Shown here: positions 1-64,000 of the stretch, in pieces
Position numbering within the stretch: the first letter of the stretch is position 1
How the letters are laid out: the number at the start of each line of letters is the position of its first letter
Notes under the pieces: generated by a model
The model's database searches: none
What the model was told of the DNA's origin: nothing
What the model saw: the letters and a program-made list of their open reading frames with translations, nothing else
Translations under genes and position numbers: made by a program
NCBI RefSeq assembly: GCF_937951745.1
Contig: NZ_CALFBQ010000003.1
Coordinates: 1-64,000, forward strand
Reading direction: 5' to 3'
Source of the DNA: an uncultured Chloroflexus sp.
GTDB taxonomy: Bacteria; Chloroflexota; Chloroflexia; Chloroflexales; Chloroflexaceae
Length of the DNA: 64,000 bases

Positions 1-36
1 GCAGAGCGGGTGTTGTGGTTTAGCAAGGGTATAGCA

Positions 37-57
37 CGCGGCAGTATAACTGCCGCG
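37..57. repeat. palindrome CGCGGCAGT-ATA-ACTGCCGCG
   Basis: Perfect 9-bp arms. Confidence 0.75.
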
Positions 58-152
58 CCTGATGGAGGGCGCCGAAACGAGCCGCTGGGGTATCACGCAA
101 CAGTTCCCTGTCGTACCAAACAGGGCGGGGGTGGCGGCAAAGGCAGGGAATG

Positions 153-179
153 GCGTGCGGCAGTACAACTGTCGCACGC
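153..179. repeat. palindrome GCGTGCGGCAGT-ACA-ACTGTCGCACGC
   Basis: 12-bp arms with one G.T mismatch. Confidence 0.75.
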
Positions 180-353
180 GATATAGCGATGTTGGCGACT
201 GAGCTGTCTGCCTCTGCCGTTATCTTGTGCTTGCAACTAGATATTGTGGCGTTTTCCACATCTCTCCACAAAATGTGGATAGGCAAGGTTATTGGTGGGT
301 TAAGCAACGATGAAGAACTGGAGAAATTGGCTTGACTGCCTTCCCTTGAGCCA

Positions 354-1046
354 TCACCCACGCGCCAGCGCCGGTATAACAAAGATATCCGCTACCATTG
401 CCACAATGCTCAGGCCGTGTAACCACACCGCGGCCCAGACATTGCGGGTGCGCAGCACCAGATAACCGCCGATCACGCCAATCGGCAGTGCCATACCCAC
501 CATCAGCCAACGCTCGAACATTGGCACCGGTGCAACGAAGAGATGGTTGAGGGCGTAGAGGAGCGTTGTGATGGCGACAGTCAGGTGTGAGTTAAGACCG
601 GCGTCACGGAGACCAAGCAATAGCACGCCGCGCCAGAGCAACTCTTCAGCTAACACCAGCACAGGGAAGAGGTAGAGCAAACCCATCCCGACTAGGATCG
701 TCTCCATTGCCTCCATCGGCGCGCCGCCGCTGCGGTAATAGAAGAAGGTGCTGACCCAGTCGAGCAGCATCAATGCCGCGCCGATCCCGCCACCCCAGAT
801 CGTAGCGGCGCGGAGGTTGGCACGGGTGATACCGATTGAGACCCAGCCGCTGGCAGACCTTCCCAGCCATATCGCCACGCCCAATCCACCTAATACGTAG
901 AGGAAGAGCGCTGGCCATTCGGTGAACCCACTCAGCCCGCCGATCAAACCCAAGACCCAGACTGCCGCTACCAGCCCGAACCCCCAGCGCAGGCGTGGAT
1001 CTTGCAGTAATGCCCCTGATGATGGCGTCAATGCCGGTGCGCGCAT
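354..1046 (-). CDS. CPBP/CAAX-type intramembrane metalloprotease family protein
   Basis: ORF 230 aa, multiple hydrophobic segments, EELLWRG motif typical of CPBP family. Confidence 0.75.
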   Translation of the reverse strand: MRAPALTPSSGALLQDPRLRWGFGLVAAVWVLGLIGGLSGFTEWPALFLYVLGGLGVAIWLGRSASGWVSIGITRANLRAATIWGGGIGAALMLLDWVSTFFYYRSGGAPMEAMETILVGMGLLYLFPVLVLAEELLWRGVLLLGLRDAGLNSHLTVAITTLLYALNHLFVAPVPMFERWLMVGMALPIGVIGGYLVLRTRNVWAAVWLHGLSIVAMVADIFVIPALARG

Positions 1047-1206
1047 ACAATACCTCCTTGCCGGTCTGTTTCAGACATGCCGTGTAACCTCTCGCCATTG
1101 TATGCTGTTGGCGTCAGGTTGCGGCAAAATATCGCGCAACCAAGGTTGCTGTTTGCTTACCACGTTGCGCAACCGGCCCAGCTATGCTACACTATTGACG
1201 CCGAAT

Positions 1207-1282
1207 GGCCCGGTAGCTCAATGGATAGAGCAACGGTCTTCGGAACCGTTGGTTGGGGGTTCGAGTCCCTCCCGGGTCGCCA
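1207..1282 (+). tRNA. tRNA-Arg (anticodon TCG)
   Basis: Cloverleaf by eye: acceptor GGCCCGG/CCGGGTC, anticodon arm ACGGT-CTTCGGA-ACCGT, T-arm GGGGG-TTCGAGT-CCCTC, encoded CCA. Confidence 0.93.
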
Positions 1283-1350
1283 ATTCGCCCGGCGTTACCG
1301 CGTCGGGCGAATCTTTATCCGAACGACACCGCGGCACAAGGAGGTGTGCG

Positions 1351-2517
1351 ATGCCGTTTTATCAGCGTCTCGGCCACGTTCCCCACAAGCGCCATACCCA
1401 GTTCCGTAAGCCTGATGGCAAGCTTTACCGTGAAGAGGTGATGGGTCTCGAGGGCTTTCACGGTATTCAGTCCATCCTCTACCACCACTTCTTGCCGCCA
1501 CGGGTGTTGCATGCCGAGCTAGTTGGGACTGCCAAACCGGAATACGTTGAGTTTGGTCCCATTCGTCATCGGGCGTTTGCCACGGCTCACGTGCCCGCCG
1601 GCGGCGATCCGGTGAGTGCCCGCATTACCTTACTCGGCAACAATGATGTGACCATCGGCGTGAGCCGGCCTACCGAGAGCATGACCGGCTTTTACCGCAA
1701 CGGCCAAGCCTACGAGGTGTGGTTTGTGCATGAAGGCAGCGGCGACCTGCTCTCGCAGTTTGGCCGCCTGCCCTTTAGCGCTGGCGATTACGTGGTCATC
1801 CCGTTTGGCGTTACATGGCAGATGCGGCTCGATGGCCCGGCCCGTTTTTTGGTGATTGAAGCGACCAGCCAGATCGCGCCCCCCAAACGTTACCGCAACC
1901 AGTTTGGCCAGTTGCTCGAGCATGCTCCGTATTGCGAGCGGGATATTCGCGGCCCTAGCGAGTTGCTCACCTTCACCGATACCGGTGAGTTTGCGGTATT
2001 GGTCAAGGTGCGCGACCAGCTTACGCGCCATGTGCTCGACCATCACCCCTTCGATGTTGTTGGCTGGGATGGCTACCTCTACCCGTGGGCCTTCTCGATC
2101 CACGATTTCGAGCCGATTACTGGCCGCATCCACCAGCCGCCGCCAGTGCATCAGACCTTCGAGGGCCATAACTTCGTGGTCTGTTCGTTCGTGCCGCGCT
2201 TGTTCGATTATCATCCCGAAGCGATCCCGGCGCCGTACAATCACTCGAATGTCAATTCTGACGAGGTGATCTACTATTGCGACGGCAATTTCATGTCGCG
2301 CCGCGGGATCGAGCGCTGTGACATCACGCTTCACCCCGCCGGTTTGCCGCACGGCCCACAGCCGGGCAGCACTGAGGCCAGCATTGGTGTGAAAGAGACC
2401 CGCGAGCTGGCGGTGATGATTGATACGTTCTACCCGCTGCACCTGACCACTGCCGCCCTCGAGCTAGAGAAGGCGGGCTATATGGATACGTGGAGCGTTG
2501 GCGGGCCGGAGGGGTAG
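1351..2517 (+). CDS. hmgA: homogentisate 1,2-dioxygenase
   Basis: 388 aa from ATG 1351 (MPFYQRLGHVPHKRHTQFRKPDGKLY...), AGGAGGTG upstream; resembles homogentisate dioxygenases; followed by fumarylacetoacetase. Confidence 0.85.
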   Translation: MPFYQRLGHVPHKRHTQFRKPDGKLYREEVMGLEGFHGIQSILYHHFLPPRVLHAELVGTAKPEYVEFGPIRHRAFATAHVPAGGDPVSARITLLGNNDVTIGVSRPTESMTGFYRNGQAYEVWFVHEGSGDLLSQFGRLPFSAGDYVVIPFGVTWQMRLDGPARFLVIEATSQIAPPKRYRNQFGQLLEHAPYCERDIRGPSELLTFTDTGEFAVLVKVRDQLTRHVLDHHPFDVVGWDGYLYPWAFSIHDFEPITGRIHQPPPVHQTFEGHNFVVCSFVPRLFDYHPEAIPAPYNHSNVNSDEVIYYCDGNFMSRRGIERCDITLHPAGLPHGPQPGSTEASIGVKETRELAVMIDTFYPLHLTTAALELEKAGYMDTWSVGGPEG

Positions 2518-2693
2518 AAGATGGGTGTTCCTGCCTCCTTACTCTCGGCGTTGGGAGTGGGGAGGTAGGGCACAGAGAGTTGGTGACGGGATCGTCTGTC
2601 TTACGGCGTGTTCCTATCTCTTGCGTAGAGAGTAGGGATGATAGCGAGCTGATCACGGGATACGATAGCTTAGCCTCTTGCATCATAAACCCT

Positions 2694-3950
2694 ATGCCAC
2701 TGCAAAGCTTTCTGCCAATTGCGTCCGACAGTGATTTTCCCCTCGAGAATTTGCCCTACGGCGTCTTCCGTCCACGTAGTGGCGGGCCGGCCCGCGTGGG
2801 TGTCGCTATTGGCGAGTATGTGCTCGATCTAGCGGCGCTTGATGAAGCCGGTCTGCTGGCGACCACCCCAGTCGGTGGGCAAGGTCTCTTTGCCCGCGAC
2901 GCGCTCAATGCCTTTATGGCCGCTGGGCCGGTGGCGTGGCAGGCGGTGCGTGAAACCTTGCAGCGCCTGCTTGCCGCCGATGAGTCAAGGCTGCGCGATC
3001 ATCAGTCGCTGCGCGATGCTGCGCTTATTCGGCAGAGTGCAGTTGAACTGCTCTTGCCAGTTCAGATCGGTGATTTCACCGACTTTTACTCATCGCTCTA
3101 CCATGCCACGAACACTGGCAAAATGTTGCGACCTGACAGTCCGCCGCTCTTTCCCAATTGGCGCCACATGCCAGTTGCTTATCACGGTCGCGCCAGTACC
3201 GTCGTGGTCAGCGGTACTCCCATTCCCCGTCCCCATGGCCAGATCAAGCCGTCAAGCAGCCCAGCACCGTTCTTTTCACCGTCGCGGGCGCTTGATTTCG
3301 AGGTCGAGCTGGCGATGGTGATCGGCGTGGGTAGCGAGTTTGGGGCTCCAGTGCCGATTGCGCAGGCCGAAGAGCGGATCTTTGGTTTTGTGATCCTGAA
3401 CGACTGGAGCGCGCGCGATATTCAGGGGTGGGAGTACCAGCCGCTCGGCCCATTCTTGTCGAAGAACTTTGCCACTACCATTAGCCCATGGGTTGTGCCG
3501 CTCGCTGCGCTTGAACCATTCCGCTGCGCCGGCGAACCGCAAGATCCGCCGCCGTTGCCTTACCTGCAAGCTCCCGGCCCCGGCCATTTCGACATTACGC
3601 TGGAGGTGTGGCTCAACGACACCCGCATCTGTCAGACCAATGCTCGCCACCTGTACTGGAGCTTTGCTCAGCAGCTTGCCCACCATACGGTGAATGGCTG
3701 CCGGCTGCGGCCCGGCGATCTGATGGGGTCGGGCACGATCAGCGGGCCAACCAAAGAGGCACGGGGATGTCTGTTTGAGTTGACGTGGCGCGGCACTGAG
3801 CCGCTGCAATTGGCTGATGGCTCGATGCGGCGCTGGCTGGAAGACGGCGATACGGTGACGATGCGAGCATGGGCGCAGGGTGAAGGCTACCGAATTGGGT
3901 TTGGTGAGGCGACGGGGACGATTGTGGCTGGGGCGGTGGCGAGCGGGTAA
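2694..3950 (+). CDS. fahA: fumarylacetoacetase
   Basis: ATG 2694 MPLQSFLPIASDSDFPLENLPYGVFRP..., YHGRAS and NDWSARDIQGWEYQPLGPFLSKNF motifs. Confidence 0.93.
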   Translation: MPLQSFLPIASDSDFPLENLPYGVFRPRSGGPARVGVAIGEYVLDLAALDEAGLLATTPVGGQGLFARDALNAFMAAGPVAWQAVRETLQRLLAADESRLRDHQSLRDAALIRQSAVELLLPVQIGDFTDFYSSLYHATNTGKMLRPDSPPLFPNWRHMPVAYHGRASTVVVSGTPIPRPHGQIKPSSSPAPFFSPSRALDFEVELAMVIGVGSEFGAPVPIAQAEERIFGFVILNDWSARDIQGWEYQPLGPFLSKNFATTISPWVVPLAALEPFRCAGEPQDPPPLPYLQAPGPGHFDITLEVWLNDTRICQTNARHLYWSFAQQLAHHTVNGCRLRPGDLMGSGTISGPTKEARGCLFELTWRGTEPLQLADGSMRRWLEDGDTVTMRAWAQGEGYRIGFGEATGTIVAGAVASG

Positions 3951-4054
3951 CCCAGCGGCGCGAAGCGAGCAAAGGCGCTAAAACGTTCAACGCAAAGGCG
4001 CGAAGGGCGCAGAATCGCTAATCCATAATGAAAAATGCCGGAACATGCAGCACT

Positions 4055-4213
4055 TCAGCGGCCCGAATAGAGGTTGTCGTTGACCTGCACCACCCAAATT
4101 GGAATCGGTCTGGTAAGATGGCCGCTCACGTGCGCCGCTAACTCAACCTCGTCCGTATCACTAATCAGAGCAAGGTTTTTCGTTGTCCAGTTATTCCATA
4201 TTATGGCTCCCTT
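4055..4213 (-). pseudogene. possible DUF2255-like gene remnant
   Basis: Minus-strand frame reads ...TKNLALISDTDEVELAAHVSGHLTRPIPIWVVQVNDNLYSGR*, resembling the DUF2255 core (DEVE..., WVV.V.D.LY); no start codon, early stop. Confidence 0.35.
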
Positions 4214-4268
4214 CTACGCGCAGGCTAGGGTTGGCAGCGGTTAGGAGATCCGCAAAGTATCCCAACCA

Positions 4269-6350
4269 TCACCGCTGCCGCAACAGCCGCGCCGAATTGG
4301 CGAGAATGCCTAAATCGGGCAACGATTGCGCTGCGGCGGCAAGGGTGGGTGGCAGCAACCCAACAGCGGCCAGTGTAAGCCCAACCAAATTGTAGCCGGC
4401 AGTAAACCCAATATTGAGCTTGACTACTCCCATCGTTCGCCGGGCGATGCGCAAGACCTGCGGCACTAACGTCCAATCGTCGCGCATCAGAGCGATATGG
4501 GCGGCTTCGATCGCGATATCAGTTCCGGCAGCACCCATCGCAATGCCAATGTCTGCTTGCGCCAGTGCCGGCGCGTCGTTCACCCCATCGCCGACCATCA
4601 CCACCGTGTGGCCGCGCGCCTGATAATCCTTCACCACCGCGATTTTATCTTCCGGCAGCAATTGCGCCCGGTACTGTACCCCAAGCTGGCCAGCTAAGGC
4701 GGCAGCCGTGCGTTCGTTATCGCCGGTGAGCAATTCGATGTGTTTGATGCCGAGCGCGCGCAGTTCGGCGATGGCCGCCGGTGTTTCAGGACGGAGCGTA
4801 TCGGCGGCGGCGAGGAGCGCAATCGGTTCGTCGTCGCGTGCCACGACCAAGAGCGTTTTGCCTTCGGCTTCGAGTTGGGCGGCTAGCGGCAACGAGGCCG
4901 CCGCTGGGATCAACCGGCGATTGCCGACAGTAATCGTAGCACCGTTCACCTTGGCGCGTACCCCCATCCCGGGGATGGCCGTAAAGTGCTCTGGTTCGGC
5001 GAAGGTAAGATTCTGCGCCCGCGCCAACTCTTGCACGGCTGTTGCCAGCGGGTGTTCCGAGTACCGTTCAGCCGTGGCGGCAAGCTGCAATGCCTCTGTT
5101 GCGGGAACACCGTTGAGCGCGATCACATCGGTGATGCGAGGCCGGCCCAGCGTCAGCGTGCCGGTTTTATCGATCAGCACCACATCAGCTTTCGCTAACG
5201 CTTCCAGATATTTGCCGCCTTTGATCAGCAGGCCGCGCTTGGCGCTTGCCCCGATCGCGGCCAGCATCGCGACCGGTGTGGCCAACGCGAACGAGCACGA
5301 ACAAGCGACGACCAGCACAGCGGCGGTTGCCAATGGGTTGCGGCTGATCAAGAAAGTCAGTGCGGCAATTCCAGCCACCACCGGTAGATAATAGGCGCTA
5401 AACCGGTCAGCTAGCCGTTGCACCTCGCCCCGATGTGCTTCCGCCTCTTCAACCAGCTTGATCACGCGGCCAAAGGTGGTATCGGCTCCCACCCGCAACG
5501 CCTTGATCCGCAAACTGCCTAGCTTGGCAATCGTCGCTGCAAATACATGCGAACCGGCGCTCACTTCCACCGGCATCGACTCGCCAGTGATCGCGGCTTG
5601 ATCGATAGTGGCATAGCCGGCGATCACCTCGCCATCAACCGGAATCTGCTCGCCGGGCCGCACGATCACGGTATCGCCGGGTTGTACCTCGGCCACCGGT
5701 ACTTCCACCTCTGCGTCACCCCGTTCAACCCTCGCCGTTTGCGGCGCAAGCGCAGTCAGTTCCTTCACCGCCCGGCGGGCATTCTCGGCGGTAAATCGCT
5801 CGACATAATCACCAACGCGCATGAAAATGACCACGATCGCTGCCGCTACCCATTCACCCACAATCAACGCAGCAATCACGCCGAGCGTCATAAGGGTGTG
5901 CGAGGTAATCTGGCGGCGGAGGGTCGCTCGCGCCACCTGACGGAAGACCGGCCACCCGCCCGCAACCACCAGCGCGATGCCAATGGGCAGAGGGATCAAT
6001 GCGTTGAGCTGATCAAACAGACCGAGCCACTCGCTGGCGACCACAATCCCCAACACAATCGCGAACACCACCGCGAGCAGGATCGTCATCCGACGCGAGA
6101 ATTGGTTGATCGAAGCGTTGGCCGGCGTTATCGTTTCGGGGACAGTATAGCCCGCGCTTTCGACCGCCTTGCGAATGGCAGGTAGATCAATCCGGGTTGG
6201 ATCGAGCCGGATCACCGCCTTTTCAGCGGCCAACAAGACATCAACCGACTCGACGCCGTGCAATTTGGCGATAGCCTGTTGCACATGCTGAGCGCATTCG
6301 GCGCAATCCATCCCCTTGACCGGCACTTCAAGCAAATGTGAGTCACTCAT
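4269..6350 (-). CDS. heavy-metal translocating P1B-type ATPase
   Basis: HMA domain GMDCAECAQHV, TGES, DKTGTLT, GDGVNDAPAL; transmembrane CSC motif (VVACSCSFALATP). Confidence 0.92.
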   Translation of the reverse strand: MSDSHLLEVPVKGMDCAECAQHVQQAIAKLHGVESVDVLLAAEKAVIRLDPTRIDLPAIRKAVESAGYTVPETITPANASINQFSRRMTILLAVVFAIVLGIVVASEWLGLFDQLNALIPLPIGIALVVAGGWPVFRQVARATLRRQITSHTLMTLGVIAALIVGEWVAAAIVVIFMRVGDYVERFTAENARRAVKELTALAPQTARVERGDAEVEVPVAEVQPGDTVIVRPGEQIPVDGEVIAGYATIDQAAITGESMPVEVSAGSHVFAATIAKLGSLRIKALRVGADTTFGRVIKLVEEAEAHRGEVQRLADRFSAYYLPVVAGIAALTFLISRNPLATAAVLVVACSCSFALATPVAMLAAIGASAKRGLLIKGGKYLEALAKADVVLIDKTGTLTLGRPRITDVIALNGVPATEALQLAATAERYSEHPLATAVQELARAQNLTFAEPEHFTAIPGMGVRAKVNGATITVGNRRLIPAAASLPLAAQLEAEGKTLLVVARDDEPIALLAAADTLRPETPAAIAELRALGIKHIELLTGDNERTAAALAGQLGVQYRAQLLPEDKIAVVKDYQARGHTVVMVGDGVNDAPALAQADIGIAMGAAGTDIAIEAAHIALMRDDWTLVPQVLRIARRTMGVVKLNIGFTAGYNLVGLTLAAVGLLPPTLAAAAQSLPDLGILANSARLLRQR

Positions 6351-6744
6351 CGCTCGCATCCTCGGCTTGGTAGCGCGTACACTCGTACACCCCTTTAGCG
6401 ACATCGGCCAGCAATTCGTCAGCCAGCCGGAGCAACTGTTCGACCCTCCGGTCGCTTAATTCGTAATAGACGAAACGACCTTGGGATGAAGCCGTCACCA
6501 ACCCACAATCGCGCAAGCAGCTCAGATGGTTTGAGACGTTGGGTTGCGAGAGTCCGGTTACTTGCACAATATCGCTCACGCTGCGCGCTCCGTGACGCAG
6601 CGCGAGCAAAATAGCGAGACGCGAAGGATCGGCAAATCCGCGAAAGAGCTTAGCTTGCAGCGCCAGTGCGGTTGGATGAGCGACAGTGAGCATCATATGT
6701 TCTCTAATAAACATATCATCATTTGATGATATGATAGGCAGCGC
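6343..6744 (-). CDS. ArsR/SmtB family transcriptional regulator
   Basis: HTH ...VSDIVQVTGLSQPNVSNHLSCLRDCGLV; overlaps ATPase start by 8 nt; start codon uncertain (MFIREHMMLTV or MMLTV). Confidence 0.88.
   Translation of the reverse strand, partial: ALPIISSNDDMFIREHMMLTVAHPTALALQAKLFRGFADPSRLAILLALRHGARSVSDIVQVTGLSQPNVSNHLSCLRDCGLVTASSQGRFVYYELSDRRVEQLLRLADELLADVAKGVYECTRYQAEDASDE
6712..6733. promoter_or_regulatory. putative ArsR operator palindrome CATATCATCA-TT-TGATGATATG
   Basis: Perfect 10-bp inverted repeat with 2-nt spacer at the 5' end of the arsR-like gene. Confidence 0.7.
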
Positions 6745-7003
6745 AGCGGTGTTTGTCAAACGTCGCCGATGCCTTTTCCCCAACAAGAGAGTGATATATG
6801 ATGGCCACGAAAAGACAAAAAAGGTGTGAAATAAGGTGTATGCATCTTTCCGAGGCTATTCTCCGTTTACTCCTTCCGGGAGCGGGAACCAATATCCCTC
6901 CTCTCCCAGCGGGGAGGGGCCGAGGGTGGGGGCACATTTTATCCAGTGGTGGTGGGGTGAGTTCTGGGCGCCCGACCCTTTAGGTCGGGCTATGATTGGG
7001 AAA

Positions 7004-7120
7004 GCCCGCTGCGGGGTCTAGATGCGCTCCTCGTCCCTGCCCTGACACGGCCTCCTTCCGAGGGAGGAGTAAGAATCCTCTCTCCCAGCGGGGTGGGGTC
7101 GAACAGACCCCGCAGCGGGC
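7004..7120. repeat. 16-bp exact inverted repeat GCCCGCTGCGGGGTCT / AGACCCCGCAGCGGGC
   Basis: Arms at 7004-7019 and 7105-7120, intergenic. Confidence 0.7.
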
Positions 7121-7216
7121 GTGGTAATTGTAACCCGACCCTTCGTCGCTATTCTCCACGAAAACGTTTTAGATTTTTGTGGCTATTCCCCGCTCCCCAC
7201 TCCTCCTTTCCCACCC

Positions 7217-8353
7217 TTACACCTCACTCAACAACGCGCACAGCAGCGCCGTGCGGTCGATCAACCCTTGCCGGCTAATCTGCTCGTGGTCGGCGTGCGC
7301 ACCGGCGCCGGGGCAGCCCAGCCCGTCGAGGGTAGGAATGCCGAGCGCAGCCGTGAAATTACCGTCGCTCCCGCCGCCGGTGCTCCCCTCACGGATGTCT
7401 AAACCCAACGCTGCCCCCAGCTCTTGAGCGCGGGCAAAGAGCGCGGCGCTAGCCGGGGTGCGCTCCATCGGCGGACGGCGCACGTTGCCGCTTACCATCA
7501 CTTGCGTCCCCGACGTTACCGGCTTAAGCGCTGCCATACCGGCTTCGATCCGCGCCGCTTCGGCCTGCGTCCATACCCGCACGTCCACCTCCATCCACGC
7601 TTCGGCAGGTACCACGTTAGGCCGCGTGCCGCCGCCAACCACACCAACGTTGACGGTGGTGCCAATCGCGGGGTTGGCCAGCGCATTCACCGCCAAAATC
7701 TGGTGTGCTAGTTCGGTAATCGCACTAGCCCCCTTCTCCGGTTCGACGCCGGCATGAGCAGCCTTGCCAGTGATCGTCACGCGAAACGCACCGCCACCCT
7801 TACGCGCCGTCTTCAACGCGCCATCCGGCTCGGTTGGCGGTTCGATCACCAGCACGTGCGCCGCTTGCGCTGCTGTCGCCTCGATCAGCGCCCGTGAAGT
7901 CGGGCTGCCGATCTCTTCATCAGAGGTCAACAGCACAATGACCGGACGGCGCAAGCGCGGCGCTGGCCGGCCAAACCCACCAAGAGCGGCGTAAACCATC
8001 GCGATGCTAGCCTTCATATCATACGCCCCCGGCCCAAACGCGCGATCGGCGGTAACGGTAAATGGTCGCTGCGCTACTGTGCCTGCTGGCCAGACCGTAT
8101 CGTAATGGCAGAGCACCAGCGCCGGCGGCAAAGCCGGCTCGGCGACATCGGTCACGGTTACGCGCAGATGATCGCCGCCGTTGGGATTTGCAATGCGCTC
8201 CACCTTGCCGACGCCAGCGAAGAGGGCGGCCAGCTCGTCAGCACAGGCATCGAGCAGGGCTTTATCAGTGCTTGGTGATTCGAGGTGAACGAGGCGGGCG
8301 GTCAGGTCGAGCAATTTGGCTTCGTGAACGGCAATTGTGGTGCGGTCGAGCAT
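7217..8353 (-). CDS. M20 family metallopeptidase (glutamate carboxypeptidase-like)
   Basis: ATG at 8353 (MLDRTTIAVHEAKLL...), LCHYDTVWPAGT, TSDEEIGSPTSR, GGSDGNFTAALGIPTLDGLG. Confidence 0.88.
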   Translation of the reverse strand: MLDRTTIAVHEAKLLDLTARLVHLESPSTDKALLDACADELAALFAGVGKVERIANPNGGDHLRVTVTDVAEPALPPALVLCHYDTVWPAGTVAQRPFTVTADRAFGPGAYDMKASIAMVYAALGGFGRPAPRLRRPVIVLLTSDEEIGSPTSRALIEATAAQAAHVLVIEPPTEPDGALKTARKGGGAFRVTITGKAAHAGVEPEKGASAITELAHQILAVNALANPAIGTTVNVGVVGGGTRPNVVPAEAWMEVDVRVWTQAEAARIEAGMAALKPVTSGTQVMVSGNVRRPPMERTPASAALFARAQELGAALGLDIREGSTGGGSDGNFTAALGIPTLDGLGCPGAGAHADHEQISRQGLIDRTALLCALLSEV

Positions 8354-8570
8354 AACAATCTCTCCAAGCAAACGATGGTTGTGCGCGGTAGTATAGCGTA
8401 CTTTGTTGCAGTATGGCAGCAAATGGCAAAGGCTCATCTTATGAATGTGCTCGCTTGGCGAGAACGAAGAGCGGAGCTACCGAAGCGATCACTCGGCTGC
8501 TCGCTTTGAAACCATGTACAAATTGCGGTATGATTGAGCGTATTACCATTCCAAAGCAAGGAGAACCACC

Positions 8571-9068
8571 ATGCTCAGCGAAAAGATTCAGCAGGCGCTG
8601 AACCGGCAAATTACGTATGAGTATGCCGCTTCCTACACGTATCTCGCGATGGCGGCTTACTTCGAGTCGCGCTCACTACCCGGTTTTGCGCACTGGTTTC
8701 GAGTGCAGAGCGAAGAAGAGCGCGCGCATGCATTGCGCTTTTTCGATTACGTGAATGATCGTGGCGGTCGCGTCTATCTCGGAGCAATTGATGAGCCGCA
8801 GAATGAGTTCGCTTCGCCGCTTGACGCCTTCGAGCAAGCGTTGGTCCACGAGCAGCGGGTAACTGCTGCGATCCACGCCATTTACACCTTGGCAGCCCAA
8901 GAGAATGACTATGCAACGATGAGCATGCTCAAGTGGTTTATTGATGAGCAGGTTGAAGAAGAGAAGAGTGCCGATGAGATTATCCAGCACCTCAAACTGA
9001 TCAGCAACGATGGTGTTGGCCTGTTCATACTTGATCGCAAACTGGGCGAGCGCACAGGAGACAAATAA
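8571..9068 (+). CDS. ftnA: ferritin
   Basis: MLSEKIQQALNRQITYEYAASYTYLAMAAYFE...SEEERAHALRFFDYVNDRGG. Confidence 0.93.
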   Translation: MLSEKIQQALNRQITYEYAASYTYLAMAAYFESRSLPGFAHWFRVQSEEERAHALRFFDYVNDRGGRVYLGAIDEPQNEFASPLDAFEQALVHEQRVTAAIHAIYTLAAQENDYATMSMLKWFIDEQVEEEKSADEIIQHLKLISNDGVGLFILDRKLGERTGDK

Positions 9069-9315
9069 TTGTTATACGGTCATCTTACCTACGACCGTCA
9101 CCTCAACCATTCCCTATACGAGCAGGTGGCAAACGGCATCCTTTGCCACGTGCCTTCTGGTGTGCGGTAGGGGGCACACGGTCGGGTGCCCCGACAGTGG
9201 GTGTCCTACTGTTAGATGACCCGACGTTACTTACCGCTCTGTCCGACTCTTCACGAACTGCTGCACTTCGTGTACAATTATGACATTAGTGCAAAAGTGG
9301 GTAGAAAGCTAGGCT

Positions 9316-10080
9316 ATGAATTGGATGGAGATCGCCTTCTACTATCTGTTGCCGCTCTTCACGGTCGTCACGTTGTGGCTAGGCCTGACCTTCGGCCTGA
9401 TCTGGCTGAACCGATGCGGGCAACGGGTAGCGGGTTGGGCGGTGTTCCTCAGCTTGCCGCTACTCATCTTTGCGCACAGTGAATTGTTGGTAACGCGCCA
9501 CGATCTGAGCGTAGTGGGTGCATATCGCGCGTTTACTGCCGGGCTGCTGGTATGGGCATGGCACGAGCTAGCTTTCTACAGCGGCATACTGGCCGGGCCG
9601 CGCCGGCTACCTTGCCCGCCCGAAGCGCGTGGCGTGCAGCGCTTCTTCTACGCCCTCGGCACCCACTTCTACCACCAACTTGCCTTCGTGCTTGAAATGG
9701 GTTTACTGATTTGGCTATTGCAAGATGCCAGCCATTGGCTTGGCCCGCTCACCTTTGGGCTAAGCTGGGCCTTGCAGCAGAGCGCGAAACTGAACGTTCT
9801 GTACGGGGTACGTGCGCTGCAAGTCGAACTCTTTCCGGCTCACCTTGCCTTTCTCGCCAGCTACTGGCGGCCCGGCCCGCCGAGTGCGTTTTTCCGCCCA
9901 AGTGTTTCGGTCGCCACCTTGCTGGCGATTATGCTTTGGTTTAGCATTAGCGCCCATCTCGGCGATCCGGCGGCCATTCGTTTGGCCCTCCTAGCTAGCC
10001 TTTTTACCCTTGGCGCCCTCGAACACTGGTTGCTCCTGCTTCCCGCCCCTGCTCCTGCCACCGCTCCGGCTACCGATTAA
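9316..10080 (+). CDS. putative photosynthetic complex assembly protein PuhE-like (DUF3623)
   Basis: 254 aa membrane protein; HSELLVTR, AWHELAFYSGILAGPRRLPCPP, QLAFVLEMGLL, KLNVLYGVRALQVELFPAHL pattern. Confidence 0.7.
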   Translation: MNWMEIAFYYLLPLFTVVTLWLGLTFGLIWLNRCGQRVAGWAVFLSLPLLIFAHSELLVTRHDLSVVGAYRAFTAGLLVWAWHELAFYSGILAGPRRLPCPPEARGVQRFFYALGTHFYHQLAFVLEMGLLIWLLQDASHWLGPLTFGLSWALQQSAKLNVLYGVRALQVELFPAHLAFLASYWRPGPPSAFFRPSVSVATLLAIMLWFSISAHLGDPAAIRLALLASLFTLGALEHWLLLLPAPAPATAPATD

Positions 10081-10355
10081 CCACGCGGTGCAGCCGCGCT
10101 TGTAACCTTGCGTGCTACTCTGCATGCAGGGAGCGGCATGCTCCTTGGTCGTGTGTGCGATCCGTTAGGGATTACCGGCAATCCCGCCAACTTCTCCGCC
10201 GCCGGTCGCATACTCGTCTGCATGACAACAATTCACAATCGTCATATCTGCGCACCCTTGCATCATTGCGATAGTTGCGCGAAACATCGCTTGTCGCAAC
10301 GTCGTGTATCGGTTATGATGAAGGGGCAAGGTGTGCGAAAAGGAGCACCCACACT

Positions 10356-12446
10356 ATGTTAGAGGCCATTTTCGCCCCCCAATCAGTGGCCGTGCTGGGC
10401 GCGTCGCCTGAACCGGCGCGTTTGGGCCATCGTGTGCTGAAAAATATTATTGATCACGGCTATCAAGGTCGGATCTATCCAATCCATCCGCGTGCTCCCG
10501 AAGTGCTGGGCTTGCGCGCCTATCGCTCGGTGCTCGATGTGCCTGATCCAATCGATCTGGCGGTCATTGTCATCCCCTCCCAACACGTTAACGCTGCGGT
10601 TGATGAGTGTGGCCGCAAAGGGATTCGTGGCTTGGTGGTAATTACTGCCGGCTTCAAAGAGGTCGGCGGCGCCGGGCGCGAACTCGAGCGCGAGTTGTTG
10701 ACGACGGTGCGTCGCTATGGCATGCGCATGATCGGCCCCAATTCGCTCGGCATTATCGATACGATCAGCCAGCTCAATGCCTCGTTCGCGAATGCGATGC
10801 CGTTGCCCGGTAATATTGCGCTCATGTCGCAATCAGGCGCGATCTGCACGGCGATTCTCGATTGGAGCTATCAGCAAGGCATCGGCTTTTCCCGCTTCGT
10901 CAGTCTAGGGAATAAGGCCGATGTTGACGAGGTGGCGCTGCTTGAGGCGTGGAATCGCGATGAGCACAGCAAGGTGATTTTGGCCTATTTGGAAGCGATC
11001 GATGACGGCCCCGGCTTTATTCGCGTTGCGCGCGAGGTGACCAAGTGTACGCCGGTGGTGGCGATCAAGAGTGGTACCACCGCTGCCGGTACGCGGGCCG
11101 CGTCATCACATACCGGTTCGCTAGCTGGTTCTGAAACTGCCTACGAAGCGGCATTCGCCCAAAGCGGTATCTTGCGCGCTCGGACCATGAATGAGTTGTT
11201 CGATCTAGCCCTCGTTTTTGCCTATCAGCCAATGATTCGTGGCAATCGGGTGGCGATTGTAACGAATGCTGGTGGTCCCGGGATTATTGCGACTGATGCG
11301 GTCGAACGGAGTGGACTAGCGATGGCTGAGTTTACCTCAGAAACCATCCGTCGCTTGCAAGAGAAGTTGCCGCCCAATGCTAATTTCTTTAATCCGATCG
11401 ACGTCATTGGTGATGCGACGCCTGATCGGTATGCATGGGCAATCGAGACAGCGCTTGCCGATCCGAATGTCGATGGGTTGATTGTGCTGTTTACGCCCCA
11501 AGCCGTCTCTGACCCCTTGGTGACGGCGCGGCTGATTATCGATCTGAGTAGGCAGACCGATAAGCCGGTGGTGACCAGCTTTATGGGTGGAGTGAGTCTT
11601 GGTGAAGCGGTGCGTGCGCTCAATGAGGCGCATATTCCGAATTACCCCTTCCCCGAACGCGCCGTCCAATCGTTGGCAGCCATGTATCGCCAATCACTCT
11701 GGCAACAACGTCCGGCCCCCACCTATCGCCATTTTGACGTTGATCGCGATCGCGTGGCACAATTATTTGCTAAGGTGCGCGCGGCTGGCCGGGTCGAGTT
11801 GGGCGAGGTTGAGGCGCGCCAAGTCATAGAGGCGTATGGGATGCGGTTGCCTAAGAGCCAATTGGCCCATACCCCGGAAGAGGCGGTCGCGATTGCCAAT
11901 GAGTTTGGCTATCCGGTGGTCATGAAGATTTCCAGCCCTGATATTCTCCACAAGAGCGATATTGGCGGCGTCCGGGTCGGTCTTGGCGATGCCACGGCGG
12001 TGCGCGATGCCTTTGAGCTGATCGAGTACCGCGCGCGCAAATATGTTCCTTCGGCGCGCATCTGGGGTATTCTCGTCCAAGAGATGGTGCGCAAAGGCCG
12101 TGAAGTCTTGGTCGGTGTCAGCCGCGATCCGCAGTTTGGGCCGTTGATCGCGGTGGGAATGGGAGGCATCTATGTCGAGGTCTTGAAAGATGTTGCCTTC
12201 CGCCTCGCGCCGCTCAGCGTTGAAGAGGTGCGCGAGCAGATTCGTTCAATCCGCGCGTACCCACTCTTGCGCGGCGTGCGTGGCGAACCGCCTGCCGACA
12301 TCGCTGCCATCGAAGAGACGGTACTGCGGGTCAGCCAATTGGTCACCGACTTCCCAGAAATTGTCGAGATGGATATTAATCCGCTCGTCGTTCATCACGA
12401 AGGCGAGGGCGCGATCGTCCTCGATGCCCGGATCATCCTCAACTAA
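10356..12446 (+). CDS. ADP-forming acetate/acyl-CoA ligase (fused alpha/beta)
   Basis: ATG 10356 MLEAIFAPQSVAVLGASPEPARLG; CoA-binding, Succ-CoA-ligase-like and ATP-grasp regions (KISSPDILHKSDIGGVRVGL). Confidence 0.92.
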   Translation: MLEAIFAPQSVAVLGASPEPARLGHRVLKNIIDHGYQGRIYPIHPRAPEVLGLRAYRSVLDVPDPIDLAVIVIPSQHVNAAVDECGRKGIRGLVVITAGFKEVGGAGRELERELLTTVRRYGMRMIGPNSLGIIDTISQLNASFANAMPLPGNIALMSQSGAICTAILDWSYQQGIGFSRFVSLGNKADVDEVALLEAWNRDEHSKVILAYLEAIDDGPGFIRVAREVTKCTPVVAIKSGTTAAGTRAASSHTGSLAGSETAYEAAFAQSGILRARTMNELFDLALVFAYQPMIRGNRVAIVTNAGGPGIIATDAVERSGLAMAEFTSETIRRLQEKLPPNANFFNPIDVIGDATPDRYAWAIETALADPNVDGLIVLFTPQAVSDPLVTARLIIDLSRQTDKPVVTSFMGGVSLGEAVRALNEAHIPNYPFPERAVQSLAAMYRQSLWQQRPAPTYRHFDVDRDRVAQLFAKVRAAGRVELGEVEARQVIEAYGMRLPKSQLAHTPEEAVAIANEFGYPVVMKISSPDILHKSDIGGVRVGLGDATAVRDAFELIEYRARKYVPSARIWGILVQEMVRKGREVLVGVSRDPQFGPLIAVGMGGIYVEVLKDVAFRLAPLSVEEVREQIRSIRAYPLLRGVRGEPPADIAAIEETVLRVSQLVTDFPEIVEMDINPLVVHHEGEGAIVLDARIILN

Positions 12447-12458
12447 GTGGAGGCAATG

Positions 12459-13529
12459 ATGGCAACTTTGTATGTCGCCTCAACCGAAACCTACGTCGGC
12501 AAGAGCGCGGTCTGTGTCGGTTTGCTGCGCCGTATGCAGCAAGACGGCTTCCGCGTTGGGTATATGAAGCCGGTCAGCGTTTCGGTGACGCACACGCCCG
12601 ATGCGGTGCTCGATGAAGATGCCGCCTTTATCCGCCAGACGATTGGCCTTGATGCACCAATGGAGCAGGTCGCGCCGGTGTTGATTACACCGGGGGTGAT
12701 TGAGTCGATCCTGCGCGGGCAGCCCCATTCGTTCGCCAAGACGCTGCGCGACGCTTATCTGGCGGTGTCGCGCCAGAAGGATGTGATGGTGCTTGAAGGC
12801 ACCAATACGTGGGCCGAGGGGGCGCTAGTTGATCTGACTGCCGATCAGGTGACTGATATGCTCCAAGCTCCCGGCTTACTCGTGTGCCGCTATACCTCTA
12901 CCTTGTCGGTTGATACGATCTTGAGCGTGCAACGCTATGTCGGCGATCGCTTGCTTGGCGTGCTGATCAATCAGGTCGAAGAGCCGCACCGCGAGTTTGT
13001 CCGTAATCGCGTTACGCCCTTCCTCGAAGGGCGAGGCATTCCGGTGTTCGGGATTATGCCACGTGATCGGCTCTTATCTGGGGTGAGCGTCAACGAATTG
13101 GCCCAACATTTGGGCGGGCAAATTATTGGCCGGCCTGAGTGGGGCGAGAAGATGCTCGATTCGCTGATGATCGGGGCAATGGGGGCCGAAGCGAGCCTGT
13201 CGTTCTTCCGCCGCCGTGCCAACAAGGCGGTGATTACCGGTGGCGATCGCAGCGATTTGCAACTGATTGCGCTTCAGACTAGCACCAATGCGCTGGTGCT
13301 GACCGGCAATATCCGCCCGACGATGCAGGTGATGGATCGCGCCGCTGAGTTGGAGGTGCCGATTATTCTGGTGGCTGATGATACGCTCAGTACGGTTGAT
13401 CGGGCCGAGCGTCTGTTTGGCCGCGTTCGCTTTCATCAAGAAGCTAAACTGCGCCGCTTTACCGAATTGCTCGATGCCCATTTTGATTTTGACCGTTTAT
13501 ATCGCTTGCTGGGGTTGAAAATCCACTAG
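12459..13529 (+). CDS. phosphotransacetylase N-terminal-like (BioD-like/DRTGG domain) protein
   Basis: MATLYVASTETYVGKSAVCVGLLRRM P-loop-like start; ANKAVITGGDRSDLQLIALQTSTNALVLTGN DRTGG-like segment; start 12456 or 12459. Confidence 0.85.
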   Translation: MATLYVASTETYVGKSAVCVGLLRRMQQDGFRVGYMKPVSVSVTHTPDAVLDEDAAFIRQTIGLDAPMEQVAPVLITPGVIESILRGQPHSFAKTLRDAYLAVSRQKDVMVLEGTNTWAEGALVDLTADQVTDMLQAPGLLVCRYTSTLSVDTILSVQRYVGDRLLGVLINQVEEPHREFVRNRVTPFLEGRGIPVFGIMPRDRLLSGVSVNELAQHLGGQIIGRPEWGEKMLDSLMIGAMGAEASLSFFRRRANKAVITGGDRSDLQLIALQTSTNALVLTGNIRPTMQVMDRAAELEVPIILVADDTLSTVDRAERLFGRVRFHQEAKLRRFTELLDAHFDFDRLYRLLGLKIH

Positions 13530-13537
13530 GATTCACT

Positions 13538-13888
13538 ATGACGACCGATCCGTTGCCCGAAAACGCTGAAGTGATTGGGCCGTTGGTGTTTGTGCCTAAT
13601 CCTGATTATCCATACCCGTTTCCGGTCGCTCGCCCGCCTCGGTTCTGGATGGAAGAGACGACCGGGCGGCTGGCCGCCGCGGTTGAACGCTATATGCAGG
13701 GTGAACCGCTGACTGCCGATCAGCTTGAGGTGATCAAGCTGTATCTCACCCAATATTTGGAACGGGCAGTAATTGAGGGGAGCGCTGACCGGAAACGGTT
13801 GCTCAGCCGGATCGACCGGCTCCGCACAACGCGCGATATCGAGCGCTTTGCCGATGAGTTGTCTGAGGTGGGTGTTGAACCGTTCTGA
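13538..13888 (+). CDS. hypothetical protein
   Basis: 116 aa ORF, 8 nt after the previous gene, overlaps pyrD start. Confidence 0.75.
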
Positions 13889-14960
13889 TCTGACGATATA
13901 CCGCTTCCTGCTGCGTCCAATCTTGTTCCGGCTTGGCGGTGGCGATGCCGAGACTGCTCACGAACGTACCTTGCATCTGTTGGTGTTGCTGAGCCGTTCA
14001 CGCCTATTGTGTCGCACTCTTCAGTTGCTTGCTGCGATCCGTGATCAACGCTTATCGCGCACCGTCTTCGGGATTCATTTTCCTAATCCGGTTGGGCTAG
14101 CCGCTGGCATGGACAAAGATGGCGTGGCGTTGCCGGTATGGGCTGCACTTGGTTTTGGTTTTGTCGAGGTGGGCACTGTTACTCGTCTCCCGCAACCCGG
14201 CAATCCGCGCCCGCGCCTGTTTCGTTTGCCGGCTCGCGAGGCGCTGATTAATCGCATGGGGTTTAATAATGCCGGCGCAGCGGCCTTGGCGCAACGACTG
14301 GCAACGACGCCGGTTTCCATCCCGGTCGGCGTCTCGATCGGCAAGTCAAAGGTGACGCCGCTCGATCAGGCGATCGACGATTATCGCGCCTCGTTCCGGC
14401 TGCTCTTCCCATATGCCGCCTACGTGGCGATTAACGTCAGTTCGCCCAATACTCCCGGTCTGCGCCAATTGCAAGACGCCGCTCACTTGCACGCGCTCTT
14501 GGCCGCGTTGCAGCGCGATAATGCCGAACTGGGCCGTGCCGATCCGCGCGGGTCGCGCCCGCTGTTGGTGAAAATTGCGCCGGATCTGAGCGATGCAGCC
14601 ATCGAAGAGTTGTTGGCAGTGTGCGCCGATCACGCTGTCGCCGGTATTATTGCTACCAATACCACGACTGGGCGCAGTGGTCTTGCGGGGATTGATCCAG
14701 AGTTAGTGGCCGAGACCGGCGGCCTTAGCGGGCAACCGCTCGCCCAACGCGCCCGGCAGGTGGTACAGTTGATTGCGCGCGCCACCGGCGGCAAACTGCC
14801 GATTATCGGCGTCGGCGGTATCCATTCGCCTGATGATGCACTGCGTATGTTCGAGGCCGGCGCGAGCTTGATCCAGCTCTACACCGGCTTGGTCTATCGC
14901 GGGCCGTTGCTGCCGCGCCGGATCAATCGCGCGTTGCTAGTTGCCGGCAAGGAGCGGTGA
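13872..14960 (+). CDS. pyrD: dihydroorotate dehydrogenase (quinone)
   Basis: [68 protein letters not shown]; start GTG 13872 or TTG 13875. Confidence 0.93.
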
Positions 14961-15397
14961 TGAGCGGGTTTCTCGGCACAAAAGCCACCTTCGCCCAAGA
15001 TATATCATTGGTAGGCAGTATCATTGTTGCGATCACCTTTACCATTGGCGCTTATGTAGCGGTGAAAGGCTACTATGCCGCGCACCGCTGGCTGCAAACT
15101 GGCGCGGCGGCGGCCAATCTGGTGCTCGTGTTCGGGGTGATGATCCCGTCGCTGCTAGCCGTCACGCCTGATGAGAATCTCACTTTGCCGGCGGCAGCCT
15201 TTGTCGCGATGCCGGCCCATGAAGTGATTGGCACGGTCGCCATGCTCTTTGGAGTGTACGTGGTGTTAGTCGGTAATGGCTGGCTGCCGGCGCGCTGGCG
15301 CTTCGCCAATTACAAGCCGTTTATGCGGATTGCCTTTGCGCTCTATTGGGCGGCGACGGTGGTGGGGGTTGCCGTGTATCTCTTGATCCATACGTGA
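14960..15397 (+). CDS. conserved membrane protein (DUF420-like?)
   Basis: 145 aa, about four hydrophobic helices; start overlaps pyrD stop (TGATG). Confidence 0.6.
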   Translation: MSGFLGTKATFAQDISLVGSIIVAITFTIGAYVAVKGYYAAHRWLQTGAAAANLVLVFGVMIPSLLAVTPDENLTLPAAAFVAMPAHEVIGTVAMLFGVYVVLVGNGWLPARWRFANYKPFMRIAFALYWAATVVGVAVYLLIHT

Positions 15398-15404
15398 ACG
15401 CATC

Positions 15405-16154
15405 ATGACGACGATGCCGTTATCTCCACGCGAACGTATTCTGGTTGCTCTCGACACGCCCGATCTCGACCGCGCGGTTGCGCTGGCTGCTCAGTTGCGC
15501 GGGCAAGTGGGTGGGTTCAAGTTGGGGTTAGAGATTTGCACAGCGATAGGCGCGCCGCAGGTGGCGGCGGCAATCGCAGCAGTCGGGGGTAGCGTGTTCC
15601 TCGATCTCAAGCTGCACGATATTCCCAATACGGTGGCCGGCGCGGTGCGCGCCGTCTGCGCGCTCGGCCCGGTGGTGCGGATGCTGACCTTACACTGCAC
15701 CGGCGGTAGCGCTATGCTGCGCGCGGCGGTCGCTGCCGCCCAGAGCATGCCGTATCGCCCCTTGCTGCTTGGCGTCACTGTTTTGACCAGCCTTGATGCG
15801 GCGGCGTTGACCGGTGAATTGCGGGTGCGGCAGGACGTTGCCGATTATGTGGTGCATCTAGCGCGGATGGCGTGCGATTGCGGTCTCGATGGTGTGGTTG
15901 CTTCGCCGCATGAAGTGGGCGCGATCCGCGCCGCTTGTCCCGATGTGCGGATTGTGACGCCGGGCATTCGCCCGCTGTGGGCTGGCGAAGGCGATCAACG
16001 GCGGGTGATGACCCCCGCTGCCGCGCTGCGGGCTGGGGCTGATTATCTGGTGATTGGCCGCCCAATTACTAGCCCGCCGGCTGCGATCGGCGATCCGTCG
16101 GCGGCGACGGCCCGAATCGTAGCTGAACTTGAACAGGATAACCTAACGTTATGA
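15405..16154 (+). CDS. pyrF: orotidine 5'-phosphate decarboxylase
   Basis: VALDTPDLDRAVALA, FLDLKLHDIPNTVAGAV, VTPGIRP, YLVIGRPIT. Confidence 0.95.
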   Translation: MTTMPLSPRERILVALDTPDLDRAVALAAQLRGQVGGFKLGLEICTAIGAPQVAAAIAAVGGSVFLDLKLHDIPNTVAGAVRAVCALGPVVRMLTLHCTGGSAMLRAAVAAAQSMPYRPLLLGVTVLTSLDAAALTGELRVRQDVADYVVHLARMACDCGLDGVVASPHEVGAIRAACPDVRIVTPGIRPLWAGEGDQRRVMTPAAALRAGADYLVIGRPITSPPAAIGDPSAATARIVAELEQDNLTL

Positions 16155-16780
16155 GCGATACCAACCTCTTGACTGTTTTGCATCAGCTGGGTGCGATTGT
16201 CACCAACGATCACATTGTCTATACCTCTGGCCGCCATGGCAGCAGCTATGTGAATAAAGACGCGCTCTATCCGCACACTGCTGCCGCTAGCATGGTCGGT
16301 GCGGCATTGGCTCGTCATTTTGCTGATGCCGGCGTCGAGACGGTGGCCGGGCCAACTGTGGGTGGGGTGATTATGGCCCAATGGACGGCGCACCACCTGT
16401 CGCAACTGAGCGGGCGCGAGGTGTTGGCAGTCTACGCTGAAGAAGAACAGGCTGAAACCGGCAAGCGGCGGGTGTTTCGCCGCGGCTACGATGCGTTAAT
16501 CGCCGGCAAACGGGTGTTGGTGGTCGAAGATGTGCTTACCACTGGCGGCTCAGCGCGGCTGGTGGTCGAGGCAGTGACGGCTGCCGGCGGGATTGTGGTC
16601 GGCGTTGGCGCACTCTGCAATCGCGGCGGTATCACGGCGCTCGATCTCGGCGCGCCGTGTCTCGTGGCGCTCACCGAACTGCCACTTGAGAGCTATCCCG
16701 CCGAGGAGTGCCCACTCTGCGCTGCCGGTATTCCGATCAATACCCGCCTCGGTAAAGGAGCGGGGTATGGACGTAAATAG
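16151..16780 (+). CDS. pyrE: orotate phosphoribosyltransferase
   Basis: PRPP motif RVLVVEDVLTTGGSA; ATGA overlap with pyrF. Confidence 0.95.
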   Translation: MSDTNLLTVLHQLGAIVTNDHIVYTSGRHGSSYVNKDALYPHTAAASMVGAALARHFADAGVETVAGPTVGGVIMAQWTAHHLSQLSGREVLAVYAEEEQAETGKRRVFRRGYDALIAGKRVLVVEDVLTTGGSARLVVEAVTAAGGIVVGVGALCNRGGITALDLGAPCLVALTELPLESYPAEECPLCAAGIPINTRLGKGAGYGRK

Positions 16781-17005
16781 GCGAAGCGCACTCCACCTCG
16801 GGTGCCGGTCGTGCGTCAGTGCCTAGCGTGTGCTTGGTGAAGGGTGAATACCGATTTACCGGATCGCGAAGCCGTCCACAGCGTGGGCGCCGCGCCGGCG
16901 TTGGGGTCGCGGAGGCGCCATCTGCAATAGTTATCGCGAATCAGACTGCATATTCATCATGACCACTCGCTATGCAACCTACTGGAATAACCTATAGGGA
17001 GAGCA

Positions 17006-17704
17006 ATGGAATCGCTAACATACCTGTTCCGCCTAAGTACAGCCGGTCTGTTTCTCGACACCGATACGTTTCGTTCCCAGCGCGATAATCCGGCTGCCTT
17101 ACGTGATGGGTTTCTCGTTGTGCTGCTCGTGGGAATTGCGGTTGGTGTAGCTAGCTTTATCGGTAGCCTACTGACGGTCTTATCTAGCCCAGATCCACAA
17201 GCGATCTTTACGATTGTTCAGCGTGAATTAGAGCGCACTCCGTTTATCACCGAACTGCAACGCGGAAACCCTGCGTTTGATCTCACCCCAATCTTTACTC
17301 TACTCACCCAGTTCGCTGTTTTCCTTCGGTGGGGCGGATTGATTGATGCGGTCTTGACGCCGTTTCTCTATCTGTTAGGATGGCTGATCTACGGCGTAAT
17401 CGCGCATCTCGCGGCGCGATCGTTAGGTGGTGAAGGTAGCTTGGCCCAGACGCTCGGCTGCACGGCGCTAGCGAGCGGCGCGAACTGGCTGGCAGTAGTG
17501 CAAATCGTACCGTTTGCACAGGTTGCGGGCACGACGATACTCGGACTTATCGGTTGCTATCTTGGCTTGCGCGCAGCGCATAACTTACCGGCGTGGCGTG
17601 CCTTCTGGGCTGCGCTGATCGGGCCGATGGTGTTAGTTGTGTTGTTGATGCTGATCGGTTGTGGCGCATTGGCAGTGCTGGTTGCCATCGCGCAAGGGAG
17701 TTGA
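17006..17704 (+). CDS. Yip1-domain-like membrane protein
   Basis: 232 aa multi-helix protein, similar layout to next gene. Confidence 0.6.
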   Translation: MESLTYLFRLSTAGLFLDTDTFRSQRDNPAALRDGFLVVLLVGIAVGVASFIGSLLTVLSSPDPQAIFTIVQRELERTPFITELQRGNPAFDLTPIFTLLTQFAVFLRWGGLIDAVLTPFLYLLGWLIYGVIAHLAARSLGGEGSLAQTLGCTALASGANWLAVVQIVPFAQVAGTTILGLIGCYLGLRAAHNLPAWRAFWAALIGPMVLVVLLMLIGCGALAVLVAIAQGS

Positions 17705-17705
17705 T

Positions 17706-18446
17706 ATGCCGGTGATTGATACGTTTAATGGGGCATTGACCTTAAACCAGCGGGTATTTACCGAGCTGCGTGATGCTCCTGACGGGGTACGGCGTGGCTT
17801 CTTACTCATCCTAATGGTGGGGTTGCTGGTGGGCGTCTTTCAGAGCGCGAGTGCTCTGATTAGCGTTGCTGATCCAGCGCGTGTTGTGGAAGCCTTTCGC
17901 TTCGGTTATCGTCAGTCACTCGAACAGCAGCAAGCGGCTGCAACAACGCCCGAACAACGTGAAGTGATTCGCTTGCTCTTAGAGAGTGAAGACGAGCTGG
18001 CGCAGATGGTTGGCGATATTTTAGATTTGCCGACGACGTTACCTCGCCCGATACCGCTGATCTTAGAGGCGCTCGGCCAAGCTGTCTCGACGCCGCTCAC
18101 CTACTTGAGTGGTATGTTGCTAGCGGTGACGTTAACCCATCTCGCCGCCCGCCAACTTGGCGGGCAAGGCGGCATTCGCGCTATGGTCGCCGTTGGCTCA
18201 CTCTCGGTTGCTCCCCATGCGCTCGATGCACTCACCTTTATCCCGGTGTTGAGCTTTCCGATCTCGATGATCGCATGGGGGTGGGGGTTGATCATCCTGA
18301 TTAGCGGCACCGCCGTGGTGCATCGGCTTGATAGCGGCAAGGCCACGCTGGCCGTATTGCTGTACCCCAGTCTACTCATCGTGTTGGGGATATTGCTGAG
18401 TTGTGTGCTTGGCCTCTTGGTTGTTGCGCTGGCGGCTAGCGTATAG
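17706..18446 (+). CDS. Yip1-domain-like membrane protein (paralogue)
   Basis: ATG 17706 MPVIDTFNGALTLNQRVF..., shared pattern DAPDGVRRGFLLILMVGLLVGV vs DNPAALRDGFLVVLLVGIAVGV. Confidence 0.6.
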   Translation: MPVIDTFNGALTLNQRVFTELRDAPDGVRRGFLLILMVGLLVGVFQSASALISVADPARVVEAFRFGYRQSLEQQQAAATTPEQREVIRLLLESEDELAQMVGDILDLPTTLPRPIPLILEALGQAVSTPLTYLSGMLLAVTLTHLAARQLGGQGGIRAMVAVGSLSVAPHALDALTFIPVLSFPISMIAWGWGLIILISGTAVVHRLDSGKATLAVLLYPSLLIVLGILLSCVLGLLVVALAASV

Positions 18447-18502
18447 TAGCGACGTTGCCATAACCCATCGCTAAGACCTTACTGGGTCTGTTCGCGGCTA
18501 TG

Positions 18503-19456
18503 CTAATCCATGCGCTTCACTGCCGGCCACTCGTCGCGCCAGATCGGTAACGCACCGCCACGGCTAATCAACGCCGCACCCAACCCCCAGCTCGCCACAG
18601 CGTAGCCTAACGCCAACGCGAGCACCGGCGCAACGATGCTTATCACAACCAGCGGTGCGAGCACAATGAGCGCGCCGAGTGCGGTAGCCAGCGGCGGCTT
18701 GAGTGCCCAGCCGGGTGGCCATGTAGCCGCGATCGCGCGGGTGACGCCGGTGAGACCGATCGCATACGGTACGTGGAGCAGGATGATCAATGGCAGAAGC
18801 AGGAACAGTCCGGCGAGGCTGAGGGTCAATATCCCCACCACAAGCGGTAATGCCAAGAGCGCCAGTAGCGTTGAGAGCAGGCCAACCACGGCGCTGCGCA
18901 ATGGCGCGGCGCGCAATGCTCGCCCAATCCCGGCGGTGCGGCGCGGCCAGATGAGCGCAATCGCCACGCAGAGCAGCGCCGAAATCAGTGCGCCGAGCAG
19001 GCCGGTAGTTCCCGGCGGCAACCAACGGCGGACAATTGTTTGGCCGCTCAGCGTGCCAATCAACGCAGTGGCTACGGTCGATCCGGCCAGCGGTTCGACC
19101 CCAATCACGATGCCATGCAATCCGGCGCGTGCTGCAACGTTCACCCCCCCCGCGATCGAAAGGACGTTTCCTTCCACAATGGTGCCGGGAGCTAACGTGA
19201 TCGTACCGGTATAGCTCACCACATCACCACGCACGATGCCTTGCACCGTGATCGAACCGGCCCAACTGGTTACATCGCCATCAACCTCGCCGAGGATCAC
19301 AATTGGTTGGTCGAAAGTGGCTACGTGGCCATGGTACCGCTCACCGGCAGCGATGACCAGCGCCGCTGGCTCTTGCGCAAACGCGCGCGCTGGCGTAGCG
19401 AGCACTGCCAACCAGAGCATAACTGCAAACAACCAGCTTCGTCGTATCACTGCCAA
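18503..19456 (-). CDS. bactofilin/polymer-forming-like membrane protein
   Basis: Signal peptide, then GDV...GSITVQGIVRGDVVSYTGTITLAPGTIVEGNV repeats, then TM helices. Confidence 0.65.
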   Translation of the reverse strand: MAVIRRSWLFAVMLWLAVLATPARAFAQEPAALVIAAGERYHGHVATFDQPIVILGEVDGDVTSWAGSITVQGIVRGDVVSYTGTITLAPGTIVEGNVLSIAGGVNVAARAGLHGIVIGVEPLAGSTVATALIGTLSGQTIVRRWLPPGTTGLLGALISALLCVAIALIWPRRTAGIGRALRAAPLRSAVVGLLSTLLALLALPLVVGILTLSLAGLFLLLPLIILLHVPYAIGLTGVTRAIAATWPPGWALKPPLATALGALIVLAPLVVISIVAPVLALALGYAVASWGLGAALISRGGALPIWRDEWPAVKRMD

Positions 19457-19896
19457 ACCTCAGCCAACGGTGCATCAAGAATCAGGCGCCACCAGAGCCA
19501 GCCAGCGGCGAAGAGAACGAACAATCCGAGCAGCCACCACCCAGCGCCGGCCAGCCACAAGTGCCAGAGCGGCTTGGCAACGAGGGTTAGCCCCAACACA
19601 TATCGCCCGGCACCGGTGGCTGGATCGCCGAACAACGAGGCAGGGCCGTTGCTGTCAATGCTCAATCCCCAGAACCCCAGTACCAGCAGTACGAGCGGCG
19701 CAGCCAGCCAGAGTGGTCGCCAATGCCAGCCACGATGCGCGGGAGCGGCGGAGAGGTGCCGTACCACGCGCGCCGATAGATCGGCTGGCGGCGATGCCAT
19801 CGTTGGTTCACCCCACCGCGCCAGCAACGCGCGCGTCTCTGCTTCGACCTCAGCCAGCTCAGCATCGGTCAACTCGCCATCCCTTCTGTGTTCCAT
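19447..19896 (-). CDS. hypothetical membrane protein, possible anti-sigma factor
   Basis: Overlaps downstream end of ECF sigma gene; N-terminal cytosolic segment then TM helices. Confidence 0.55.
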   Translation of the reverse strand: MEHRRDGELTDAELAEVEAETRALLARWGEPTMASPPADLSARVVRHLSAAPAHRGWHWRPLWLAAPLVLLVLGFWGLSIDSNGPASLFGDPATGAGRYVLGLTLVAKPLWHLWLAGAGWWLLGLFVLFAAGWLWWRLILDAPLAEVWQ

Positions 19897-20450
19897 ACCT
19901 CCTCCTCAGCGGCCAGCGCCTCTTGCAGCATTTTACGCGCCCGGTGCAGCCGGGTCTTGACGGTTGCTTCGGTTAAGCCCAAGATCGCGCCAATCTCGTC
20001 ATACGAGAGATCGTACCAGTAGCGGAGCACAGTCACGCTGCGATAACTCTCAGGCAGTCGTTGCAATGCTCGTTGCACCACTTCACGCTGCGCGCTCTGC
20101 AAGGCGCTTCGTTCTGGCCCCGGCTGCGTGCTTGGCAGCCAAAAGGCGACATCTTCCAACGTTAACCAGTTGAATCGTCGCCGGCGCAAGCGATCAATGC
20201 AGTAGTTCGATCCGATCGTAAGCAGCCACGTAACCAGCCGGCGCGACGGATCGTAGCTTGGCAGATGGCGGAATGCGCGTAAGAAGACTTCCTGTACCGC
20301 GTCTTCCGCCTCGAACGCATCGCCCAGCATGCGATAAGCCTGATTATATAAAATACCGGTATAGCGCTGGACAATCGTGGCGCATGCCGATTGATCACCG
20401 GTGCAAGCCCGCTTGACGAGGTCAAGCTCGTCAGATGATGGATCGCTCAC
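19869..20450 (-). CDS. ECF-type RNA polymerase sigma factor
   Basis: QAYRMLGDAFEAEDAVQEVFLRAFRHL, SYDEIGAILGLTEATVKTRLHRARKML. Confidence 0.95.
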   Translation of the reverse strand: MSDPSSDELDLVKRACTGDQSACATIVQRYTGILYNQAYRMLGDAFEAEDAVQEVFLRAFRHLPSYDPSRRLVTWLLTIGSNYCIDRLRRRRFNWLTLEDVAFWLPSTQPGPERSALQSAQREVVQRALQRLPESYRSVTVLRYWYDLSYDEIGAILGLTEATVKTRLHRARKMLQEALAAEEEVWNTEGMAS

Positions 20451-20590
20451 AGGCGCTCCTCACAGATACTATACGACTCACTACGATAAACGTTACCACT
20501 CTGTCAACTTGCAAGAGCGGGCAGGTTCGTGTACCATCATCGTGATTCGGCGGTCGTTCGTATGCCGTCGTTAATCCACTGGAGGATGCT

Positions 20591-20845
20591 GTGGCCGCTA
20601 ACATCAATCGTGAGCAAATTCGTGCCGCGCTGGCCGAGACCGACCCGGCTGTGAGCTTTTATCTCGACCTGAACTCCGGTGAGGTGTTGCGGGTGCCCGA
20701 CACCGATCCAAGCGCCGAGGCGGAAGCGCTGCGCAATCAGGTAATGGAAGGGTATGGCGATCGGTATCGGTATATTCCCGGCGGCAAGGCTAGCCCTACC
20801 GATGCCGATGTGCAGGAATGGCTTGAAGCTGAGGGGCTGGCCTAA
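20591..20845 (+). CDS. small protein with UPF0158-like N-terminus
   Basis: 84 aa; AVSFYLDLNSGEVLRVPD; GTG start. Confidence 0.5.
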   Translation: MAANINREQIRAALAETDPAVSFYLDLNSGEVLRVPDTDPSAEAEALRNQVMEGYGDRYRYIPGGKASPTDADVQEWLEAEGLA

Positions 20846-20858
20846 ATTGGGCATGTTC

Positions 20859-20893
20859 GGCAAGGTGAGATGAGCATTCATCTCTGCCTTGCC
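20859..20893. terminator. bidirectional hairpin between convergent genes
   Basis: GGCAAGG-t-GAGATGA-gcat-TCATCTC-tg-CCTTGCC between convergent ORFs. Confidence 0.55.
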
Positions 20894-20914
20894 CATGCTA
20901 TTGCGGCTGCGCGG

Positions 20915-22192
20915 TTATTGTTTTTCATACGGTTTGCCTACCGCCGCCGGCCCCACAGCGCGGCCAATCAATCCGGCCAGCACAATCATTGTCACCACAT
21001 AGGGGGTAATCTGCAAAAATTGCACTGGCACCGGGCCGCCAAAGACCTGTACCTGTAAGATTTGGAAACGCGTACCTAATGCCTCGGCAAAGCCAAACAG
21101 CATTGCGCCGCCAAAGGCGCCAAACGGCATCCACTTGCCAAAGATCATCGCCGCCAGCGCGATAAAGCCCTTGCCAGCCGTCATTCCGTCGTCAAACTGG
21201 CCCACCGTTTCCAACGAAAACCATGCACCACCTAGCCCGGCAATGCACCCGCTGATAAAGATATTGAAATAGCGCATCCGGTTGACCGCAATGCCAACCG
21301 TGTCAGCGGCTTTAGGATTCTCGCCCACGGCTCGCGTGCGCAAGCCCCAACGGGTCATGAAGAGCACGATGTGGGTCAGGATCACAAGGAGCAGCATAGC
21401 GAAAAAGATCGGCTTGCCGCTGAAAATCAACGTTCCCAACACCGGAATTGATTCGAGTGAGCGGGCAAGGTCGGGAAAACCGGCGTTGGCGAGCAGGCCG
21501 GAAAGCGACGGGAGCGTGATCCGTCCGCCACCTTCAACTACGATATACTGCCGTCTGAGGTAGCCGGTCACACCTATCGCTAAGATATTGACCACCGTAC
21601 CGCTAATAATTTGGTCGGTGCGGAATGAAATTGAGAGTACGCCATGCAAGAGGGCTATGACGCCGCCGATAACAACTGCTCCAATGACGCCAACCCAGAT
21701 ATTGCCGGTGAAAATGAAGATGGCGAAGCCAAAGGCTGCCCCCATCAGCATCATGCCCTCGATGGCGATATTGATCACGCCCGATCGTTCGGCCCAGATT
21801 CCGGCCAATGCCCCAAGCGCCAGCGGTGTGCCGAGGCGTAATGATTCGCTGAGCATCACGGTCGCATTGGTTTGTTTCCCGGCTGCGGCCCAGATCAGAA
21901 TGGCCGGGAACAAGAGCACCGCGCTTGTCCATAGCAGACCGTTGGCCCAGCGTTGGGCGCGATTGCTAAGGCCTAACACACCGGCAATCAGTGCGATCAA
22001 ACCGATAAAGGCTAAGCTCCACGCAGTGGGGAAGGCAATCACCGGTTGCGGCACCGCCAATGCAATGCGGGTCACCACGGTATCGCCCGCCAGTGCCAGC
22101 GGTACGTAGTTGAACAACATCAAAAAGCCCAAGAGGGTAAAGAAACCAGCAATTACTTGCCGGCGGGAGATGCCACGACGGCGTTCACTCAT
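20915..22192 (-). CDS. ABC transporter permease, nucleoside/simple-sugar (BMP-associated) type
   Basis: ERSGVINIAIEGMMLMGAAFGF and AVGENPKAADTVGI motifs, ~10 TM helices; ATG 22192. Confidence 0.9.
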   Translation of the reverse strand: MSERRRGISRRQVIAGFFTLLGFLMLFNYVPLALAGDTVVTRIALAVPQPVIAFPTAWSLAFIGLIALIAGVLGLSNRAQRWANGLLWTSAVLLFPAILIWAAAGKQTNATVMLSESLRLGTPLALGALAGIWAERSGVINIAIEGMMLMGAAFGFAIFIFTGNIWVGVIGAVVIGGVIALLHGVLSISFRTDQIISGTVVNILAIGVTGYLRRQYIVVEGGGRITLPSLSGLLANAGFPDLARSLESIPVLGTLIFSGKPIFFAMLLLVILTHIVLFMTRWGLRTRAVGENPKAADTVGIAVNRMRYFNIFISGCIAGLGGAWFSLETVGQFDDGMTAGKGFIALAAMIFGKWMPFGAFGGAMLFGFAEALGTRFQILQVQVFGGPVPVQFLQITPYVVTMIVLAGLIGRAVGPAAVGKPYEKQ

Positions 22193-22283
22193 TGACAACG
22201 TCCTTTCCTGCTTGCACTTGCAACCGATATGATACCATAAGCAATCATCTTCTGGAATAGCGCCTAATGCTCGAACATAGCCT

Positions 22284-22865
22284 ATGACTGAGTCTGAACA
22301 CGTCGCACCTCTAACCAATGCCGGTTCACCAGACCAGCCGGCGCTCTTTCCCGATCCGGCGCCACCCTCGTTGGCGCAACTGATCGAAGCGGTGCTCTTC
22401 GTTGCCGGCGAACCGGTGACGATCGAGCAATTAGCGCGTGTGTTAGAGGCGCCGCTCGCGCAAATGACCGCAGCTATTGATGAATTGAGCCAAAGCTATG
22501 CGCAGCGCGGGATTCGCCTTCAGCGCCACGGCGATCAGGTGCTGTTGGTCAGCGCGCCGGAAGCGGCGCCGGCCATTCGCCGCTTGCTCGGTGTGCAACA
22601 CGGCCAGCGTTTGTCACATGCCGCGCTCGAGACGCTCGCGATTATTGCCTATCGCCAACCTATCACGCGCGCCCAGATCGATGCCATTCGCGGCGTTGAT
22701 AGCAGTGCGGCGCTACGGGCGTTGCTGGCGCGCGATCTGATCTGTGAGGCTGGCCGCCTCGAAACGCTGGGCCGGCCTATCCTCTACGCCACGACGCCGG
22801 CGTTTCTCCAACAATTTGGTTTAACGAGCCTTGCCGATCTGCCGCCGGTTGATCTCCCGGAATAA
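22284..22865 (+). CDS. scpB: segregation and condensation protein B
   Basis: LIEAVLFVAGEPVTIEQLA, LSHAALETLAIIAYRQPITRAQIDAIRGVDS. Confidence 0.93.
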   Translation: MTESEHVAPLTNAGSPDQPALFPDPAPPSLAQLIEAVLFVAGEPVTIEQLARVLEAPLAQMTAAIDELSQSYAQRGIRLQRHGDQVLLVSAPEAAPAIRRLLGVQHGQRLSHAALETLAIIAYRQPITRAQIDAIRGVDSSAALRALLARDLICEAGRLETLGRPILYATTPAFLQQFGLTSLADLPPVDLPE

Positions 22866-23341
22866 TGGCGCAGTGGCTGTTATCGCTGCGCCATGACTCT
22901 ATCCACGGTCTTCTCCCCGCCTGTCCACTTGTTATCCACATGAAAAGTAGGGTGATCGCGCTTGTTGCTCGATTAGTGACAAGCGCACCAAGATGCGCTA
23001 AAATGGAAACTGTGCGGCAAATTGGTTGCCGGTTTATCCACAATTATCCACAATTTAATCTCAACATAACGCAGTCTCTATCTCGCTACGATCACAAGAA
23101 ACAAGCCTCTACCACATCTCATTACTATAAGGAACATTTATAGATCTCCCGCATTATGTTGCTTGAAATATGGGGGCAGATCGAGTATGATCACACCACG
23201 TCAACTGAAGACTTGCTGCCCGCTCTCACCACGAGCGCACTGAGCCTGAGATGTTAACTGCTGCATTGCCGATCCCGCGTTTCGGCGCGGGTGATTCATT
23301 ATGTGCGTGATGGTCAAGCGCGGCTCGCAAGGAGGCGCAGT
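22866..23341. other. putative origin of replication (oriC)
   Basis: Three TTATCCACA DnaA boxes (22932-22940, 23034-23042, 23044-23052), an AT-rich stretch after them, directly upstream of dnaA. Confidence 0.75.
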
Positions 23342-24781
23342 GTGAACCTAACTCAAATCTGGAAAGCAACATTGAACGCCCTGCAATCGCAAGTTTCGCG
23401 CCATGATTACGATGCGCTCCTGCGATCGGCAACCCTGTTGTCGCTTAACAGCGGCGTAGCGCGGATTGGGGTCTCGTCACTGGCTCAGAAAGAAGGGCTG
23501 GAAAACCGGTTGTTAATGCCGCTCCGCAACGTGCTGACGCGGGTCGTTGGCTACTCGGTGCAAGTGCAGGTGCTGATTTCTAACCCATCGTTGCGCCCTG
23601 AATTGCTTCCTGCCTCGTTTAACGGGTCGCGGTTTGCTGCTGAACCTGAACCGATGATCGTCGAATCTTCCGCGCCGGCCTTTATGCCCGGCAATGGCGC
23701 CAGCGAGCGCGCTGTCCAACTCGATTTGGCCAGCGCAATGCGTTCAGGGATGCTTAATCCCAAATATACGTTCTCTAGCTTTATTGTCGGTTCGAGCAAC
23801 CGCTTGGCCCACGCCGCTTGTCTCGCTGTGGCCGATAACCCCGGCCAAGCTTATAACCCGCTTTTCCTGTATGGCGGCGTTGGCTTGGGTAAGACCCACT
23901 TGCTCCACGCGATCGGCAATCGCGTGCTCGATCGCGATCCCGAAATTAATGTGCTGTACGTTTCGTCTGAGAAATTTACCAACGACTTGATCAATGCCAT
24001 TCGCCGCCAGCAGACCGAAGAGTTCCGTATGCGCTACCGGAATATCGACGTGCTGCTGATCGACGACATTCAATTTATTGCCGGCAAAGACGCCACCCAA
24101 GAAGAGTTTTTCCATACCTTTAATACGCTCCATTCAGCAGCGAAGCATATTGTGATTAGCTCTGATCGCCCACCTAAAGCGATTCTGACCCTCGAAGAGC
24201 GGCTGCGTTCGCGCTTTGAGTGGGGTTTGATCGTTGATGTCCAGCCGCCCGATCTTGAAACACGCACCGCGATTCTGCGCGCTAAGGCCGAGCAGATGAG
24301 CGTGCATGTGCCTGATGAAGTGATCGATTTTTTAGCCCATAAGATTCAGAGCAATATCCGCGAACTTGAAGGCAGCCTGAACCGGGTTGCGGCCTACGCC
24401 GAACTCAACCGGTTGCCGATTACCATCGATACGGCAACGGCTGCGCTGGCCGATCTGTTGGGCAATCAGCGCCGCCGCCGCGTCAGCGCCGAGGCGATTT
24501 TGCAGGTGGTGAGCGAACATTACGGGATCGAAGTTGAGCAACTGCGCGCTCGCAACCGCTCGCGCCACGTGGTGGTGCCGCGTCAAGTCGCGATGTATTT
24601 GCTGCGCGAAGAGACCGAGAGTTCGTTGGTTGATATCGGTAATCTGCTCGGTGGGCGTGACCATACCACAGTTATGTATGGTTGCGAGAAGATTGCTGAG
24701 GAAATTAATACCGATAGTCATTTGCGTAATGAAGTCATGACGATCCGGGAACGGATCCAGATGATGCGCGGCGTGTCATAA
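23342..24781 (+). CDS. dnaA: chromosomal replication initiator protein DnaA
   Basis: GTG 23342 after [46 protein letters not shown]. Confidence 0.97.
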
Positions 24782-24816
24782 GGATATAACAACGCTATGC
24801 TCCTACGACACGCCGC
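24768..24816 (+). terminator. possible dnaA terminator hairpin
   Basis: GCGGCGTGTC ... GACACGCCGC perfect 10-bp stem followed by CCTTTT, overlapping the stop codon. Confidence 0.45.
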
Positions 24817-24828
24817 CCTTTTGGCTCA

Positions 24829-26097
24829 ATGCTGTTGATGAACCGGTTCGATCGCCTCTTGTGGCTGCTTACCCTGATCGGTTTGGCGATCCGGGTAGCA
24901 GCCGTTTTGGTGCTCAATGACTATCGCGCGCCAATCACCGCCGAATACGGGATTGTGGCCCACAATCTGGTTGCCGGCAAGGGGTTTTCCGGCGGCGGCT
25001 GGCTTGGCCCCGAACAGCCGACGGCGCTCAATACACCGCTCTACCCGTTATTTCTGGCGTTTTGGTTATGGATCGGCATACCCCTGCCGTTTCTTGCCGT
25101 TGAGTTGGCGCAGGCAGTCCTCTCAGCCCTTATCATTTACTTGATCGGCAAGATTGCTGCCCGGGTGTTCGCGCCAGCGGTTGGGGCTATCTCGGCGGTG
25201 GCGACAACGTTCTATCCGCCCTTGATCTATTTCTGTAAGCAGATTTCGCCGGCTATCTTGACAGCGTTTTTTACTGCGCTCGTTTTTTATGCTATCGTAC
25301 TGTTTTTTGCCCATCCGGGCCGAAAACGCGCGACGTTGCTCGGCGCGGTGTGGGGCGTTGGTCTGCTAGCTGAGCCGATCTTGCTGGTGGCTGCGCCGGG
25401 GGCGACCTTGCTCTATTGGTTCCGGCAAACACCGTCAGCCCGGCAACGGAGTACGTTGCTGCTTGCCGGTGCTGCGTTGGTCGCAGTGGTCATTGTCGCG
25501 CCGTGGACGGTGCGCAACTATCTGGTGTTTCACCGCTTGGTGCCGCTCAAAACCTCGTTTGGGCTCAATTTCTGGATGGGCAATAATCCCAATGCTACCG
25601 GCTTTCTCTACACTATGGCTGGCGAACCGATGCCGAATACGCTCGCGCCTGAGCGAGCAGCCTATCTCGCTTCCCTTAACGAAGCCGAGCGCTATGCCGT
25701 GTTGCAGCAGGAAGCGTGGCAGTGGATCGCTGCCCATCCCGATCGCTTCCTTGAGCTGACCATCAAGCGGATCGGCTATCTGTGGCTGATTTCGCCAACC
25801 TTCCAGATCACCAGCGAAAACATTGCTGAGCCGGGCTACTTTTACCTCATACGCTACGCGATCCAGATCCCCCTGTTGCTGTTAGCTGTGATTGGCGCAG
25901 TGATCGCGTATCGGTGCTACCGGGCAGCGTTGCTGCTCTGCCTCTGGTGGCTGGTTGCGTTTACCGTACCCTACGCGATCTCGGTGGCCGGCAATACTCG
26001 TTATCGGCTGCCGGTCGAGCCGATCTTGCTGATGTTGGCGGCGGTTGTGGGTTCGGTGGTGCTAACATGGTGGCAGGGTCGTCGCGTTCATAGATAA
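24829..26097 (+). CDS. glycosyltransferase family 39-like membrane protein
   Basis: N-terminal RVAAVLVLNDYRAPITAEYGIVAHNLVAGKGFS and many TM helices; start 24829 or 24838. Confidence 0.75.
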   Translation: MLLMNRFDRLLWLLTLIGLAIRVAAVLVLNDYRAPITAEYGIVAHNLVAGKGFSGGGWLGPEQPTALNTPLYPLFLAFWLWIGIPLPFLAVELAQAVLSALIIYLIGKIAARVFAPAVGAISAVATTFYPPLIYFCKQISPAILTAFFTALVFYAIVLFFAHPGRKRATLLGAVWGVGLLAEPILLVAAPGATLLYWFRQTPSARQRSTLLLAGAALVAVVIVAPWTVRNYLVFHRLVPLKTSFGLNFWMGNNPNATGFLYTMAGEPMPNTLAPERAAYLASLNEAERYAVLQQEAWQWIAAHPDRFLELTIKRIGYLWLISPTFQITSENIAEPGYFYLIRYAIQIPLLLLAVIGAVIAYRCYRAALLLCLWWLVAFTVPYAISVAGNTRYRLPVEPILLMLAAVVGSVVLTWWQGRRVHR

Positions 26098-26117
26098 CTT
26101 CACCTCGCCGGGTGGCT

Positions 26118-27506
26118 TTACTTAAGTAGATTGATCGCCGCTTGCAATTGGGGATCTTCTTCCGGCGGGAAACGCCACCATTCCGCTTCAATCAGCACAT
26201 CAGGTATGATGCCGATGCCCTCGATCAGCGTGCCATCGGGTAGTTGATAAGCGACTTCGGCCAGTAGCAAACGTGATCCATCGCTAAAATCGTACCCGTA
26301 GAGATTTTCGGTATTGCCCGCCGACGGTACGCCGACAATGGTGGCTTGGCGCAACACTCGCATTCCGGCTGCGAACATCTCAGCGGCGCTCGCCGTCTCG
26401 TTACTGACGAGCACCACCACCGGGATGTTGGTGAGACCGGGGATCGCGCGTCCGCGCGGAATCCGCTGCTCTTCCCGATCGCGCCGCCCAACCGATGCGC
26501 CGATGCTGCCGCCGTCGTGGAAGAGAGCGATAATGTTGCGCATCACGTGAATATAACCGCCGCTGTTGTCGCGCACATCGATAATCATCCCGCGCACCGG
26601 CGCGCCAGCCAGCAGGTTGGTGAGTGCGTCACGGGCTTGCACGTCGGCGTTATCGACATAAAAACTAGGAATGGTGAGCAAGCCAATGTCGCCGGTCAAC
26701 CGCTCGGCAGTTACCCGATTGAAGATGGCGATATCGATCACTGCCCGCATCACCTCAACCTCCCGCAGCGGTTCGTCGCCGCGCTTGATCGTCAGTCGCA
26801 CCGTGGTGCCGGGGATGCCGCGCACCGCGCCAATCGCGCCGGCAGGGCCAAACGCATTGGGGTCATTAAACGGAATGCCATTTACCGCTACAATTAGGTC
26901 ACGCGGACGCAACCCGACCTGATCGGCTGGCCCGCCGGCAACGACGCGCGTGATCAAACCGCCTTCATCAATTGTGCGCACACTCACACCAATGCCGCCA
27001 TACTGCAATTGGCCACGCGCTTCGGCGATCTGAGCCGCCACTTCCTGCGGTGATTCGTATCGCGAATGGTCGTCGCCAAGCTGCGCGATCATATCGCGCA
27101 TCATCGCGTAAAATTCCTCGGGTGTTGTTGCTGCCTCAACCTTAGGTTGCAGTTCGGCGCGTACTGCCTGCCAATCGAGGCCGTTATAATCTTCGTACAA
27201 ATAATTGTCGCGCACCGTCTCCCATACTTGCTGGAAAATTTGTAGGCGCTGATCCCGGCTGAGCGGGGCTAGCGTCGGGGTTGGCGCGATGGTTGCTACC
27301 GGTGGCGCTGGCGTCGGCGAAAGATTCAGTCCGCTTGTTGCGCCGCCAGCCGGTGCAGGGGTTTCAGCCGGCAATGGGATTCGGGTAGCTGGCGCAGCGG
27401 GCCGGCTGTAGCTGGTGGTCGTTGGCTCGGGTTCGCTGCGCACGAATGTGCAGCCAGTAATTACTAGCGTGGTCAGGAACAGCAGAATGATTCGTAGGCG
27501 ATGCAT
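26118..27506 (-). CDS. S41 family C-terminal processing peptidase, predicted lipoprotein
   Basis: Lipobox-like LVITGC, PDZ segment GGIGVSVRTIDEGGLI, catalytic region VVLVSNETASAAEMFAAGMR. Confidence 0.9.
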   Translation of the reverse strand: MHRLRIILLFLTTLVITGCTFVRSEPEPTTTSYSRPAAPATRIPLPAETPAPAGGATSGLNLSPTPAPPVATIAPTPTLAPLSRDQRLQIFQQVWETVRDNYLYEDYNGLDWQAVRAELQPKVEAATTPEEFYAMMRDMIAQLGDDHSRYESPQEVAAQIAEARGQLQYGGIGVSVRTIDEGGLITRVVAGGPADQVGLRPRDLIVAVNGIPFNDPNAFGPAGAIGAVRGIPGTTVRLTIKRGDEPLREVEVMRAVIDIAIFNRVTAERLTGDIGLLTIPSFYVDNADVQARDALTNLLAGAPVRGMIIDVRDNSGGYIHVMRNIIALFHDGGSIGASVGRRDREEQRIPRGRAIPGLTNIPVVVLVSNETASAAEMFAAGMRVLRQATIVGVPSAGNTENLYGYDFSDGSRLLLAEVAYQLPDGTLIEGIGIIPDVLIEAEWWRFPPEEDPQLQAAINLLK

Positions 27507-27637
27507 AACTTTTATAACTATAGATGCCCTTGGTTCGGAGCAAGTTGCTGCTCAACTGTATGATACCATTAGCGTTATGCCTGCGCGGTGAGAGCTTGCT
27601 TAGGAAGGTGGCGCTGGCATGAGACGCGAGAGACCGT

Positions 27638-28774
27638 ATGTTGCCAGATATTCAATTCGTGCAACGACCGGGGATGATCGAATTCGGCTGGGGCCATCTT
27701 GCCGCTGAGCTGTTGCCACGCGCCGAAGTGTTGCGCGCCGCAACGTGGACTTTGACCAACGATGCGCCGGCAGCGTTGACCTATGGCTACGCTCAAGGGC
27801 CGGGCCGGTTGCTGGCCCTGCTGGCCGAGCGCTTTGCTGTGCCCGAAACCGAGCTGATGATTACCGGCGGCACCTCACAGGCGCTCGATATGCTCTGCAA
27901 GCAATTCACCAAACCGGGTGACGTGGTGCTAGTCGAAGCGCCCACCTACCATCTGGCCTTGCGGATCTTTCGTGACCACGGTCTCCGTTGTGTGACGGTA
28001 CCGGGTGATCAGCAGGGGTTGCACGTGACCGCAGTGACGGCGCTCGTCAAGCTCTTGCGTAGCCGGGGCGAACGGATCGCTTTTCTCTATCTGGTTCCGA
28101 CCTACAACAATCCTAGCGGCGTCACCTTGCATGCTAAGCGGCGGGCTGAATTGGCCCGCTTGGCGACGGCGTTAGAATTGACTGTGATCGAAGATGAAGC
28201 ATACGCCGAGTTATGGTACGACGCGCCGCCGCCGCCGCCGATTGCGAGCTTCGCCCCCGGCGGTCCGCTCATCCGGCTGGGCAGCTTTGCCAAAGTGTTG
28301 GCTCCCGGTCTCCGGTTAGGCTGGATGCAAGCGCCGGCAGCCGCGATTCAACGCTGCACCCAAGCGGGTATGCTCGACAGTGGCGGCGGAGTCAACCATT
28401 TCACGGCCCACGTGGTATTGGCTCTCTTGCAAGCCGGCGATTTTGAGCCGCATCTGCTACATTTGCGGGCTGCACTACAGGTGCGCCGCAATTCGCTCTT
28501 GGCTGCGCTGGCCCGCTCGATGCCGGCTGGCGTCACATGGCGTCCGCCGCTAGGTGGTTTTTTTGTCTGGATGCGCGCGCCGGCACCGATTGATACCACA
28601 GCACTGCTGTGCCAAGCCGAAGCGGCGGGTGTTTCCTACGTTCCCGGTGAACGGTTTTATGCCAATGGCGGCGGGCGTAACGAGCTACGGTTAGCATTCT
28701 CGATGTTGCCGGAAGCTGATATGGTTGAAGGCGCGCGCCGCTTGGGTCAGGTGTTGAAGCGAGCGATCGGTTAG
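27638..28774 (+). CDS. PLP-dependent aminotransferase, class I/II (MocR-like aminotransferase domain)
   Basis: YGYAQGPGRLLALLAER, VEAPTYHLAL, YLVPTYNNPSG, LGSFAKVLAPGLRLGW. Confidence 0.92.
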   Translation: MLPDIQFVQRPGMIEFGWGHLAAELLPRAEVLRAATWTLTNDAPAALTYGYAQGPGRLLALLAERFAVPETELMITGGTSQALDMLCKQFTKPGDVVLVEAPTYHLALRIFRDHGLRCVTVPGDQQGLHVTAVTALVKLLRSRGERIAFLYLVPTYNNPSGVTLHAKRRAELARLATALELTVIEDEAYAELWYDAPPPPPIASFAPGGPLIRLGSFAKVLAPGLRLGWMQAPAAAIQRCTQAGMLDSGGGVNHFTAHVVLALLQAGDFEPHLLHLRAALQVRRNSLLAALARSMPAGVTWRPPLGGFFVWMRAPAPIDTTALLCQAEAAGVSYVPGERFYANGGGRNELRLAFSMLPEADMVEGARRLGQVLKRAIG

Positions 28775-28866
28775 CGTAAGCCCGCCGGCCCGCCAAAAGA
28801 ATTGGGCCGCGGGCCGCCAGCCCACCAGCAACAGTTGTCGCGCTGCCAGACCGTTTGGAATAACGC

Positions 28867-29796
28867 ATGCCTCCCATCTCTGTTTCGCTTTTACTAACTA
28901 GCAATGATACTGGCCGTCCGCTCGGCGACATCGCCGCCGAACGCTTGGGAGACGCTGGCCGGCAAGCTGCTGCTCGGGGTGGTCTGTGGTTGTGCCGGCG
29001 TCGGGTTACGCCTGACACGCCCGCAGTAACCGGCGAGACGCTGATAGTGCGGCTGCCACCGGTTGGTGGCTACTGCGATGCGCCAGTAACGTTTGCTCAT
29101 ATCATCTACGAAGACGATGATTTGTTGGTGATCAACAAACCGCCCGCCTGCTACGTCGGTGATACGCCATGGGATGCGCAGGGTAGTGTGTTGGCGGTCT
29201 TGACGCGGTTGCTCGCCGCGCGCGATGGCCAAGCGCCAAATCTCCATCTTGCCCACCAACTCGACTTCGGCACCTCAGGGATTCTCGTGCTCAGCAAGCA
29301 TCCCCGCGCCAATGCGCCGCTCCATACCGCGTTCAACCGTGGGCAGGTGCAGAAACGATATTTAGCTGTCTGTACTGGATATATGCCGGTTGAGACAGAA
29401 CTCGTGACCGGCCATGGCCGCGCTGCCGGTGGGCGCTGGCGCCTCTACGATCAGTCAGAGATCGGGCGAGTGTTGCCTAACGGCCAACGCGTCAAATTGG
29501 CGCATACCCGCTTCATGCTGCGCCGTCAATTCGCCCAAGCCGCCCTTGTATGGGCCATTCCTTTGACCGGGCGCACTCATCAAATTCGCCTCCACCTCGC
29601 AGCGTTGGGCTGCCCAATCCTCGGCGATGAACGCTATGGCGGGCCAACGGTGGTTGCCGGTCTGCAGCTAACTCATTCGCTCCTTCACGCTGCCGAACTC
29701 AGCTTGCCGCATCCGCGTGATGGCAGGCTGCTGCATCTCTTCTGCCCGCCGCCGCCAGTGTTTGTGACATCTGTTTCCCATCTCGCCGGCGGCTAG
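28867..29796 (+). CDS. RluA-family pseudouridine synthase
   Basis: IIYEDDDLLVINKPPA, HQLDFGTSGILVLSKHPRANAPL, GRTHQIRLHLAALGCPILGDERYG. Confidence 0.92.
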   Translation: MPPISVSLLLTSNDTGRPLGDIAAERLGDAGRQAAARGGLWLCRRRVTPDTPAVTGETLIVRLPPVGGYCDAPVTFAHIIYEDDDLLVINKPPACYVGDTPWDAQGSVLAVLTRLLAARDGQAPNLHLAHQLDFGTSGILVLSKHPRANAPLHTAFNRGQVQKRYLAVCTGYMPVETELVTGHGRAAGGRWRLYDQSEIGRVLPNGQRVKLAHTRFMLRRQFAQAALVWAIPLTGRTHQIRLHLAALGCPILGDERYGGPTVVAGLQLTHSLLHAAELSLPHPRDGRLLHLFCPPPPVFVTSVSHLAGG

Positions 29797-29881
29797 GTGC
29801 GCGGCGCTGTGCTACAATGTCCGCAATATCTTAGCATCGTCGCTATGCACCTAGCATCGCTGTTGTTCTCTGAATTCACCA

Positions 29882-31420
29882 ATGCTTACCGAAGAACATC
29901 AACCTGATCTCACCGGTGCAATTCAAGCAGTTATCGCTGCGCTACAGCGTCAAGCGCGCAACGACGGCGAATTGCGCCACCATCTGCGTGTGCTTGGCGC
30001 TGCGTTGCTGAGCATTGCCGGCGATAGTGATGATGCCGATACCAATGCGCTGGTAGAAATCATTGTTAATGGCGAGCGCAGCGGATCGTCTGAGTTGCAA
30101 ACGGAAGATGTCGCTGATGGTAGGGCAACGGCTGATGCGAACGTACCGGTGCTGCCGCCGGCAACGGATGATGATCTAAAGCTTTTAGCCGCTCATTTCG
30201 CCGGCCAACTTGATGTAACCGATCAACCGGTTTCTGCATTGCCGAGTACGCCGTCCGATCAAGGCGGAGCGATCCAACTTGCCGAATTGAGCGATTGTTT
30301 TCAAGCCAAAGTTATGCATATTCGACAGTCATTAGGCTCATTAGGCAAGAATCCGCTCGGATCATCACCTTGCACGCAATGGATCGACGCTAAACTCAAG
30401 CAATCGGCTCAATCTCAGCAGGATGATTGGGAAGTACTAGCCGGTTCATGCGAAGTGGCGGCGCTAGTGGCCGATGCCTTGAGCGAGATGGTGAATAACG
30501 CCGCGCTCAAGAAGCACTTACCGGAAGGTTTGTTGCTTGCTGCTGAGGCCCAATCTGCGGTTGCCGCCGCCGTGCAGCGGTTGCACAAGAAGCCTGATCC
30601 AGCCCAAGAGCGTTTCTTTCGGTGGCTGCGGCAACGAACCGAAGCCGAGCAGGTGTATCTGCCGCGCTATATGCGGCGAGGAGACACGGCTGACCCGAAT
30701 CAGTGGCAAGAACGACTGGTACGGGTGCAAGCGTGGCGGGAAACGCTTGAGAGAGAGATCTATCGTCGCCGCCACGAGCGTAAATTGTTCGGCAAACTGC
30801 GCTACCAACTAAGCCAAGTGGATAGTGGGGCGGCTGATCAATGGCCGCGTGCGCTGCAAACCATCAGCGCGCTAATCGATCTTGGTGTGCCGCCGAGCCA
30901 CCGTATGCTGCGCCAGTTGCTGTGGCCGTTCCGTGATCAACTGAATGTTGCCAGCGCCGAAGCGCGGCAGTTGGCATGGGTTGCGCGTGAATTAGCCCGT
31001 GCAGCAACCTCGCCAGTAGATGCTGAACCATTATCTCCCGGCGACCGCGACGAAAAGCTGGTCGAGCAAGTGGCCGATCTGCTGCGCAATACGAGCGTCG
31101 TTTTAATCGGCGGCGATGAACGTCCACTCGTGCGGCAAACAATCGAAGAAGCCTTTGACCTGCGCGAGTTGATCTGGTGCGATACGCGCCCGCATCGTAG
31201 CCATCTCGTTGTTGAGCCATTCATTGCACGCGCAGAAGTGTCGGTGGTGCTCTTGGCAATCCGATGGGCAAGCCACGGCTTAGGCGCAGTGCGAGAGTTC
31301 TGTGAACGCTACAATAAACCGTTGGTGCGGTTGCCGGCTGGCTATAGCATCAATCAGATTGCGCACCACATTTGGGAACAGGCGAGTGAGCGGTTAAGCG
31401 TATTGCCGAAGAGCAGTTAA
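29882..31420 (+). CDS. hypothetical protein with DUF2325-like C-terminus
   Basis: 512 aa; C-terminal VVLIGGDERPLVRQTIEEAF...RAEVSVVLLAIRWASHGLGAVREFCERYNKPLVRLPAGY. Confidence 0.7.
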   Translation: MLTEEHQPDLTGAIQAVIAALQRQARNDGELRHHLRVLGAALLSIAGDSDDADTNALVEIIVNGERSGSSELQTEDVADGRATADANVPVLPPATDDDLKLLAAHFAGQLDVTDQPVSALPSTPSDQGGAIQLAELSDCFQAKVMHIRQSLGSLGKNPLGSSPCTQWIDAKLKQSAQSQQDDWEVLAGSCEVAALVADALSEMVNNAALKKHLPEGLLLAAEAQSAVAAAVQRLHKKPDPAQERFFRWLRQRTEAEQVYLPRYMRRGDTADPNQWQERLVRVQAWRETLEREIYRRRHERKLFGKLRYQLSQVDSGAADQWPRALQTISALIDLGVPPSHRMLRQLLWPFRDQLNVASAEARQLAWVARELARAATSPVDAEPLSPGDRDEKLVEQVADLLRNTSVVLIGGDERPLVRQTIEEAFDLRELIWCDTRPHRSHLVVEPFIARAEVSVVLLAIRWASHGLGAVREFCERYNKPLVRLPAGYSINQIAHHIWEQASERLSVLPKSS

Positions 31421-31800
31421 CCCACCCGTGGCGAGTGCCGCACCCGTCCGGCTAACATCCCTCCCACGGCGCCAAAGGTGCAGCCAATCACTTGCCCTAG
31501 CAACAACAATGGCGGTACAGTGATCCCAACGTTAGCGAGGGCTGCGACGAGAATCCCGACTACTCCCACCAGCAAGCCATGCATCGCATAGGAGTTATCG
31601 GCCAGCCACCCGGCGACAAACCCGCCTACGCCAGTCAAACTAGCGCCGATCAAGATCAGAAGTATATGGATTGGATTGGATAGCGATGGAGCGGTGAACA
31701 CCGCACTTTGCCCGGTGGCCAAGATGACCACCTGCAACAGAATCGTAAACGCGAAATCGGCCATAAAACCAGAAATTACTGCCGTCCAACGAATATTCAC
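31417..31800 (-). CDS. small conserved membrane protein
   Basis: GTG 31800 VNIRWTAVISGFMADFAFT..., glycine-rich TM helices. Confidence 0.6.
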   Translation of the reverse strand: MNIRWTAVISGFMADFAFTILLQVVILATGQSAVFTAPSLSNPIHILLILIGASLTGVGGFVAGWLADNSYAMHGLLVGVVGILVAALANVGITVPPLLLLGQVIGCTFGAVGGMLAGRVRHSPRVG

Positions 31801-31942
31801 GGCTTTCCTTCGAGGATGATAACGCCAAAGCGCGAAAGATTGCCAATGGTACGCGCTTCCATTGGCGAGCATGCCAGCGCCAATATCGTAACACACTCCG
31901 CTTCGCGCCATTGCATTCGCAGGTTGCGTTAGCTTCCTCGCG

Positions 31943-32200
31943 TCAACTTGCCATTCGCCAGACGAAGAGAAAAACGAGCAGTGAGATCTGCAAGGCATGA
32001 GCAACATCATACCGCGCCGCGCTCCAGAATTCCTCTTGGCCCAGCCACCACCAGATCCGGTTGAGACCGGAGCGTACCCGGATATCGCTGTCCCATCGTT
32101 GGAGATGAGAGACGCGAGCTAAGCGTAACAACCGGCGAAGACTATTGGCGAGCGTAACCATCCACGCTCCCGCAACCAGTAGTTGCAGTAGCACCTCCAT
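31943..32200 (-). CDS. hypothetical small membrane protein
   Basis: ~85 aa with N- and C-terminal hydrophobic segments. Confidence 0.5.
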   Translation of the reverse strand: MEVLLQLLVAGAWMVTLANSLRRLLRLARVSHLQRWDSDIRVRSGLNRIWWWLGQEEFWSAARYDVAHALQISLLVFLFVWRMAS

Positions 32201-32379
32201 GCAATACACTCCTTTGATGTGGTGTTGTGGTTTGCGTCAGTGGGCGCCGGCGCTGGCGCGGAGTGATGACAAGATCACTCTTTGTACATAGTATGCACTG
32301 ATTTTGTCCAAAAGCGCAAGGGGGAAGGGCGAAGAATTTCCCGGTTGGGTGGTGAAGGTTATCTTAAGGGGGCAATGTT

Positions 32380-32476
32380 CCCATTGTCATTGCGACGCAG
32401 CGAAGTAATCCCCGCTCACGCGGGAGCGATCCGCTCCGGCATACGTTCCGCTGAAGGGGAGATTGCTGCGGTCGGG
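32380..32476. repeat. MITE/REP-like element CATTGCGACGCAGCGAAGTAATCCCC...GGGGAGATTGCTGCG
   Basis: Imperfect terminal inverted repeats around a hairpin-rich core in an intergenic region. Confidence 0.5.
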
Positions 32477-32551
32477 CACCACCTAGCGCTACTGGGGAGC
32501 GCCGCTCCCTCGCCATGAGATGGGCGGCGGCCCCCGCCCAATAACGCGAAC

Positions 32552-32574
32552 TTGCGGCAGTGAAACTGCCGCAA
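32552..32574. repeat. palindrome TTGCGGCAGT-GAA-ACTGCCGCAA
   Basis: Perfect 10-bp arms; same core as 37-57 and 153-179. Confidence 0.75.
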
Positions 32575-32596
32575 TCCCTATCATCACATCGCTTGG

Positions 32597-32902
32597 CTAG
32601 TCGTCGTCATCTCCGGCGATCCGGCGCATCCGGGCTACAATGGCTGTCGCTCCCACTAAAGCCAGCATCGAACTGCACATGACTAGCATCAGCCACGTCG
32701 CATAACGACCAAGCAGTGCGCTGATCGGCGATTCCTCCAGATCTTGCGCGGTACGTGGTGTGATAGCGTTGGTTGTGATGGTGAGCGTGGGGGTTGGCGT
32801 GGCAGAGGCGCTCACGGCTACACTGGCCGGTGGCGCAGCGAGCGCGATCGTGGCGAGGATGGTTACGAGCAGGACACGGCTCAGGAATGTTCGGTTGTGC
32901 AT
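32597..32902 (-). CDS. hypothetical protein with signal peptide and C-terminal TM
   Basis: MHNRTFLSRVLLVTILATIALA...; C-terminal TM followed by RMRRIAGDDDD. Confidence 0.55.
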   Translation of the reverse strand: MHNRTFLSRVLLVTILATIALAAPPASVAVSASATPTPTLTITTNAITPRTAQDLEESPISALLGRYATWLMLVMCSSMLALVGATAIVARMRRIAGDDDD

Positions 32903-32960
32903 ACAGGCGTCTCCGTGACGGCGGCTCACCCAGCGTTATCATAACAAATCTGCCGTCCGG

Positions 32961-33686
32961 TCACGCAATGGTCGTTTCCCGCTGCCACGCCATCGTCCGG
33001 TTCTTGACCGGCTGGTCGTCGGCGATCTGGCCGTCGCGCACACTGATGATCCGCTCGGCGTGTTGGGCGACGTCGTGTTCGTGCGTCACCAAAATGACAG
33101 TGATGCCCTGCTCGGCATTCAGTCGCTGAAAAATGCCCATAATCTCGGCCCCCGTGCGGCTGTCGAGCGCGCCGGTCGGCTCGTCGGCCATAATAATCCG
33201 CGGCTCGTTGACGAGGGCGCGGGCGATTGCTACCCGCTGCTGTTGCCCGCCCGACAACTCGTTGGGCCGGTGGTGCAGCCGGTCGCCCATCCCGACAGCC
33301 TCTAACGCCATCCGCGCCCGCTCTTGCCGATCGGGCCGGCCCTTCCCGTACAGCATCGGCAACTCGACGTTGCGCAACGCTGTTGTGCGCTGGAGCAGCA
33401 TATATTGCTGGAAGACGAAGCCAATCTTCTCGTTGCGGATGATCGCTAACTCGTCGTCGGTCAGATCGCCGACGTTGACGCCATCGAGCAGGTATTCGCC
33501 TGAAGTGGGCCGGTCGAGACAGCCGATTATGTTCATCAGCGTGCTTTTGCCGCTGCCCGATGGCCCCATGATCGCAACCATCTCGCCTTGGTTGATCGTG
33601 AGCGAGACTCCGCGCAAGGCATGCACTTCGGTTTCACCCATGACGTAGATTTTGGTGATATTGTTCAATTGAATCAGCGGGGTCAT
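32961..33686 (-). CDS. ABC transporter ATP-binding protein (MacB/LolD type)
   Basis: [60 protein letters not shown]. Confidence 0.95.
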
Positions 33687-33857
33687 AACATTCCTCGCCA
33701 CAATGGTTGATGATGTCTGGCGCGCGGCTGTGCGCGGCTGTCATGATTCGCATTGTACTCGATCTTATCCCTCCCGCGCCTGACATCGCTGTGCCGGAAA
33801 GACTGGTATAATAGTTTCTAATGTGACGGTATTCTAGCGCTAATTGTTGAGGCATCT

Positions 33858-36623
33858 ATGACCGATCCGGCTGCCGCCCGCCCGCTAGAGATGGATAAAG
33901 CCTACGAGCACCGCCTTGTCGAGCAGCGGCTCTACGATTGGTGGGAGCGTAGCGGCCTGTTTGCGCCGCGCGATGACGCGCCCCGCCCTCCGTTTGTCAT
34001 CTCGATCCCGCCGCCTAATGTCACCGGCGAGTTGCATCTCGGCCACGCGATGTTTGTCGCGATCGAAGACTTGCTGATCCGCTGGCGCCGTATGCAGGGG
34101 TATCAGACATTGTGGGTACCCGGTACTGATCATGCCGGCATTGCTACCCAGACGCAGGTTGAGAAGCTGCTCGAGCGCGAGGGAACGTCGCGACAGGCGG
34201 TGGGTCGCGAAGAGTTTTTGCGCCGCACGTGGGAATGGAAAGAGAAGTACGGTGGCGAGATTACGCGCCAGTTGCGCCGGCTCGGTGCGTCGTGCGACTG
34301 GTCGCGCGAGCGGTTTACCCTCGATCCCGGTTTGTCGCGCGCGGTGCATACTGCGTTTAAGCGCCTCTACGATGATGGCCTGATCTATCGTGGCACTTAT
34401 CTCGTCAATTGGTCGCCCAAGCTGCAAACCGCCGTTAGCGATCTTGAAGTCGAGTACGAAGAGCGTAATGTCTCGATCTGGTACGTGCGCTACCCGATCC
34501 GCACTGCCGAATGGGTCGGCCCCGCAGCGCCGTGGGGGTCAGGCCAGTGGGCTGCCGGCGCGACTGAGTTTATTACCGTCGCTACTACGCGCCCGGAGAC
34601 AATTTTGGGTGATACAGCGGTGGCCGTCGCTCCCGGCGATGCGCGTTATGCCCATCTGGTCGGCAAAGAGGCGATCTTACCGGCGCTGGCTCGCCCCATC
34701 CCGATTATCACCGACGAGTATGTCGATCCAGAGTTTGGCTCCGGCGCGGTCAAGATTACCCCCGGCCACGACAAGAATGACTACGAAGTCGGCAAGCGCC
34801 ACCACTTGCCGATGATTAATATTATGAATCCCGATGCGACCATCAACGAGGCGGGCGGCCCCTATGCCGGGTTAGATCGCTTCGAGTGTCGCAAGGCAAT
34901 ACTGGCCGATCTCGAACGCGAAGGCTTGCTGGTCAAGACCGAACCGCACAAGATGAATGTCGGCATTAGCCAGCGCGGCGGCGAGGTGATCGAGCCGCTC
35001 CTCTCCGAGCAGTGGTTTGTTCGCACCAAGCCGCTCGCCGAGCTGGCGATCGCCGCCGTGCGCGATGGCAAGGTGCAGATCGTGCCCGAACGGTTCGAGA
35101 AGGTCTATTTCCACTGGCTGGAAAACATCGAAGATTGGTGCATCTCGCGCCAACTTTGGTGGGGGCATCGCATTCCGGTCTGGTATATGCCCGATGGCTC
35201 GATCGTCGTGCCCGGCCCCGACGAGCCGCCGCCTGCTGAGGGCGTGCAAGACCCCGATGTGCTCGATACGTGGTTCAGTTCCGGTCTGTGGCCCTTCAGC
35301 ACGCTCGGCTGGCCCGACGACACCGAAGACTACCGCCGCTTCTACCCTACCAGTGTCATGGAGACAGGGTACGATATCCTGTTCTTCTGGGTGGCGCGTA
35401 TGATGATGATGGGGTGCTACCTCACTGGTCAGCCACCTTTCCACACCGTCTACCTGCACGGGTTAGTGCGCGACGAGCATGGTCGCAAAATGTCAAAGTC
35501 GTTCGGCAATGTGGTCAATCCGCTGGAGGTGATCCAGCAACACGGCGCTGATGCGCTCCGCTACACGTTGGTGACGAGTGGCACTCCCGGCCAAGATGTC
35601 AACCTCAACCCGCAGCGGATCGAGGCGGCGCGCAATTTTGCCAATAAGATTTGGAATATCACTCGCTTTGTGATCGGCAAACTCGGTGATCTGCCGCGCA
35701 ACGAGAGCGTGAAGGTAACGCCGGAGGAGCTGCACGCTGCAGATTTCACCCTCGCTGACCGTTGGATCCTCTCGCGCTACGCTCATCTGGTGGCAGAGGT
35801 GGATCGGTTGATGGAAGGCTACAACTTCGGCGAAGCGGGCCGCCAGATCCACGATTTCCTCTGGGGCGAGTTTGCCGACTGGTATGTCGAGATTGCCAAG
35901 GTGCAGCTCGAAGGCGATGTGCAGCGAGCACAGCTTACCCGCCGCGTGCTCTTCACCGTGCTCGATGGCAGCTTGCGCTTACTCCACCCCTTTATGCCCT
36001 TCGTCACCGAAGAGGTGTGGCAGTACTTGACCGAGGCCTACCAGCGCCCCGATCCCGGCCCCGATACAGCGTACTCCGAGCTTGGCCTGCGCACGCTCAG
36101 CTACGCGCCGTATCCGATGCCGGTGGCAGGTATGAGTGATGAGGCGGTCGAAGCCGATTGGGCACTGGTGCAAGAGCTGATCGTCGCGATCCGCAACGTG
36201 CGCAGCGAGTACAAAGTCGAGCCGGCGAAGTGGGTGGCGGCTACAGTGGTGGCCGGTGAGCGGGCCGATCTCTTGCGCGGGCAAGCGCCGCTGATCAGCC
36301 GGTTGGCCCGCGTGGCAATGGACGATTTGACGATTGTTGCCACGCTTGGCGAGCGTCCGCGGCAGGCGGCCTCAATCGTGATCGGTGCGGTGGAGTGTTT
36401 CCTTCCGCTGGCTGGTCTGATCGATCTAGCCGCCGAACGCACCCGTCTGCAAAAAGAGCTGGCCCAAGCCGAGGCCGATGTCGAGCGGCGTGCTTCTCGT
36501 CTCAATAACGAGAGCTTTGTTAGCAAAGCGCCGGCTCACGTCGTGCAACGTGAACGCGAAGCACTGGCGGCTGCTGAGGCTGCGTTGGCCCGCTTGCGCG
36601 CGCGCATTGCTGAGTTGGAGTGA
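33858..36623 (+). CDS. valS: valyl-tRNA synthetase
   Basis: PPPNVTGELHLGHA, GTDHAGIATQ, GRKMSKSFGNVVNPLEV, C-terminal coiled coil. Confidence 0.98.
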   Translation: MTDPAAARPLEMDKAYEHRLVEQRLYDWWERSGLFAPRDDAPRPPFVISIPPPNVTGELHLGHAMFVAIEDLLIRWRRMQGYQTLWVPGTDHAGIATQTQVEKLLEREGTSRQAVGREEFLRRTWEWKEKYGGEITRQLRRLGASCDWSRERFTLDPGLSRAVHTAFKRLYDDGLIYRGTYLVNWSPKLQTAVSDLEVEYEERNVSIWYVRYPIRTAEWVGPAAPWGSGQWAAGATEFITVATTRPETILGDTAVAVAPGDARYAHLVGKEAILPALARPIPIITDEYVDPEFGSGAVKITPGHDKNDYEVGKRHHLPMINIMNPDATINEAGGPYAGLDRFECRKAILADLEREGLLVKTEPHKMNVGISQRGGEVIEPLLSEQWFVRTKPLAELAIAAVRDGKVQIVPERFEKVYFHWLENIEDWCISRQLWWGHRIPVWYMPDGSIVVPGPDEPPPAEGVQDPDVLDTWFSSGLWPFSTLGWPDDTEDYRRFYPTSVMETGYDILFFWVARMMMMGCYLTGQPPFHTVYLHGLVRDEHGRKMSKSFGNVVNPLEVIQQHGADALRYTLVTSGTPGQDVNLNPQRIEAARNFANKIWNITRFVIGKLGDLPRNESVKVTPEELHAADFTLADRWILSRYAHLVAEVDRLMEGYNFGEAGRQIHDFLWGEFADWYVEIAKVQLEGDVQRAQLTRRVLFTVLDGSLRLLHPFMPFVTEEVWQYLTEAYQRPDPGPDTAYSELGLRTLSYAPYPMPVAGMSDEAVEADWALVQELIVAIRNVRSEYKVEPAKWVAATVVAGERADLLRGQAPLISRLARVAMDDLTIVATLGERPRQAASIVIGAVECFLPLAGLIDLAAERTRLQKELAQAEADVERRASRLNNESFVSKAPAHVVQREREALAAAEAALARLRARIAELE

Positions 36624-36762
36624 TACACAGTGTGTTCCCCCTCCCTCCGCATACGGGGTGGCGGGCAGAACATCTAACCCAGTACACTCATTTGTTGCTG
36701 TAAAGGGAGCTGGCCCTTCAGGGCCGAGTTCCGGTGACGAAACCCGCTGCGCCGACTGATGC

Positions 36763-36818
36763 CCCTCACCCCCAGCCACTACTCTCGCGCTAGTGGGAGC
36801 GGTGGCTGGGGGTGAGGG
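36763..36818. repeat. 17-bp perfect inverted repeat CCCTCACCCCCAGCCAC / GTGGCTGGGGGTGAGGG
   Basis: Arms 36763-36779 and 36802-36818, downstream of valS. Confidence 0.8.
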
Positions 36819-37047
36819 CGAATCGGATCATCGCAAAGCTATCAACTACGCTTGCGCTCATGCGTTCTATCCGTCCTTGAACCGTGAATGGGGAGAGGGC
36901 TGTGTCCAGCGCTAGATTCAAGCAACAGCGGATGATGGTCATATCCATCATCCGCTGTGGTGTCTCTGCCTATTATTGAGCTGATCGCTCGGTGAATTTT
37001 TCTTCACAAAACGCGGCAATGCCCCGTTTTCCCGCTAAGTCGTGGCA

Positions 37048-37884
37048 TTACAAATACTCGCGCTGATTAACCCGCCGCCGCCACTCCTCCTTGATCTCAA
37101 TCGCCGTTCCCTGCGAGACCAAGAAATCGAGCAACAACCGGCCAAAGGTATTAGCCTGTTCGAGGAAGGGGAAGTGGCTGGCTTTCGGCAGCACCAACAA
37201 CTGGATCGGGCGTTCAGCCAGTTCGTTAAGGAAGGCAGCGTGAACCGGATTGACGATCGGGTCTTTGCCGCCGTATACCGCCAGCAACGGTGTTTGCAAC
37301 GAAATAATATGCGGACGCAGGTCGGTCTCTAAGAGCGATTCATGCACCTGATTGAGTACCTTTTCACTCAAGCTCGCTGTGTCTTCCTCAATCTCGTGCT
37401 GAATTTCAGCATCAGCCACCTGCAACGAACGTACCATCCGCACCCAGCCATTCTGCGTCGTGTTCATTCCTAACAAGCGTGACAGTGTGCCCGGCTTGAT
37501 GTGCTGCGCCAGTATCTGACCGTGCAGCGGCGTTGCCACCGTCAGCAGCCGGTTAATCCGTTCGGGGTATTGATGGGCCGCGAGGATTGCCACCATCCCC
37601 CCCATACCGTGCCCGACCAAGGTGGCGCGGGCGATGCCGAGGCGATTCATAAACTGCAGCAGCATCTCGACATAGGTGTTGACGGTAAATTGATCGCCGC
37701 GGCGGTCGCTCTCGCCAAAGCCCCAGAAGTCGAAAGCGTAGGCGCGATTCCGCTCAGAGGCGATATCCATAATCGGCACCCAATAGCGCCACGATCCCAT
37801 CCAGCTATGCAGGAAGATGATCGGCTGGCCACGGCCAAAGACTTCATAATGGGCGAGGCGGTTATCGAGGTGGATGACGCTCAT
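37048..37884 (-). CDS. alpha/beta hydrolase
   Basis: PIIFLHSWMGSWRYW, LVGHGMGGMVAILAAHQYPE, C-terminal ASHFPFLEQ. Confidence 0.9.
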   Translation of the reverse strand: MSVIHLDNRLAHYEVFGRGQPIIFLHSWMGSWRYWVPIMDIASERNRAYAFDFWGFGESDRRGDQFTVNTYVEMLLQFMNRLGIARATLVGHGMGGMVAILAAHQYPERINRLLTVATPLHGQILAQHIKPGTLSRLLGMNTTQNGWVRMVRSLQVADAEIQHEIEEDTASLSEKVLNQVHESLLETDLRPHIISLQTPLLAVYGGKDPIVNPVHAAFLNELAERPIQLLVLPKASHFPFLEQANTFGRLLLDFLVSQGTAIEIKEEWRRRVNQREYL

Positions 37885-40800
37885 AGTTCCACCTCCTCGG
37901 TATGAGTGCCGTTGGACGCCTGTTGCAGCGGGATCGCGAACGAGAAGGTGCTACCCTTGCCCAGCTCGCTGGTCACCCAGATCTCGCCGCCGTGCATCTC
38001 AACCAATTGCTTCGCGATGCTCAACCCTAATCCGGTACCGCCGGCGACATCACGTAGCGGGTTATCGGCACGGTAGAAGGGACGGAATAGTTTCTTTAGT
38101 TGTTCAGGTGACATACCAACGCCGGTATCTTCCACCTCGATCTGCATCATATTGGCCCGGTTTACGAAGGCGCGCACCGTAATCGAGCCACCCTCATAGG
38201 TGTATTTCACTGCGTTTGAGAAGAGGTTGAAGATAATCTGGCTCACCCGCTTCTGATCGGCTATCACGTATGGCAGGGCGGGTGAGGCGTCAATTCGTAC
38301 CGTCATTCCCTTGCGCTCATACTCGAGTCGCAACGATTGCACCACTTCCTCAATAACAATTGGGATATCAACCTGCGTAAAGGTCAACTTCTTCTTGGAG
38401 TCGGGCCGCGAGAACTCTAGAATATCTTCGATCAGGGCGCGTAACCGGTTGGTATTGTTCTTGATGATGTTCAAGTAATTGAGCTGATCGGGCGTCAGGT
38501 TGAGGCTGGCCGTCAGCAACAGCACATCGATATAGCCCTTGATCGCCGTGAGCGGTGTGCGCAGCTCGTGGCTAACGTCGGAAATAAACTGGCGCTTCTC
38601 TTTATCAGCCTCGATTTCGCGCGTAATATCTCGCAACACTGCCACTTCGCCATAATGCTGGCCATCAGGGCTGCGCACCGGCGCGATATTGATCGCGATC
38701 ACCTGCGTGGGATCGGTCAAATCAACTGATGTGCTAAAGATGCTTTGCGTCTCTCGCATCCGGCGCAAGCCATGCAGAATGCCGTTGTAGATTGCTTGGC
38801 CGCGCCGCCGGCTCGCTTCATCTTCGCCGATCTCGGCCAAGCGAGACAGTGGTTGGCCGAGTACTTGGTCGGCAACCATCTCCAACACCTGTTCAGCCGC
38901 CGGATTGAAGAGCGTAATCTGCTGCTGCGGATCGAGCACAATGACGCCTTCAGTCATCGAGCGGAACACCGCCGCGCTCTTTGACGACTCTTCGCGCTGC
39001 TCTTCGAGCAGCACCGCGTTGCGGAGCGCCAGATCGTTAATAAAGCCGTAAAGCTGCGCATTATTGACTGCCGAGGCTACGACGCTAGCGATCGTGCCTA
39101 GCAAATTCATTTGCGAGTCGCCGAAGTAGTTCCGTTGCGGGCTTGACAGAATCAGTACACCGATCGCGGTATCGCTCGTCTGCAACGGCACGCCGGCCAC
39201 CGAGCGCACATCATCGGCGCGACCGAGTTCTTTCAGCCAGCGCGGATCGCGATCGACATCGGGGATATTGACTGGCTCGAGATGGTGTATGATCCAGCCA
39301 GCCAACCCCTCAGTTCCATCTGAGAAGCGCAGCGGTATATTCGCCCCCTCGACGTGGCCGCGACCGTAGAGAACGGCACGGCATATCAGCGCATCAGTGG
39401 CAGGATCGCGCAGTATCAACGAGCCGCGTTCTACCCCAAGATTTTCGGAGATAAGCTCAAGCGCGCGCTGAATGATCAAGTTCAAATCAAGCTGAGTTGT
39501 CAATTCCAGCGTGATCCGGTTAACCGCTTCAAGCCGCTCTTTCTCCTCTGATAACAAGCGAGTGGCCTGCTCAAGCTCAGCGGTGCGTTCGCGCACCCGT
39601 GCATCCAGATCGGCAGCCAGATTGCTAATCTGATCGAACAGGCGCGCATTCTGGATCGCTTGGCTCGCTTGGCTGGCAATGGTAAATGTGACCGCCAGCG
39701 CCTCTTCATCATAGGCGTCTGGTTCTTTGAGGCTGATGGTCAGGATGCCGACCAACTCATTGTCAACCAGCAGCGGCGCACCGATCCATGAACCATCGCT
39801 CCACCCAAGCCGGCGAAGGTCGTCAAAGCGCGGGTCGCTTTGCGTGTCGGCGATCAGTATCGGTTGGTGTTCGATCGCCATAGTCTGGAAGAGGCTACTC
39901 GCTTCGAGGGCAATGCTGCTCTGAAGGGGTATCGTTGGCCCAAAGCCATACGCCTCGACAACGCGGAGATCACCGTAGCCCTCATCGCGCAGCAGCATGG
40001 CGGCGCTATCATACCGCACAATCCGCTGCAGTTGGCTGAGCACCAACGTCTGAATTTCGCGCAGCGCCAAGGTAGACGTGAAGGACTGCGCCACTTCGCG
40101 CAGCATATCGGCTTGGCGACGCCGTTTTTGCTCAATTGCAAAGAGCTGCGCGCTCTTGAGCGCCTGCGCCGCTTGATTGGCCAAAATCGACAGCAGCGAG
40201 ATCTGGTGCGGTCTCCACTCGTGCGGGGTGCGCATACCAACCCAGATCGCTGCCAGCCGTTCTTCGCTAGAACCAACGGCAATACCAAGCGCACTCCGCA
40301 CACCGAGTTTCACTGCATGGTGCTGGCCATCCTCAATCTCGCTCAGATCGCTAATCGCAATCGGCTGGTCGCGCTGTAACAGCTCGGTCGTCAGACCGCC
40401 ACGGCGGAAATCAACGTTGATGTCTTCGCGAAACTCATACCCATCGATCAAGACTTGCCGTTCGATATTTCCCCGCCGGTCGAACCGGAGCACGGCGCCC
40501 AGTTCAGCCCGCAGTAGACGCACGGCTGCATCGGCAATGAGCATCTGGATGGTGTCTGTATCAAGGGTGCCAGACAGATTCTGTGACACCTCGAACAGGG
40601 TGCTCATCTCGCTCGCGTTTTGGCGCGTTTCGCTAAACAGCCGGGCATTGTTGAGGGCTACCGCTGCTTGATTGGTGACGGTGGTGACAAAGCGCAGATC
40701 GTTCTCATCGAAGGCGTGTTGAGCGTAGCTCTGAATGTTGATCACGCCTAACACTTGGTCACCATAGATGATGGGCACAACCAAATACGACTCTTCAATC

Positions 40801-43800
40801 GCTGTATCGTCACCTATTCGTCCTTGGTCAACCAGCAAGCCCATTGCCCGCGCTGCTGCGGCCGTGCTTAATAAGAGTGGTCGCCGGTTGCGAATAACCC
40901 AACCGTTTGTGCCCCCGCCAAGCGGTCGCGGTTCAAGCCAGATTCGCTCGCCACGGTCGTAGGCGATAGGATAGCTGAGCGTATTGCTTGCTTCATCGTA
41001 CAGGGCAATCAGTGAGGTGCTGGTATCAATGATCTCGCTAATCCCCTGATGGAGCCGTTCGATCAATTCGTAGATGTCAAGCGAGGCATTAACCGCTGCG
41101 CTAATCCGGTTAATAATCGTCAGCTCAGAGATTCGCTGCTCGCGTTCTTCAAACAAACGCGCATTTTCCAGCGCCGTTGCCGCCTGATCGGCGAGGCCGG
41201 CCAGCAGCAGCATTTCATCGTTCGTAAACTGGCGCCGGTAATTGGTCATCACACTGAGCACGCCGATGATCTGCTCACGGTAGATCACCGGCACACCCAT
41301 AAATGAGATCAAGTTGTTGCGCTGTTGGTAATTGGGGTAGAGTGATCCTCCCTGCGTATTAACATCTTCGATTATCAAGGGCTGGCCGGTTTCGGCCACC
41401 TTTCCGGTAAAGCCCTGCCCGATCGGCACCCGCATCGTGCGGCCTTGCTCAGCTGGAATGCCATCGAGTGCCGCCGGCGTCAAGATATTGCCCTCGCTGA
41501 TCGTCCACAACGCCACGGTGGTGACGTTCAACTGGCGGCTTACCAGCTCCATCAGCTTATCGAGCACCTCTTGCGGGCGCAGCAACGATGAGAGAATGCG
41601 CGCTGCGTCGAGCAATGTTGATAACTCGCTGACCTTCTGGCGGGTTGCTTCGGCGCTCCGTTGTGCTTCGACAGTGGCGCGCGCGCGCGCAATCGCGGTG
41701 CTGGTCTGGTTGGCAATCGTCTGGCAGAGTTCGAGCACCTGCGGTGAGAAGGTGCCATACCGTCCGACGAAGTCTAGCCCGACTGCGCCAATCACTTCAT
41801 CATTGAGAATAATCGGAATGATTCCAATCGACCGAATATCGAGCGCGTGAAAGGTCTGGTGGGTTGGCGCGAAGAGTGGGTCGTTCTGAGCGTCTTCAGA
41901 AACGAGCGGCCGTTTCTCGCGGTCGAGCCAGTCAACCGAGGGGTTGTCAAACAGTTGGATCCGGAGCTGATCGAGAAGGCCGCTCTCGACATACTCGGCG
42001 ACTGCCGGCGCATACCCGCTTTCGCGGTCGTAGATGACCATCCGCGCTTGATCGACGCCGGTAGCAGCGGCCATCGCGTTGACGATCTCTTGGTAAATGG
42101 CCTGCAAGTCGGTCAGCGCGTTGGTTGTGGCGGAAACTCGGTTGATAAGGGCTAGTTGCTCGACTTGGGCCTGTGCCCGTTCTAGCAAACGAGCATTCTG
42201 CACGCCAAGCGCTAATTGGTTGGCGACGGTGGTCAGAAAGGCGCGTTCGCGTTCATGGTAGATGCCGGGGGTATAGCTCATCACAGCCAACACGCCGACC
42301 ACCGTCTGATCACCGATCAACAGTGGTACCCCCAACCAAGCCGCCGACTCACGCTCGGATCCAAACTTGACTGGACGGAAGCCTGCTTGATCGGCTTCAG
42401 CCGTCAGATTAACAAACTGGAGAGGATGGCGTGTGCGAATAATATACTCGGTCAAGCTGCCCGGCTTTGGCGGCTCACGTCGTTCGGTAATGGTCTCGAT
42501 CCCTTCATCCACCTCGTAGCAGAAGGTCATTTCATCGCTTTCCGGGTCATACAGGTAAGCAACGAAGGAATCGAGGCTCAGAAAACTGCACAGATGATGG
42601 TACACATCGCGCAGCATCTGCCGCTGATCGAGGGTCGAGGCGATGGTCTGCCCAATGCGATTAATGCTATTCAGCTCAGTAATGCGCTGCTCACGTTCGG
42701 CGAACAAGCGCGCGTTTTCCAGTGCAATCGCGAGTTGGTTGGCCAGTGCCGCTAAGAAGCGGAGCGTGCGATCGGTAAAGGCGCCCGCGGTCTCACTTTG
42801 CACCGACAGCACACCGATCACTGCTCCTTGGCTGATCAGCGGCACTCCGATCCACGAACGCACCTGTCGGCCTTCACTCACTAAGATTTGAGCTTGGTCG
42901 TGCAAGTTGCTATTCAGCAGATCATCGATCCGTAATGGATTGCCCTCGTCAATAATCTTGGCAGTCAAGCCCGCTTTCGGCGCCGTGCGTTTGTGATATG
43001 CAGCCAACGTTGCGCCGTGTTGCTTGAAAAGTTCAAACCGTACCGTCTCTTGCTCAGCATGGTAGCTGGCAATGTAGAAGAAGTCCGGCGTGCCAAGGAA
43101 CGCGACAATCTCTTGATACACCCGTTCGAGGAGCGTATCGAGATCGGTAGTAGAGGTTGCGGCTGCACCGACGTGGAACAGCGCCGCCATCTCTTCGGCC
43201 CGGTCGTGCGCTTCGCGGAACAATAGGTGGTTTTCAATTGCAATCGCGGCCTGATCGGCGAAAATTTCTAGCGGCTCAACCGTGCGGGCCGTTGGGCGCT
43301 GGCGATCTTCGGTGTCGCTGGCAAAGATCATTCCCAGCAACATCCCATCGGTTGAGTAGAGCGGCACGCAGAGCCGGTCTTCGAGTTGCCATTCATTGCC
43401 GCTACGTTCATCAACGAACGGATGATAACCAAAGATGCCGGTGTCGAAGCCTGCTTCAAGTGCCCGTGCTTCATCTGCCGGAATAAAGTAGGTTCGTCCT
43501 AAGCGGAAGCGTGGATCGAGGTAGCGGGTAGCTAGTTTGAGCGGCAATGGGTGTTGGGCCAGATTCGCTTGTTCGCTAAGCGGGATGCCGGCGGCTGCCT
43601 CCAGATAGAGATAATCACTCTGATCTGGCCGGGCAAGGCAGAAGAGCACGGTTCGCAGCCCAACCGCTTCGATAATGCTATAGCCAATCTGTTCAAGCAG
43701 GCTCGCCAACGACTGGTCGGCGCGTAGTGCCTGCCCGATTTCCAACACATCGTTGAGGATATCAGCCCGGCGCTGGAGCATCTTCGCCATGTGCTCCAGC

Positions 43801-46232
43801 TCGAGGTAGTGTTGGGCATTCCCAATGCCGATAGCAGCCTGATGCGTCAGAGCACGCAGGAATTCGACCGCTTCGTAATCAAAATGGCGCGATTGTTCCG
43901 CCAGCAGCAAGACGAGACCATATACGCTGCCCTGATAGAAGATAGGCGCCGCTAGCGCCGAATTCGCATTCGGGCACAATAACGCCTCGCGCTCACCTTC
44001 GCTAAGATGGTCGCTTAGGGCAGCCTCGCGCTTGGTCAGCGCTTCTTGCGCAGTAAGCACCGCTTGACCAAGCATACTGCTAATGAGCCGGCTACGCAGC
44101 GGCGGTGTGTAGCCAATTACTTCGACAATGAGGAATGCGCTCGTCTCGGCTTCAATCTCTTCAATCAGCGATTGGTGCAACAGTTCGGCTAGCGAAGGGT
44201 TGTTATTTTGGGCATTGGCCGGATTAATGCGCAACGCGATCAAGCCATGACTGGCGCCAGTCGCGCGGAGCGCCTGTTCGAGAACAAAAGCAAGGATTTC
44301 ATTTTGGTTGAGCGTAATCGCCAGTTGGCTGCCGATCCGTTGCAGGGCGCGCAGTTGTTCGATGCGCAACCGTAGACTGCTATCCACTTGGGCAAACCGG
44401 CTAGCATTGGCGATGGCACGTGCCGATTGGCCAGCCAAGATGCTCAATAACCGTTCATCTTCGGCGTTGAAGCTGCTGGGTTGGGCAGAGACGAGTTCTA
44501 ACGCGCCGAGCAGGGTGTTACCGCTGCGTAATGGGATACCTAGATAGCTGCGCGCCGGCAGATTGGTGTTCAACATCAGCCCGCTTATATCGTCGAGCGT
44601 ACCCAGCCACGCTGGTGGCAGGCTGAGATCATCGATCCGCAGCAGTCGCTGGTGGCGGGCCACCCACGAGCTGAGTGTGTCACCCTCATCGCCTACCCGG
44701 CAATGCAGACCCTGCTGGCAAGCGACGCGCAGGCGTTGGTTGCGTTCGTCAAGGAGCGTAATCCGCCCTCCGCTAAACCGCGCCAATTTCGCTGCGCCGG
44801 CTAAGGTTGACTCCAGCGTTTCATCCAGTGAGAGATCCGCTGCCAGTAGTTCACTGATCTGTTGCAGCCGTTCTAGTTTACCTGCACGCCGTTGGGCAGC
44901 ATCGTAGAGCCGCCGGTGTTGGACGGTCGTCGCGATCTGCGCACTCAGTACTTGCAGCAGATTCCGTTCAATCTGGTCAAGCATGTGAGCCGGAGCCGCA
45001 TACCCCATCGCCAACAAGCCGACAACCTGATCCTTGCTTCGCAACGACGTCAGCCACACGCTGCGGCAGCCAAACGTCGCCGCATGCGCCGCGATCGGGT
45101 TGCTACTGGCTTCAATAGTTGTTTCAGCGATTAAGACCGGCTCGTTTCGCTCGCTCATCGCCTGCAAGGCCGGCACTAGCTTGATTCGCTCAAACCCGCT
45201 TACTCCGCTGGCATGCTCGCTGTAGACGGCAATGGTTTGCAATTGGCGCGGTTGGTTCGGATCAATGAGGTAGACCGCCCCGAAATCGGCCTCAAGCGCC
45301 AGCGCCATATTCTCGGTCGCGTGGGCGATCGTCTCTTCGATCCTGACCCCCGACCCAATTTCCAGACTATTCTCATACAACACGAAGAGCTCGCGCGCGT
45401 GTCGGCTTTCGTGTTGCTGGAGCTTCGTTGCATAGAGCAGCAGGGCAAGCGGGCGGGAAAGGAAGTGAATAGTTTGCGCAGCTTCAGGACCGGGATTCAG
45501 CAGCAAGAGCAACCCTACCAACTCAACGCCTACAGAAAGCGGCTCAACTAACAGATCCCATTCGGTCGGGACATCCCGGTGTTGGGTGCGTGTGCGCCAC
45601 ACGCCGCGTTGGTAAGTTTGCAACGTGATCGTTTGCTCGATCGCCTCGTTGTCATTAATCGCAACTTGGTCGGGAAAGAGGGTATCACCGGCGCTGCTGA
45701 CCGCCCGGATCAGCGTTTGATTGCTAAAATTGATCCAATACACCGCCAGCGCTTTTGCTGGCAACAGTGTCGTCGCCTGCCGACATAACTGCGCGAGTGC
45801 TACTGTTAGATCACCGGTGCCGATGTTTTCAAAAGCGGTATAGCCAAGGGCGCGCAATCGCTCACCCCGCTCGTGGACACGCGCGCGCTGCCATACACCA
45901 AGGAGGGTCGTGATTTGGGTAATAAGCGCAGTAGTAAACGCAGCCTCGAACGTGGCCGTGAGTGTCAAGCGACCATACAGAGACGTGGCATCCCGTAATT
46001 CAAGCGCTGTCCCATTCAGTGGCACGTGCCCCCAGACTACGCTCGCTAATTCGCGTTCATTGGCCAGCAGGGTTAAGCGACCACCAACGCCAAGGTGGCG
46101 TTCGAGCAACTCGCCAATCAGCGTGCATAGCTCGGCTGGCTCAGTTTGGCCAAGCGGCTGCTGGCTATGCAAAGCCAGTTGGGCAAGTAGTTCCCAACCC
46201 TGAGGAGGTGCTCCGGTGATCGTCGTATCCAT
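37881..46232 (-). CDS. giant multi-GAF/PAS sensor histidine kinase
   Basis: ~2784 aa from ATG 46232; about 13 GAF-like repeats by eye, PAS-like FRSMTEGVIVLDPQQQITLFNPAAEQ, HisKA FISDVSHELRTPLTAIKGY, HATPase DTGVGMSPEQ, GGTGLGLSIAKQLVEMHGG. Confidence 0.93.
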   Translation of the reverse strand: MDTTITGAPPQGWELLAQLALHSQQPLGQTEPAELCTLIGELLERHLGVGGRLTLLANERELASVVWGHVPLNGTALELRDATSLYGRLTLTATFEAAFTTALITQITTLLGVWQRARVHERGERLRALGYTAFENIGTGDLTVALAQLCRQATTLLPAKALAVYWINFSNQTLIRAVSSAGDTLFPDQVAINDNEAIEQTITLQTYQRGVWRTRTQHRDVPTEWDLLVEPLSVGVELVGLLLLLNPGPEAAQTIHFLSRPLALLLYATKLQQHESRHARELFVLYENSLEIGSGVRIEETIAHATENMALALEADFGAVYLIDPNQPRQLQTIAVYSEHASGVSGFERIKLVPALQAMSERNEPVLIAETTIEASSNPIAAHAATFGCRSVWLTSLRSKDQVVGLLAMGYAAPAHMLDQIERNLLQVLSAQIATTVQHRRLYDAAQRRAGKLERLQQISELLAADLSLDETLESTLAGAAKLARFSGGRITLLDERNQRLRVACQQGLHCRVGDEGDTLSSWVARHQRLLRIDDLSLPPAWLGTLDDISGLMLNTNLPARSYLGIPLRSGNTLLGALELVSAQPSSFNAEDERLLSILAGQSARAIANASRFAQVDSSLRLRIEQLRALQRIGSQLAITLNQNEILAFVLEQALRATGASHGLIALRINPANAQNNNPSLAELLHQSLIEEIEAETSAFLIVEVIGYTPPLRSRLISSMLGQAVLTAQEALTKREAALSDHLSEGEREALLCPNANSALAAPIFYQGSVYGLVLLLAEQSRHFDYEAVEFLRALTHQAAIGIGNAQHYLELEHMAKMLQRRADILNDVLEIGQALRADQSLASLLEQIGYSIIEAVGLRTVLFCLARPDQSDYLYLEAAAGIPLSEQANLAQHPLPLKLATRYLDPRFRLGRTYFIPADEARALEAGFDTGIFGYHPFVDERSGNEWQLEDRLCVPLYSTDGMLLGMIFASDTEDRQRPTARTVEPLEIFADQAAIAIENHLLFREAHDRAEEMAALFHVGAAATSTTDLDTLLERVYQEIVAFLGTPDFFYIASYHAEQETVRFELFKQHGATLAAYHKRTAPKAGLTAKIIDEGNPLRIDDLLNSNLHDQAQILVSEGRQVRSWIGVPLISQGAVIGVLSVQSETAGAFTDRTLRFLAALANQLAIALENARLFAEREQRITELNSINRIGQTIASTLDQRQMLRDVYHHLCSFLSLDSFVAYLYDPESDEMTFCYEVDEGIETITERREPPKPGSLTEYIIRTRHPLQFVNLTAEADQAGFRPVKFGSERESAAWLGVPLLIGDQTVVGVLAVMSYTPGIYHERERAFLTTVANQLALGVQNARLLERAQAQVEQLALINRVSATTNALTDLQAIYQEIVNAMAAATGVDQARMVIYDRESGYAPAVAEYVESGLLDQLRIQLFDNPSVDWLDREKRPLVSEDAQNDPLFAPTHQTFHALDIRSIGIIPIILNDEVIGAVGLDFVGRYGTFSPQVLELCQTIANQTSTAIARARATVEAQRSAEATRQKVSELSTLLDAARILSSLLRPQEVLDKLMELVSRQLNVTTVALWTISEGNILTPAALDGIPAEQGRTMRVPIGQGFTGKVAETGQPLIIEDVNTQGGSLYPNYQQRNNLISFMGVPVIYREQIIGVLSVMTNYRRQFTNDEMLLLAGLADQAATALENARLFEEREQRISELTIINRISAAVNASLDIYELIERLHQGISEIIDTSTSLIALYDEASNTLSYPIAYDRGERIWLEPRPLGGGTNGWVIRNRRPLLLSTAAAARAMGLLVDQGRIGDDTAIEESYLVVPIIYGDQVLGVINIQSYAQHAFDENDLRFVTTVTNQAAVALNNARLFSETRQNASEMSTLFEVSQNLSGTLDTDTIQMLIADAAVRLLRAELGAVLRFDRRGNIERQVLIDGYEFREDINVDFRRGGLTTELLQRDQPIAISDLSEIEDGQHHAVKLGVRSALGIAVGSSEERLAAIWVGMRTPHEWRPHQISLLSILANQAAQALKSAQLFAIEQKRRRQADMLREVAQSFTSTLALREIQTLVLSQLQRIVRYDSAAMLLRDEGYGDLRVVEAYGFGPTIPLQSSIALEASSLFQTMAIEHQPILIADTQSDPRFDDLRRLGWSDGSWIGAPLLVDNELVGILTISLKEPDAYDEEALAVTFTIASQASQAIQNARLFDQISNLAADLDARVRERTAELEQATRLLSEEKERLEAVNRITLELTTQLDLNLIIQRALELISENLGVERGSLILRDPATDALICRAVLYGRGHVEGANIPLRFSDGTEGLAGWIIHHLEPVNIPDVDRDPRWLKELGRADDVRSVAGVPLQTSDTAIGVLILSSPQRNYFGDSQMNLLGTIASVVASAVNNAQLYGFINDLALRNAVLLEEQREESSKSAAVFRSMTEGVIVLDPQQQITLFNPAAEQVLEMVADQVLGQPLSRLAEIGEDEASRRRGQAIYNGILHGLRRMRETQSIFSTSVDLTDPTQVIAINIAPVRSPDGQHYGEVAVLRDITREIEADKEKRQFISDVSHELRTPLTAIKGYIDVLLLTASLNLTPDQLNYLNIIKNNTNRLRALIEDILEFSRPDSKKKLTFTQVDIPIVIEEVVQSLRLEYERKGMTVRIDASPALPYVIADQKRVSQIIFNLFSNAVKYTYEGGSITVRAFVNRANMMQIEVEDTGVGMSPEQLKKLFRPFYRADNPLRDVAGGTGLGLSIAKQLVEMHGGEIWVTSELGKGSTFSFAIPLQQASNGTHTEEVEL

Positions 46233-46327
46233 AGTGTCGCTATCGCTCCTGCTGACGTGTCTGGGCTGCACAGGCGACTACGGAATGTATCAACAACATG
46301 CAGTTCGACCATTCATAACAGGTTTGG

Positions 46328-47272
46328 TCAGGAGCGACCATAAGCTACGAAGCTACGCTTGCCTTGTTCGCGCGCTTGCACCAATGCTCGCTGCCGCACC
46401 TCTTCTGCCGCTTCACTCAGCTCGCGGATGTCGGCGAAGGGGCCGTCATCGTTGGTCAGCACACCGATCGAGAGCGACATCAACGGCGCTTGTCGCGTCT
46501 CACCATTGTCATCAACAAACTCGATATAGCCTTGTTTGCGGTGCCGATAATTGTAATGAAGGCCGATCTCTTCGTCGAAGCGGGCGATGATACGATCACA
46601 AATTGTCTGGATCCGTTCGGGAATGGTTGTAATGAGGAATGATTGCCCAACCGACTGCTGGCCGATAAATTCCTCATTGCCGCCAACTTCACTGACCACT
46701 TCGTTGAGCATCAACGCCACAAAACGCAGCACATCTTCGCCAACCACTGCCCCATAGACTTGAGTAAAGGTCTCGAAGCCGTTGATATGTACATTGAGCA
46801 ATCCCCACCGCGGCGCCGTCAACAATTGGCGGAGCTGGTCATTGAGCAGTTCCGCAGTGGGCAAGTTCGTGACCGGATGGAGCTGATTGCGCCGGCGCGC
46901 GTCTTCAAGCTGGTTCTTGACGATCGTATGCACCTCTTCGATATCGAAGGGCTTGACAATGTAGTATTGCGCTTGCACTTCACCCAATCCGATCAGCCGG
47001 TCGCGCCGTTCGCCGCGCGCCGTCAAGAAAATGATCGGGATGTGCCGCGTGCGCGGGCTGGCGCGTAACGCCCGCCCAACATCGTATCCCTCCATATCGG
47101 GTAGATTGACGTCAAGCAAGGCCAGATTCGGCGGTGTTTTGCTGCAAATCTCGATCGCCTGCTGGCCGCGCAGCGCAGTGTAGACTTCGTACCCCTGTGC
47201 GGTGAAGTAGATCTTCAGCAGGCTCGAAATGTCTGGCTGGTCTTCAACGACGAGGATGCGTTCTTTGCTCAC
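46328..47272 (-). CDS. response regulator receiver with degenerate GGDEF-like output domain
   Basis: Receiver ILVVEDQPDISSLLKIYFTAQGY, LALLDVNLPDMEGYDV, KPF; C-terminal SLSIGV but no GGDEF motif. Confidence 0.88.
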   Translation of the reverse strand: MSKERILVVEDQPDISSLLKIYFTAQGYEVYTALRGQQAIEICSKTPPNLALLDVNLPDMEGYDVGRALRASPRTRHIPIIFLTARGERRDRLIGLGEVQAQYYIVKPFDIEEVHTIVKNQLEDARRRNQLHPVTNLPTAELLNDQLRQLLTAPRWGLLNVHINGFETFTQVYGAVVGEDVLRFVALMLNEVVSEVGGNEEFIGQQSVGQSFLITTIPERIQTICDRIIARFDEEIGLHYNYRHRKQGYIEFVDDNGETRQAPLMSLSIGVLTNDDGPFADIRELSEAAEEVRQRALVQAREQGKRSFVAYGRS

Positions 47273-47298
47273 AATCCCTTCTCCTCGCGATGCGGCGG

Positions 47299-48795
47299 CT
47301 ACGACCGCTGGCTCGCACTGATGTGCTCGGGCAGACGTCCATTCCCGGCAGGCTGGCTAGAACGAAGCGTTGTCATATGTACCGGCGGCTCATCTTCGAT
47401 GGCCGTGCTGGCCTCTGGTCGAGCCGGATCATAGTAGACGTTCGGCCAGTGGTAGATGATTCGGCGCGGCTCGCCGGTTGCTTCATCGATATCGTTCAGA
47501 TCGTGGCCGGCTACAGTCTTCCGAATAAGATTTTGTTCGTTGTCGAAGATTATAACAGCATTTGATTCTATCATGCGACCGGGGTAAACCACAAATCCGC
47601 TGCCGAGCTTGACATTATGCCCCACTGCCGAACCGAGTACCGGCATGTTGACTTCGATCGGTACGCCTTCATGGATAACCTTGATCGGTTCGCCTTGCAA
47701 ATTAAAGTCGGTGAAGACGTTGTTGGCGCCGATAAAGGTGTTGCGCCCGACGACGCACAGTTGCAGCGTGCTATTTTGCGCTACCATGCTGTTTTCCATC
47801 AGCACGGTCATAAATAGGCCGGCATTGAAGGGTAGGAAGCAGCGATCGCTGACCACGCTGAGCATGATCTGCGACCCTTGCATGATGTTGACGTTGTTGC
47901 CAATGTAGCTGTTGGCAATCACGACGCCGGGGCCAATATAGACATCGTCGCCGATCACGGTTGGCCCGTGGATAATGGCAGTTGGGTCGATCGAACAGCG
48001 TTTGCCGACTTTGACTAGCGCCCGCGAGGCGAGAAAGTGATTGCGCCACTGTTCTTCCAGCGGATTGATCTTTTCCCAAAACGCTTTGAGCGCAAACGCG
48101 ATCTTTCCCGGAAATAGCCGCCAATCTTCCGCTGTCCATTTCAGAATGTTGCGCAGGCGTGCCTTGCTCATGCGTGTATCAAGGTCAGCCGCCCACGAAA
48201 AGACCCCCATCAATACGTTGGCCATCAAGACGTGCAACCAACTCTCAATTGAGATGAAGGCCCGGATCGGGATCTGGTAAGTGAGATCGCCTTTGTGCGC
48301 CATGTAGCTGGGAATGCGGTAGTAGCCCATTTCGTGACTAAGGGTGTCAATCACTAACGGCTGCGCCTGCGCCAGATCGTTTACGCCAGCGGGGAGGTAA
48401 TAGAGATCGGCGACGTAATAGTCGCCTACCCGCCGAATGTGGCGTGAGAGCTGTAAGGCATGGCGTTCGATGCTCGGATCGCCCTTCTGACCGGTCGCCG
48501 GATTGCTCGCTTTGAACGCAATCTGCGCCGCCGTGCCACGTTTCCGCGCCTCACTCATGAAGGTGTCGATCAATGCTGCATTGAAAAAGAGATTATCGCG
48601 GTAGATCAACCGTTCATCAGTGGCCGGCAGTTCGGCCACTTCAGCTAATTGATCGATTTCAATTGCGCTCTTGCCGTATGCCTTGACTAGATCGCGCTGC
48701 AGGAGCCAAAGCGGCTTGTTGAGAATGCGCAACTCACGGGCAGGCTCAGCGAAGGGCGGTATGAGCGTTGGATCGCGTAGAATGATCCGCTCCAT
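47299..48795 (-). CDS. left-handed beta-helix (hexapeptide repeat) protein, possible acyl/nucleotidyl-transferase-like
   Basis: GPTVIGDDVYIGPGVVIANSYIGNNVNIMQGSQI and similar hexapeptide repeats; ATG 48795. Confidence 0.75.
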   Translation of the reverse strand: MERIILRDPTLIPPFAEPARELRILNKPLWLLQRDLVKAYGKSAIEIDQLAEVAELPATDERLIYRDNLFFNAALIDTFMSEARKRGTAAQIAFKASNPATGQKGDPSIERHALQLSRHIRRVGDYYVADLYYLPAGVNDLAQAQPLVIDTLSHEMGYYRIPSYMAHKGDLTYQIPIRAFISIESWLHVLMANVLMGVFSWAADLDTRMSKARLRNILKWTAEDWRLFPGKIAFALKAFWEKINPLEEQWRNHFLASRALVKVGKRCSIDPTAIIHGPTVIGDDVYIGPGVVIANSYIGNNVNIMQGSQIMLSVVSDRCFLPFNAGLFMTVLMENSMVAQNSTLQLCVVGRNTFIGANNVFTDFNLQGEPIKVIHEGVPIEVNMPVLGSAVGHNVKLGSGFVVYPGRMIESNAVIIFDNEQNLIRKTVAGHDLNDIDEATGEPRRIIYHWPNVYYDPARPEASTAIEDEPPVHMTTLRSSQPAGNGRLPEHISASQRS

Positions 48796-48924
48796 CGGGC
48801 GAGTCCTTTCTGCCATTGTCGGTGCGGATGGGCCAATCGTCTCATCGTGCTGTTGTTACTATAGGTTGTAGCTCCTGTATATACAAGGCGTGCAGATTAC
48901 AGTCGGATTACCACGTTTACCGCA

Positions 48925-51792
48925 TTAGGACGCCAGTTTACTTGCGGGTGCAATCCCCAAGCGTTGGCGTAGATATTGTCCGGTTGGCGATGCCGGCATA
49001 GTTGCGATTACTTCCGGCGGACCGGCGCCGATCAAGTGGCCGCCCCGATCACCGCCTTCCGGCCCTAACTCGATCACCCAATCAGCCGCTGCAATCAGGT
49101 CAATGTGGTGCTCAACCACCAGCACAGTGTTGCCCGCATCGACGAGCCGTTGCAACACGGCTAATAGATGCTCAATATCAGCCAGATGCAAGCCAGTAGT
49201 CGGCTCATCGAGAATGTAAAGCGTGCGCCCGTTGCTGCGCCGGCTGAGTTCGGCGGCTAGCTTGATCCGCTGCGCTTCACCGCCGCTCAGCGTTGGCGCT
49301 GGCTGGCCGAGTTTCAGATAATCTAGCCCGACATCGTGGAGTGCCTGTAATCGTTCGGCGATAGCCGGCACGCGGGCAAAAAAGTCGAGCGCTTCGGTTA
49401 CAGTTAAATCGAGCACCTCGGCAATATTGAGGCCGCGGTAACGAATATCCAGTGTCTCTCGATTATACCGCGTTCCGCCGCATACGTCACACGTCACATA
49501 GAGATCAGGCAGAAATTGCATCTCGACTTGTATCAGACCCTCGCCGGCGCAATGTTCACAACGCCCGCCTTTAAGGTTGAAACTGAAGCGTGCCGCGTCG
49601 TAGCCGCGGGCTTTGGCTTCGTTGGTGGCGGCAAACAGGTTGCGGATCGGATCAAAAATCCGGCTGTAGGTGGCTGGATTCGAGCGTGGTGTGCGCCCAA
49701 TCGGGCTTTGATCAACCACGATCACGCGATCGAGGTGCTCGATGCCGAGCAAAGCATCGTGATCGCCGGCCCGCGCTTTGGCGCCGTGGAGCAGGTGGCT
49801 CAGGCGCGGTGCTAGCGTGTCGCCGATCAAGCTGCTCTTGCCACTGCCGCTTACCCCGCTCACCACCACCAAACAGCCGAGTGGGATGCGCACGTCGATG
49901 TTCTTCAAGTTGTTGGCCCGGCAGCCGCGTAGCTCAAGCCACGGCCCCTTGGCTGGACGGCGTTGGGCAGGAATGGAGATGCGGCGTTGCCCGCTGAGGT
50001 ACTGGCCAGTGAGCGAACGCGGCGCTGCCATGATCTCGGCCAATGTGCCGCTAGCCAGCACTTCGCCACCATGCGGTCCGGCTCCCGGCCCCATATCGAC
50101 GACCCAGTCGGCGGCGCGGATCGTCGCTTCATCGTGTTCGACCACTAGTACGCTATTGCCAAGATCGCGCAAGCGCGTCAAGGTGGCCAGCAAGCGATCG
50201 TGATCGCGGGGGTGTAACCCGCTGCTCGGTTCGTCAAGCACGTAGAGCACGCCGGAAAGGCCGGCGCCGACCTGCGTCGCCAAGCGCACGCGCTGCATTT
50301 CGCCGCCGCTGAGTGTGATCGCGGTGCGGTCAAGCGTGAGATACGGTAAGCCAACTTCGCATAAAAAACGTAGCCGTTGGCTGATCTCATACACAATTGG
50401 GCGGGCAATCGTCTGGTCACGCCCGCTCAGATCTGATCGTTCGAGCAATCCACGTGTCCATTCCAGCGCCGTGGCCACATTCATGCGATGCACATCCACA
50501 ATCGAGACACCGGCAACTGTGACTGCGCGCGCTTCCGGGCGCAAGCGCGCGCCGGCACACGCCGGACATACGCGCGGCGTGGTGTATTGGTCGAGCGCGG
50601 ATGGTTCATTGCCCGTGCGTTGTTCAGCCAAGCGGCGGCGCAGGTTGGGAATGACGCCTTCAAATTCGGTTTCAACGCTGCGGGTTTTGCCGTTGAGATG
50701 GTAGCGTAATGTGATCGGCTCGCCGCCGGTGCCATAGAGTAATGCGCTGATGATGTCAGGCGCAAGCGCTTGCACTGGGGTCTGCGGGTCGATACCGAAA
50801 TGCGCAGCGAATGAGACCAGCACATCGCGGTAGTACTGTTGGCTGCCGGCATCGCCCTCGCGCCACGGTGCAATTGCCTCGATCAGCGGCAGGCTGCGGT
50901 CAGGAATCACAAGTGCCGGGTCAACTTCGGGTACCACGCCTAAGCCATCACAGGTTGGGCAGGCCCCTTGCGGGTTATTGAACGAAAAATCGCGTGGTTC
51001 GAGTTTACCCAGTTCGATCAGGCCGTGGTGCGGGCAGGCGTAGCGTTCGCTGAGCAACAATTCTTCACCATCGATAATCTGCACAATTAACTGCCCGCCG
51101 CTCAGTTTCAACGCCGTTTCCACCGAGTCGGCCACCCGTACCCGATCGAGCGCCGGTGCGCCATCAGGGGTGCGGCGGATGATCAATCGGTCAACGACTG
51201 CCTCGATCGTGTGCGGACGGTACTTCTCTAACCTGATCGGCTCGTCAAGATCATGCACCACGCCGTCGATCCGGGCGCGGACAAACCCGCGTCGGCGGAT
51301 CTCGGCCAGCGCCGCTTCGGCTTCGCCGTTCAGTGGCGCCAACAATTGCACCCGCCGCTCAGCCGGCAACTCGACGATCAGATCGACCATCTGCTGTGGC
51401 GTATACCGGCGCAGCGGTGCAAAGCACTGTGGGCAATGTGGCTGGCCAATACGGGCAAAGAGCAGGCGCAAAAAGTCATAAATCTCGGTCACGGTGCCGA
51501 CTGTCGAACGCGGGTTGCGCGCGCCACTCTTTTGGTCAATCGCAATTGCCGGCGATAAGCCTTCGATCAGATCAACATCCGGCTTTTCGAGCTGGCCAAG
51601 TAACTGACGCGCATAGACCGATAAGCTCTCGACGTAACGGCGTTGGCCCTCAGCAAAGATCGTGTCGAACGCGAGCGAACTCTTCCCCGAACCAGACACG
51701 CCAGTCAACACGACGAACTTGCCGCGTGGGATGTCGAGGTCGATGTGTTTGAGATTGTGCGTCCGCGCGCCGCGAATGCGTATCCAGTCCAT
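48925..51792 (-). CDS. uvrA: excinuclease ABC subunit A
   Basis: [53 protein letters not shown], zinc-finger cysteines, [13 protein letters not shown]. Confidence 0.98.
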
Positions 51793-51952
51793 TGCGTCAT
51801 TGCCTGTAGGGATAACACCGCCTATTGTCCTCTTCCTCTGCTATGCAGAATATCATGGTACCATAGACTTCGGTAATCCGCAGCAAATAGTCTGAGGCCC
51901 ACGCTAATGATTTCCATCAACGTGGACCTCTGCAACGTAAGAGCGCAACGGG

Positions 51953-52028
51953 TGGAGCCAATGGCCGGACTCGAACCGGCGACCGGCTGTTTACGAAACA
52001 GCTGCTCTACCGACTGAGCTACATTGGC
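51953..52028 (-). tRNA. tRNA-Thr (anticodon CGT)
   Basis: Reverse complement GCCAATGTAGCTCAGTCGGTAGAGCAGCTGTTTCGTAAACAGCCGGTCGCCGGTTCGAGTCCGGCCATTGGCTCCA folds as cloverleaf. Confidence 0.95.
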
Positions 52029-52230
52029 GTTATTGCCATTGAGGATTGTAGTCGAAGCAGGGCAGTTTGTCAAGCGGGAAGCGGTGCGGGCGTGGGGGGC
52101 CAGTGGGCGAGGGCCATCAGCTCGCACAGCAGGCTTTGTATACTGAGGCCGACCCTGAAGGGCCGAGCGAATGTGGGCCGAGCAAGGATGGGTTGAGCCT
52201 TTCCCGCCTGCGCAGGGGCTACGTAAACGG

Positions 52231-52256
52231 AACCCGACCCTGAAGGGCCGGGTTTT
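52231..52256 (+). terminator. hairpin AACCCGACCC-tgaa-GGGCCGGGTT followed by T-tract
   Basis: 10-bp stem with one mismatch then TTTT; intergenic. Confidence 0.5.
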
Positions 52257-52336
52257 TTCGATCGGATGTTCTCCTACCTCTCTCTTGCACGCAGGAGAGA
52301 GGGGCTGAAGCCGGCAAGATGGAGCCAGCAGTTTTC

Positions 52337-54448
52337 CTAATGGCTATGCGCTGCTTCCAGCTCCTTCTTATAGGCTTCGACAATCTGGTTGACCAGATGC
52401 GGCGGCACCTCTTCGTAGCCGGCAAAGTTGATCGAGAAGCGGCCACGGCCCTGCGTCATGCCACGCAGATCGGTGGCGTAACGCTGAATTTCGGCCAACG
52501 GCGCTTGGGCATGGATCACCGTCTTGCCGTTGCCGTGCGGCATCATCCCCTGCACCCGTCCACGGCGTGTGCTCATATCGCTCATCACATCACCGGCATA
52601 CTGATCGGGGACGATGATCTCCATGTTGTAGATCGGTTCAAGGATAATCACGCCGGCCTTCTGCGCAGCTAGCCGGAACGCCTCTTTCGCAGCGGTCTTG
52701 AAGGCGATTTCCTTCGAGTCGACCGGGTGTTCTTTGCCATCGAAGACCGCAGCGCGCACATCAACCACCGGGTTGCCCGAAATAATCCCCTCTTCCATCG
52801 CCTCGCGGATACCCTTCTCGATCGCCGGCATAAAGCCGCGTGAGATCACGCCCCCAACGATCTCGTTGACGAATTCGAGGGGGTCTTCGCGGTTGGGGTC
52901 GGGTGGCAGCGGCTCAACCCGCAGCGAGACATCGGCAAACTGGCCGGCGCCGCCGGTCTGTTTCTTGTGGCGATATTGGGCTGTGGCAATGGTGCGGATC
53001 GTCTCGCGATACGGGATGCGCGGCAGCTCAAGATCGATATTCACGTCGAACTTGCGCTTCATACGATCGGCGATGATCTGCAAGTGGGTTTCGCTAAGGC
53101 CGCTGAGCAAGGCTTCGCCGGTGCGCGCATCACGCGAGACGTGCAGCGACGGATCTTCCTCAATCATTCGGCTCAGCGCCGAGCTGAGCTTATCAAGATC
53201 GGTGCGGCTGCGCGGTTTGACCGTAGCGATAAAGGCCGGCGCCGGGAATGCGATTGGGCTGAGCTTCAGTGGGCGTGACGGTAAGCAGAGCGTGTCGTTC
53301 GTCTGCGTCTCGCCGAGCTTGGTGAGCAAGCCGATGTCGCCGGGGCCGACTGCCTCAACCTCAATCTGCTCTTTGCCGCGCGCGATGTAGACATGCGCGA
53401 TCCGCTCCTCTTTACGGGTGCGCGCATTCATTAGCGTCATGCCGGCGCGTACTTCACCTGAAAAGACCCGGAAATAGCTGAGCTTACCGTAGGTATCAGA
53501 CACCGTCTTGAAGACCAGTGCCGCCAGCGGTTCATTGCGGTTGGGGCGCAGTTCAACTTCAGCCTCGCTATTCGCATCGAGTGCGGTGGTCGTCTTGCGC
53601 CCAGCCGAGGGGATCGAGTCGATAATCCCGTTGAGCAACTGGGCAATCCCGACCACTTCCGTCGCCGAGCCGCAGAAGACCGGCACGATTGAGCCATCGG
53701 CAATGCCGGTGCGCAGCCCCAGCAACAGCTCTTCGCGGGTCAGCGCATCTTCGCCGCCTTCGAGATAACGTTCGATCAGATGATCATTGGTTGCCGCAAT
53801 TTTATCAATCAGGGCCGTGCGCCACTCGTGCATCAGCGCATTGAGTTCAGCCGGCACATCGGCCTCGATATAGCCACCGTCGTGTTTGGGGCTGGTCAGC
53901 CATGCCCGCTGCTGGCGTAGCGAGATAATACCCTTGAAGTCTTTGCCGGACCCAATTGGCAGATGCAGCGGAATCACCGCGGCATCGAGCACCTCGCGCG
54001 CCTGCTCGATCACGCGGTAGAAATTGGCATTCTCGCGGTCGAGCTTATTGACGAACAGAATGCGGGGAATGCGCTGCTCCACCGCCATTTCCCAGAAGAG
54101 TTCGGTGCCGACTTCGACACCGGCGCTGGCGTCGAGCACGATTACAGCGCCATCAATCACGCGCATTGCCGCCGCAGCTTCGCCAGCGAAATCGGCAGCG
54201 CCGGGCACATCAATCAGATTGATCTTGTCGCCGTTCCACTCAAGCGGTAAAACGCTGAGCGAAATAGACATCCCGCGTCGTTGCTCGTCGGGGTCGTAGT
54301 CACTGGTGGTTGACCCGTCCTCGACGCGCCCCATCCGCGGGATGGCGTGGGCCGTCATCAGCATTGCCTCGGCCAGCGTTGTCTTCCCGCTGCCGAGGTG
54401 ACCGAATATGCCGATGTTGTGGATCCTTTCCGGTTCGAACGCTCGCAT
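52337..54448 (-). CDS. elongation factor G-like translational GTPase (EF-G paralogue)
   Basis: IGIFGHLGSGKTTLAEAML, DVPGAADF, NKLDREN; divergent P-loop compared with canonical EF-G. Confidence 0.92.
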   Translation of the reverse strand: MRAFEPERIHNIGIFGHLGSGKTTLAEAMLMTAHAIPRMGRVEDGSTTSDYDPDEQRRGMSISLSVLPLEWNGDKINLIDVPGAADFAGEAAAAMRVIDGAVIVLDASAGVEVGTELFWEMAVEQRIPRILFVNKLDRENANFYRVIEQAREVLDAAVIPLHLPIGSGKDFKGIISLRQQRAWLTSPKHDGGYIEADVPAELNALMHEWRTALIDKIAATNDHLIERYLEGGEDALTREELLLGLRTGIADGSIVPVFCGSATEVVGIAQLLNGIIDSIPSAGRKTTTALDANSEAEVELRPNRNEPLAALVFKTVSDTYGKLSYFRVFSGEVRAGMTLMNARTRKEERIAHVYIARGKEQIEVEAVGPGDIGLLTKLGETQTNDTLCLPSRPLKLSPIAFPAPAFIATVKPRSRTDLDKLSSALSRMIEEDPSLHVSRDARTGEALLSGLSETHLQIIADRMKRKFDVNIDLELPRIPYRETIRTIATAQYRHKKQTGGAGQFADVSLRVEPLPPDPNREDPLEFVNEIVGGVISRGFMPAIEKGIREAMEEGIISGNPVVDVRAAVFDGKEHPVDSKEIAFKTAAKEAFRLAAQKAGVIILEPIYNMEIIVPDQYAGDVMSDMSTRRGRVQGMMPHGNGKTVIHAQAPLAEIQRYATDLRGMTQGRGRFSINFAGYEEVPPHLVNQIVEAYKKELEAAHSH

Positions 54449-54608
54449 GGCTGTCCTCCTTGACGCAAGCCCGCGCCCGATGGGCGTGTGCTGGAAAGGA
54501 AAAAATTTTTGTTAAGAACAGATTATCAGGGTTGTCATGGTTGCGTCAAGAGGGAACAGCGCAACACAACCTTTGCACAGCCAATTCACAGGGCAATCAT
54601 ATCATAGC

Positions 54609-54658
54609 GACGCACAGCAGTGTGTCTCCACCATCGTAGAGATGCACTGCTGTGCGTC
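54609..54658. terminator. 14-bp perfect hairpin GACGCACAGCAGTG / CACTGCTGTGCGTC downstream of uspA
   Basis: Arms 54609-54622 and 54645-54658. Confidence 0.5.
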
Positions 54659-54665
54659 TTTACGA

Positions 54666-55109
54666 TTACTTGGGGCGGATGACCAGTACCGGCGTGGGTG
54701 TGACCTGCACCACCTTTTGGGTGACGCTGCCGAACACCCAGCGGCTGATGCCGCTGCGGCCATGGGTTGCGATCACAATCAGATCGACATCGTGATTCTC
54801 AGCGTATTCAATAATTGCTTCAGCCGGCGGTAACGCGCTAATCTCGGTGTGTACCTGATAACCTTCGCTCTGGAACTGCTTGGCGATCTGATTGAGATAC
54901 TCTAACGCCTCTTGCTCCATCGTGGTGATCGCATCAGCCGTGGTCGCCAGCATACCGCTGTAATCAACGCTGGTGGTAAAGATCGGCGGCACCGCCCGCA
55001 GCAGCGTGATCTTCACCGTGCCTTCGTTGGCAGCGAGTGCGTGGACGTGGGGTAGCACTTGCTCGGCCAGCGCCGAGCCATCGAGCGGGACGAGAATGTG
55101 GCGGTACAT
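54666..55109 (-). CDS. universal stress protein (UspA family)
   Basis: MYRHILVPLDGSALAEQVLPH...VIATHGRSGISRWVFGSVTQKVV. Confidence 0.95.
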   Translation of the reverse strand: MYRHILVPLDGSALAEQVLPHVHALAANEGTVKITLLRAVPPIFTTSVDYSGMLATTADAITTMEQEALEYLNQIAKQFQSEGYQVHTEISALPPAEAIIEYAENHDVDLIVIATHGRSGISRWVFGSVTQKVVQVTPTPVLVIRPK

Positions 55110-55134
55110 CGCAACCTCCTTGTTGCTAGACTAT

Positions 55135-55464
55135 CTAGGGGCCAATATCGTCAAGCGGGCGCGGGTTCCAGCGCCGGTGCCCTTCGATCACCTGCGCTAA
55201 GCTGCCGTCGGCATTGAGCAAGAGGCGGAGGGAACGGCGCAGATCGCAGCTCGGCACAGTACAGACCGACGGATCAGTCATATCGTAAGGGCATTCGCCA
55301 ACGTTCTGGCATCGCGCCACCGAAACCGCGTAGCGCGGGCTTCCCGGCGGCCCGTCGAGGGTGCGCAAGATCAGTGGCGCGTATTGCAGATCGGGCGCGA
55401 TCGTGCGCAGATGCGCGCGGGCGCGCGCGATCATCGGATGTGGCGGTCGTTTCGGTCGTGCCAT
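55135..55464 (-). CDS. hypothetical protein
   Basis: 109 aa, Cys-containing (C..GECPY...CTVPSCDLRR). Confidence 0.5.
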   Translation of the reverse strand: MARPKRPPHPMIARARAHLRTIAPDLQYAPLILRTLDGPPGSPRYAVSVARCQNVGECPYDMTDPSVCTVPSCDLRRSLRLLLNADGSLAQVIEGHRRWNPRPLDDIGP

Positions 55465-55677
55465 AGCCTGAACCTTCCCGGCTTGAAGCTAATGCCAGCA
55501 GTCATTCTATGTACACGGTATCACAAATTCGGGCAACGAGAGGACAATAGCTCATAACCGTGTGTGAAGATTTTTGGACTAATATTCAATCTTTGATGAT
55601 TCGATATTTTGCCTTAGTTTTCCCTAAGAGATGCATGCGCATACTGTGCCGTCTTATTGCACGCACTCTCTACAACG

Positions 55678-55706
55678 GGAGCAGCGTTGCATGACAACGC
55701 TGCTCC
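55678..55706. terminator. 12-bp perfect hairpin GGAGCAGCGTTG-catga-CAACGCTGCTCC
   Basis: Short loop, followed by TTGCTTT, in a ~690-nt ORF-poor intergenic region. Confidence 0.5.
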
Positions 55707-56026
55707 TTGCTTTGCCACGCAATCCGTTGGAAATGGTGAGGTTGAAACAGGATGGTTGGCAAGATTATGGATAGTTCGGGATCGGTACGAGCAGGATAGC
55801 CGGGATCGGGGCGACTCAAACTCTACTGGATCAAATCCGATCTGGACGTGTGATCTGTCGGTGTGACTGGCTTTTGTCGAGGGTTCGGCAACGTTTGCTC
55901 TATTTGGATGAACATAATGCCCCGCTCGATAAGCCAATGTCGTAACAAGGATTATCAACATTTTTGTCAGAATATATTTAATGCCTTTATAACCTTTAAA
56001 TGTAAAATTAACCATTGAACAAGTAC

Positions 56027-56055
56027 TTGACAGGAAATGGCAACTTGTTTATGAT
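56027..56055 (+). promoter_or_regulatory. sigma70-type promoter TTGACA-N17-TATGAT upstream of mscL
   Basis: TTGACA 56027-56032, TATGAT 56050-56055. Confidence 0.6.
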
Positions 56056-56157
56056 CATGTCGTCAAATGTAATGTACAATTAGCGGTTTTTCTGGTTTCT
56101 GTTGATCTTGTTGGAGTGTAGCTTTTCATACTGTGGTGCTCGCAGGAAGGCGTTGGT

Positions 56158-56583
56158 ATGCTCAAGGAATTTCGCGAGTTTATTAGTCGGGGGAGTGTGC
56201 TTGATCTTGCAGTTGGCGTAATTATTGGCGCGGCATTCACTGCGATCATTAACTCACTGGTTGACGATATCATCAATCCGATCATTGGTTTGATCATTGG
56301 CGGGCGGGCTGATTTTCGCAATTACTTCATTCCGCTGGCTGGCCAGCCAGCGACGACGCTGGCCGAAGCGCAGGCGGCGGGGCCTGTGCTAGCGTATGGT
56401 TCTTTTCTGACTGCGGTGATTAATTTCCTGCTGATTGCCTTCGTGGTCTTTTTAATCGTGCGCACGGCCAACCGGATGCTCGCCAAACCTACTGAGCCAG
56501 CCGCGCCGCCGGCTCAGTCCGAGCCGACGCCAAGCGAACGATTGCTGGCCGAGATCCGCGATCTGTTGGCCAGACGCTCGTAA
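56158..56583 (+). CDS. mscL: large-conductance mechanosensitive channel
   Basis: MLKEFREFISRGSVLDLAVGVIIGAAFTAIINSLVDDIINPIIGL. Confidence 0.97.
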   Translation: MLKEFREFISRGSVLDLAVGVIIGAAFTAIINSLVDDIINPIIGLIIGGRADFRNYFIPLAGQPATTLAEAQAAGPVLAYGSFLTAVINFLLIAFVVFLIVRTANRMLAKPTEPAAPPAQSEPTPSERLLAEIRDLLARRS

Positions 56584-56732
56584 CTTCCCGGTGGTTGTGT
56601 GGAACTAGGACACAGGTACATTCGGGCATGACGGATTCTGACGATTCCAATCCGTGTTCCCGTGTCCCGTAAACTAAAGAACGAGGACACGGATAGGCAC
56701 CGAGCAAATCCGTGTCCCCTTCTCCGCTGCAT

Positions 56733-57845
56733 CTAAAACGAAATGGCCCGATCACCCAGCGCTGTACCCGGCCAGATCCTGATCCCGCGTTCGAGCCGGT
56801 TGTCTTGCCCGATCTGGCATTCATCGCTAATAACGGCGCCATCGGTCACGTGCGAACGCTCACCAATGCGATTGCCCGCGCCAAGCACACAATTGCGCAG
56901 CGTAGCGCCCTCCTCGATCACATTCCCATCCCACATTACCACGCCTTCGATCTGGCATTCCGGGCCGACTTCGCACCGCGCCCCAATCACTGTCGGGCCA
57001 ATGATCCGCGTGCCGCGCCCAATGCGCGTGCCGTGACCAATCACTACCGGGCCGACAATTTGGGCGCTGGAATGGATTTCGGCCTCGCCTTCGATCCAGA
57101 TCCGTTCGCCAATCTGCTGGCCACGAAAATGGTACTGCACTTTCCCGATCAGAATATCGTGGTGGACATCGAGGTAGGTTTGCGGTTTGCCGATGTCTGT
57201 CCAATAAGCGCGGGAAGGAAAGCCATACATGGGGTCGCCGGTCTGTAACACAACGGGGAAGAGTCCGCGCTCGAACATGTAGAATTGGTTTGGCGGCACG
57301 TAGCGGAAAATCTCCGGCTCGATCAGGTAAGTGCCGGCGTTGACAAGGTTGGTAGTAATGTCTTCCAGTCGCGGTTTTTCGAGGAAGCGGCGCACTCTAC
57401 CGTCACGGTCGGTTTCGACCAAGCCGAACTGGGTAGGATCATCAACCGGCGTGAGCGAGATCGTCACCTTGCTGCCACGCTCGCGGTGAAAATCGAGCAT
57501 CGCCTGCAAATCGAGATCGGTCATCACATCGCCGTTGAAGATAAAGGTGGTGCCGTCAAGCAGATGCTCAACATACTTGACTGCGCCGGCAGTGCCGCGT
57601 GGTTCAGGTTCTTCGATAATGTGCAACTTCATACCTAAGCGAGAACCATCACCAAGCGCAGCGCGGAAGCGGTCAGCCAGATATTGCACGGCAAGGATCG
57701 CTTCGCGGATGCCATAGTCGCGCAAGCGCAAGAGCATCCACTCAATGAACGGCTGATTGACCAGCGGCAACATTGGTTTCGGTGTGCGGCAAGTGAGGGG
57801 GCGCAAGCGCGTACCCTGACCGCCAACCAGAATGACAGCTTTCAT
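56733..57845 (-). CDS. NDP-sugar pyrophosphorylase (mannose-1-P guanylyltransferase-like)
   Basis: MKAVILVGGQGTRLRPLTCRTPKPMLPLVNQPFIEW, C-terminal hexapeptide repeats. Confidence 0.92.
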   Translation of the reverse strand: MKAVILVGGQGTRLRPLTCRTPKPMLPLVNQPFIEWMLLRLRDYGIREAILAVQYLADRFRAALGDGSRLGMKLHIIEEPEPRGTAGAVKYVEHLLDGTTFIFNGDVMTDLDLQAMLDFHRERGSKVTISLTPVDDPTQFGLVETDRDGRVRRFLEKPRLEDITTNLVNAGTYLIEPEIFRYVPPNQFYMFERGLFPVVLQTGDPMYGFPSRAYWTDIGKPQTYLDVHHDILIGKVQYHFRGQQIGERIWIEGEAEIHSSAQIVGPVVIGHGTRIGRGTRIIGPTVIGARCEVGPECQIEGVVMWDGNVIEEGATLRNCVLGAGNRIGERSHVTDGAVISDECQIGQDNRLERGIRIWPGTALGDRAISF

Positions 57846-57962
57846 AGCATTGCTTCTGTTGATAGGTTTGCCAATTAAACGATCCTGATACGGCTAGGCA
57901 CAGTATAGTGCCGGTAGACCACAAACAGTTTACCAATCGCTGGCAGTTTGGTGACGATTTTC

Positions 57963-58937
57963 TTAGCCAGCAGCCGCCAACGCCTCGGCGCGGACCCGTT
58001 GGCGCCAGTAGGTCAAAACATCGTGCAGGGTCTCGGGCAGGGTATAGCGCGGCTGCCAGCCGGTGCGCGCGCGTAGGCGGCTCGCGTCGCACACGACGAG
58101 CGGAATATCGATCGGGCGCATCAATTCGGGGTTGAGCCGTACCTCGACCGGCACCGTGCATTCGGCCAAGAGCATATCGAGCAACTCGCGCACCATAACG
58201 GCCTTTCCCGACCCAACATTGTACACTGCACCGCTTTCACCATGTTCGGCTAGCAGCGCGTAGGCTGCCACCACATCGCGCACATCGGAAATATCGCGTT
58301 GCGCAGCAAGGTTGCCCACCTGCACGACCGGCGGTTGCAAACCGAGTTCGATGCGAGCGATTTGGCGGGCAAAGGCTGCGGTCACAAACCGCTCGTTTTG
58401 GCGCGGGCCGATATGGGTAAAGGGTCGCACCCGCACCAGATCAAGCCCATGGCTGTAGTAGTATTGCAAGGCCAACAGACTCTGGGCCGCTTTACTAACG
58501 CCGTAGGGGCTGGTTGGGCGCAGGGGGGTATTCTCATCGATTGGCAAATCTTCGGGATCGATCTTGCCGTACTCTTCGTTCGTACCGATCACCAACACCC
58601 GGGTAGCCATACGGTATTCAATCAAGGTTAGAAAGATGTGGAGCGCGCCGAGGGTATTGGCGGCCAAGGTGCCGGCTGGATCGCGGAATGACTCGGGTAC
58701 GAAAGGTTGGCCGGCCAGATGGAAGATGATATGTGGCCGCACCTGCACGATAGCGCGCATCGTCGCCTCGGCGTCGGCCAGATCGGCTTGCACCAATTGC
58801 ACCTTGCCGGCAAGTTCGGGCAGCGCGATTGCAGACGAGCGCGACAACCCCCATACCTCCCAGCGCCCGCTGGCTAGCAAATACTCGGCAAGATGGCCGC
58901 CGACAAAACCGTTAATTCCGGTGATCAGTACACGCAT
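57963..58937 (-). CDS. NAD-dependent epimerase/dehydratase (GDP-4-dehydro-6-deoxymannose reductase-like)
   Basis: MRVLITGINGFVGGHLAEYLL, NEEYGKIDPEDLPIDENTPLRPTSPYGVSKAAQ. Confidence 0.9.
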   Translation of the reverse strand: MRVLITGINGFVGGHLAEYLLASGRWEVWGLSRSSAIALPELAGKVQLVQADLADAEATMRAIVQVRPHIIFHLAGQPFVPESFRDPAGTLAANTLGALHIFLTLIEYRMATRVLVIGTNEEYGKIDPEDLPIDENTPLRPTSPYGVSKAAQSLLALQYYYSHGLDLVRVRPFTHIGPRQNERFVTAAFARQIARIELGLQPPVVQVGNLAAQRDISDVRDVVAAYALLAEHGESGAVYNVGSGKAVMVRELLDMLLAECTVPVEVRLNPELMRPIDIPLVVCDASRLRARTGWQPRYTLPETLHDVLTYWRQRVRAEALAAAG

Positions 58938-59000
58938 CATCGTGATGACTGCAATCAGCGCGATACGCTGAGATTATATCGCGATTGATTGTGCATTTTA

Positions 59001-59029
59001 TTGACAGTGATTGTGCAACATGCTACAAT
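59001..59029 (+). promoter_or_regulatory. sigma70-type promoter TTGACA-N17-TACAAT upstream of the carH-like gene, overlapped by ATTGTGCA repeats
   Basis: TTGACA 59001-59006, TACAAT 59024-59029; GATTGTGCA at 58987-58995 and 59009-59017. Confidence 0.6.
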
Positions 59030-59190
59030 ATTGACAACATTGTACCACGCTTAGCGCAAGGCTTGTGCAGCACTCAATGTATTTGGGGAACGCACACGTA
59101 ATTGTGAACCGTGGTACGATATAGATCGGGTGTAAAGATTATGCGCCATCGCTACAGCACAGCTTGAGCGCTGGGAAGGGTCGCGGAACG

Positions 59191-60138
59191 ATGGCACCGC
59201 AACATTTTCTCTCCCAATTTTCAGACAAGCCGCGATACAACACCAAGGCTGTCGCACAGGAGACAGGCGTGCCGGCCGACACCTTCCGCGCATGGGAACG
59301 CCGCTATGGCGTGCCGCGTCCACAGCGCACCGAAGGCGGCCACCGCCTCTACTCTGAGCGTGATATTGCCACGATTCGTTGGCTTCGTGATCGCACAGCG
59401 GAAGGATTGACCATCAGCCAAGCGATTGCGCTGATGATTGACGGGAGCGAGACGAGTCTCTCGTGGTTGAATACCGCTGTCGATACGGAACCGCACACGT
59501 GGGATCGGATGCAGGCGCGGATGATCAACGCGCTGACCGATTTTGACGCCACACGCGCTGAACAGATTCTGGGTGAGGCATTCGCGCTTTACCCGCTCGA
59601 AGATGTCTTCCTGAAGCTGATCCAGCCGGCCATGATCGAGATTGGCGAGCAGTGGCATGCTGGGCGTATTTCGGTGACCGCTGAACATTTTGCTACTCAG
59701 TTTATCCGGCGCAAGTTGTCGAGCCTGTTTAATACCTACAATGTGACTGAGGGCCGCGGGTTAGTAGTGGTAGGCTGCGCTCCGAGCGAACAGCATGATC
59801 TCGGCGCACTGATGCTAGCCGTCTTCCTTGTGCGGCACGGTTGGCAAGTCGTCTATCTTGGCCCGGAAGTGCCCGTGAAAGACCTGCTTGATGCTGTGCG
59901 CCACATTCAGCCTGATTTGGTCTGTTTGTCAGCTTCGACAACCGAAACCGCCACTCAACTGCTCGAAATTGGCCGCGCATTGCAACAACTGCCACCGCCA
60001 ACACCGCTCTTTGGCTATGGCGGTCGCGCGTTCAACCTCAACCCGATCTTGACACATAAGATGCCGGGCACATTCTTGGGGCGCGATGCACAGGAAGCGG
60101 TGGAAAACGTCGCGGCACTCCTGAGTCGCAGTCGCTAA
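59191..60138 (+). CDS. MerR-family regulator with B12-binding domain, CarH-like
   Basis: MerR HTH YNTKAVAQETGVPADTFRAWERRYGVPRPQRTEGGHRLY; W-x9-EH (WHAGRISVTAEH); B12 motif EQHDLG. Confidence 0.93.
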   Translation: MAPQHFLSQFSDKPRYNTKAVAQETGVPADTFRAWERRYGVPRPQRTEGGHRLYSERDIATIRWLRDRTAEGLTISQAIALMIDGSETSLSWLNTAVDTEPHTWDRMQARMINALTDFDATRAEQILGEAFALYPLEDVFLKLIQPAMIEIGEQWHAGRISVTAEHFATQFIRRKLSSLFNTYNVTEGRGLVVVGCAPSEQHDLGALMLAVFLVRHGWQVVYLGPEVPVKDLLDAVRHIQPDLVCLSASTTETATQLLEIGRALQQLPPPTPLFGYGGRAFNLNPILTHKMPGTFLGRDAQEAVENVAALLSRSR

Positions 60139-60155
60139 TGGTTTGCGAGGAGGGT

Positions 60156-60188
60156 AAGCGTGATTGGCGACCCAAACCAATCACGCTT
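60156..60188. terminator. 12-bp perfect inverted repeat AAGCGTGATTGG / CCAATCACGCTT after the carH-like gene
   Basis: Arms 60156-60167 and 60177-60188, 9-nt loop; no clear T-tract. Confidence 0.5.
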
Positions 60189-60197
60189 GATTCAGGC

Positions 60198-60226
60198 TTG
60201 CCTATACGCGCAAGATTGCGTATAGT
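60198..60226 (+). promoter_or_regulatory. candidate crtB promoter TTGCCT-N17-TATAGT with spacer-spanning palindrome CTATACGC-N8-GCGTATAG
   Basis: -35 60198-60203, -10 60221-60226; palindrome 60202-60209/60218-60225. Confidence 0.6.
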
Positions 60227-60263
60227 ACAAATAAGCGTGAATATGTGACAAAAGGAGTGCGGT

Positions 60264-61268
60264 GTGTCGCTGAATTCGATCTCGATTATCACGCGCGGGA
60301 ACGGATTGCCGGTCAGCCAAGCTTTGCCGGCTGATGAGCAGCTTGCCCAGCTCTTCCATCTCAGCGATCTGCCTGCCTCGTCGAACACTGATGAACTCCC
60401 GCCGCCACCGGTTCGTTCGCTGGCTGAGGCCTACGCAATCTGCGATCAGATTATCCGACGCCATTCCAAGAGTTTTTTCTTCAGCACGCAGTTTTTGCCG
60501 CCGCCGCAGCGCCGGGCAGTACGGGCATTGTACGCCTTTTGCCGCACGACCGATGATACGGTGGATATGGCAACCTCCGATCCAGCTCGTGCCCTCGCCG
60601 AATGGGTGCGAGTTGCGCGCCGTCCGTGCCTTGACACTTCGCATCCGGTGCTCTTGGCTTGGGCCGATACTTGCCAACGCTACAATCTCGCCCCTCATCT
60701 AATCGATGAGTTGTTGGCCGGTGTCGCGATGGATCTGACGATATCGCGCTATGCGACCTTTGCTGATCTCTGGCTCTATTGCTACCGGGTCGCTTCGGTC
60801 GTCGGGTTGTTGGTGATCGGGATTACTGGCGCTGCTCCCGACGCGACGCCATACGCGATTAAGTTGGGAGTGGCGTTGCAGTTGACAAATATTTTGCGCG
60901 ATATTGGTGAAGATGCCGCCCGCCAGCGGGTGTATCTGCCCGAAGATGAGTTGGCTCGCTTTGACCTGACCGCTGATGATATTTTGGCCCGTGTCTATGA
61001 TGAACGGTTTATCGCGTTAATGAAGTTTCAAATCGAACGCGCTCAGCGCTTGTACGACGAGAGTTGGCCCGGTATTGCGCTCTTGCCGGTTGAGGTGCGC
61101 TTTGCAGTTGCCGCTGCGGCGTGCGTGTACCGGGGTATCCTTGATAAAATCGTCGCCAACGGGTATGATTCGTATAGTCGCCGCGCTTATGTACCTTTTC
61201 GCGAAAAGGTGGCATGCTTGCCGCGCATTTGGTGGGATGTGCGGCGATTGGAGAAGCAGGCGCGTTGA
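60264..61268 (+). CDS. crtB: phytoene/squalene synthase family protein (phytoene synthase)
   Basis: HSKSFFFSTQFLPPPQRRAVRALYAFCRTTDDTVD; LTNILRDIGEDA; GTG start after AAAGGAG. Confidence 0.92.
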   Translation: MSLNSISIITRGNGLPVSQALPADEQLAQLFHLSDLPASSNTDELPPPPVRSLAEAYAICDQIIRRHSKSFFFSTQFLPPPQRRAVRALYAFCRTTDDTVDMATSDPARALAEWVRVARRPCLDTSHPVLLAWADTCQRYNLAPHLIDELLAGVAMDLTISRYATFADLWLYCYRVASVVGLLVIGITGAAPDATPYAIKLGVALQLTNILRDIGEDAARQRVYLPEDELARFDLTADDILARVYDERFIALMKFQIERAQRLYDESWPGIALLPVEVRFAVAAAACVYRGILDKIVANGYDSYSRRAYVPFREKVACLPRIWWDVRRLEKQAR

Positions 61269-61386
61269 GGGAGCGGTCTAGTTTGTACTGACTAGATGCA
61301 AGAGCTAGCTCTATGCTTGCGCATCTGTCCATTGGTAATGTCCGCACTAATATGGATGCAATGCCGTTCAAGCCTAGAATGGTTCT

Positions 61387-61908
61387 ATGACTGCACACGC
61401 TTTGGCAACGCCGCAGACGATCCGCCCGTGGCCGCGCTGGATGTTCGATCTCTTGCTATGGATTCTCTTTCTCGGCCCGATTGCATCGCCGCTCTTCCGC
61501 GCGACTGGGTTGCCGCTGGTGAGCGATGCCGGTGTTCTCGCCCGTGATCTGTTGGCAACCTATATTTGCCCAACGCCAGAGCGCTCGTTTTGGTTGTTGG
61601 GCTGGCCGATGGCGGTGTGCGCCCGGTGTTGGGGGGCGACGATTGGTCTCTGGCTAGCGCGCCTAAGCATCGGTGAGCGCGCGCCGGCTGTGTTGCGCTT
61701 CTATCGCTCGCTGGCATGGCCGCTGCGATTCGTCATCGCAGCCATTCCCTTCTTGCTCTGGCCGCTTGAGATTGTTGGTCACTACGGTGGCTGGTGGTTT
61801 GCCCCCCTCTGGTTATTGCTGCTCAACGGTGTGCAAGCCGGTTTTGCTGCAGGCCTCTTCTTTGCCTCGGTTTGGCCCGGTTTGTGGCCGGTGCGCGGCA
61901 GACCATGA
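61387..61908 (+). CDS. DUF2085-like membrane protein
   Basis: ICPTPERSFWLLGWPMAVCARCWGATIGLW pattern. Confidence 0.7.
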   Translation: MTAHALATPQTIRPWPRWMFDLLLWILFLGPIASPLFRATGLPLVSDAGVLARDLLATYICPTPERSFWLLGWPMAVCARCWGATIGLWLARLSIGERAPAVLRFYRSLAWPLRFVIAAIPFLLWPLEIVGHYGGWWFAPLWLLLLNGVQAGFAAGLFFASVWPGLWPVRGRP

Positions 61909-62129
61909 ACGAGCGTTCACGATAGAGACATTACGGTGTAGAGGTTGACACGACCGGCGAGAGTGGCAGGCGAAATGACCTCTCGCCGGTTTTGTTGTCT
62001 CCGGCAATTGACTGCAACGATTGAGCATGAACGAAGGAGGCAACAAGCAATAGCTTGGGCAGGGGGGAGCATTCGTGATAGAATAGGATAACTAATTAGT
62101 CTCATTCAAGTCTTGGAGATTGGTGTACT

Positions 62130-62743
62130 ATGCTGCATGCGCTTTCTTCGATTTCAGCTAGCGATCAGTATACACATTTAAACGAAATCATCTGCCTTGA
62201 TGAACAATTGTTGCAACGATTTACCGGCAAATGTGTTATTCAACCGGCGCTTTCGCACCTTCTTGTCAGTTTACAAGCGAATAAAACAAGGCCATTGTAC
62301 TGCTGGTACAACGATAAAAAAGTATTTTCAGCTTCGCTGATTGAGTATTTGCGTAGACATACATACAGGGAAAATATTGAACCCTTTCGCCGGTAGTGGA
62401 ACAGTATTGTCTGCTGCAAGTGAGATGGGAATAGATGCTGATGGGAGCGAGCTATTACCTATTGGTTGTGAAATTATCGAGACGAAACAGATTCTTGATA
62501 CTGCGTTTACTCCTGAAGACTTTGAACGATACAGCGGTATCCATTGCTGATCAACAAAGATTTTTGCAAGCTATTTTGAGCTATTTAGAGCATCAAAAAG
62601 CGCAAGGAATGTTAAATAATAACGGTATTCCAAGCATGGTGAGAGGGTGTTTTTATGAGATGGCCTGTGTCATTGCCGAGTGTGCGCGTGTTCTACAACC
62701 AAATGCACCGCATGACTGGCTAAGCAGCCACAGGACCTGTTAG
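62130..62743 (+). pseudogene. degraded DNA methyltransferase (frameshifted)
   Basis: Three overlapping frames: [25 protein letters not shown]..., then [44 protein letters not shown], then ...SYLEHQKAQGMLNNNGIPSMVRGCFYEMACVIAECARVLQPNAP. Confidence 0.8.
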
Positions 62744-63148
62744 GTATTACAGCAATAGAAGCAGCTCTCCTTGCAGCAGTAACTATTAGGTAAGGCCCTT
62801 AGTCATTTGCAGCCCAAAGATAAACGAGGTGCCATTAATGATGTGATCAAGAACTTCCGCGAGCCGGCAGGGCAGGTATTTGTCGAAGAACTGGTGTTCA
62901 GATTTCTCTTAACACGGGGTAGCCCTAGATCGGATTCGAGACGCATTTGTCAATTCGGGAAAGCGCCCTAAACTTTTCTTCGTAGGCGCGACAAACTCGT
63001 GAGTCATTTGTATCCACAATGACGCTAACAAAGCGATAAAAGTGATACTACTGTCTCTTTTTTGTTGTTTTAGCTCGGTCAAGGTACACTGAATATCACA
63101 TTTTTCGTAATTACTCTTCACTTACGTACATTCCTAGGAGACTGCACT

Positions 63149-64000
63149 ATGCGTCAGTGGCTTATCATATGCTTCATCGTCCTGCTCACCGCCTGTTCTC
63201 GTGCAGACTTACCCATCGCACCGGTAAACATTGCCCCCACACCGACGGCGCCTCCGGTGCGGCCCACCGATGCGCCGGTGCCACCAATCGCTTCGGTAGC
63301 AGTAAGTACGATGAATGAAGCGGAGTTTACCGAGTACGAGCAATTGCTCATTTCGTTGTACCAGCGCGCCAGCCAAGCGGTTGTCAGCCTTGACGTGGTA
63401 GTTGATCAAAGTGCCAATCTGCCGCCGGGCCATCCACCAATCACACCTGATGGACCAACTGGGCAAGGGTCTGGGTTTTTGTTTGATGATCAGGGCCATA
63501 TAATCACCAACCATCACGTGGTGGACAGTGCGACGCAGATACAGGTACGCTTTGCCAACGGGGCAACAGTGATTGCCGATCTGATTGGCAGCGATCCCGA
63601 TAGCGATTTAGCCGTGATTAAAGTGACGAGCTTGCCGGAGGGTATGACACCGTTACCGTTGGGTGATAGCCGGACGGTGCAGGTGGGGCAGATCGCAGTC
63701 GCGATTGGCAGCCCGTTTGGCGAGCAGAATACGCTCACAGTGGGGGTGATTAGCGGGTTGGGTCGCACCTTGCGCGGGCCAACCCGCAGCTTCGGCAGTT
63801 TCAGTATCCCTAACGTCATCCAGACCGATGCCGCGATCAATCCCGGCAATTCGGGCGGCCCCTTGCTCAATTTGCGCGGCGAAGTGATTGGGATCAATAC
63901 AGCGATAGCGGTCAGTCTCGGCGGGCGCGATTTCGAGGGGGTTGGTTATGCGGTGCCGGCGCAGACAATTGCGCGGGTTGTGCCGGTATTGATTGGCAAG
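63149..64000 (+). CDS. HtrA/DegP-like trypsin-type serine protease, lipoprotein (truncated by window end)
   Basis: Lipobox-like VLLTAC; catalytic NHHVV, DSDLAVIK, AINPGNSGGPLLN; ORF open to the window end. Confidence 0.92.
   Translation, partial: MRQWLIICFIVLLTACSRADLPIAPVNIAPTPTAPPVRPTDAPVPPIASVAVSTMNEAEFTEYEQLLISLYQRASQAVVSLDVVVDQSANLPPGHPPITPDGPTGQGSGFLFDDQGHIITNHHVVDSATQIQVRFANGATVIADLIGSDPDSDLAVIKVTSLPEGMTPLPLGDSRTVQVGQIAVAIGSPFGEQNTLTVGVISGLGRTLRGPTRSFGSFSIPNVIQTDAAINPGNSGGPLLNLRGEVIGINTAIAVSLGGRDFEGVGYAVPAQTIARVVPVLIGK

Follow-up and report, generated by a model that had tools for sequence, protein, structure and literature searches.

The regulation of the scattered photosynthesis genes of Chloroflexus is described as unclear in a passage of one proteomic study (PMC9316378), and a stretch of 64,000 nucleotides from a Chloroflexus genome (here called the window; C. 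islandicus is among the named close relatives of its host, at 99% protein identity) contains a candidate regulator beside the phytoene synthase gene crtB. The questions raised by this locus are which promoter the regulator controls, and in response to what signal. It is very likely an ordinary auto-repressed, light-sensing CarH that represses its own promoter through a site at positions 58986-59018, while any control of crtB would probably be partial and exerted by read-through or indirectly. The conserved CarH and its precise, family-wide predicted operator together provide a named candidate regulator and a 33-bp probe; no paper treating CarH in Chloroflexus was found in the literature searched.

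The regulatory gene (carH, 59191-60138, + strand, ATG start) encodes a protein of 315 amino acids with MerR-type DNA-binding, four-helix and Rossmann B12-binding domains, for which the Pfam models MerR, B12-binding_2 and B12-binding all exceed their cut-offs. The closest solved structures by sequence (E values of 2.2e-35 to 2.7e-35) are those of CarH/LitR of Thermus thermophilus, a class I LitR (PDB 5c8d, 5c8e, 5c8f and 3whp) with the same domain order and predicted fold, but only about 29% structure-aligned identity. Residues W155, H156, E165, H166 and H202 align onto its ligand residues W131, H132, E141, H142 and H177, these equivalences being taken from the printed alignment with a 5-residue N-terminal tag assumed in chain 3whp_A. 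Both motifs that the first-pass annotation had reported are present, W-x9-EH within W155-H156...E165-H166 and ExHxxG as E200-x-H202-x-x-G205, and WH-x8-EH and ExHxxG are retained in all orthologues examined across the Chloroflexales. An AlphaFold2 monomer model (mean pLDDT 85.5) has T. thermophilus CarH chains as its best PDB matches (E of 1e-20 at full length), with a B12 domain that superimposes at about 2.3-2.6 Å rmsd in most chains; the orientation of the domains to one another is unreliable in the monomer model, and the whole-chain rmsd is 11-16 Å. Alignment to CarH structures, which had been proposed as a check, therefore gives the T. thermophilus protein as the best match in both sequence and fold, and domains, ligand residues and predicted fold agree with the earlier proposal that this anoxygenic phototroph has a B12-dependent photoreceptor and repressor of the CarH type. 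Judged from its sequence (domains, predicted fold, ligand residues and synteny), the product is a CarH/LitR-type MerR-B12 regulator, real and well conserved as a CarH of an anoxygenic phototroph, for which B12 binding and a response to light would be expected. A CobO/BtuR adenosyltransferase gene is encoded in the genome, so adenosylcobalamin (AdoCbl) is plausibly made from corrinoid.

Some features of the protein depart from the type. The top NCBIfam model is the equivalog NF052513 (TransRegCarH), scoring 187 bits, under the curated cut-off of 400, which is an annotation threshold for close equivalogs and does not define the broader family. The light-response signature of CarH and class I LitR proteins consists of GxxW, EH, GxxH and GxxxP (PMC11796333); the window protein has GEQW, EH and GPEVP, but unlike T. 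thermophilus CarH it reads SEQH (SxxH) at the GxxH position. The substituted motif and the score below cut-off, along with the TnnGCA outer repeats described below, count against the preferred explanation. AerR of purple phototrophs likewise provides B12-based light sensing in anoxygenic phototrophs, but acts through CrtJ, whereas the window protein carries its own MerR DNA-binding domain.

The linkage to crtB (60264-61268, + strand, GTG start; SQS_PSY family) is confirmed, and holds well beyond this genome: in Chloroflexales loci whose flanks are long enough, crtB almost always lies downstream of carH in the same orientation. The divergent neighbour of carH (57963-58940, - strand) encodes an NAD-dependent sugar epimerase/dehydratase. 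The CarH gene of T. thermophilus also adjoins crtB. CarH relatives (E <= 1e-60) are present in 39 of the 151 Chloroflexota genomes sampled. Four genomes of another family of the order (G030, G036, G039 and G027) possess a second MerR-B12 paralogue of about 40% identity besides the orthologue.

Published CarH operators consist of three or four tandem 11-bp repeats of the form nnnnTnnACAn located over promoter elements, with three repeats in Thermus, one of which contains the -35 element, and four in Bacillus (PMC9304148, PMC8156234). CarH also binds operators with non-consensus repeats (PMC9304148). The CarH and CarA proteins of Myxococcus xanthus and other myxobacteria, also MerR-B12 repressors, have tandem 11-bp repeats at a carotenoid promoter, with TTGACA inside one of them (PMC9304148), and control a large crt operon there. 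A candidate site of this kind, missed by the first-pass annotation, is present upstream of carH on the + strand (58986-59018), where three tandem 11-bp repeats in the nnnnTnnACAn register (58986-58996, 58997-59007 and 59008-59018) contain the cores TGTGCA (58990-58995), TTGACA (59001-59006) and TGTGCA (59012-59017), spaced 11 bp apart as TGTGCA-N5-TTGACA-N5-TGTGCA; positions 58990-59017 read TGTGCATTTTA TTGACAGTGAT TGTGCA. The central TTGACA is also the -35 element of the predicted carH promoter (59001-59029, + strand), followed after 17 bp by the -10 element TACAAT (59024-59029), so that, as in T. thermophilus, three repeats include the -35 element in one. This is the sole triple TnnRCA repeat in the window (0.11 expected) and the sole exact match to TGTGCA-N5-TTGACA-N5-TGTGCA in the genome.

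The same arrangement is exact in all eight Chloroflexus species and has at most one mismatch in other Chloroflexaceae loci with upstream sequence, except L082 with five; three loci from a different family in the order also match with one mismatch or none. More distant loci have four or five mismatches, with TTGACA mostly retained. The central repeat fits TnnACA, and the outer repeats, with G for A (TnnGCA, a difference from T. thermophilus), are pseudorepeats in the strict sense. These conserved operator-like repeats are likely to be the CarH operator, following the published plan. The first-pass annotation described an operator unlike known CarH sites because it examined the wrong promoter; the TnnRCA repeats of the carH promoter track the published plan closely. 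If the assignment is true, the CarH operator rule would, in a phototrophic lineage, also cover repeats of the TnnGCA type. Of the elements described here, it is the candidate operator that most merits testing.

By analogy with characterised CarH proteins, AdoCbl-bound CarH would assemble in the dark as a tetramer that binds the three 11-bp repeats at 58986-59018, covers its own -35 element and shuts off carH; in the light, the Co-C bond would be broken by photolysis and the tetramer would fall apart, and upon its release carH would be transcribed, together with any read-through into crtB. Overlapping the carH -10 element is a conserved inverted pair, TGCTACAAT-N9-ATTGTACCA (59021-59047, not assigned to a strand), the arms of which are kept, with a free 9-nt spacer, in seven of the eight Chloroflexus species and several Oscillochloris-type loci. 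Because the N of TGnTACAAT changes on one side independently of the other, the pair suggests either face-to-face extended -10 promoters, the other being directed toward the epimerase gene on the opposite strand, or an additional operator. The carH leader (59039-59120) contains an imperfect inverted repeat, ATTGTACCACGCTT / AACCGTGGTACGAT, with 14-nt arms 54 nt apart, that is partly kept in the genus.

The crtB gene appears to have a promoter of its own. The TTGCCT-N17-TATAGT reported earlier is indeed present at 60198-60226 on the + strand (TTGCCT 60198-60203, TATAGT 60221-60226), and most of the family retains it as TTGCC-N16-CGTATNNT, the two hexamers lying 17 bp apart. As a regulon signature, this pattern was rejected: the genome contains three matches to it, and the control gave just as many. 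The TnnRCA repeat search of the window found no tandem repeats at the crtB promoter, and a CarH site there is not supported in Chloroflexus. Between the two genes, beginning 17 nt past the carH stop codon, is a covarying hairpin (60155-60189, + strand) that the first-pass annotation also missed, stronger than the palindrome that it had reported nearby, with perfect 12-bp arms (60156-60167/60177-60188), terminator-like but without a U tract. Among the eight Chloroflexus species, nine of its 13 pairs have changed on both sides, and the proportion of cells that are paired is 92%, compared to 24-41% in slid controls. Two copies of the sequence TAAGCGTGA lie on either side of the crtB promoter, one in a hairpin arm (60155-60163) and the other downstream of the -10 element (60232-60240), and the downstream copy could be an alternative pairing partner of the other arm of the hairpin.

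Since a conserved promoter specific to crtB follows the hairpin, direct control of crtB by CarH is probably partial, through read-through, which is plausible because the hairpin lacks a U tract. Chloroflexus differs from T. thermophilus in being a phototroph and in the hairpin and additional promoter that stand between carH and crtB. The two genes may have formed an ancestral unit governed by the CarH operator, from which Chloroflexus has uncoupled crtB in part or in full. In a stricter form of the same explanation, without read-through, CarH regulates only itself and other targets, crtB being expressed constitutively from TTGCC-N16-CGTATNNT and its adjacency being a relic of the ancestral operon. 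The conserved separate promoter, the covarying hairpin and the lack of tandem repeats at crtB in the window search are as this version predicts, as are the clear terminators, each a hairpin plus U tract, 3' of carH in several other genera (e.g., L070, L071 and L069). The proteome of C. aurantiacus points in the same direction, as CrtB is among the few photosynthetic proteins that take no part in the increase seen in phototrophic growth (PMC9316378); this does not argue for a strong induction of crtB in that species or establish its control by light, and it also counts against the preferred explanation. However, carH-crtB synteny is held across the order, and read-through past the Chloroflexus hairpin is plausible; moreover, three Oscillochloris-type loci (L063, L066 and L068) have a short carH-crtB gap in which a separate crtB promoter was not found, which is consistent with a carH-crtB operon, and the gaps of L029 and L030 are also short, suggesting operon control there. 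Fully constitutive crtB is thus possible but doubtful.

Another proposal is that Chloroflexus CarH is a broader light regulator, acting on the promoters of carH itself, a sigma-70 family gene and an MFS transporter gene, with crtB and other pigment genes responding to light indirectly; this is unlikely as a whole. Sites of the form TNNNCA-TTGACA-TNNNCA with 11-bp spacing number about 80 in 41 genomes, compared to 24 and 46 with gaps of 4 or 6 bases, but many of the 80 come from carH itself, and TTTGCAAA directly ahead of TTGACA seems to be widespread among the promoters of these genomes, for which reasons the wider CarH regulon is left as a lead.

As for the signal, the one deviating signature motif, SxxH for GxxH, would suit a MerR-B12 protein that senses the supply of B12, or redox conditions, instead of light, but the key photoreceptor residues, including the adenosyl-packing Trp and the adjacent His, are invariant across the order, and the linkage is to a carotenoid gene, which makes such a sensor very unlikely.

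The first-pass annotation had CarH repress crtB directly in the dark by binding a palindrome, CTATACGC-N8-GCGTATAG, in the crtB promoter. The palindrome is present (60202-60225, not assigned to a strand) with perfect 8-bp arms, and it does cover the spacer between the -35 and -10 elements, but not exactly, as had been stated, for it overlaps the last two bases of the -35 and five of the six bases of the -10. Such an arrangement is only mildly unusual: among 125-nt sequences simulated with the same composition, about 2% contain an exact 8-bp inverted repeat with a spacer of 3-20, and the window has 73 such repeats. Arm complementarity in the eight Chloroflexus species is 8, 8, 7, 7, 5, 5, 4 and 3 of 8, so that the palindrome is intact only here and in one close relative, while other genera have 0-4 of 8, about two being expected by chance. 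The left arm, which is promoter spacer, is not conserved (3-5 of 8 complementary in four of the eight congeners), although the CarH proteins are 95-100% identical within the genus; conservation of the right arm GCGTATAG is explained by the -10 element within it. As an operator the palindrome was rejected by this phylogenetic footprinting, a lack of conservation at orthologous loci being an outcome that the first-pass annotation had itself named as refuting its model, and its near-matches in the genome number 17, compared to 27 for a reversed control pattern. Although MerR regulators classically bind palindromes within promoter spacers, characterised CarH proteins bind tandem direct repeats (PMC9304148, PMC8156234), and the inverted repeats proposed for CarA are themselves poorly conserved and placed unlike the palindrome of Chloroflexus. 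The palindrome is probably not the operator, and direct repression of crtB through it is highly improbable.

Repeats of the same general kind as those of the carH promoter were observed at two other promoters. Outside the window, TGTTCA-N5-TTGACA-N5-TGTGCA is found upstream of a sigma-70 family gene encoding regions 1.2-4 (L046:5745-5772; G000:C3:95744-95771), and the repeats are similar in all eight Chloroflexus species. The promoter of an MFS transporter gene (L047:5858-5912; G000:C69) has a tandem array of four to five 11-bp repeats (TGGACA, TGTGCA, TTGACA and TGTGAA), one of which contains the -35 element, and the core repeats are similar in the eight Chloroflexus species.
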